From a virus, in IMG/VR virus record IMGVR_UViG_3300046009_004783, positions 1-29,231 of that record: DNA of 29,231 nucleotides. One strand, written 5' to 3'. A program made the translations under genes and the position numbers. Below, piece after piece: positions 1-29,231 of this stretch (within the stretch, counting starts at the first letter, position 1; the number at the start of each line of letters is the position of its first letter). The notes beneath the pieces were generated by a model. The model ran no database searches and had not been told where the DNA came from. It saw only the letters and a program-made list of their open reading frames with translations.

Positions 1-59
1 AGCTGTGGAGTTCATTTAGATACGAACCAGAACGGTTCAGGTTGACTGAAAGGCAAGAC

Positions 60-440
60 ATGAGCAACAGCAGCGCAGCACAAGTGATGATCGGTGCACT
101 GCGTGCATTGGGCCGTGTTGAACCTGTTGATGAGGCGTTGGTTGAGACGGTTGTGGCGTTGGCGTTAGCGGTTGACATGGCACCAGATAACGCATCGCTA
201 TGGCGTGAGTATCGCAGTTCCCTGGTGGAGTTGCGCAATGTTGGAGGAACAAATGAGCAAGGCAACGAAATTGAAAAACTTATCGAGGCGCTCAGAGGCG
301 GCCCCGAAGTACGCGACACCCCGCCGCCCAAACCGCGCAACGCTCGGCCCCGAAGTGGGAAGGCTGATGGCGCAGTGCGGAACGCCGCCGATGCCGTGGC
401 AGCAGATGGTGCTCGACGTCGGGTTGGAGGTAAACCCTGA
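60..440 (+). CDS. Putative terminase small subunit
   Basis: A 126-residue protein just upstream of an unmistakable terminase large subunit. It would recognise phage DNA and load the packaging motor. The N-terminal half is alanine/valine-rich and helical, and the C-terminal half is proline/arginine-rich, as in small terminase subunits of actinobacteriophages. I chose the ATG at 60 over the in-frame TTG at 42 because AAAGG lies at 49-53, six bases upstream. The gene overlaps the large-subunit gene by 188 bases in another frame, which is long for this pair. The assignment rests mainly on position and general character; no catalytic motif is expected in this family. Confidence 0.6.
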   Translation: MSNSSAAQVMIGALRALGRVEPVDEALVETVVALALAVDMAPDNASLWREYRSSLVELRNVGGTNEQGNEIEKLIEALRGGPEVRDTPPPKPRNARPRSGKADGAVRNAADAVAADGARRRVGGKP

Positions 441-1713
441 GACGGGGTTGCCCGCATACCGTGAGGTGATCTGCACGCTGATGCGTCAGAACGGAAAATC
501 GTCGCTGACTGCTGGTGTGATGGCGCATAGGGCGACGTTGTGGCAGCCGCAACCGCAACGCATCGCATATTCGGCGCAGGATGGCAGTGCGGCCCGAAAG
601 AAATTGATCGAGGATGTGGCCGCTGGTTGGCAGCGGTCGCCTGTGGTCGGCAGGTTGATTGACAAGGTGTTGCGAGGCGTCGGCTATGAGGGCGTCATTT
701 TTGCGACGGGTTCTCGTATCGATGTGATCGGTTCGTCGGAGTCGGCGGGCCACGGTCGTACTTTGGACCTGGCGATTATTGATGAGAGTTTCGCCGATTC
801 GGATTTTCGTCGTGAGTCGGCAATTTCTCCTGCGATGGCAACTCGTCGTGATGCGCAGGTTTGGAATGTGTCAACGGCGGGCACTGATGCATCGGTTTTT
901 TTGCGTCGCAAAATTGATGCGGGGCGTAGTGCGGTGATGGCTGACACGGGTGGTGGTGTCGCATTTTTTGAGTGGGCCGTGGGGCCTGATGATGATATTT
1001 CTGATCCTGAGGTGTGGTGGGCCAACATGCCCGCCCTCGGTTTCACCATCGGTGAGGAGACGGTGCGTCATGCTAAGGCGTCAATGTCGGATGGTGAGTT
1101 TCGGCGTGGGTTCTGTAACCAGTGGACTGTTGCGAGTGAACGGGTGATACCTGCGGCGGTGTGGGATATTGCCAACCGTGTTGACGTTGCGCCTACGGGT
1201 TCCATGTTTTTTGCACTTGACGTGAACCCTGAGAGGTCGGCGGCGTGCCTGGCGGTGTGTGGTGATGGGGCGCCGACGACCGCTGAGGTGATTGAGCATC
1301 GCCCTAGTGTGGGGTGGGTTGTTGATCGTGTCGCTGATGTGTTGTCGAGGTGGCCTGGTTGTTCGGTTGTTGTTGATGCTCGTGGGCCTGCTGGTTCTCT
1401 GGTCCCTGATTTGAAACGTGCTGGTGTTCGTGTTGTTGAGTTGCCGCCGACTGAGGTTCAACATGCCTGCGCATCATTTTTTGATGATCTCGCTGATGGT
1501 CGTTTGAGTATTCGCCGCCATGCGGGGTTGGATGTGTCAACATTGGCAGCGACTAGGCAAACTGTCGGTGATTCGTGGCGTTGGGCGCGTCGTGATGGTT
1601 CCGACATCACACCTCTTATGGCAGTAACGTTGGCCACATGGTCGGCAACTCGCCGTCAGAATGTGGCACCGTTGCCTCGTATTGTTGACCCGTGGAGTAC
1701 AGAATATGCGTGA
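253..1713 (+). CDS. terL: Terminase large subunit (packaging ATPase/nuclease)
   Basis: A 486-residue terminase large subunit that pumps DNA into the prohead and cuts it. Residues 25-72 carry the typical actinophage entry region (LGPEVGRL, PMPWQQ, YREV). The Walker A-like motif is RQNGKSS at residues 78-84, and the Walker B motif is LAIIDES at 173-179 with Asp177 and Glu178. The C-terminal RNase-H-like nuclease shows Asp323 (ALDVNPE) and Asp375 (VVVDARG) as likely metal ligands. The start is the ATG at 253, preceded by GGAGG at 243-247; an upstream in-frame start at 172 has no comparable ribosome site and lies inside the small-subunit gene. Codons here end mostly in T or G, unlike the replication genes. 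Confidence 0.93.
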   Translation: MSKATKLKNLSRRSEAAPKYATPRRPNRATLGPEVGRLMAQCGTPPMPWQQMVLDVGLEVNPETGLPAYREVICTLMRQNGKSSLTAGVMAHRATLWQPQPQRIAYSAQDGSAARKKLIEDVAAGWQRSPVVGRLIDKVLRGVGYEGVIFATGSRIDVIGSSESAGHGRTLDLAIIDESFADSDFRRESAISPAMATRRDAQVWNVSTAGTDASVFLRRKIDAGRSAVMADTGGGVAFFEWAVGPDDDISDPEVWWANMPALGFTIGEETVRHAKASMSDGEFRRGFCNQWTVASERVIPAAVWDIANRVDVAPTGSMFFALDVNPERSAACLAVCGDGAPTTAEVIEHRPSVGWVVDRVADVLSRWPGCSVVVDARGPAGSLVPDLKRAGVRVVELPPTEVQHACASFFDDLADGRLSIRRHAGLDVSTLAATRQTVGDSWRWARRDGSDITPLMAVTLATWSATRRQNVAPLPRIVDPWSTEYA

Positions 1714-1846
1714 GATGTTAACAACTGCGATGGAGATTTGTGGTGGCGTTTTGGTTTGTGTAGGTATCGGTTTGGTGTTTATTCCTGCTGGCATCGTTGT
1801 TGCTGGTGTTGGTCTGATTTTGACAGGATGGCTGGTTTCTAGATGA
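1706..1846 (+). CDS. Small hydrophobic membrane peptide
   Basis: A 46-residue peptide between terminase and portal. It overlaps the terminase stop by a few bases and the portal start by ATGA. GGAG at 1694-1697 precedes the ATG at 1706. After a short polar N-terminus it has two hydrophobic stretches rich in Gly, Val and Ile (about residues 8-20 and 22-42), so one or two membrane passes are likely. I do not recognise a family. Its place in the head operon is odd for a lysis protein, and it could be a small inner-membrane or virion peptide. Translational coupling to both neighbours is likely. Confidence 0.6.
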   Translation: MREMLTTAMEICGGVLVCVGIGLVFIPAGIVVAGVGLILTGWLVSR

Positions 1847-3015
1847 GCATTATTTCGAGGCGTGAACGGCGCGAGTTCTACCCATTGCAAAACACTGGTT
1901 TCGGTTCAGTAACGAACTGGTCAGGTGAACCTGTCAATGAGTCGACTGCGTTGCAGGTCTCGGCGGTGATGGCGTGTGTTGGTCTGATTGCTGACAGTGT
2001 TGCGTCGTTGCCTTTGCGTTCTACTCGTCGGGTCGGTGATCGTAATGTGCCGATGGATGTGCCAGCGTTGTTCCTTGATCCGTCGTCAACTGTGACGTCG
2101 TATGAGTTGATCCATCAGACGATCACGAGTTTGGCGTTGCATGGGAATTCGTACATTTATGTGGACCGCAGTCCGAACGGCACTCCGATTGCGTTGACAC
2201 CGTTGGCGCCCACGAATGTGAACGTGGTGTCGTTGAACATGCAGACACGCAACTACACCGTCGCTGGTGAACCTGTTCCTGCTGACAATATGTTGCATAT
2301 TCGCTGGTGGGCACCACCGCAGGCGGTGGTCGGTTTGTCTCCTATTGAGGAACAGAAAACGACTATCGGTTTGGCGTTGGCGATGGAACGCCATATGGCA
2401 CAGTTCTATGCTGACGGTGGTACGCCGTCGAGTGTTATTGAAACCGATAACGAGATGACAGCGCAGCAGGCGAAGGTTTTGCGTGAGACCTGGTTTGACC
2501 AGCACAACCGTCGCCGCCGACCTGCCGTTCTCACTGGTGGCATGAAGTGGCGGCCAGTCACCGCTAGTGCTGCCGACATGGAGTTGAACGCGTCTCGTGA
2601 GCAGCAGGTGTTGCAGATCGCACGCATTTTCCGTGTGCCGTCGTATTTGATTGGCGCTAAGGGCGACTCCCAAACATATGCCAATGCTGAGATGGCTGGC
2701 CAGCATTTCGTGACATATACGTTGATGCCGTGGCTGCGTCGCCTTGAGGATGCGTTTTCTAGTTTGTTAGCGCCACCAGATTTTGTGCGTTTTGATGTTG
2801 ATGCGTTCCTGCGTGCGGACACTCTCAGCCGTTTGAAGGCGTATCAGTTGGCGGTTGCCACGGGTATTCGAACACCGAACGAATGCCGTGTCACTGAAGG
2901 GTTCGAACCGTATGAAGGCGGCGACGATTTCGTGATGGCGTTGCCTGGTGCACCGATGGCTGGACCTGGTATCGACCCGCCGCCGATGGGCGTTGATGCG
3001 GAGCCGCCGTTGTAA
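1843..3015 (+). CDS. HK97-family portal protein
   Basis: A 390-residue portal protein that forms the dodecameric vertex through which DNA enters and leaves the head. Typical features are the N-terminal SALQVSAVMACVGLIADSVA-like helix (about residues 35-55), the LHGNSYIYV strand, the LSPIEEQKTTIGLALA helix, and the C-terminal RIFRVPSYLIG segment followed by the crown helices. The length fits the family (about 380-450). It starts with an ATGA overlap on the upstream membrane peptide, and its stop overlaps the protease-gene ATG (TAATG at 3013-3017). The last 30 residues are Pro/Gly-rich. Confidence 0.93.
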   Translation: MSIISRRERREFYPLQNTGFGSVTNWSGEPVNESTALQVSAVMACVGLIADSVASLPLRSTRRVGDRNVPMDVPALFLDPSSTVTSYELIHQTITSLALHGNSYIYVDRSPNGTPIALTPLAPTNVNVVSLNMQTRNYTVAGEPVPADNMLHIRWWAPPQAVVGLSPIEEQKTTIGLALAMERHMAQFYADGGTPSSVIETDNEMTAQQAKVLRETWFDQHNRRRRPAVLTGGMKWRPVTASAADMELNASREQQVLQIARIFRVPSYLIGAKGDSQTYANAEMAGQHFVTYTLMPWLRRLEDAFSSLLAPPDFVRFDVDAFLRADTLSRLKAYQLAVATGIRTPNECRVTEGFEPYEGGDDFVMALPGAPMAGPGIDPPPMGVDAEPPL

Positions 3016-4898
3016 TGCCGTGGCATATTGAGAACAACAATGCTGACTGCGATGGATATGCCGTGGTCAAGGATGGTGGTGACGTTGTTGGATGCCACAA
3101 AACGAGGTCAGCGGCGCTGCGTCAGTTGGCAGCGTTGAATATCGCTGAACCTGAATACAGTGAACAGTCGCGTGACATTCGTGCTGATTCTTATACGCCG
3201 ACAGCAGCGATGCGCAGTGAGGCACGACAAGGTTTGGAATGGCGTCAGGAGTTTGGGCGTGGTGGCACGGCGGTCGGTGTTGCTCGTGCCAGGGACATCA
3301 TCAATGGCGATCTGTCGTTCGACACTGTGAAACGGATGTCATCGTATTTTGCACGACATCTGGTTGATAAGGATGCCGAAGGTTTCCGTGCAGGCGAGGA
3401 AGGTTTCCCGTCTGCGGGCCGTATCGCATGGGCGTTGTGGGGCGGCGATGCAGGGCGCGCATGGGCGTTGGCGATCATTGTTGACAATAAGACACGCGCA
3501 ATGGATGACGCCTCAACACTTGCACCAAAGTCCGATCAGATTGAAGGTTCTAAGGCGAACCCGTCAGGTAGTGCATCAGGGAAATCTGGTGACATTGAAT
3601 TATCGGCCAGCGTTGAAAAATCGTTGGTGAATAAGGCGTCGGAACATAACGACATGATGAAAACTGATGGGAAACCTGACTGGACTCGTGTGACGGTCGG
3701 GGCGTTGCGTTCGGTTTACCGTCGAGGCGCTGGTGCGTTTTCTACCTCGCACCGACCTGGCATGACTCGTGGCCAGTGGGCGATGGGGCGTGTGAACGCA
3801 TTCCTATATTTGGCACGCACAGGCGGGCCAGAGAACGCCAAATATGTTGGCGACAACGACCTACTGAATCGGGACCACCCGAAATACTCAGAAAAAAAGG
3901 AAACAAACAACATGGACCTCAACGAATTAGAAACCCGTGATGGTGAACTAGGCGACCTCGGTTTCACACCACGCCAGGTTATGCAGTACGAGAACGACGA
4001 AAAAGTGGTGGACCTGTTCGGTTACTACACACAGGATTCGAGTGCCAATGGTGCGCACTATATGGCAGAGTCGCCGTTCGTCGCTGAAGGTTTGGTGTGC
4101 AGTTCGTGTGCGTTCTACAACGGGGCGCGCGCCTGCGAAATCGTTGAGGGTGACATTGCGCCCGAAGGTATCTGCAAAAGGTGGATTATTCCCGACCGAC
4201 TCATAGTCAGTGATACCGTTGAAACTGAAATGGAAATGAACGAAACATATGAACCTGCCGTGCGATATGACGCGCTAGAAATCCAGCACCGCAAGGTACA
4301 AGGTCGAGACGTTGAATTCCGTACTGTTTCATTCGGAAACATTGAGGTGCGTTCCGACATGGAAGGGCAGCCGATGCGGTTTCGTGGATATGCGGCGGTG
4401 TTCAACTCCCCATCGGAACCATTGCCGTTCATTGAAACGATCCGACCTGGCGCATTCAAACGATCACTCAAATCAGGTCGTGAAGTTCGCATGTTCGTCA
4501 ACCACAACACCGATCTCGTGCTCGGTTCAACCCGATCTGGCACCATCACTGTCACTGAGGACAGCCGTGGCCTGCTTGTCGAGGGTGAACTACCAGACAC
4601 CACATATGCTCGTGACCTGTCAGCGTTGATGCAACGTGGTGATGTTCACGGTATGTCGTTTGGTTTCAGTGTTCCCCGTGGTGGCGACATGTACACAGAG
4701 AATGGTGCACAACGAATGCTGACTGAGGTTATATTGCACGAGGTTTCTGTTGTGACTGGTTTCCCCGCATACCCTGAAACATCTGGTGCAACAGTTCGCA
4801 ACACAGAAACCGAAACACATATCGACGAAACACCTGCGAGCACTGTGCCCGTTGCGGTGGCTCGTCGAATGAATGACCTTTACGCCAAAAAAGCGTGA
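3015..4898 (+). CDS. Multi-module prohead protease (HK97 S78-like) with N-terminal extensions
   Basis: A 627-residue protein, about three times the usual prohead protease length. Residues 1-49 form a small module seen in other phage head proteins (WHIENNNADCDGYAVV, VGCHKT). Residues about 59-157 and 171-292 form two further modules recalled from phage head proteins without known function (WRQEFGRGGTAVGVARARDI; RRGAGAFSTSHRPGMTRG). Residues 362-387 hold four cysteines (C-x2-C-x8-C-x12-C). The C-terminal 200 residues are the serine protease that trims the capsid delta domain, with His497 (VNHN) and Ser548 (GMSFGF). An in-frame ATG at 3912 (residue 300) has its own AAAGG site at 3896-3900, so a shorter product is possible. 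The module order is clear, but the roles of the extensions are not. Confidence 0.88.
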   Translation: MPWHIENNNADCDGYAVVKDGGDVVGCHKTRSAALRQLAALNIAEPEYSEQSRDIRADSYTPTAAMRSEARQGLEWRQEFGRGGTAVGVARARDIINGDLSFDTVKRMSSYFARHLVDKDAEGFRAGEEGFPSAGRIAWALWGGDAGRAWALAIIVDNKTRAMDDASTLAPKSDQIEGSKANPSGSASGKSGDIELSASVEKSLVNKASEHNDMMKTDGKPDWTRVTVGALRSVYRRGAGAFSTSHRPGMTRGQWAMGRVNAFLYLARTGGPENAKYVGDNDLLNRDHPKYSEKKETNNMDLNELETRDGELGDLGFTPRQVMQYENDEKVVDLFGYYTQDSSANGAHYMAESPFVAEGLVCSSCAFYNGARACEIVEGDIAPEGICKRWIIPDRLIVSDTVETEMEMNETYEPAVRYDALEIQHRKVQGRDVEFRTVSFGNIEVRSDMEGQPMRFRGYAAVFNSPSEPLPFIETIRPGAFKRSLKSGREVRMFVNHNTDLVLGSTRSGTITVTEDSRGLLVEGELPDTTYARDLSALMQRGDVHGMSFGFSVPRGGDMYTENGAQRMLTEVILHEVSVVTGFPAYPETSGATVRNTETETHIDETPASTVPVAVARRMNDLYAKKA

Positions 4899-4900
4899 AC

Positions 4901-4926
4901 ACATCAGATCGGAACATCAGATCGGA
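4901..4926 (+). repeat. Perfect 13-bp tandem repeat upstream of the capsid gene
   Basis: The unit ACATCAGATCGGA occurs twice back to back (4901-4913 and 4914-4926), starting two bases after the protease stop codon. It sits in the 112-base gap before the major capsid gene, the second-longest gap in the window. It may be a regulatory site or a chance duplication; the sequence alone does not decide. Confidence 0.75.
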
Positions 4927-5010
4927 CCAGCATGACTGGCACCACCTCGAATGTCACCACCTGAACCCCCAAAACATCAACCCCCCCCAAACAGAAATGG
5001 AACAAAAACC

Positions 5011-6201
5011 ATGAGCGAATACATCGCAAATTTATCTGACGAGCGGGCTAAGGCGTGGGAACAGGCCAAAGCACTTCTCGATGTGGCAACCGCTGAAAAG
5101 CGCGACCTGTCCGCTGAGGAAAACCAAACGTTTGAACGCATCAACGCCGACCTCGACATCAAAGATGCCCGAATCAAGGCAATCCTCGACGCCGAAACCC
5201 GTGACCGTGACATTCAAGAATCACGCGCACGCCTCGGCGTTCCCGCAAACCTCGGTGGCGCTGCCGCTGAAGTTGACCAGGATGACGCAACGGTTCGCCG
5301 TTTGTTGGCTGGTGAACAGCGCACTGCAAAGTTTGAAAAGCGTGCCATCACTAAGTCAAGCGCCACAATGGTTCCGTCGTCAGTGTACGACCGCATCGTT
5401 GAGCATCTCGTGCAGGCCAACGTTGTTCGCCAGTATGCAACCGTTTTGACCACCGCATCTGGTGAGTCGTTAGCGATTCCGAAGTCAACCGCATTCAGCA
5501 CCGCCAGCATCGTTGGCGAGGCTGCACAAGCGAGCGCATCGGACCCGACTCTCGGCACCGCTACCCTCGGCGCATACAAGTATGTCGTGCTCGTTCAAAT
5601 GTCAAACGAACTCGCACAAGATGCCACCGTTGACGTGGCAGGATTCCTGGCACGCCAGGCAGGTTTGGCCATCGGTGTCGCAACTCGTGGACATATGACC
5701 ACGGGCGACGGATCGAGCAAGCCTTTCGGTATCGTCACCAACGCCACCACAGGCGTCACTGGTGCCGCAGCCGTTTCGGGTGTGTTCACCGCCGACAACC
5801 TCATTGACCTGAACTACTCGGTGTCAAGCACCTACAAGGCGCAACCAGGCGTGGCATGGATGATGAACTCATCCTCAATGGCCGCCGCACGCAAATTGAA
5901 AGACACCACCAACCAGTACCTGTTCGCACCAGGTCTCAATGGTGTTGCTGACACATTGCTCGGTTTCCCCGTTCACATCAACGACTCAATGGCCTCCACA
6001 GCGGTCGCCGCTAAGTCAGTCCTATTCGGTCACTTGCCGTCGTACTTCATTCGTGAAGTCAACGGCATTGAAGTTGCCGTGTCAGACGACTTTGCGTTCG
6101 ACTACTCGGTGCGCACGTTCCGTGTGAGCCTCCGCACTGACGGTGTTCTGGTCGATCAGACTGGTGCCGTTAAGTGTTTCGTCGGTGGCGCCGTCTCCTG
6201 A
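5011..6201 (+). CDS. Major capsid protein, HK97 fold
   Basis: A 396-residue capsid protein. Residues 1-100 are charged and predicted helical (ERAKAWEQAKALL, AEKRDLSAEE), matching the delta domain that acts as an internal scaffold and is removed by the protease encoded just upstream; no separate scaffold gene is seen. The mature shell protein follows, with the typical MVPSSVYDRIVEHL, IVGEAAQASASDPTLG and GFPVHINDSM segments and the final RVSLRTDGVLVDQTGAVK. I chose the ATG at 5011 over the in-frame ATG at 4951, because the extra residues are low-complexity and Pro-rich; the ribosome site at 5011 is weak (ATGGAAC). A hairpin follows the gene. Confidence 0.95.
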   Translation: MSEYIANLSDERAKAWEQAKALLDVATAEKRDLSAEENQTFERINADLDIKDARIKAILDAETRDRDIQESRARLGVPANLGGAAAEVDQDDATVRRLLAGEQRTAKFEKRAITKSSATMVPSSVYDRIVEHLVQANVVRQYATVLTTASGESLAIPKSTAFSTASIVGEAAQASASDPTLGTATLGAYKYVVLVQMSNELAQDATVDVAGFLARQAGLAIGVATRGHMTTGDGSSKPFGIVTNATTGVTGAAAVSGVFTADNLIDLNYSVSSTYKAQPGVAWMMNSSSMAAARKLKDTTNQYLFAPGLNGVADTLLGFPVHINDSMASTAVAAKSVLFGHLPSYFIREVNGIEVAVSDDFAFDYSVRTFRVSLRTDGVLVDQTGAVKCFVGGAVS

Positions 6202-6218
6202 TAGCCCTGCCATGATGG

Positions 6219-6253
6219 TCACCGTCACCGTGTCTCTGATGCGGTGACGGTGA
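6219..6253 (+). terminator. Hairpin after the capsid gene (attenuator or terminator-like)
   Basis: TCACCGTCACCG at 6219-6230 pairs perfectly with CGGTGACGGTGA at 6242-6253 around an 11-base loop. No T-run follows directly; TTTTCTCT appears about 20 bases later. It lies between capsid and the next gene, where phages often place partial terminators or RNA-stabilising hairpins to raise capsid expression. The stem is plain in the sequence; its effect is inferred. Confidence 0.65.
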
Positions 6254-6296
6254 ACCACCACCCCATATCCGAACATTTTCTCTCAAAGGTCGCAGC

Positions 6297-6506
6297 ATGA
6301 AAATCAGAATGCTCACAGCAATATCAGGAACCATTGATGGTCAAGAATGGCCCGCCATTGGTGGTGTCATTGAAGTCGCCGACCATGTGGCCGCTGACAT
6401 GATTGCCAACAGGTTCGCCGAAGCCGACGAAACAGTCGAAACTGCCGCAGTGAACCCTGTGAAAGAAACCGCAGCCAAACCAGCCGCCAAAACTCGCAAG
6501 GCATAA
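6297..6506 (+). CDS. Small head-region protein
   Basis: A 69-residue protein with a compact N-terminal region (MKIRMLTAISGTIDGQEWPA, residues 1-20) that resembles small beta-barrel-like proteins found after capsid genes in actinophages, and a C-terminal tail rich in Ala, Lys, Thr and Glu. AAAGG at 6285-6289 precedes the ATG. Position suggests a head accessory or connector-associated role; the function is unknown. Confidence 0.7.
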   Translation: MKIRMLTAISGTIDGQEWPAIGGVIEVADHVAADMIANRFAEADETVETAAVNPVKETAAKPAAKTRKA

Positions 6507-6509
6507 ATC

Positions 6510-6773
6510 GTGCCAATCACAACCGCGCAGGTGTCAGTAAGCACGACCCGTGTGCTACTACATCAAACTGATGCCGATGGATGTTTCATCACAGTGCACT
6601 CTGATGCAGGTGGAGGCACCGACACCTACCTCGGCGACAGTGCAGTCACCGCTGCAAATGGTTATGAACTAGACGGTCAGACGACTATCCAGTTCTCTAT
6701 GCCACCCACATCGTCATTGCACGCCATTACAAGTTCAGGCACACACACTCTTTCAATCATGGTGGTGAACTGA
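6510..6773 (+). CDS. Hypothetical virion-region protein, beta-rich
   Basis: An 87-residue protein with a GTG start at 6510, three bases after the previous stop. The sequence alternates polar and hydrophobic residues with many Thr, Ser and Gly (VSVSTTRVLLHQTDADG, THTLSIMVVN), suggesting a small beta-sandwich. It lies between a head protein and the head-tail adaptor, where decoration proteins are often found. I do not recognise a specific family, so decoration is only a positional guess. Confidence 0.65.
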   Translation: MPITTAQVSVSTTRVLLHQTDADGCFITVHSDAGGGTDTYLGDSAVTAANGYELDGQTTIQFSMPPTSSLHAITSSGTHTLSIMVVN

Positions 6774-6774
6774 T

Positions 6775-7377
6775 ATGGCTATCACGAACGGATACTGCAC
6801 ACTGGCTGAATTGAAAGCCGCTGCACGCATCACCGACAACGTTGACGACGCACTTCTAGAACGAGCAGTCGAAGCAGCCTCACGACGAATTGATGGCGAA
6901 TGTTCACGCCGTTTCTACGTTGACGCAACAACCAGCGCCCGCACCTATGCAGCGAACCGCAACGCTTTTCTGTTCGTTGACGACATCTCAACCACCACAG
7001 GTTTGATCGTCAAAGTTGACGACCAGATGTCAGGTTCATTCAGCACCACCCTCACCGTCGGTGTTGACTACCAAACAGAACCCTCGAATGCTGCGGCGCA
7101 AGGCGAACCGATCACACTGCTGCGTGCACTAGATGTTGATTTCCCTGTTGCCGAAAACGGTCGCACCCTCATTCAAGTGACCGCCAAATGGGGATGGCCG
7201 TCAGTGCCACACGCCATCCGTGAGGCGACCGTGTTGCTGGCATCACGCCAGTTCAAACGCCTTGACTCACCGTTGGGTGTTGCAGGATTCGGTGACCTCG
7301 GCGCCATCGTCGTTCGACGCATCGATCCCGATGTTGCCGCAATGGTGGCACCGTACAAAACTTTCGTGGTGGCCTAA
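6775..7377 (+). CDS. Head-tail connector / adaptor protein (gp6-like)
   Basis: A 200-residue protein. Its N-terminus (TLAELKAAARITDNVDDALL, then EAASRRIDGECSRRFY) is the helical signature of the HK97 gp6-like adaptor family that docks under the portal. The middle is beta-rich (TTGLIVKVDD, VDYQTEP), and the C-terminus has the typical AIREATVLLASRQFKR helix and a final VVRRIDPDVAAMVAPYK. Length and position after the capsid fit. It starts two bases after the previous gene and overlaps the next by TAATG. Confidence 0.85.
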   Translation: MAITNGYCTLAELKAAARITDNVDDALLERAVEAASRRIDGECSRRFYVDATTSARTYAANRNAFLFVDDISTTTGLIVKVDDQMSGSFSTTLTVGVDYQTEPSNAAAQGEPITLLRALDVDFPVAENGRTLIQVTAKWGWPSVPHAIREATVLLASRQFKRLDSPLGVAGFGDLGAIVVRRIDPDVAAMVAPYKTFVVA

Positions 7378-7787
7378 TGCCCGCAGCGATCTCAAGCCTC
7401 AGGGCAGGGCTGGCCGCAAACCTGGCAACGATCAGTGGTTTGCGTGTCTACACAGTTCTCACTGATAACCCGCAGTTTCCTGCGGCCTTGATTTCGTTGG
7501 ATCGTGTCGAATTTGACTCAACGATGGCGAGAGGTTGCGACAGTATTGAATTCACTGTCACTCTGGTTGTCGCACGAGCAGACGACCGCAGCGCCCAAAA
7601 CAAACTAGAAACATATCTCGCAGGCACAGGTGCCACATCCGTCAAAACTGCCGTCGAGAGTGACGTCACATTGGGCGGCGCTGCATTTGATGCACGCGTC
7701 ACCGCAGCCGAACAGATTGGTACAGTGAACTCACCTGATGGCTCGACCTACCTATTCGTAGATTTCGCCGTCACCGTCACCGCATAA
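7377..7787 (+). CDS. Tail terminator-like protein
   Basis: A 136-residue protein between the head-tail adaptor and the tail-tube genes, the usual position of the tail terminator that caps the tube and joins it to the head. The sequence fits that fold: an N-terminal helix (SSLRAGLAANLATISGL), then VYTVLTDNPQFPAALI, a beta-strand with FTVTLVVARADDRSAQ, a short helix around KLETYL, and a final beta strand (YLFVDFAVTV). Its ATG overlaps the upstream stop codon. The call is by position and pattern. Confidence 0.72.
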   Translation: MPAAISSLRAGLAANLATISGLRVYTVLTDNPQFPAALISLDRVEFDSTMARGCDSIEFTVTLVVARADDRSAQNKLETYLAGTGATSVKTAVESDVTLGGAAFDARVTAAEQIGTVNSPDGSTYLFVDFAVTVTA

Positions 7788-7799
7788 AGGAACGACCAG

Positions 7800-8522
7800 A
7801 TGCCTTTCATTTCCTCAAACCAAACCAGAGTGATCTACGGAACGAACCCTCTAGCGGCGATCCTGCGCACTGTCTCACCATCGGTGAACTTCGACATGCT
7901 TGAAACAACCACGCTGGCCGACACTGCCAAAACATTCCAGCCAGGGTTGGAGGACATCACCCTCAATCTTGACGGACTGTTTGACAGCACCAACGGTGCA
8001 GGTACCGCATTCGACAACATCATTGCCGCTATCACAGGCGAGTCAACAGTGGCCACATCGGTCGCACCTAGCGGTTTCGCAGTGACGAACCCTGTGTGGT
8101 TGTTGGGAACCAAAACGATCTCGTATGAGGTTTCCAGTGCGGTTGCCGATCTCGTGTCGTTCAGCATGGCATTCGGTTCAGGTTCAGCACCAGGTTTGGG
8201 TGTCAGCCTCGCCGACCTCGCCGCCATCACCGCCACAGGCAACGGCACAAGCGTTGACAACGCTGCTGGCACCACCAATGGTGGAATCGCCCATCTGCAT
8301 GTCACAGATGTCAGTGGCACCACACCAACCCTCGCCGTAGTGATTCAACATTCAACGAACAACAGCACGTGGTCAACACTTGCGACATTCACCACGGCGA
8401 CAGCAGCCACCAGTCAGGCGGTCGCGTTCACGGGTACAGTCAACCGTTACGTGCGCGCGTCATATACTGCGGGAGGCACCACCCCATCATTCACATGCCA
8501 GGTCAGCCTGGCCCGTAACTAA
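7800..8522 (+). CDS. Tail tube protein with extra C-terminal beta domain
   Basis: A 240-residue protein. Residues 1-132 form a tail-tube-like domain (TTLADTAKTFQPGLEDITL, then SYEVSSAVADLVSFSMAF) paralogous to the next gene. Residues about 133-240 add a Thr/Ser-rich beta domain (GIAHLHVTDVSG, IQHSTNNSTWSTLATF, RYVRASYTAGG), resembling the Ig-like or jelly-roll additions found on surfaces of phage tubes. AAAGGAA at 7786-7792 is the ribosome site. It probably polymerises into the tail tube with or instead of its paralogue; which one is the main tube protein cannot be told from sequence. Confidence 0.78.
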   Translation: MPFISSNQTRVIYGTNPLAAILRTVSPSVNFDMLETTTLADTAKTFQPGLEDITLNLDGLFDSTNGAGTAFDNIIAAITGESTVATSVAPSGFAVTNPVWLLGTKTISYEVSSAVADLVSFSMAFGSGSAPGLGVSLADLAAITATGNGTSVDNAAGTTNGGIAHLHVTDVSGTTPTLAVVIQHSTNNSTWSTLATFTTATAATSQAVAFTGTVNRYVRASYTAGGTTPSFTCQVSLARN

Positions 8523-8533
8523 GGAAAAACATC

Positions 8534-8950
8534 ATGGCATTTGTAGCCGCTAGATCATCCTCGTTCAAACTCGACAACGCCGCAGGAACACTCACCGACA
8601 TTTCGGCATATGTGGATTCTGTCAGCGGTATCGCCAACACAACCGACATGGCCGAAACCACCACATTCGGTGCAACGTCAAAAACTTTCCAGGGCACCCT
8701 GCGAAATGGTGACTCGATCAGCGTTTCGGGCAAATGGGATTCAACACTGAACACGCAGATCACTGCGCTGCTCGGCCTGTCTACCTCGTCAACATTTGAC
8801 TACTCGCCCGCAGGCACAGGCGCTGGTACGCCAAAAGTGACTGGCGAATGTTTCGTGTCGTCATATGAGGTTTCCAGTTCGGTCGCCGATCTCGTGACAT
8901 TCTCACTGTCGTTGCAGATCACAGGCGCCGTCACGTGGGGCACGAACTAA
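8534..8950 (+). CDS. Tail tube protein, paralogue without extra domain
   Basis: A 138-residue protein matching the N-terminal domain of the preceding gene. TTTFGATSKTFQGTLRNGD aligns with TTTLADTAKTFQPGLEDIT, GKWDSTLNTQITALLG with the corresponding DSTNGAGTAFDNIIAAITG segment, and SYEVSSSVADLVTFSLSL with SYEVSSAVADLVSFSMAF. The DNA under the last motif is nearly identical in both genes (near 8125 and 8867). AAGGAAAAA precedes the ATG. It is likely the basic tube subunit, with the larger gene giving a decorated version. Confidence 0.78.
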   Translation: MAFVAARSSSFKLDNAAGTLTDISAYVDSVSGIANTTDMAETTTFGATSKTFQGTLRNGDSISVSGKWDSTLNTQITALLGLSTSSTFDYSPAGTGAGTPKVTGECFVSSYEVSSSVADLVTFSLSLQITGAVTWGTN

Positions 8951-8951
8951 T

Positions 8952-9224
8952 ATGCTGACATGGCAGTTGTCAGTAACAAAAACCGACGGAACCTCACACA
9001 ACTACCGAATCGGCGCACCACACATTGTGGCGTTTGAGCGCGAATTCGGTATGGGTTTGGGGCGTGCGTTCTCTGATGATCAGAAAATGGAACACATTCT
9101 CTGGTTGGCATGGACCGCCGACAAACGACAGAACCAGACATCACAAACATTCGACGACTATCTAGACACGGTTGCAGATGTTGATCTTGATGCCAATGTA
9201 AACCCTACCGACGGGACTCCCTGA
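8952..9224 (+). CDS. Tail assembly chaperone, short form
   Basis: A 90-residue protein between tail tube and tape measure, where siphophages encode the chaperone pair that coats the tape-measure protein during tail assembly. It has the expected pattern: an N-terminal strand region (WQLSVTKTDGTSHNYRIG), then a helical region with HILWLAWTADKRQ and FDDYLDTVADVDL. It ends at TGA 9222-9224, 16 bases past a heptamer that would allow ribosomes to continue in the -1 frame. Confidence 0.85.
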   Translation: MLTWQLSVTKTDGTSHNYRIGAPHIVAFEREFGMGLGRAFSDDQKMEHILWLAWTADKRQNQTSQTFDDYLDTVADVDLDANVNPTDGTP

Positions 9225-9364
9225 CCTATTTGGTGGCACAGGTTGCGGTCGAGACAGGGATCGCACCACAAGCCCTCCTAGACGCCCCTGAGGGCATCTT
9301 TGAGGCGATGGTGGATGTGTTGCAAACAAAGGCGGATGAGTCCCGCAAACAGAACAGAAGGTGA
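8952..9364 (+). CDS. Tail assembly chaperone, -1 frameshift fusion form
   Basis: The -1 frame downstream of the short form stays open past its stop and encodes YRDSLTYLVAQVAVETGIAP, then QALLDAPEGIFEAMVDVLQ and a basic end, stopping at 9362-9364. This looks like the second half of a typical actinophage chaperone and has no plausible start of its own. A -1 slip at 9200-9206 would join it directly to the short form, giving a protein of about 137 residues. Such programmed frameshifting is well established for this gene pair in siphophages; the exact site here is inferred from the sequence. Confidence 0.82.
9200..9206 (+). promoter_or_regulatory. -1 ribosomal slippery heptamer A AAC CCT
   Basis: The bases A AAC CCT fit the X XXY YYZ rule (X=A, Y=C, Z=T) and are in register: AAC and CCT are codons 84 and 85 of the short chaperone. 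After a -1 slip the ribosome reads TAC CGA and continues to 9364. A second possible slip point at GGGACTCCC (9213-9221) does not fit the heptamer rule. Confidence 0.75.
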
Positions 9365-9367
9365 ATC

Positions 9368-10009
9368 GTGGCCGTAGTGCGCAGCGCAGACAGTGTGAAT
9401 GTCACAGGTCTCGCTGAGTTACGCCGTGAAATCAAAAAAGCGCAGCAGGCTGGTGGCCCTGACGGTACAGGTCAACTCAAGGAACTGAACTATCAGGTCG
9501 CTGAGTTTGTTATCGGTAAAGCCAAAACTACTGCGAGCAGTGTTTCTCCTATGGCGAGCAAGGCGGCGCAGTCAATGGATGCGTCAAAATCTGGTGTCGC
9601 TGCCAGGGTGAACGCTGGTGGTGCACGGTACCCATATTTCGGTGGTGCCGAATTCGGTGCACATCGGAACCGCAAACGCTTGATCAAAAACACTGGCGGG
9701 CGTGCAACGATTGTGCGACAGAACGAATCACTGTCGAAGGTACGCAAAAAGGTTGAATCGCAAACGCTGGCATATGACAAATATGGTGGCAGTAGCACGG
9801 TCCGCAAACGGGCACGCCAGGACTATGGCGCAACCGCAGTGAAAGTGACTGGTGTCCGTATCGGTTGGAATCAGTTCAAACCGTGGCTCGGCAACAAGGA
9901 AGGCGCAGGATATTTTTTGTTTCCTACAGTACGACGCAACATTGATGAGATAATAGACATCTACGGTGACGGGATGGAAAAAATCCTCGGCAACGTTTTT
10001 CCTGATTAG
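9368..10009 (+). CDS. HK97 gp10-like tail completion / minor tail protein
   Basis: A 213-residue, basic protein with a GTG start at 9368 directly after the chaperone stop. It begins with VTGLAELRREIKKAQQAGG, typical of the gp10-like tail-completion family, followed by FVIGKAKTTASSVSPMASKA, a variable basic middle (GAEFGAHRNRKRL) and a C-terminal helix (VRRNIDEIIDIYGDGMEKIL). Members usually sit between the head-tail adaptor and tail terminator; here the gene lies between chaperone and tape measure, an arrangement also recalled from some actinophages. The role is in head-tail joining or tail assembly. Confidence 0.7.
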   Translation: MAVVRSADSVNVTGLAELRREIKKAQQAGGPDGTGQLKELNYQVAEFVIGKAKTTASSVSPMASKAAQSMDASKSGVAARVNAGGARYPYFGGAEFGAHRNRKRLIKNTGGRATIVRQNESLSKVRKKVESQTLAYDKYGGSSTVRKRARQDYGATAVKVTGVRIGWNQFKPWLGNKEGAGYFLFPTVRRNIDEIIDIYGDGMEKILGNVFPD

Positions 10010-10018
10010 GAGTAGAAA

Positions 10019-11917
10019 ATGGCGGGCACCCGCAAACTGAGTATCGAGATTCTAGGAAACGCCAAAGGTGCTATCGGCGCGCTCGACGACGTAGGAAGTA
10101 AGGCCAGCGCCCTCGGCGGCAAACTCGTTGATTTCGGAAAAAAAGCCGCACTCGGTATCGCTGCCGCAACCGCTGGCGCTGCCGTCATCGCCAAAGGTCT
10201 CATCGACAGCGCCTCAGATCTAGAGGAAGTCGCATCAAAAACCGCCGTCATTTTTGGTGACGCCAACGAACAGGTCACCAAATTTGCTGAAAATGCCGCC
10301 AAAACTCTCGGCCAGTCAAAAACCGCAGCACTGACCGCCGCCTCAACATTTGGTGTGTTCGGTAAGGCCGCAGGACTGACAGGTAAGGATCTCGGCACGT
10401 TCTCAACAGACCTGACAGCGTTGGCGTCAGACCTGGCGTCATTCGCCAACACCTCACCTGAGGAGGCTGCGCTGGCTCTCGGTGCGGCCTTGCGTGGCGA
10501 GTCGGAACCGATCCGCAAATACGGCGTCATGCTCGACGATGCGGCATTGAAAGCCGAAGCACTGGCAATGGGCATCTATGACGGTGAAGGTCCACTGAAA
10601 ACGCAGCAAAAGATTCTGGCGGCACAGTCAGCGATATTCAAGCAGACCAGCGACGCGCAGGGCGATTTCTTGCGCACGTCTGACGGTGTGGCTAACCAGC
10701 AGCGCATCCTGGCCGCAGAGTTTGAGAATGTGAAAGCCTCACTCGGTAAGGCATTGATCCCTGCATTTTCGGCGGCATTGGGTTTTATCACGAACAAAGT
10801 GATACCGATTTTTTCAAGCCTGGCGAGCATCATTGAAAAGGATGGCCTCGCAGGTGTCATTGAAAAGGTGAAGGAAAAACTGCCTGAACTGCGTGATGCG
10901 TTCGTCAAATATGCGTCGGCTGCTTACGAGTGGATCAAAGACGCGTACCCGCCAGCGTTGAAAGCCTTACTCGGTTTCATCTATGATCTCGGCCAATGGT
11001 TGCTCAATACGGGCCTGCCGTTCATCGCAGAGAAACTCGGTGAAGGTGCTAGCGCGTTGTGGGAATGGATACAGAAGGCGGCACCGCCAGCCCTGAAACG
11101 CCTCGGTGAATTGATCGGTGACCTAGCAAACTGGTTGCTCGATGAAGGTCTGCCGATGATGGTGGACAAACTGATTCAATTCGGCAATGCGTTTGTCGAT
11201 TGGATCAAACCGCTGATCGTGCCGATGTTGCAGAAGTTGGGCGAACTGATTGCAACAATTTTGACGTGGATAGTCACCGATGCAGTGCCGAAACTTGCGG
11301 CGCAGGCATACAAAATTGGTGGCGCCCTGTTGGGCTGGTTGGTTGATTTGTTACCTCAGGCGGTCATCGGTATCGGCAAGTTTGTTGCAGAGTTGGTGCC
11401 AAAAATCCCTGGACTGTTTTTCAGTTTGATCGCCACGATGGTTTCACTCGGCGGCAGGTTGGGTGGCGACCTCGTTTCGGCGTTGGTTGATGCGTTGAAA
11501 GGTTTGGGCAGTAAAGGGCTAGATGTTGGCAAATCATTTGCGAACGGGATCGTGAGATTCATCAACGCCAACGTGATCAACAAAATCAACGACCTACTCG
11601 AATTTGAGATCGGGTTACCTTTCGGCAAAAAATTCACGGTGAACCCACCTGACCTGCCGCCAATACCCGAATTAGCCTCGGGCGGTATCGTGACGCGTCC
11701 CACCCTCGCCCTGATAGGCGAATCTGGAAGTGAGGCCGTGATCCCGTTATCACGTGGTGCACAGTACGGCGTCGGCGCTGCGGGCGGTGGTGGCAACACT
11801 ATCAATGTCACGGTGACTTCAGCAGATCCGAACGCCGTCGTGGCAGCACTCCAGCAGTACATTCGTGTCCGTGGAGCGTTACCAATCACGGTAAACAGCA
11901 CAGCGTTCCGAGGCTGA
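10019..11917 (+). CDS. Tail tape measure protein (short)
   Basis: A 632-residue protein, helical and Ala/Leu-rich, with tape-measure hallmarks: an N-terminal region with GALDDVGSKASALGGKLVDF, a hydrophobic segment at about 44-62 (ALGIAAATAGAAVIAKGLI), the conserved LGAALRGESEPIRKYGVMLD stretch, and a C-terminal ASGGIVTRPTLALIGESGSE motif. Residues 301-435 hold three 45-residue repeats and a partial fourth. TAGGAG near 10007-10012 is the ribosome site. By the usual scale of about 0.15 nm per residue, the tail should be roughly 95 nm long, short for a siphovirus. It also lacks a recognisable muralytic domain. Confidence 0.92.
   Translation: MAGTRKLSIEILGNAKGAIGALDDVGSKASALGGKLVDFGKKAALGIAAATAGAAVIAKGLIDSASDLEEVASKTAVIFGDANEQVTKFAENAAKTLGQSKTAALTAASTFGVFGKAAGLTGKDLGTFSTDLTALASDLASFANTSPEEAALALGAALRGESEPIRKYGVMLDDAALKAEALAMGIYDGEGPLKTQQKILAAQSAIFKQTSDAQGDFLRTSDGVANQQRILAAEFENVKASLGKALIPAFSAALGFITNKVIPIFSSLASIIEKDGLAGVIEKVKEKLPELRDAFVKYASAAYEWIKDAYPPALKALLGFIYDLGQWLLNTGLPFIAEKLGEGASALWEWIQKAAPPALKRLGELIGDLANWLLDEGLPMMVDKLIQFGNAFVDWIKPLIVPMLQKLGELIATILTWIVTDAVPKLAAQAYKIGGALLGWLVDLLPQAVIGIGKFVAELVPKIPGLFFSLIATMVSLGGRLGGDLVSALVDALKGLGSKGLDVGKSFANGIVRFINANVINKINDLLEFEIGLPFGKKFTVNPPDLPPIPELASGGIVTRPTLALIGESGSEAVIPLSRGAQYGVGAAGGGGNTINVTVTSADPNAVVAALQQYIRVRGALPITVNSTAFRG
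10919..11323 (+). repeat. Three 135-bp in-frame repeats in the tape measure gene
   Basis: The repeats lie at 10919-11053, 11054-11188 and 11189-11323, each coding 45 residues (301-345, 346-390, 391-435). Shared positions include the tryptophan near residue 5, PPALK at 11-15 (VPMLQ in the third), a Leu/Ile-rich centre, a tryptophan at residue 27, and LPFIAEKL or a variant at 33-40. A partial fourth copy continues to about residue 465. DNA identity is only moderate, so the duplication is old. Repeat number would set tail length. Confidence 0.75.
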
Positions 11918-11918
11918 C

Positions 11919-13178
11919 ATGGCCCCACTGATCACATACAACACGTATCTAGATGTGACAACATCCACCGCTGGATACATTGACCTAACCTCAAAACTCT
12001 TGTCGTTCACGACAGATCTTGACTGTGGAATATTCACGATGGGCAGAGCATCAGCATCGTTCACAGTCAAAAACTTTGACAACGCTTTCACACCAAATGC
12101 TGGCGGAACTTACGCAACGACAAACTGGTTCGGCTCAAAGTTCACGCTCAGAATGGTCATAGACGGAAATACGACGTATCTGTTTGACGGTATCTGCACC
12201 GACTTCTCCATTGACTCAGGGTACAAAGACAGTAAAGCATCTTTCACCTGTGTTGACGCTTTCCAAATGGCAGCGAACACTCGAACCGACATTGTCGGCA
12301 TCACATCACTTGAACCAATGAGCACCAAAATCGCTCAAGTATTAACAAACGCTCAGTTTCCCGTTCTTGGCGAATCGTCATCGTCGGCAAGGTTTCGAAG
12401 CATAGGTGTCAGCACTGGAAGTGGTACACAATATTCAGGCTCACCAACACCAGGCTCGGTTTCGGATCTTTTTAGCAGTCGCCACATTCCGTCATCAGGC
12501 TCTATCTCATGGCCTGTACTTGGCAAACAACTCGGCATCGGTGGCCCGTACACATACGACTCAGTAATCCTGTATGAGACACCGTATAAAAGCAAGTTTG
12601 AGATCTACGGACCGTATTTCATGTATGGGTCTGACATCACGCCAGTAACTGGTTCTATGCCGTTTGAAGTTTTGACTGCTGCGTTTGTTCGAGCGGACTT
12701 TGCTACTGCTGCACAAACCACAGGCGGATCGGGAACAGTCGTCGTGAGCAATGGTGCAGATGCGAGTGTGTTTGGCACTCGTGTCATCCAGTGGCCTGAA
12801 CTCTTGTCGTCAACTGTTAGTCAGGAATACCAGACAGCCGCTCTAGGTAATCGTTGGAATACTATTGGATATGTGCCGACAAACATTCAGGTCAAACTGT
12901 CTCAGATCAAAAGTTTGCAGGACACAGATGTCGCTGAACAGTTCACGAAATTACTTGACATGGAGTCAGGCATTTGGGAGCGCCTAGAATTGAAATACAA
13001 GCCAGTCGGCACGACAACAACGGTGACAACTCAAAACATTATTACTGGCCGTACTATTAGCGGTACACCTGGAGACATGATCGTGTCGTTACGGACAAAA
13101 CCTTGGTACAACTGGAGCGCGTTCATACTTGACAGCGCAGTTGATGGAATACTAGACACCAGTCGACTCGGCTGGTAA
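11919..13178 (+). CDS. Minor tail protein / tail-tip hub
   Basis: A 419-residue protein right after the tape measure. It starts with a beta-rich region (ITYNTYLDVTTS, SASFTVKNFDNAFTPNAGG) of the kind found in baseplate hub or distal-tail proteins of actinophages, and ends with SAFILDSAVDGILDTSRLGW, a C-terminal signature common in these hub proteins. It would seal the tail tube and carry the receptor-binding protein. This phage appears to use only two genes after the tape measure for its tip, a compact design. Confidence 0.78.
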   Translation: MAPLITYNTYLDVTTSTAGYIDLTSKLLSFTTDLDCGIFTMGRASASFTVKNFDNAFTPNAGGTYATTNWFGSKFTLRMVIDGNTTYLFDGICTDFSIDSGYKDSKASFTCVDAFQMAANTRTDIVGITSLEPMSTKIAQVLTNAQFPVLGESSSSARFRSIGVSTGSGTQYSGSPTPGSVSDLFSSRHIPSSGSISWPVLGKQLGIGGPYTYDSVILYETPYKSKFEIYGPYFMYGSDITPVTGSMPFEVLTAAFVRADFATAAQTTGGSGTVVVSNGADASVFGTRVIQWPELLSSTVSQEYQTAALGNRWNTIGYVPTNIQVKLSQIKSLQDTDVAEQFTKLLDMESGIWERLELKYKPVGTTTTVTTQNIITGRTISGTPGDMIVSLRTKPWYNWSAFILDSAVDGILDTSRLGW

Positions 13179-13190
13179 AGGAGAAACATT

Positions 13191-13751
13191 ATGGCTACAC
13201 CACCAGATTTCAGTTCGGGCGCAGTCCTGACTGCGGCACAGATGTCCGCAGTGGGCATGTGGAAAATCACTAGCGGTACTGTCACCAGCGGTACATCGTT
13301 TGACCTCACCAGTGTTTTTACATCGGACTATGACTCATACAAACTTGTGTTAACACAAGTGAGGACTGCTTCAAGTGGTGGAAGTATTCAATTCAGGTTG
13401 CTTAGCGGTGCAAGCCCTGTTAACACTGGCTACTACTACGGTTTAACTCAAGTAGATATCGCCCTCAACACAATCTCAGTTACAAGAGGGAACAATGCCA
13501 ACGAATTAGAAACAGGCGCAGTCGTTTCTAGTACTGGTGCAATGACAACGCTTGAAATACATAACCCATTTACTGCTAGAGCAACCTCATTCAACGGTCA
13601 ATCTGCAGACTCTCGTTTCGGTGGCGCATACGGCGGTATCAGTTATGCAGGTCAGCAATCAAACGCAACTTCTTACAACGGAATCAGAGTTCTATCAAGT
13701 GCTTTCGCTTTTACTAACTGCACATACAAACTTTACGGATACAGGAACTAA
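13191..13751 (+). CDS. Putative receptor-binding / tail fibre protein
   Basis: A 186-residue protein after the hub. It starts with TPPDFSSGAVLTAAQMSAVG, a virion-attachment N-terminus widespread in actinophage tail-tip proteins. The rest is Ser/Thr/Gly/Asn-rich and beta-rich with many Tyr residues (NTGYYYGLTQ, AYGGISYAGQQSN), fitting a jelly-roll adhesin. AAAGGAG precedes the ATG. Base composition here is somewhat richer in A and T than the head genes, as expected for fast-evolving host-range genes. The receptor is unknown. Confidence 0.7.
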   Translation: MATPPDFSSGAVLTAAQMSAVGMWKITSGTVTSGTSFDLTSVFTSDYDSYKLVLTQVRTASSGGSIQFRLLSGASPVNTGYYYGLTQVDIALNTISVTRGNNANELETGAVVSSTGAMTTLEIHNPFTARATSFNGQSADSRFGGAYGGISYAGQQSNATSYNGIRVLSSAFAFTNCTYKLYGYRN

Positions 13752-13753
13752 CC

Positions 13754-13867
13754 ATGAACCGCACACACATTGAAATTGACGCTGAAGGCAACCAAACAGA
13801 GCGCCCCTACACGCCTGAGGAAGAAGCCGACGCAGACGAACGCCAAGCCAAAGCAATAGGAATATGA
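13754..13867 (+). CDS. Small acidic protein after the tail genes
   Basis: A 37-residue, Glu/Asp-rich peptide (IDAEGNQTERPYTPEEE, then ADADERQAK) two bases after the tail-fibre gene. Peptides with a TERPYTPEE-like core often follow tail-fibre genes in actinophages and related phages; their function is unknown. The ATGA-type overlap with the next micro-ORF suggests coupled translation. Confidence 0.6.
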   Translation: MNRTHIEIDAEGNQTERPYTPEEEADADERQAKAIGI

Positions 13868-13926
13868 AAACGCTTGCCATTGTTGCAGGTCTCGCCATCG
13901 CCCTAGTCGTATGGATATGGGCATGA
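13864..13926 (+). CDS. Micro-ORF, 20-residue membrane peptide
   Basis: MKTLAIVAGLAIALVVWIWA followed by stop, a single hydrophobic helix with one lysine at the front. Its ATG overlaps the previous stop (ATGA at 13864-13867), and its stop overlaps another short ORF. It could be a pore-forming or regulatory lysis peptide. It could also be only a coupling leader; expression is unproven. Confidence 0.4.
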   Translation: MKTLAIVAGLAIALVVWIWA

Positions 13927-13961
13927 CATTCAACCCACTAATCGAGGACACAAAACCATGA
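13923..13961 (+). CDS. Micro-ORF, 12 residues, leader to the endolysin
   Basis: MTFNPLIEDTKP followed by stop. It overlaps the micro-ORF before it (ATGA, 13923-13926) and the endolysin start after it (ATGA, 13958-13961). With no clear Shine-Dalgarno for the endolysin, a small leader that keeps ribosomes moving into the lysin gene is plausible. Confidence 0.3.
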   Translation: MTFNPLIEDTKP

Positions 13962-14536
13962 CCACATACACCGTGCTGCCGATCATCATGCCCTCCGATT
14001 TGGCTGGCACCAAAAATGGCGAACTCCCCGCAAGCGTGTTGCGAAACATCAAGGCACCGAATGGTCAACTGCACCGCCTGGCTGCTACCGCCTGGAATGC
14101 CATGCAACTCGCCGCCTACTTTGACGGAATCGAATTGAAACACGTTGGCGCATACCGCCCGTTTGATCAGCAGATCAAACTGTTCCGTGAAAGGTACACA
14201 GGTACACCGACAGGCCGCACGCCGCAAGTGACCCGCAACTATCAAAACACCACCTGGTATCTCAAAAAAGGGATGGCACCAGCGGGCACACCAGGAACCT
14301 CCAATCATGGGTGGGGACTCGCAATCGATGTGGCCTCAGTGACATCAGGCAAACGCCTTGAATGGTTGCTCGGTGACGGATTCGCCACCAGCAACGCCCT
14401 CAAATTCGGCTTTTCATGGGAAGTGAAAGACGGCGCAAACGCTGAGGCATGGCACATTCGCTATGTATGCGGCGACAAACTGCCACAGGCCGTGCTCGAC
14501 GCCATTCAAGCGTTCCCCACACTTGACGTGCGGTGA
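13958..14536 (+). CDS. Endolysin, VanY-type D-Ala-D-Ala carboxypeptidase (M15)
   Basis: A 192-residue peptidase of the M15/VanY group, which cuts peptidoglycan peptides at D-Ala bonds at the end of infection. The zinc site is visible as His117 and Asp124 (SNHGWGLAIDV) and His166 (AEAWHIRYV), with the preceding AYRPFDQQ motif at 65-72. No cell-wall-binding domain or signal peptide is present, so release would depend on a holin. Three small membrane proteins downstream are candidates. The gene begins at an ATGA overlap. Confidence 0.88.
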   Translation: MTTYTVLPIIMPSDLAGTKNGELPASVLRNIKAPNGQLHRLAATAWNAMQLAAYFDGIELKHVGAYRPFDQQIKLFRERYTGTPTGRTPQVTRNYQNTTWYLKKGMAPAGTPGTSNHGWGLAIDVASVTSGKRLEWLLGDGFATSNALKFGFSWEVKDGANAEAWHIRYVCGDKLPQAVLDAIQAFPTLDVR

Positions 14537-15630
14537 CACGAGTCCTGCGCCGAATAGCACGCGCAACATTCGCCGCCGTCATGGTGCTGGCGATATTTGC
14601 GCCAGGTGCACGCGCTCAAGGCGACGCAATAACAGTGACCGCATGGCGTGTCACCGATGGTGCGTTCACTGTTGGCGACCGTGACGATGTGTGTGCATCG
14701 TTCACAGTTCCTGACATCAATTTTGAATATGGCGGCGGCATGGTCGCCGAATGTGACTATGACGGCGTACTGGTCAGGTTCTCTGGTGTGTTCACATTGG
14801 ACCGTGAAACGCTCATGGTGGTGGCCCATGATGACGGTGCTGCATTGTTGTTGAACGGCAACTATGTGATCGACAACTGGAGTGATACGGGTTGCATGTG
14901 GGATTTCGTGTGGCTCGAAGCGGGCACATATCCGTTCGAGTTGTGGTTCTACGAAAACGGCGGTGATGCGTGCATCGGTTTGTTGCAGGCATCACCGAAC
15001 CAGGATGCATATACGCCTCTCACACCTGAGCAGTTCAGCACTATCACCACAACAACTACCGAACCAACAACCACGACCGAACCCACAACAACTACCGAAC
15101 CGACGACCACGACCGAACCGACAACTACCACTGAACCGACGACAACCACTGAGGTGACGACATCGCTACCACTCGAAGCATCTACGACGACGATCCGCAC
15201 AGAATCGCCTACCAGCGCGCCCTCGCCTGGCACCACACTGCCACCCTCATCACCGCCCGCCTTGACCACGACAGCGCCACCGACCATCCCAACCACAACA
15301 ACAGTGGCGTCGACAACATTGCCCACAACGACCACCCCAACAACTAGCATCAACCCTGAAACAACGACGGCAGCAGAAACAACAACAACAACGACAGAAA
15401 ACGAAACAACCACAACGCCGAACGAACTGCCACCACCGCCACCGAACGATGCACCCGAAAACGTGAAAGAGGCATTTGAGGATGCGGTGAACATTTATGG
15501 CGGCGGGTACGACGACTATGTGCCAGCAGGTTCATCGGTCACCGTGGCCCAACGGCGCACCCTGGTTGCTGCGGTTTCTGTTCTGCAATTTGTGCCAGCC
15601 CTACAACCGAAAGCCCGTCGCCGCCCATGA
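14533..15630 (+). CDS. Secreted PA14-like protein with Thr-rich linker
   Basis: A 365-residue protein with a GTG start overlapping the lysin stop. Residues 1-28 look like a signal peptide (basic RRIAR, hydrophobic core, AxA-type end before QGDA). Residues about 30-160 resemble a PA14/GLEYA-type beta domain (VVAHDDGAALLLNGNYVIDN, EAGTYPFELWFYENGG), usually carbohydrate-binding. A long Thr/Pro/Glu linker (about 170-310) with TTTTEP repeats follows, then a conserved C-terminal segment (EAFEDAVNIYGGGYDDYV, TVAQRRTLVAA). It may bind the host envelope or be displayed outside the infected cell. The position next to the lysin suggests envelope work. Confidence 0.75.
   Translation: MTRVLRRIARATFAAVMVLAIFAPGARAQGDAITVTAWRVTDGAFTVGDRDDVCASFTVPDINFEYGGGMVAECDYDGVLVRFSGVFTLDRETLMVVAHDDGAALLLNGNYVIDNWSDTGCMWDFVWLEAGTYPFELWFYENGGDACIGLLQASPNQDAYTPLTPEQFSTITTTTTEPTTTTEPTTTTEPTTTTEPTTTTEPTTTTEVTTSLPLEASTTTIRTESPTSAPSPGTTLPPSSPPALTTTAPPTIPTTTTVASTTLPTTTTPTTSINPETTTAAETTTTTTENETTTTPNELPPPPPNDAPENVKEAFEDAVNIYGGGYDDYVPAGSSVTVAQRRTLVAAVSVLQFVPALQPKARRRP
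15046..15160 (+). repeat. 18-bp coding minisatellite (TTTTEP units)
   Basis: About six copies of an 18-base unit coding Thr-Thr-Thr-Thr-Glu-Pro, with synonymous variation among copies (ACCGAACC, ACTGAACCG). It forms the spacer between the PA14-like domain and the C-terminus of the secreted protein. The variation means the array is not freshly expanded. Confidence 0.8.
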
Positions 15631-15791
15631 AACTCTCAGATTTCCTCGCCTTGATCGTGATGGCAGGATCGTTGGCGCTCGTGATCATCACCCTGTCAGG
15701 GGTGACACAGACACAAGCACTGTGGATTGCTGGTGTGTCACTATTGGCGCAAACCATCGCAACGGTTCTGACTAAGGATTCAAAAGAATGA
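15627..15791 (+). CDS. Small membrane protein, holin candidate
   Basis: A 54-residue protein beginning with an ATGA overlap. It has two hydrophobic segments (about residues 5-24, LALIVMAGSLALVIITL; and 31-48, ALWIAGVSLLAQTIATVL) and a short charged C-terminus (KDSKE). Two-helix small proteins beside endolysins are often holins. The next gene starts with another ATGA overlap. Confidence 0.6.
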   Translation: MKLSDFLALIVMAGSLALVIITLSGVTQTQALWIAGVSLLAQTIATVLTKDSKE

Positions 15792-16009
15792 AAACGATCG
15801 CACTGCGAATTGTGGCCACATTCATCTACTCGGCGATGAGCATTGTGGGTGGCGCATCCGTATTGGGTGGCATCCCCGTCTGGAAGGCAGCGGTGCTGGC
15901 AGGTATTGCTGCGGCGTCGCAAGTGCTTGAACGGTTAGCGCGTGCGTATGCCGACGACGGTCGTATTTCTCGCAGTGAAATTGATGAGGCGTTCGGCGCA
16001 GGTGAGTGA
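15788..16009 (+). CDS. Membrane protein, holin-like
   Basis: A 73-residue protein with two hydrophobic stretches (about 7-27 and 30-48) and a charged, conserved-looking tail (RAYADDGRISRSEIDEAFG). The tail pattern is familiar from small membrane proteins next to lysins in actinophages, so this is my best holin candidate of the three. Genes on both sides are coupled by overlapping start/stop codons. Confidence 0.65.
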   Translation: MKTIALRIVATFIYSAMSIVGGASVLGGIPVWKAAVLAGIAAASQVLERLARAYADDGRISRSEIDEAFGAGE

Positions 16010-16212
16010 TGTCGACCTGGATTCCTGTGGTTGTTGCAATCATCGGCGGTGGTGGCCCTATCGTGGCACTGATCGCACGTTTGGATCGTAAGAATGACAA
16101 GCAGCATGGCGACAATGCCGAAATGCTGGCTCGTATTGAAAACAAAGTGGACAGTGTTGGTGAACGGATAGCAGGCCATCTGGAATGGCACCTGAAAGAT
16201 TCTGACGAATAA
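16009..16212 (+). CDS. DUF2746-like membrane protein of the lysis region
   Basis: A 67-residue protein: one N-terminal hydrophobic segment (WIPVVVAIIGGGGPIVALIA) followed by a charged coiled-coil region (ARIENKVDSVGERIAGHLEW). This matches the layout of DUF2746-type proteins found beside lysins in mycobacteriophages and relatives. I prefer the ATG at 16009 (TGATG overlap) to the GTG one codon upstream. Its role is likely in lysis timing or membrane disruption. Confidence 0.65.
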   Translation: MSTWIPVVVAIIGGGGPIVALIARLDRKNDKQHGDNAEMLARIENKVDSVGERIAGHLEWHLKDSDE

Positions 16213-16237
16213 ACAACCGAACAAAAGGCGGCAACCT

Positions 16238-16492
16238 GTGAACAAACCAAAACGGTTACTCGACGAAATACGCTCTCATGTGAACGGGCCAGGCGGCCCT
16301 ATTTGCACCGTCAAAATGTTGGGGGAGACATTCACCCCCGATGACTATGCCGACCTCCTGGCAGCGTTCTCTGAACCGATGGTGCCTACAGCGGCGATCT
16401 GGCGTGCGTTGGATCAGCGTGGAATCAATGTGTCGCAGGGTGCGTTGCAACGTCATCGCAGAGGGGAGTGCCGTTGTGGGCGCTCTGAGTGA
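16238..16492 (+). CDS. Small HTH-like DNA-binding protein
   Basis: An 84-residue protein with a GTG start. The centre (PDDYADLLAAF, PTAAIWRALDQRGINVSQGA) reads as a helix-turn-helix, and the end is basic and Cys-containing (LQRHRRGECRCGRSE). Proteins of this type are common immediately before calcineurin-like phosphoesterases in actinophages and are sometimes annotated as small terminase-like or DNA-binding. It overlaps the next gene by 17 bases. Confidence 0.65.
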   Translation: MNKPKRLLDEIRSHVNGPGGPICTVKMLGETFTPDDYADLLAAFSEPMVPTAAIWRALDQRGINVSQGALQRHRRGECRCGRSE

Positions 16493-17636
16493 CGACATAG
16501 CGCGCGCCGTTGAACCGTCTGGTGCGAGGCGTGCAGCATTGGGGCGTATCGCTGAACTGCTTGAACGCAACGGCATCGATGTTGATGAGGTTGGTTCTGT
16601 TCGGCGTGTGTCGTTGTACCAGCAGGTCACAAAGGACCCTGAAACGGGTGAACCGACGGTGCATGACCTGACGGCGGTGCAACTGTCGCCTCATTGGGCC
16701 GACGGTCCCGAATGGCCCGTGGTGCAACCAGGTCCTGCGGTGAAACTGCCACCTCGTAAAACTTCACAGGCGCCCGCTGACGGTTCCGTGTGTGTCGTAC
16801 TCCCCGACATGCAGATCGGCTATTACAAGGGCGCAGACGGCGTTCTAGTGCCCACACATGACGAGTCAGCGTTGGCGGCTGCGTTAGCAGTGACCGCAGC
16901 AGCGAAACCTGATCTGGTGGTGTTGGTTGGCGACAACCTTGACCTGCCAGAAATGGGCAAATATCGACTCACCGCCCCATACCAGAACACCACACAGGCA
17001 ACCATTGACCGTGCCGCCATCCTCTGCGCTGAAGTGCGCCATGCCGCACCCGACGCACGCATCGTGTGGATCGCAGGAAACCACGAGGAACGCCTCCCCC
17101 GCTACCTCATAGACAACGCCAGTGCAGCGTTCGGGTTGCGACGAGGAAACATTCCTGACGCCTGGCCCGTTCTCTCAGTGCCATACCTGTGCCGCCTTGA
17201 CGACTACGGCATCGAATACTTGAGCGGATATCCGACAGGGTGCGTGTGGATCACACCCAAACTGCGAGTCATCCACGGCGACCGCGTTGCCAGCGGCGGC
17301 AGCACCGCCCACAAGTATCTCGCCACCGAAAAAGTGAGCGTGATCTACGGGCACATCCACCGCATAGAAACCGCATACCGCACCCGTGAGGACTTTGATG
17401 GTCCGTCAACAGTGATGGCAGCATCGCCAGGTTGTTTGGCCCGCATCGACGGCGTGGTGCCATCAACCCGTGGCGGCACCGACCTGGATGGCCGACCGTT
17501 GACTCGTCACGAGGATTGGCAACAAGGTCTGGCGGTCATCCCGTACAACAAAACGACTGCACGATTCACATATGAGCATGTGCCGATATTTGACGGTCAA
17601 GCGTTCTGGCGTGGGAAGGTATACGGCAGTGAGTGA
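16476..17636 (+). CDS. Calcineurin-like metallophosphoesterase
   Basis: A 386-residue metallophosphoesterase. The five metal-binding blocks are seen in order: DMQIG (111-115, with Gln in place of the usual His), GDNLD (152-156), GNHEE (201-205), HGD (267-269) and GHIH (292-295). The first 100 residues form a separate, poorly defined N-terminal region. The start is the GTG at 16476, with GAGGGGAG at 16461-16468 as ribosome site. The substrate in phages is unknown; nucleic-acid or nucleotide phosphoesters are likely. Codon choice shifts from T/G-ending to C/A-ending codons inside the gene, near 16960. Confidence 0.85.
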   Translation: MGALSDDIARAVEPSGARRAALGRIAELLERNGIDVDEVGSVRRVSLYQQVTKDPETGEPTVHDLTAVQLSPHWADGPEWPVVQPGPAVKLPPRKTSQAPADGSVCVVLPDMQIGYYKGADGVLVPTHDESALAAALAVTAAAKPDLVVLVGDNLDLPEMGKYRLTAPYQNTTQATIDRAAILCAEVRHAAPDARIVWIAGNHEERLPRYLIDNASAAFGLRRGNIPDAWPVLSVPYLCRLDDYGIEYLSGYPTGCVWITPKLRVIHGDRVASGGSTAHKYLATEKVSVIYGHIHRIETAYRTREDFDGPSTVMAASPGCLARIDGVVPSTRGGTDLDGRPLTRHEDWQQGLAVIPYNKTTARFTYEHVPIFDGQAFWRGKVYGSE

Positions 17637-17913
17637 CGAACTCGAAACGATGCTGGAAATCGTGTGGCATGACGCGCACGCAGTGACCGAAACATGGGCA
17701 GGCATTGACGAAATAGATGATGGCCCGTGTGTGGTGCGTTCGGTTGGTGTGTTACTTCCACACGCAAAACCTGGTCACCTAGTGTTGGCGCAGTCCGTAA
17801 TTGAAGGCGATGGCATGGTTGACCATGTTGTTGCGATTCCGTTGGGAATGGTTCGTCGGGTGCACCGTTTGAGTGTTGGCGTTCTGTTGCCGATTGAACC
17901 TGAAGTCGAGTGA
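17629..17913 (+). CDS. Conserved small actinophage protein of unknown function
   Basis: A 94-residue acidic protein with a GTG start at 17629 inside the end of the phosphoesterase gene; GGGAAGG at 17613-17619 is the ribosome site. The pattern (IVWHDAHAVTETWAG, RSVGVLLPHAKPGHLVLAQS, HVVAIPLGMVRRVHRL) is of a small all-beta protein that recurs near the end of structural operons in actinophages. No function is known to me. It is the last gene before a strong terminator. Confidence 0.7.
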   Translation: MSDELETMLEIVWHDAHAVTETWAGIDEIDDGPCVVRSVGVLLPHAKPGHLVLAQSVIEGDGMVDHVVAIPLGMVRRVHRLSVGVLLPIEPEVE

Positions 17914-17965
17914 CATCCAGGCGCAGTGGATGTTGCCATAGTGTGCGCGTCTGCTGCCCGTGCAC

Positions 17966-18010
17966 CGTCAAGCCTCGTACCGTTCCCTCCTCGGTGCGAG
18001 GCTTTTGACG
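17966..18010 (+). terminator. Rho-independent terminator, probably bidirectional
   Basis: AGCCTCGTACCG (17971-17982) pairs with CGGTGCGAGGCT (17992-18003) with one G-U wobble and a 9-base loop, followed by TTT. The flanking CGTCA and TGACG also pair, so the stem works in both directions. It separates the late operon from the early block. Confidence 0.85.
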
Positions 18011-18054
18011 TTTCGGGACCTGACAAAACCCCTGCTCACAGATATATTTTGAAA

Positions 18055-18067
18055 ATTTCTCAGAAAT
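18055..18067. promoter_or_regulatory. Palindrome upstream of the early promoter (possible operator)
   Basis: ATTTCT-C-AGAAAT is a perfect 6-bp inverted repeat around one base. It lies 51 bases upstream of the first early gene and just before a TTGACA hexamer, in the only AT-rich stretch between the operons. A regulator site is plausible but unproven. Confidence 0.4.
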
Positions 18068-18075
18068 GTTGTCGT

Positions 18076-18117
18076 TTGACACGTTGTGTGGTTCGGGTTT
18101 GTGTATATACTTGAGAT
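18076..18117 (+). promoter_or_regulatory. Putative early promoter, leaderless start
   Basis: TATACT at 18106-18111 (or TATATA at 18104-18109) fits an actinobacterial -10 (TANNNT). A start point six or seven bases downstream would fall on or beside the ATG at 18118. No Shine-Dalgarno precedes that ATG (TTGAGATATG), which fits a leaderless mRNA. TTGACA at 18076-18081 is 24 bases from TATACT, too far for a normal -35; TTGTGT at 18084-18089 has better spacing. Confidence 0.5.
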
Positions 18118-18435
18118 ATGACAACAACACAGAACAACAGCATCCAGCCCAACGATCTGATCGTCACGATTCAGATTCCGAAAAAGTTCTACGGAGACCA
18201 TTTAGAGCGTGACTGTGGAGAAGGCAGTCGCATCGCGCATAAAACAAAATCTCACTATGTCGTTGAATTGAATCTGTACGGATACAACGATCTCCTGTCC
18301 GATGCGGATTTCTACACCGACAACGGCGATTGCAGTCAGGATTTCGGCTTTAGAAGTGCAGCGAGAGCATGTGCCAATGCAATCCGCAAAGCGTGTCCAA
18401 ATGGTTTTGAGGCATCAGCAAAAGAACAGAAATGA
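18118..18435 (+). CDS. First early gene, unknown function
   Basis: A 105-residue protein. The middle alternates charged and aromatic residues (KSHYVVELNLYGYNDLLS, ADFYTDNGDCSQDFGF), followed by a helix (RSAARACANAIRKACPNG). It has four cysteines without a clear metal pattern. I do not recognise it. As the first gene after the terminator and a likely leaderless promoter, it should be made early and could act on the host. Its stop codon is the first base-triplet of a repeated hairpin element. Confidence 0.65.
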   Translation: MTTTQNNSIQPNDLIVTIQIPKKFYGDHLERDCGEGSRIAHKTKSHYVVELNLYGYNDLLSDADFYTDNGDCSQDFGFRSAARACANAIRKACPNGFEASAKEQK

Positions 18436-18496
18436 CAATCATGGCGGCGGCCAGCAATGGCCGCCGCCAACCCAACCCAACCCAACCCAACCCAAA
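18430..18496 (+). repeat. Hairpin/(CCCAA)n intergenic element, copy 1
   Basis: The element starts at the stop codon of the gene before it (AAATGACAATCATGG), continues with a perfect 12-bp stem (18442-18453 with 18458-18469) closed by a GCAA (GNRA-type) tetraloop, then CCCAA five times (18471-18495), and leads into the AAAGGAAA ribosome site of the next gene. A diverged copy follows that gene. The minus strand has GGGTT repeats that satisfy a four-run G-quadruplex pattern. Confidence 0.85.
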
Positions 18497-18516
18497 CAGA
18501 AAAGGAAACAACCAAA

Positions 18517-18726
18517 ATGAATGAGAACCTGATCCCAATGAACGGCGAAGTGCGTGGCGTGCTCTACTACTCGTCACTCAGCAGCGGTGAGATTTTGTCA
18601 AAGGCTGGCAACTTCCAAATCGCTACCGATGGCCGCACCGTCATTGCTCGCAACCTCAATGGCCGCAACCGTTGGAACTTCATAACCGTTGATCAAGTTA
18701 TCGATTTCGTACCCGCCGCAAAATGA
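18517..18726 (+). CDS. Small early protein, unknown function
   Basis: A 69-residue protein starting at ATG 18517 with AAAGGAAA at 18501-18508. An in-frame start at 18457 would translate the repeat element and is rejected. The sequence (GEVRGVLYYSSLSSGEIL, FQIATDGRTVIARNLNGRNR, FITVDQVIDFVP) suggests a small beta-rich fold. No family is recognised. It is flanked on both sides by copies of the hairpin/(CCCAA)n element. Confidence 0.65.
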   Translation: MNENLIPMNGEVRGVLYYSSLSSGEILSKAGNFQIATDGRTVIARNLNGRNRWNFITVDQVIDFVPAAK

Positions 18727-18781
18727 CAATCATGGTGGCGGCCAACACTGGCCGCCACCAACCCAACCCAACCCAACCGAA
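18720..18781 (+). repeat. Hairpin/(CCCAA)n intergenic element, copy 2
   Basis: It has the same layout as copy 1: stop codon in AAATGACAATCATGG, a perfect 12-bp stem (18733-18744 with 18749-18760), CCCAA three times (18762-18776) then CCGAA, and an AGGAG site. One stem pair is C-G in copy 1 (18445/18466) and T-A in copy 2 (18736/18757), a compensatory change, and the loop differs (ACAC). Confidence 0.85.
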
Positions 18782-18794
18782 CAGGAGAACAGAA

Positions 18795-18971
18795 ATGAAA
18801 CCGCACTGGACAGTCAAAACAACCACCCGACAACTCGGCATCAAATGCGACAGCGTTGACGACGCACGCGCTATTGCCAAATCAATATCAGACGAAAACC
18901 CTGTGATCGAGTATGTGCGCAAAATCGGCGGCATCACTGTCATCACACCAGTAGAGATTGAGACGAAATGA
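18795..18971 (+). CDS. Small early protein, unknown function
   Basis: A 58-residue protein with AGGAG at 18783-18787 before the ATG at 18795. It is basic at the front (MKPHWTVKTTTRQLGIKC), then a helix (VDDARAIAKSISDENP) and a strand (GGITVITPVEIE), giving a small alpha/beta pattern. Not recognised. It overlaps the next gene by ATGA. Confidence 0.6.
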   Translation: MKPHWTVKTTTRQLGIKCDSVDDARAIAKSISDENPVIEYVRKIGGITVITPVEIETK

Positions 18972-19150
18972 AAACCGTGATCCGTTACGCAGTACGCGCC
19001 GCCACCCTATTCGCCGCACTGTTCATTGTCCTGTCACTGCTCGACTACATCGGCACCACATTCGGTGCGTTCTGGTGTTGGGTTCTCATCATCGGTGCAG
19101 CAGCCGCCCTCACCGCCTACGCCGAACACCACGAAAGGACCCACAAATGA
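18968..19150 (+). CDS. Two-helix membrane protein in the early block
   Basis: A 60-residue protein with two hydrophobic segments (about 9-26, VRAATLFAALFIVLSLL; and 32-51, FGAFWCWVLIIGAAAALTAY) and a charged end (AEHHERTHK). The start and stop overlap neighbouring genes by ATGA. A membrane protein among early genes could serve in superinfection exclusion or host takeover, but nothing in the sequence specifies this. Confidence 0.6.
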   Translation: MKTVIRYAVRAATLFAALFIVLSLLDYIGTTFGAFWCWVLIIGAAAALTAYAEHHERTHK

Positions 19151-19986
19151 GCAGCGCCGAAAACGCCAAACCAATTCGTGCCATCTCATACGGCGGTGGT
19201 GTCCAATCAACCGCACTCATAGTTCTCGCAGCAACAGGCGTGATCAATGCCGACGTCGCATTGATGTCAAACGTTGGTGATGACTCAGAACTGCCACAAA
19301 CTTTGAGTTATGTGCGAGAAGTGATCCAACCGTGGGCCAGCGAAAAAGGTTTTCCAGTGCATTTGCTCAATGCGATGCGCCACGGAAAAGAAACCACCCT
19401 ATTTCAAGAAATAACCAATGAAGGATCGAACAGGACTCTGATACCTGTGTTTGGTGAAAAGGGAAACCCTCTAGGGCGCGCCTGCACCGCAGATTTCAAA
19501 GTGAGAGTGATCAACCGCTGGCTGCGTGAACACGGTGCAAAGAAAACAAACAAGGCAACGGTGCTGCTAGGAATTTCCACAGATGAAATTCAGAGAGCAG
19601 GCAGAGGCAAGGAGGAAACAGTCAGCATCAGAGAGTATCCGTTGCTCACATTGGGCCTCGACAGAACTGCGTGCGCTGAGATCATCCGAAACGCAGGTCT
19701 ACCTGTGCCACCGAAATCATCGTGTTTCTTTTGCCCGTTTCACTCTGAAACAACATGGCGTGAACTGCGCAGAGATGAACCAGAACTGTTTGAAAAGGCA
19801 CAAGCACTGGAGGATCACTTACAGGCACGCAACATTCGCAGAGGTATTGAAAAACAGGTGTATCTGACGAGAAAAGGTGCCCTCAATAAGAATCGGCTAT
19901 CAGATCAGATCGCTGAGGCAGGCGCACAGTTGTTTGATTCTGAGATCGGCATTGACGGCTGCGATTCAGGATTCTGCTGGACATGA
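19147..19986 (+). CDS. PP-loop enzyme, PAPS-reductase-like (first of two)
   Basis: A 279-residue member of the adenine-nucleotide alpha-hydrolase superfamily. The PP-loop is SYGGGVQSTAL (residues 14-24), followed by the acidic VGDDSELP. RACTADFKVR (111-120), CFFCPFH (193-199) and a C-terminal CDSGFC (272-277) give Cys113 plus two cysteine pairs that may bind a metal or Fe-S cluster. This is a familiar actinophage type usually labelled phosphoadenosine phosphosulfate reductase; the true substrate is unknown, and sulfur transfer or nucleotide modification is possible. The start is the ATG at 19147; upstream in-frame sequence overlaps the membrane protein. Confidence 0.82.
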   Translation: MSSAENAKPIRAISYGGGVQSTALIVLAATGVINADVALMSNVGDDSELPQTLSYVREVIQPWASEKGFPVHLLNAMRHGKETTLFQEITNEGSNRTLIPVFGEKGNPLGRACTADFKVRVINRWLREHGAKKTNKATVLLGISTDEIQRAGRGKEETVSIREYPLLTLGLDRTACAEIIRNAGLPVPPKSSCFFCPFHSETTWRELRRDEPELFEKAQALEDHLQARNIRRGIEKQVYLTRKGALNKNRLSDQIAEAGAQLFDSEIGIDGCDSGFCWT

Positions 19987-20011
19987 AACAAAACGAACGA
20001 GAGGTATCGAA

Positions 20012-20218
20012 ATGAGCAGCGCCGAATATCAACGCGCCTGGCGTGCACGTCACGGCGCCAACACAGGCAAACCAGGGCGACCCGCAACACGACCGTGCGG
20101 CACCCTCGCCGCCTACGCCCGCCACAAACGCCACCAGGAGGCACCCTGTGGCCCTTGCGCCGCAGCATGGGCCGCCTATTGGCGTGAGTACAGGCAACGA
20201 CGAGGTGATTTGACATGA
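20012..20218 (+). CDS. Small Cys/Arg-rich protein with CGPC motif
   Basis: A 68-residue basic protein (AYARHKRHQEAPCGPCAAAW, then YWREYRQRR). A similar HGT...RH...CxxC module ends the WhiB-like protein encoded at 23790-24257, so it appears to be a portable module, probably metal- or nucleic-acid-binding. Such small proteins are common near WhiB genes in actinophages. The first 15 bases of the gene match those of the PP-loop gene at 19147. Confidence 0.68.
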   Translation: MSSAEYQRAWRARHGANTGKPGRPATRPCGTLAAYARHKRHQEAPCGPCAAAWAAYWREYRQRRGDLT

Positions 20219-20427
20219 GCATCACAAACTGGTCAGATGGACAGAACCCAAAAACTGGCAAACCATCCCCCGTGCGCTGCGTCGCCTGTGATCTCACATT
20301 CATCACCGTGCAGCACTACCTCCACCCGACGCACCGTTGCGTGATCAACCGCCACCCATCCAGTCGAACAAAGGAAACCAATATGAACAACAACAACCAC
20401 ACCAACCACGACAAGGCAGGCGCATGA
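20215..20427 (+). CDS. Small zinc-finger-like protein
   Basis: A 70-residue protein whose residues 22-42 carry a C-x2-C followed by several His and a Cys (RCVACDLTFITVQHYLHPTH and Cys42), consistent with a single zinc finger. The C-terminal third is Asn/His-rich. It overlaps the previous gene by ATGA and the next by ATGA. It is possibly DNA- or RNA-binding; the function is unknown. Confidence 0.65.
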   Translation: MSITNWSDGQNPKTGKPSPVRCVACDLTFITVQHYLHPTHRCVINRHPSSRTKETNMNNNNHTNHDKAGA

Positions 20428-20981
20428 GGATTGCAGCGGCACTGTGTGCCGCCGTACTCACCGCCTGCGCAACCGCAGCCAACGGTGCACCAGTCTCAGC
20501 ACCAACCCAACCCAACCCGACCATCACACTCGAACCCGTAACAACCACAATGCCGCCAACCACATTGCCGCCAACAACAACCAGCACCACCACAACTGTC
20601 GCACCCGTGCTCGTACCACCTGGCACACCCTGCGAGGAATGGGCCGATGAAGCCGTCGCAGGAGGATGGCCGAACGACCCACAAATCCTCACCAAAGTTC
20701 TCAACATCGCCTGGCGTGAATCCCGCTGCCTCCCCATCGGACCAGCGAGCGCCTACCCAACGCACTACCCGACCGACTATTCCAAATACTTCAACGGACA
20801 TGACTACGGCGTCATGCAAGTGAACCGACCTGCGCACGAGGCATACGTCGTGAGCCTGTACGGAACATTCGAGAAAATTGTTGATCCAGTGACGAATTTC
20901 AACTTTGCCTGGCGGCTATATTCAGAACGTGAAGCCAGAGGGCAGTGCGGTTGGAAACCGTGGTCGAAGCCCTGCAACTAA
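20424..20981 (+). CDS. Lipoprotein with lysozyme/transglycosylase-like domain
   Basis: A 185-residue protein. Residues 1-15 form a lipoprotein signal (hydrophobic core, lipobox LTAC with Cys15). A Thr/Pro-rich spacer (about 22-65) follows, then a lysozyme-like domain with the probable catalytic Glu99 (AWRESRC) and YGVMQVN (128-134). It would sit on the outer face of the host membrane. The start is the ATG at 20424 (ATGA overlap), not the upstream in-frame start at 20337. Located with early genes rather than the lysis cassette, it may remodel the wall or affect superinfecting phage. Confidence 0.78.
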   Translation: MRIAAALCAAVLTACATAANGAPVSAPTQPNPTITLEPVTTTMPPTTLPPTTTSTTTTVAPVLVPPGTPCEEWADEAVAGGWPNDPQILTKVLNIAWRESRCLPIGPASAYPTHYPTDYSKYFNGHDYGVMQVNRPAHEAYVVSLYGTFEKIVDPVTNFNFAWRLYSEREARGQCGWKPWSKPCN

Positions 20982-21041
20982 CTCTGACACACCCCCTAGA
21001 CACAATTACCTAACCCAACCCAACAGAAAGCAGCAACCAAA

Positions 21042-22679
21042 ATGCAGCAAGATTTCACACGCGACCGATATGGCCGCCCAATGGTCAAATCACCGACCGA
21101 TGGCACACCAACGCCATACACCAGGTTCAGCAGTCACGGCTCATGCCTTGAGGATCGTTTCGGATTAGAACGCTGGAAAATCCGAACTGCTGGCAAGGGC
21201 TTATCGTCACGGGCCGACCTGTTCGCACAAATGGCAGCAACACCAGCCGACGACACCAAACGACTCGACGCCCTCATGGATCAAGCGTTAGAGGCAGGCG
21301 GCGGTGGTTACGGTGCAGGTCTCGGCACCGCACTTCACGAATTCGCAGAGAACGTTGACAACGGATTGATGACCATTGCCGACATCCCGTCACCGTGGGA
21401 TGCCGACATCGCCGCCTATCAACGAACACTGCTTGAAGCAGGGCTGACTATTGAACCTGGTCTGGTTGAGGTGACATTGGTGCATGACGGTTTGATGTTG
21501 GCAGGTACCGCTGACCGTTTCCTACGTCGTGCCGACGGGCGACTGGTATGCGCCGACCTCAAAACAGGCAAGGCCATCGGACCAAACCCGCTGGCGTATG
21601 CGGTGCAACTCGCCGCCTACGCAACATCACAGGGATACGAAATTGAGACAGGCAAACGGTATGACATCGGAGATGTTGACCATGCGGTCGGGTTGTTGAT
21701 TCATGTGCCAGCAGGCCGTGGTGAATGCCATCTGATCGAAGTGGATTTGACACTCGGTTTGGAGGCCGCACACCTGGCGACTGTTGTGAAGCAGTGGCAG
21801 AAACGCAAGGATGTCGTGCGCAAGTTTTCGGTGCCGTCACGCGGCAATGTGGGCACCGATAGCGGTGCAGGAGTTACGGTTGAGCACCCCCCTGTTCCCG
21901 TGGCACCTGCACCCACCCTCGTTGAAACTGCCATCGCCAATGTCAGCGCAGCGTTCCCGTACACCGAACAGGTCGCTAGTGCCGAACATCGGGCATGGCT
22001 CGAAAAGCGCGTACGACGCCTGGTTGCGTTCGGTGATGATGTCAAACGTGAACTCGCAGCCAGATGGCCTGCTCATGTCCCCAAACTGCGTGACCATGCG
22101 TTGCACACGACCCGTGAAATCGAACTGATTAGTGACGCCTGCTATCAGGTTGAAGCAGAGCACGGTTTCCAGTTCCCTGACCGCAATCCGAACGACACAG
22201 AAACGCCCGCAGAGACACCGAAACCACGAACTGCCCGTGTCACCCCCGATGAAGGCGGGAACGCCCCACAGGACCAAATAGACGCCCTACGGGATGTCAT
22301 CGGTGCGCTACCAGATCGTCAGCGGGCATTCATCGCACTATTCACAAAACAGGCCACCCTTGCCAGGCGTGGCATCAGCATCCGTCAGAACCCAACAGTG
22401 CGCCGTTGCGCCATCGCATCAATGATGGTGGCCCTCACCCGACTCGACGACGCCGAACTTATGCAGGCAGTCCTCAACGCTCACGACCCGTTCACGGACA
22501 CCAGCGCAACACTCGGCGCACAAATCGGCGCACTATCCACCCACGACGCCGAACAGATCACTACATTGGCGACCGCCGCACACGACGGCACCGTCAGTTT
22601 CAAAGTCTCCGACGATGGCCTCATGGTCATCGCCGCAGAAAAACAACCCAACCCAACAACAGAAGGAAAAACAAAATGA
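21042..22679 (+). CDS. RecB/Cas4-like PD-(D/E)XK nuclease with long C-terminal extension
   Basis: A 545-residue protein. The N-terminal 280 residues hold the RecB-like nuclease motifs: His99 (GTALHEF), Glu143 (LVEVTL), Asp158 (AGTADRF), Asp172 and Lys174 (CADLKTGK) and QLAAY (189-193). This type acts in phage recombination or DNA processing. The C-terminal 250 residues are not recognised: a linker rich in Pro (VEHPPVPVAPAPT), a region from about 310-390, and a helical end (ALPDRQRAFIALFTKQAT). A CCCAACCCAACAGAAAG leader precedes the ATG. The next gene starts by ATGA overlap and may encode a ssDNA-binding partner. Confidence 0.82.
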   Translation: MQQDFTRDRYGRPMVKSPTDGTPTPYTRFSSHGSCLEDRFGLERWKIRTAGKGLSSRADLFAQMAATPADDTKRLDALMDQALEAGGGGYGAGLGTALHEFAENVDNGLMTIADIPSPWDADIAAYQRTLLEAGLTIEPGLVEVTLVHDGLMLAGTADRFLRRADGRLVCADLKTGKAIGPNPLAYAVQLAAYATSQGYEIETGKRYDIGDVDHAVGLLIHVPAGRGECHLIEVDLTLGLEAAHLATVVKQWQKRKDVVRKFSVPSRGNVGTDSGAGVTVEHPPVPVAPAPTLVETAIANVSAAFPYTEQVASAEHRAWLEKRVRRLVAFGDDVKRELAARWPAHVPKLRDHALHTTREIELISDACYQVEAEHGFQFPDRNPNDTETPAETPKPRTARVTPDEGGNAPQDQIDALRDVIGALPDRQRAFIALFTKQATLARRGISIRQNPTVRRCAIASMMVALTRLDDAELMQAVLNAHDPFTDTSATLGAQIGALSTHDAEQITTLATAAHDGTVSFKVSDDGLMVIAAEKQPNPTTEGKTK

Positions 22680-23017
22680 GCAGCATATGGGATGATCCCG
22701 CAGTGAAACCGTCAAGCGATTTCGTGAAATTTGAAACTGTAGGAGACTCAGTTTCAGGCACGGTACTGGATGTATCCATTCACACATTCGAGGATGGAAA
22801 GCGTGCAGCCAAACTGATCATCAGAACAGCAGAAGGTGATCGCACCCTCACCGCAGGACAAATGCAACTCGGCGCCAAACTCGCCGAAGCACGACCAAAC
22901 GTCGGCGACAAACTCACCATCAATTTCGTTGGTGTAGAAAAGCGCACAGGCGGCAAAACACTCAAGCAGTTCACAGTGGCAGTAGTGCGCGGAACGGGCG
23001 ACGACGACCTCATCTGA
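22676..23017 (+). CDS. OB-type ssDNA-binding-like protein
   Basis: A 113-residue protein coupled to the RecB-like gene by ATGA. Its pattern (KFETVGDSVSGTVLDVSIHT, KLIIRTAEGDRTLTAG, KLTINFVGVEKRTGGKTL, acidic end GDDDLI) suits an OB-fold. Small proteins of this kind follow RecB-like nucleases in many actinophages and are thought to act as ssDNA-binding or recombination partners. The acidic C-terminus is in keeping with SSB-like proteins. Confidence 0.68.
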   Translation: MSSIWDDPAVKPSSDFVKFETVGDSVSGTVLDVSIHTFEDGKRAAKLIIRTAEGDRTLTAGQMQLGAKLAEARPNVGDKLTINFVGVEKRTGGKTLKQFTVAVVRGTGDDDLI

Positions 23018-23033
23018 GATCGTCAAACCTGGC

Positions 23034-23108
23034 GGCCACATCAACTGGTTGAGATATGAGAACCCACCCCTGTTCACATGTTCGGCGGTTCGACACCGCC
23101 TGTGGCCA
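23034..23108 (+). ncRNA. tRNA-like cloverleaf RNA with non-canonical central arm
   Basis: A 75-base structure: a 7-bp acceptor stem (GGCCACA 23034-23040 with TGTGGCC 23101-23107) and unpaired A at 23108; a 4-bp D-like arm (TCAA 23041-23044 with TTGA 23049-23052) with a CTGG loop; a central arm of 5 bp (ATATG 23054-23058 with CATGT 23077-23081), an A-A mismatch, then GAAC/GTTC (23060-23063/23072-23075) closing loop CCACCCCT; and a perfect T-arm (GGCGG/CCGCC) with TTCGACA loop. The acceptor and T-arm are tRNA-grade, but the central arm is too long and its loop lacks T33 and a readable anticodon. CCA is not encoded. It ends two bases before the next gene. Confidence 0.6.
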
Positions 23109-23110
23109 CT

Positions 23111-23269
23111 ATGAAAAAATCAGACATCCAATCGTTGCGGGATGTGTTGCGACATGTTGCAACATCACGACAAGACATTCAAAATGAAGTGCTACGCCTT
23201 GACGACATGTTGAGGCGGTTACTGAACCCAAAAATCAAGGAGGAAAAAAATGACCAACAACAACCATGA
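23111..23269 (+). CDS. Small charged coiled-coil protein
   Basis: A 52-residue protein from ATG 23111, two bases after the tRNA-like RNA. An in-frame ATG at 23078 lies inside that RNA and is not preferred. The sequence (SLRDVLRHVATSRQDIQNEV, LRLDDMLRRLLNPKIKEEK) is a highly charged helix and probably oligomerises. No clear ribosome site is visible, so translation may depend on the RNA structure upstream. The gene overlaps the next by 20 bases. Confidence 0.55.
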   Translation: MKKSDIQSLRDVLRHVATSRQDIQNEVLRLDDMLRRLLNPKIKEEKNDQQQP

Positions 23270-23522
23270 AGCGCAGTACTACCAGGCGGTCGTCACCGAT
23301 CTGACCGTGGCAAACGAACGCCTCAGCGAACAAAACCAGTCAAATTCGTTGGCGTTAGAACGCCTACGAACCGAATGTCAAGAACTGCGCACCATCATCT
23401 CAGTCGCCAGCCTGTACCTGGCAGCCGTTGAAGGTCGTGGGATGCTAGACGAAAATGATCTACTGCTTGACCTCACGAAGCGCCTGAACGCCTACCTAGA
23501 AACAAAAAAGGTGAACAAATGA
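23250..23522 (+). CDS. Coiled-coil protein, unknown function
   Basis: A 90-residue protein with a strong ribosome site (AAGGAGG at 23237-23243). Residues 10-55 have heptad-like spacing (ANERLSEQNQSNSLALERL, RTECQELRTIISV), and the C-terminus is helical. It is probably a dimer. Not recognised. The stop overlaps the next gene by ATGA. Confidence 0.65.
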   Translation: MTNNNHEAQYYQAVVTDLTVANERLSEQNQSNSLALERLRTECQELRTIISVASLYLAAVEGRGMLDENDLLLDLTKRLNAYLETKKVNK

Positions 23523-23698
23523 CCACCACCGTTCTCCTCATCTCAGCGATCACCAATGTGGCCGTCACCGTGCACCTTTTACAGACACGCCGACGATTGA
23601 ACAAAGTGCAGCGCATGTTCAAAATGTATGTGCGCACCCACCAATCACCCCGCCGCACCGTCATTGCTCGACACTCGGCACCGTGGGAGATTCGCTGA
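23519..23698 (+). CDS. Small membrane-anchored basic protein
   Basis: A 59-residue protein with an N-terminal hydrophobic segment (TVLLISAITNVAVTVHLL, residues 4-21) and a strongly basic remainder (QTRRRLNKVQRMFKMYVRTH). The pattern is of a single-pass protein with the basic part in the cytoplasm. It begins with ATGA and ends by overlapping another small gene. Confidence 0.55.
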   Translation: MTTTVLLISAITNVAVTVHLLQTRRRLNKVQRMFKMYVRTHQSPRRTVIARHSAPWEIR

Positions 23699-23793
23699 TG
23701 CTCACATTCATCATGTTCTGGTGCGGGATGTCCTCAGGGTTTTTCATCGGATGCCTCGCCATGACAATCTCACAAAACAAACACAAACAATGA
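23698..23793 (+). CDS. 31-residue membrane peptide
   Basis: A short peptide with one hydrophobic helix (FIMFWCGMSSGFFIGCLAM) and a polar end (SQNKHKQ). Its ATG shares a base with the previous stop, and its stop overlaps the WhiB start (ATGA at 23790-23793). It is supported only by tight coupling on both sides and by its plausible membrane character. Confidence 0.45.
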   Translation: MLTFIMFWCGMSSGFFIGCLAMTISQNKHKQ

Positions 23794-24257
23794 CCGTGAC
23801 AACCACGAAAGGTTGGGCAGAACACGCCTCCTGCCGTGGACTCGACGCCGAAATCTTTATGGCAACCCGTGGCGACCTACTCAAAATTCGTGAAGCCAAA
23901 AAAATATGCGAACAATGCCCTGTGATGATGCAGTGCCGTGAATACTCACTACACCTGGCACAGAACTATGACACGTACGGTGTATTCGGCGGCTGGTCAC
24001 GAAACGAACGAATCAACCATCTGCGCATGATCGGTTTGCATGTCCGACGATGGGGTGGCACCGAACCATCAACAAACATCGGCAGCGGGAACCGTGGTGG
24101 CGCTCACGGCACAGCGACAGCAGTGCGACGCCACCGCAGCCTCGACGAAACATTGTGTGATGAATGTGAAGCAGGCGACCAGCGCAGGAAAATGAAAGTG
24201 GCACTAGCACGCCGACGACAAGCAGTCAAAAAACGAATGGAGGAAAATTATGAATAA
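23790..24257 (+). CDS. WhiB-like regulator with C-terminal Cys/Arg module
   Basis: A 155-residue protein with the WhiB signature: Cys15, Cys40, Cys43 and Cys49 (CEQCPVMMQC) to hold a [4Fe-4S] cluster and the GVFGGWS turn (64-70) followed by basic residues. WhiB proteins bind the principal sigma factor and redirect transcription; phage copies can block host WhiB function or superinfection. Residues about 105-140 add an HGTATAVRRHRSLDETLCDE module with a further CxxC that resembles the small protein encoded at 20012. The start is set by an ATGA overlap. WhiB genes are largely confined to Actinobacteria and their phages. Confidence 0.86.
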   Translation: MTVTTTKGWAEHASCRGLDAEIFMATRGDLLKIREAKKICEQCPVMMQCREYSLHLAQNYDTYGVFGGWSRNERINHLRMIGLHVRRWGGTEPSTNIGSGNRGGAHGTATAVRRHRSLDETLCDECEAGDQRRKMKVALARRRQAVKKRMEENYE

Positions 24258-25137
24258 GGCGACAATTTTAGTGGGTGATGTTCGATCTCGTCTTGCCGAT
24301 ATTGCTGACGGATCCGTGCAATGTTGCGTCACCTCACCGCCGTATTGGGGATTACGGGACTACGGCAACAATGATCAGATCGGTTTAGAGCAAACATTCG
24401 AGCATTATGTTTCGCAGATGGTCATGGTGTTTCGTGAAGTTTGGCGTGTGATGCGTGACGATGGGACACTCTGGCTCAACCTCGGCGACACTTCTCTGCC
24501 AGGTAAACAAATGGCAGGTATACCGTGGCGTGTGGCATTTGCTCTACAGGCAGACGGCTGGATATTGCGACAGGATATTATCTGGTCTAAACCTAACCCG
24601 ATGCCCGAATCAGTCAAAGACAGATGCACAAAATCACACGAGTATCTGTTCCTGCTTACAAAATCCAATCGCTACTACTTCGACGACCTAGCAATAGCAG
24701 AACCAGCAACAACAAAACCAGGTGCAACATGGTCACAACGCAAAGCCGCAGGCGCAACAGCGGGCAACGTCATCGTCGGTCATAAGACACGCAACGGTAC
24801 ACAACGAGTAGTGCACGGCAAAGGCGTCACAAGCAACCTGACAAGACAAGACGGTCTGAGAAACAAACGCAGCGTGTGGACAATCAACACCAAACCATTT
24901 CGAGGTGCACATTTTGCCGTGATGCCTGAGGCACTCGTTGAGCCTTGCATACTCGCAGGTAGCAGAAAAGACGATCTCATACTTGACCCGTTTACAGGAT
25001 CAGGTACCGTCGGAGTTGTCGCATTACGTCACGGCAGAAACTTCATAGGAACAGAACTCAACCCTGACTACGCAGAAATAGCACATCAAAGGATTTCTCA
25101 CGATCAGCCGATGTTCAACGAGATCACTGTCAAATGA
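24250..25137 (+). CDS. Site-specific DNA methyltransferase (N4-C or N6-A type)
   Basis: A 295-residue amino-methyltransferase. The catalytic motif TSPPYWGLRDYG comes first (28-39) and the cofactor motif DPFTGSGT last (246-253), the order of beta-class enzymes; SPPY is most often found in cytosine-N4 enzymes, but some adenine enzymes share it. GGAGG at 24239-24243 is the ribosome site. No restriction endonuclease gene is adjacent, so it likely protects phage DNA from host restriction or marks DNA for packaging or regulation. The recognition site cannot be read from the sequence. Confidence 0.88.
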   Translation: MNKATILVGDVRSRLADIADGSVQCCVTSPPYWGLRDYGNNDQIGLEQTFEHYVSQMVMVFREVWRVMRDDGTLWLNLGDTSLPGKQMAGIPWRVAFALQADGWILRQDIIWSKPNPMPESVKDRCTKSHEYLFLLTKSNRYYFDDLAIAEPATTKPGATWSQRKAAGATAGNVIVGHKTRNGTQRVVHGKGVTSNLTRQDGLRNKRSVWTINTKPFRGAHFAVMPEALVEPCILAGSRKDDLILDPFTGSGTVGVVALRHGRNFIGTELNPDYAEIAHQRISHDQPMFNEITVK

Positions 25138-25442
25138 CAAACTCACAAGAAAACGAATGGAGGCAAACAATGAATGATCATGTGGCATATCCGAAAACTT
25201 TGCTGGTGATGCTTGAACAAGCACAGGTCGAAAACGCCAGGCTCACCGCAGAACTAGAAACCATGACAGCGGACCGTGAGAAGTGGCGCAGGGCCGCTGA
25301 GGGCTGGTTTGCAAATAGCAAACAATGGCTCGACCGTTGGCGACATGAACGAGAAAAAAATGCGTGGCAACAGCAAAAGATTGACAAGATTATGGGCTGG
25401 AATCTGACAGGCGACGAGACAGACGAAAACGACGACGAATGA
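25134..25442 (+). CDS. Coiled-coil protein, unknown function
   Basis: A 102-residue protein starting with an ATGA overlap. Residues 22-85 are strongly helical and charged (LLVMLEQAQVENARLTAEL, ADREKWRRAAEGWFANSKQW, RWRHEREKNAWQQQKIDKI), and the C-terminus is very acidic (DETDENDDE). An in-frame ATG at 25170 with GGAGG upstream could be the true start. Function unknown. Confidence 0.62.
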   Translation: MTNSQENEWRQTMNDHVAYPKTLLVMLEQAQVENARLTAELETMTADREKWRRAAEGWFANSKQWLDRWRHEREKNAWQQQKIDKIMGWNLTGDETDENDDE

Positions 25443-25771
25443 CGAACCCGCAGAAACGCAAAGGCGACGCCGCCGAACGAGAACTCGCCAAACAACTCGA
25501 AGCACTACTCGGTTTCAAAGTACGACGCAAACTCGGCGCAGGTCGTCAAGACGACACAGGCGACATCGACGGACTGCCCGACTGCACCGCACAAGCAAAA
25601 AACTATGCAGACATCCTCAGAGCAATCAACCAGGGACTCAAAGACACCGCCACCCAACAACAAAACGCAGACACCACCCACGCAGTACTGTTCGTGCGAC
25701 GACGAGGCGGCCAATGGATCGCCATACAAACACTGGAACAGTGGACAACCACCTACCGTGAAACCCTGTAG
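25439..25771 (+). CDS. Holliday-junction-resolvase-like nuclease
   Basis: A 110-residue basic protein with a PD-(D/E)XK layout: KRKGDAAERELAKQL at the front (Glu in the helix), GDIDGLPD with the metal-binding Asp, then TAQAKNY (QxK) and a helical end. It matches small archaeal-Hjc-like or phage resolvases that trim branched DNA before packaging. Length fits the group. It starts with an ATGA overlap. Confidence 0.72.
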   Translation: MTNPQKRKGDAAERELAKQLEALLGFKVRRKLGAGRQDDTGDIDGLPDCTAQAKNYADILRAINQGLKDTATQQQNADTTHAVLFVRRRGGQWIAIQTLEQWTTTYRETL

Positions 25772-25793
25772 GGTAATTTCAAATGAGGGAAAT

Positions 25794-26570
25794 ATGGACA
25801 CACAAAAAAATGACACACGCCGCACAGTCGTCTGGTTCTCTGCTGGTGCCGCATCAGCCATTGCCGCAAAACTGACAATCGCACAAAACCCGCCAAACCT
25901 AGTGATCGCATACACCGATCCAGGATCAGAACACCCCGACAACGAACGGTTTCTGAACGAATGCGAGAACTGGTTCGGTCACACAATCATTCGCCTCAAA
26001 TCAACAAAATATGCGGATACGTGGGATGTATTCGAACGAGGCCGATACCTGGTCTCTCCATACGGCGCAATGTGCACCGTAGAACTCAAAAAGAAAGTGC
26101 GCAGAAACTTTCAACTACCCGACGACATACAGGTTTTTGGATACACCAGCGAGGAACAACACCGTGCAGACAGATTTCGTGAACAAAACATCGAAGTCGA
26201 TCTACGCACACCACTGATCGACTACAACCTCACCAAAGATGACTGCATCGCCATGTTGCAGAGATCAGGTATAGAACTTCCCGCAATGTACAAACTCGGC
26301 TACCGCAACAACAACTGCATCGGATGCGTCAAAGGCGGCATGGGATACTGGAACAAAATACGACGAGATTTTCCTGAGACCTTTGATCGTATGGCCAAAG
26401 TAGAACGCAGCCTCAACGTTTCAATCATCCGATCAGCGAACCAGCCTGTGTTCCTTGACGAACTTGATCCAACGAGAGGCAACCACGCCGACGAGCCGTC
26501 GTTTGAATGTTCCCTACTTTGCACAATCGCAGAACAAGACATCGAACTATCACAAAACGAAAACACCTGA
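25794..26570 (+). CDS. PP-loop enzyme, PAPS-reductase-like (second of two)
   Basis: A 258-residue PP-loop protein. The nucleotide loop is FSAGAASA (15-22), followed by AYTDPGSEHPDN. AMCTVELKKKVRR (92-104) corresponds to RACTADFKVR of the enzyme at 19147; CIGC (175-178) and a C-terminal pair, Cys239 and Cys243, match the cysteine layout of that enzyme, but overall sequence is very different. GAGGGA at 25785-25790 precedes the ATG. It may transfer sulfur or reduce an activated sulfate or nucleotide; the presence of two different enzymes in one phage suggests distinct substrates. Confidence 0.78.
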   Translation: MDTQKNDTRRTVVWFSAGAASAIAAKLTIAQNPPNLVIAYTDPGSEHPDNERFLNECENWFGHTIIRLKSTKYADTWDVFERGRYLVSPYGAMCTVELKKKVRRNFQLPDDIQVFGYTSEEQHRADRFREQNIEVDLRTPLIDYNLTKDDCIAMLQRSGIELPAMYKLGYRNNNCIGCVKGGMGYWNKIRRDFPETFDRMAKVERSLNVSIIRSANQPVFLDELDPTRGNHADEPSFECSLLCTIAEQDIELSQNENT

Positions 26571-26612
26571 CACAAACAACAAAAACCAGACAACAAAAGA
26601 AACGGCAGCACC

Positions 26613-29231
26613 GTGACCAACCAAACGACAACCCAACCAACCCCCAACACCCTCACCGCCGCCCTCAACCTCGCCCAACATGACCTCCCCGTCATACCAA
26701 TCCGACCCAAACAAAAACACCCACCAATGGCCGCCTGGCAACACGCCGCCACCACCAACCCCGAAACCATCACCAACTGGTACACAGGTCTCTACCGTGG
26801 CCACGGCATCGGTGTCGCAACAGGACACCCACACAAACAACCCGACCGCTACCTGTTCGTCATAGACATCGACGAACACAACCCCGAAACATCAGGCAGC
26901 GACACCCTCCACGAACTATGCCAAACCTACGGGCAACTCCCCACCACCGTTGAAGCACACACAGGCAGCGGCGGGCGACACCTCTACTTCACATCACCCG
27001 AACCCGTACGGAACGACGCAGGGAAAAAACTAGGTGCAGGCATCGACATCCGTGGAGAAGGTGGGCAGGTCCTCGCACCACCAACCTTGCATCCCAATGG
27101 CAACCCGTACACATGGGACACAGAAAACCACCCTGACACCACACCCATTGCCCACGCACCCGACTGGCTCATCGCCCTACTCACACCACCCGCACCTGTA
27201 TCACAACCGATCACAACGAAACACACGCCGAACATCTGGCATCAACTCGGCGACGACGGACCAGCCGCCACCTACAACGAACAAACCACCTGGCAACAAC
27301 TACTCGAAACCGACGGCTGGACCTTGCACCACACCGACACCAACGGTGAACAACACTGGACCAGGCCAGGCAAAACAGTCAGAGAAGGCACCAGCGCCAC
27401 CGTCGGATACAAAAACACTGACGCCCTCAAAGTATTCACATCAGCGATCACATGGCTACCAGAGGGCGCATACTCCCGTTTCGGGTACTACGCCTGCCGC
27501 AACCACAACGGCGACCGATCAGCAGCCGCACGTGAACTACGCCAAACCCAACAACCCGCCACCACCACCACCATCATCGGCGACACCAGCACACCCGACG
27601 AACCGTGGCCCACACCCATCCCACTCCACGACACCAACACACCACCCGAATTCCCACTGCACACACTCCCCGAATGGATACGCAACCAAATCCAACAAAC
27701 CGCCACCGACCTACAAGTAGCACCCGACCTCCCCGCCACCCTCGCACTCGGCGCCCTATCAGTCGCAGCCCTCGGCAAAACACGAGTCACCTACCCACGC
27801 CAACGCTGGACACAACCCCTCAACCTCTACACCGCCGTCGCACTACCACCATCAGCAGGCAAATCACCAGCCAAAAACGCGATGTTTGCACCCCTAGAAA
27901 CACTCGAACAACAACGACTCAAAGACGCCGCCACCACCAAAATGCGTGCAGAAACCGAACGCTCGATCTTAGAAAAAAGACGCAAACAACTTGAGGAAAA
28001 AGCAGCCAAAAACGGTGACGACGCCGCCGCCGCAATGTACGACCTGCACAACCTCAACGACCAACTCGCACAACTGCAACACCCACCCTCAGGTCGCCTC
28101 CTAGCAGACGACGCCACCACCGAAGCCCTCGGTGTCGCACTCGCCGACGCAGGCGGCCACATCGCCGTCGTCAGCGCCGAAGGCGGACTATTCGACCGCA
28201 TCGCAGGAATGTACACAGACGGACCAGCAAACCTAGACCTGTATCTAGAAGGCTGGTCGGGTGGCCGCTACGTCGTGGACAGAATCAAACGAGAACCCAT
28301 CAACATCCCCGCAGCCAATCTGGTCGTCGTCACCACCGTGCAACCCACAGTGCTTGACGCAATCGGCAACAGTAAAAACCTCACAGGCCGTGGACTCGTC
28401 GCCAGGTTCCTACTCTCACAACCCACCAACAACGTCGGCACCCGTGACCGCCTACGCCACACCACAGGCGACGAACACACCACCCGCAACTACGAACTAC
28501 ACCTCACCGAAATCGCCCAACACCTACACAACAACCCCGCCACCACCACCATCACCGACGAAACCAGCGACATGTTCGCCCAATGGGATCAACAACTAGA
28601 AAACCGTGGCGCACCAGGCGCAGACCTAGAACACCTCAACGAATGGACAGGCAAACTGCGCGCCTCAGTCATCCGCATCGCCGCCCTACTCCACCACGCC
28701 AACCACAACCACACCACCACCATAGACACAACCACAATGGCCAACGCCATCCAAATCGGCAACTACTACCTAGAACACGCCAGACACATCGCCGACCGAT
28801 GGGGAACCGACGACAGCATCAAAAACGCCCGCCGCATCCTCGAATGGTTCACCCGACTAGACGACACCACATTCACCGTCAGAGACCTCTACAGCGCCAA
28901 CAGGCGCCTGTTCCCCACCGCCGACGACACACGCCAACCCCTAGAACTCCTCCACGAACGAGGCTGGATCAGACCACTATTCGACGGGCCACTCATCATC
29001 GGGCGACGTGGGAAAGAATCACCACGGTTCGCAATCCACCCTAGTTGCGCGCCATGCGCGCCATGCGCGCACCCAAACCCACAAAACGACACCGACAACA
29101 CTCAACCAGTTGCGCGCCATGCGCGCCATGCGCGCACCCCCCCTAGGGATCAGGAGAGTGCCATGAGTAGCGTGCCTAGACAGGAGATTGAAAACCACAT
29201 ACATACATATAATTCTTTCTCTAACACCCCC
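26613..29231 (+). CDS. Prim-Pol / DUF3987 replication protein (partial, runs off window)
   Basis: An open frame of at least 873 codons with a GTG start at 26613 and no stop before the window ends. Residues 10-190 form a bifunctional primase-polymerase domain with IDIDEHN (Asp85, Asp87) and TGSGGRHLYF (118-127, His123). From about residue 345 a DUF3987-type helicase-like region follows, with Walker A-like PPSAGKSPAKN (Lys417). The C-terminus has a winged-helix-like region, then two repeat-coded linkers (CAPCAPCA and ARHARHART). It would prime and unwind phage DNA. Codons end almost always in C or A. An in-frame ATG at 29163 has GGAGAG upstream, so a second short product is possible. The ribosome site at the GTG is weak. 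Confidence 0.85.
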   Translation, partial: MTNQTTTQPTPNTLTAALNLAQHDLPVIPIRPKQKHPPMAAWQHAATTNPETITNWYTGLYRGHGIGVATGHPHKQPDRYLFVIDIDEHNPETSGSDTLHELCQTYGQLPTTVEAHTGSGGRHLYFTSPEPVRNDAGKKLGAGIDIRGEGGQVLAPPTLHPNGNPYTWDTENHPDTTPIAHAPDWLIALLTPPAPVSQPITTKHTPNIWHQLGDDGPAATYNEQTTWQQLLETDGWTLHHTDTNGEQHWTRPGKTVREGTSATVGYKNTDALKVFTSAITWLPEGAYSRFGYYACRNHNGDRSAAARELRQTQQPATTTTIIGDTSTPDEPWPTPIPLHDTNTPPEFPLHTLPEWIRNQIQQTATDLQVAPDLPATLALGALSVAALGKTRVTYPRQRWTQPLNLYTAVALPPSAGKSPAKNAMFAPLETLEQQRLKDAATTKMRAETERSILEKRRKQLEEKAAKNGDDAAAAMYDLHNLNDQLAQLQHPPSGRLLADDATTEALGVALADAGGHIAVVSAEGGLFDRIAGMYTDGPANLDLYLEGWSGGRYVVDRIKREPINIPAANLVVVTTVQPTVLDAIGNSKNLTGRGLVARFLLSQPTNNVGTRDRLRHTTGDEHTTRNYELHLTEIAQHLHNNPATTTITDETSDMFAQWDQQLENRGAPGADLEHLNEWTGKLRASVIRIAALLHHANHNHTTTIDTTTMANAIQIGNYYLEHARHIADRWGTDDSIKNARRILEWFTRLDDTTFTVRDLYSANRRLFPTADDTRQPLELLHERGWIRPLFDGPLIIGRRGKESPRFAIHPSCAPCAPCAHPNPQNDTDNTQPVARHARHARTPPRDQESAMSSVPRQEIENHIHTYNSFSNTP
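29043..29074 (+). repeat. 32-bp direct repeat, copy A
   Basis: It begins AGTTGCGCGCCATGCGCGCC and recurs exactly at 29108-29139. Each copy contains GCGCGCCAT twice in tandem. Here it is translated as a CAPCAPCAH-type linker in the replication protein. Confidence 0.9.
29108..29139 (+). repeat. 32-bp direct repeat, copy B
   Basis: This is an exact repeat of 29043-29074, displaced by 65 bases and therefore in another reading phase; it is translated as ARHARHART. Conservation at DNA level despite different protein readings suggests a DNA function such as an origin iteron or recombination site, or a recent duplication. Confidence 0.9.

Follow-up and report, generated by a model that had tools for sequence, protein, structure and literature searches.

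A conserved tRNA-like element that is not a tRNA gene lies between two phage genes and may act as a processing signal

The DNA analysed here, hereafter the window, is the whole 29,231-nt stretch (positions 1 to 29,231) of the IMG/VR virus record IMGVR_UViG_3300046009_004783. It contains two WhiB-like genes, which suggests that the host is an actinobacterium. Positions 14533-15630 encode a protein with a long TTTTEPTTTTEP repeat run, adjoining an endolysin-like gene, and two genes of the PAPS-reductase family occur in this one phage (18958-19986 and 25605-26570). A single long open frame (26571-29231), primase/helicase-like by eye with a GPPSAGKS-type motif, runs off the contig end.

The region of interest comprises two genes with a small hairpin and a tRNA-like element at their junction (Table 1). 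The product of the upstream gene belongs to a family with the motif SIWDDP...EKRxGGKTLKxF, conserved at more than 50 viral loci. Its AlphaFold2 model (pLDDT 83) has the topology b-b-b-a-b-b, and the best Foldseek matches were OB folds of SSB and RPA proteins, every one of them weak (E 1e-3 or worse). Homologues of the downstream gene product are 44-52 aa long, with an identical start point throughout the window clade, and codon changes relative to loci L001-L003 are mostly synonymous. No Shine-Dalgarno (SD) sequence was found in the 20 nt 5' of its ATG, in contrast to the next gene, which is preceded by an ordinary AAGGAGG. An in-frame ATG at 23078, inside the element, was considered as the gene start and rejected because it is not kept in L006-L008 and L039. 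The hairpin just 5' of the element had a negative folding z-score in all ten loci tested (-1.5 to -5.1; window -1.5, L001 -5.1, L035 -4.5, L024 -3.3, L006 -2.9). Hairpins with G-rich loops (TAGGGGG or TTGGGGAA) just 5' of the element are common to L024, L033, L047, L055, L059, and L067.

Table 1. Features of the window around the tRNA-like element.
Feature	Position	Strand	Remarks
Upstream gene, 113 aa	22676..23017	+	OB-fold, SSB/RPA-like; AlphaFold2, Foldseek, conservation
Small hairpin GACGA.CTC ATCT GAG.TCGTC	23003..23024	+	spans upstream stop codon, directly 5' of element
tRNA-like element	23034-23108	+	between OB-fold gene stop codon and 52-aa gene ATG
Acceptor stem, 5' strand GGCCACA	23034..23040	+	partner of 23101-23107
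D-like arm TCAA-CTGG-TTGA	23041..23052	+	loop GG; zero linker nucleotides either side
Central (anticodon-like) arm	23053..23082	+	6 bp, A-A mismatch, 4 bp, 8-nt loop
Central-arm loop	23064-23071	+	C-rich
T-arm GGCGG TTCGACA CCGCC	23084..23100	+	5/5 stem pairs
Acceptor stem, 3' strand TGTGGCC	23101..23107	+	partner of 23034-23040
A73-C74	23108..23109	+	only invariant dinucleotide outside the T-arm
Downstream gene, 52 aa	23111..23269	+	ATG two bases past A73, without SD
Next gene, 90 aa	23250..23522	+	ordinary SD (AAGGAGG)

All seven acceptor pairs of the window element are Watson-Crick. The central arm consists of an outer stem, GATATG/CATGTT, whose outermost pair is G-U, and an inner stem, GAAC/GTTC, closed by the loop CCACCCCT, which lacks T33 and offers no usable anticodon. 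A73 is followed by CT and then by the ATG. The folding energy of the element is -30.3 kcal/mol (z = -2.9), and only one of 200 shuffles was equally stable. A descriptor combining a 7-bp acceptor stem with a 5-bp T-arm and TTCRA loop matched the window once, against 0.12 matches expected from dinucleotide shuffles, and gave one match, at the same site, in each relative satisfying it. A preliminary description of the DNA had already drawn this cloverleaf, with its perfect acceptor and T-arms, small D-like arm, mismatched central arm, C-rich loop without T33, and termination two bases before an ATG with no clear ribosome site. All of this holds, and the central arm gains its outer G-U pair.

The element is a real structure but not a tRNA gene. 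ARAGORN detected no tRNA at the site in the window or in its relatives, and Rfam searches returned no tRNA match for the window, even at permissive E-values, or for the relatives, and no tmRNA match for the element. The Rfam matches to the window, namely atoC (17914), Plastid-ycf2, and mir-1266, were all below threshold, the ycf2 match lying antisense to the tRNA-like fold. Beyond the 7-bp acceptor and the 5-bp T-arm with TTCRA, the attributes of a canonical tRNA are missing, including a 5-bp stem that bears a 7-nt loop with U33 and a readable anticodon, recognition by the tRNA models of ARAGORN and Rfam, and the junction linkers: positions 8-9, position 26, and a variable loop of at least 4 nt are represented in the window fold by 0, 0, and 1 nt. 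Nevertheless, the 28 nt at the 3' end of the window element (23082-23109) show 25/28 identity to actinobacterial tRNA-Phe, a likeness reaching E<=0.001 in 3 of 296 actinobacterial genomes, and a tRNA-Phe-like ancestry of this 3' half is possible. L235, L238, and L240 were listed with the same segment for tRNA-Phe likeness, and L234 carries a partial tRNA-Phe copy resembling an att site.

Searches with the 113-aa protein yielded eight related loci, its profiles yielded more, and the 52-aa protein gave others. Among them, about 36 other phage contigs were found to carry a tRNA-like element at the syntenic site, 6-51 nt past the stop codon of the upstream gene, representing 26 distinct elements. 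These fall into the window clade (L001-L008, L035-L039), a clade comprising L024, L033, L047, L055, L059, and L067, the L052 group, and the singletons L063 and L282; in these last two, a prim-pol-like gene lies directly 3' of the element. A canonical tRNA is absent from this site in every relative. DNA and protein searches of isolated phages detected no relatives. Pattern scans showed the window-type element in this phage group alone, and general matches to a T-arm followed by an ATG were mostly canonical tRNAs. The upstream-protein tree places the element in at least three lineages; the count of five changes is only approximate since L032 was wrongly marked as element-less and L063 was unlabelled. 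Relatives devoid of the element have a strong hairpin at the same place, which in some cases (L284-L320) carries a U-run as in an intrinsic terminator. In L023 (3340-3450), inside the window clade, the element is replaced by one 15-bp hairpin. The loop of this hairpin, CCCCTTCC, complements the SD of its downstream gene, GGAAGGGG.

The connection between the element and the downstream gene varies. The ATG lies 1-3 nt past A73 in L062, L282, and the window clade (2-3 nt in the last), nearly always without an SD; the genes of L062 and L282, which are unrelated, begin one base past A73, as A-C-ATG. The acceptor 3' strand itself carries AAGG/GGAGG near the ATG in L035-L039. In L024, L033, L047, L055, and L059, an ordinary SD-bearing leader comes between the element and the gene, and L059-L061, siblings of L062, have both leader and SD. 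More generally, an SD leader is present in relatives with a more distant next gene. Other contigs (L214, L226, L223, L210, L179, and L219) harbour canonical tRNA genes with the ATG of a long ORF within a few nt of A73, such as a tRNA-Val before a GDP-mannose-dehydratase-like gene and a tRNA-Leu before a peptidyl-tRNA-hydrolase-like gene. Judging from this gene order, punctuation by true tRNAs is possible in those contigs.

MAFFT placed the acceptor and central arms wrongly when given whole elements, so covariation was scored instead on 23 elements aligned by hand and on acceptor/T pieces of 15 distinct elements with a 7-bp acceptor. In the hand alignment, paired cells amounted to 98.1% for the acceptor, 100% for the T-stem, and 97.8% for the closing 6 bp of the central arm, as compared with 47%, 52%, and 38%, respectively, when partners were swapped between clusters. 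In the acceptor/T pieces, 98.9% of cells were paired versus 57.4% in shuffles and 39-45% in slid controls, double changes were seen at 11 of 12 pairs, and the covariation score was 1.03 versus 0.24 for shuffles. These changes are well illustrated by L059, L060, and L062, whose central stems read GGGTCG/CGACTT, GAGATG/CATCTC, and GAGATG/CGTCTT, with T-stems ACAGG/CCTGT and ATAGG/CCTAT. The same shape thus recurs at the same place with different letters, which marks the element as real; conserved and covarying in relatives, it is beyond chance, and its tRNA-like fold is under selection. Covariation of the central arm, for which the preliminary description had asked, is thus present.

Within this fold, some parts are constant and others are free. 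The dinucleotide A73-C74 was found in 23/23 hand-aligned elements and also in L063, L282, and L054 (26/26), while position 75 is free; L004 and L006-L008 carry CC, then the A of the ATG. The T-loop is TTCRA in most elements and atypical in some relatives (TGCAA, AGCAT). A GG in the D region accompanies 9 of 10 TTCRA T-loops and 1 of 5 others (Fisher p 0.017), an association that depends on how we partitioned the D region. The acceptor has 6 bp in some relatives, giving an acceptor/T stack of 11 bp instead of the 12 bp of the window. The central arm has between 4 and about 10 bp and a loop of 4-20 nt, certain relatives lack the D-stem, and no fixed identity is kept in the acceptor sequence, a freedom that argues against decoding or charging by one synthetase. 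Pairing in cis between loop and SD was considered and discarded, being no better than with shuffled loops at 21 loci, with the exception of the L023 hairpin (p about 0.05, uncorrected); an anti-SD role proposed from L033, L047, and L059 (CCTTTC versus GAAAGG) failed the same comparison.

The constant acceptor/T stack and A73-C74 match the determinants of RNase P. An acceptor plus T-arm hairpin alone is cleaved by this enzyme and is a good substrate, the 12-bp acceptor/T stack serves as a ruler for the cut site, and base pairs form between R73-C74-C75 of the substrate and GGU in RNase P RNA (PMC11143913). The element offers the stack, the discriminator purine, and C74. RNase Z, on the other hand, is suppressed by cytidines just past the discriminator (PMC7479834), and its substrates should have none right after it, whereas C74 is present in all elements.

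From the parts of this observed, syntenic, and covarying fold that stay constant, we infer that the element serves as an intercistronic tRNA-mimic processing signal ("tRNA punctuation") in a polycistronic phage transcript, with a probability of roughly one half. Among the four explanations offered in the preliminary description, namely a tRNA mimic handled by tRNA enzymes, a translational control element, a degenerate tRNA, and an attachment-site relic, this mimicry is the best supported. Transcription of the OB-fold gene would read through the element, which would adopt a tRNA-like elbow through contact of the TTCRA T-loop with the D-loop GG. Host RNase P would then cut at 23033/23034, with the acceptor/T stack as the ruler and A73-C74 as part of the RCCA contact, freeing an upstream mRNA with a protective 3' hairpin and giving the downstream mRNA a defined 5' end. 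In the least certain step, RNase Z or an equivalent would cut past A73 and leave a near-leaderless downstream mRNA; otherwise, the tRNA-like fold would stay as the structured 5' end of that mRNA. The window clade, L062, and L282, with their abutting and mostly SD-less ATG, would fit such a further cut. In Mycobacterium tuberculosis, a quarter of genes are leaderless, and leaderless mRNAs are common in Actinobacteria (PMC3898074). Yet, given the suppression of RNase Z, the invariant C74, extended to CC in L004 and L006-L008, suggests that the 3' cut may be poor, and the 5' cut by RNase P is the firmer proposal. In L035-L039, with their SD-like acceptor 3' strand, translation might not need processing. 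The processing reading is favoured by the hairpin 5' of the element in ten loci and by the hairpin or terminator occupying the site in element-less relatives. Against it stand the 6-bp acceptor or atypical T-loop of some relatives and the sub-threshold Rfam score of the mascRNA match described below; a stable trans-acting small RNA, moreover, would give much the same conservation.

This small RNA is the main rival, although an unlikely one. The excised, stable tRNA mimic might titrate or decoy RNase P, the CCA enzyme, tRNA-modifying enzymes, or a tRNA-cleaving defence, or might pair with targets through its C-rich loop, the gene junction being merely its parking place. Clean tRNA-like ends with a conserved A73 would suit such a molecule, as would the C-rich loops found across the window clade (CCACCCC, CTCCCCC, TCCCCC) and the SD-complementary hairpin loop of the fold-less L023. 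However, neither sequence nor length of the loop is conserved between clades, complementarity of loop and flank is no better than with shuffled loops, and the recurrence of the same gene pair in the window clade together with an abutting start codon would have to be a coincidence. It is rather improbable that the fold acts without any cutting, replacing the SD beside the AUG and recruiting or gating the ribosome, perhaps via a bound tRNA-binding protein or the upstream OB-fold product. The OB fold encoded upstream would agree with this, as would the window clade, L062, and L282, whose ATG mostly lacks an SD and lies 1-3 nt past the fold. The five relatives in which a leader and SD follow the element do not, and indicate that its presence is independent of the initiation codon; moreover, a stable acceptor stem beside the AUG normally hampers ribosome binding. 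Translational control, as first proposed, thus survives as a competing explanation or as a consequence of processing.

The two remaining explanations fare worse. A terminator or mRNA 3' stabiliser resembling a tRNA by accident is very unlikely: element-less relatives do carry a hairpin or an intrinsic terminator in the corresponding position, but a separate hairpin already precedes the element, no U-run comes after it, a gene begins 2 nt later, and neither the T-loop nor A73-C74 would be needed. Least credible of all is a decayed tRNA gene or attachment-site relic, functionless today. The tRNA-Phe likeness of the 3' end speaks for decay, whereas compensatory changes keep three stems across about 15 widely divergent clusters and the relatives have no canonical tRNA at the site, so that the degenerate tRNA of the preliminary description is rejected. 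An attachment site within a tRNA would call for near-identity to the 3' half of the host tRNA and a nearby integrase; relatives differ in their acceptor and T-stem sequences, and the ORFs scanned included no integrase, leaving this function unsupported.

The element is real and conserved and was not found in the libraries searched; it defines a family of structured RNAs in uncultured phages of actinobacterial type, for which no Rfam 15 entry reaches threshold. Being neither a tRNA nor a gene, it is missed by annotation pipelines. If the processing reading is true, the phage borrows the enzymes of tRNA maturation to split its messenger and needs neither terminators nor new promoters for this, and processing provides one route for expressing SD-less genes directly behind a fold. 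The occurrence of an ATG directly behind true tRNAs in other phage contigs implies that the question may be general.

Several known systems resemble this arrangement. In mitochondrial tRNA punctuation, real decoding tRNAs lie between genes and are cut out to leave mRNAs with little or no leader. The phage element is likewise a tRNA-shaped RNA between genes, but it cannot decode. The tRNA-like domain of tmRNA and the 3' tRNA-like structures of plant viruses also combine an acceptor and T-arm with a reduced D-arm and no anticodon; by contrast, the phage element lacks an mRNA-like tag domain and a constant acceptor identity, and is internal rather than 3'-terminal. Phage and mRNA substrates of bacterial RNase P include phage M3 RNA, the C4 antisense RNA of P1/P7, T4 gene 32 mRNA, and polycistronic operons (PMC11143913). 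T4 gene 32 mRNA offers a parallel as an RNase P substrate that also involves an SSB gene, but none of the substrates in that paper is described there as a covarying full cloverleaf between two cistrons with an abutting ATG. The mascRNA/menRNA family (Rfam RF01684; tRNA mimics of MALAT1 and MEN-beta) is characterized by a small D-arm, a long central arm, junctions free of linkers, two guanines in the D-loop, and release by RNase P from a longer RNA (PMC11693755). The phage element shares the small D-arm, the long anticodon-equivalent arm, the missing linkers, and the D-loop GG and T-loop of the elbow, and it would also lie inside a longer transcript, where it would define the 3' end of the preceding RNA. 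The window element itself had no Rfam mascRNA-menRNA match; for the L047-type element, this family ranked first, with 30.8 bits (E 0.026 over 54 kb), below the gathering score of 42.5 bits. mascRNA and menRNA differ in deriving from eukaryotic nuclear lncRNAs of unrelated sequence and place, whereas the phage element adjoins a coding gene, and their processing by RNase P, RNase Z, and CCA addition is experimental, whereas that of the phage element is deduced. We take the likeness as one of working alike, not of family membership. We tentatively propose, as a broader possibility that is more doubtful than the processing signal itself, that non-decoding tRNA mimics serve several phage lineages as cut signals between cistrons. 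At these signals RNase P, perhaps with RNase Z, would split one transcript into a 3'-protected upstream mRNA and a downstream mRNA that is nearly leaderless, in a prokaryotic parallel to both MALAT1-mascRNA processing and mitochondrial punctuation.
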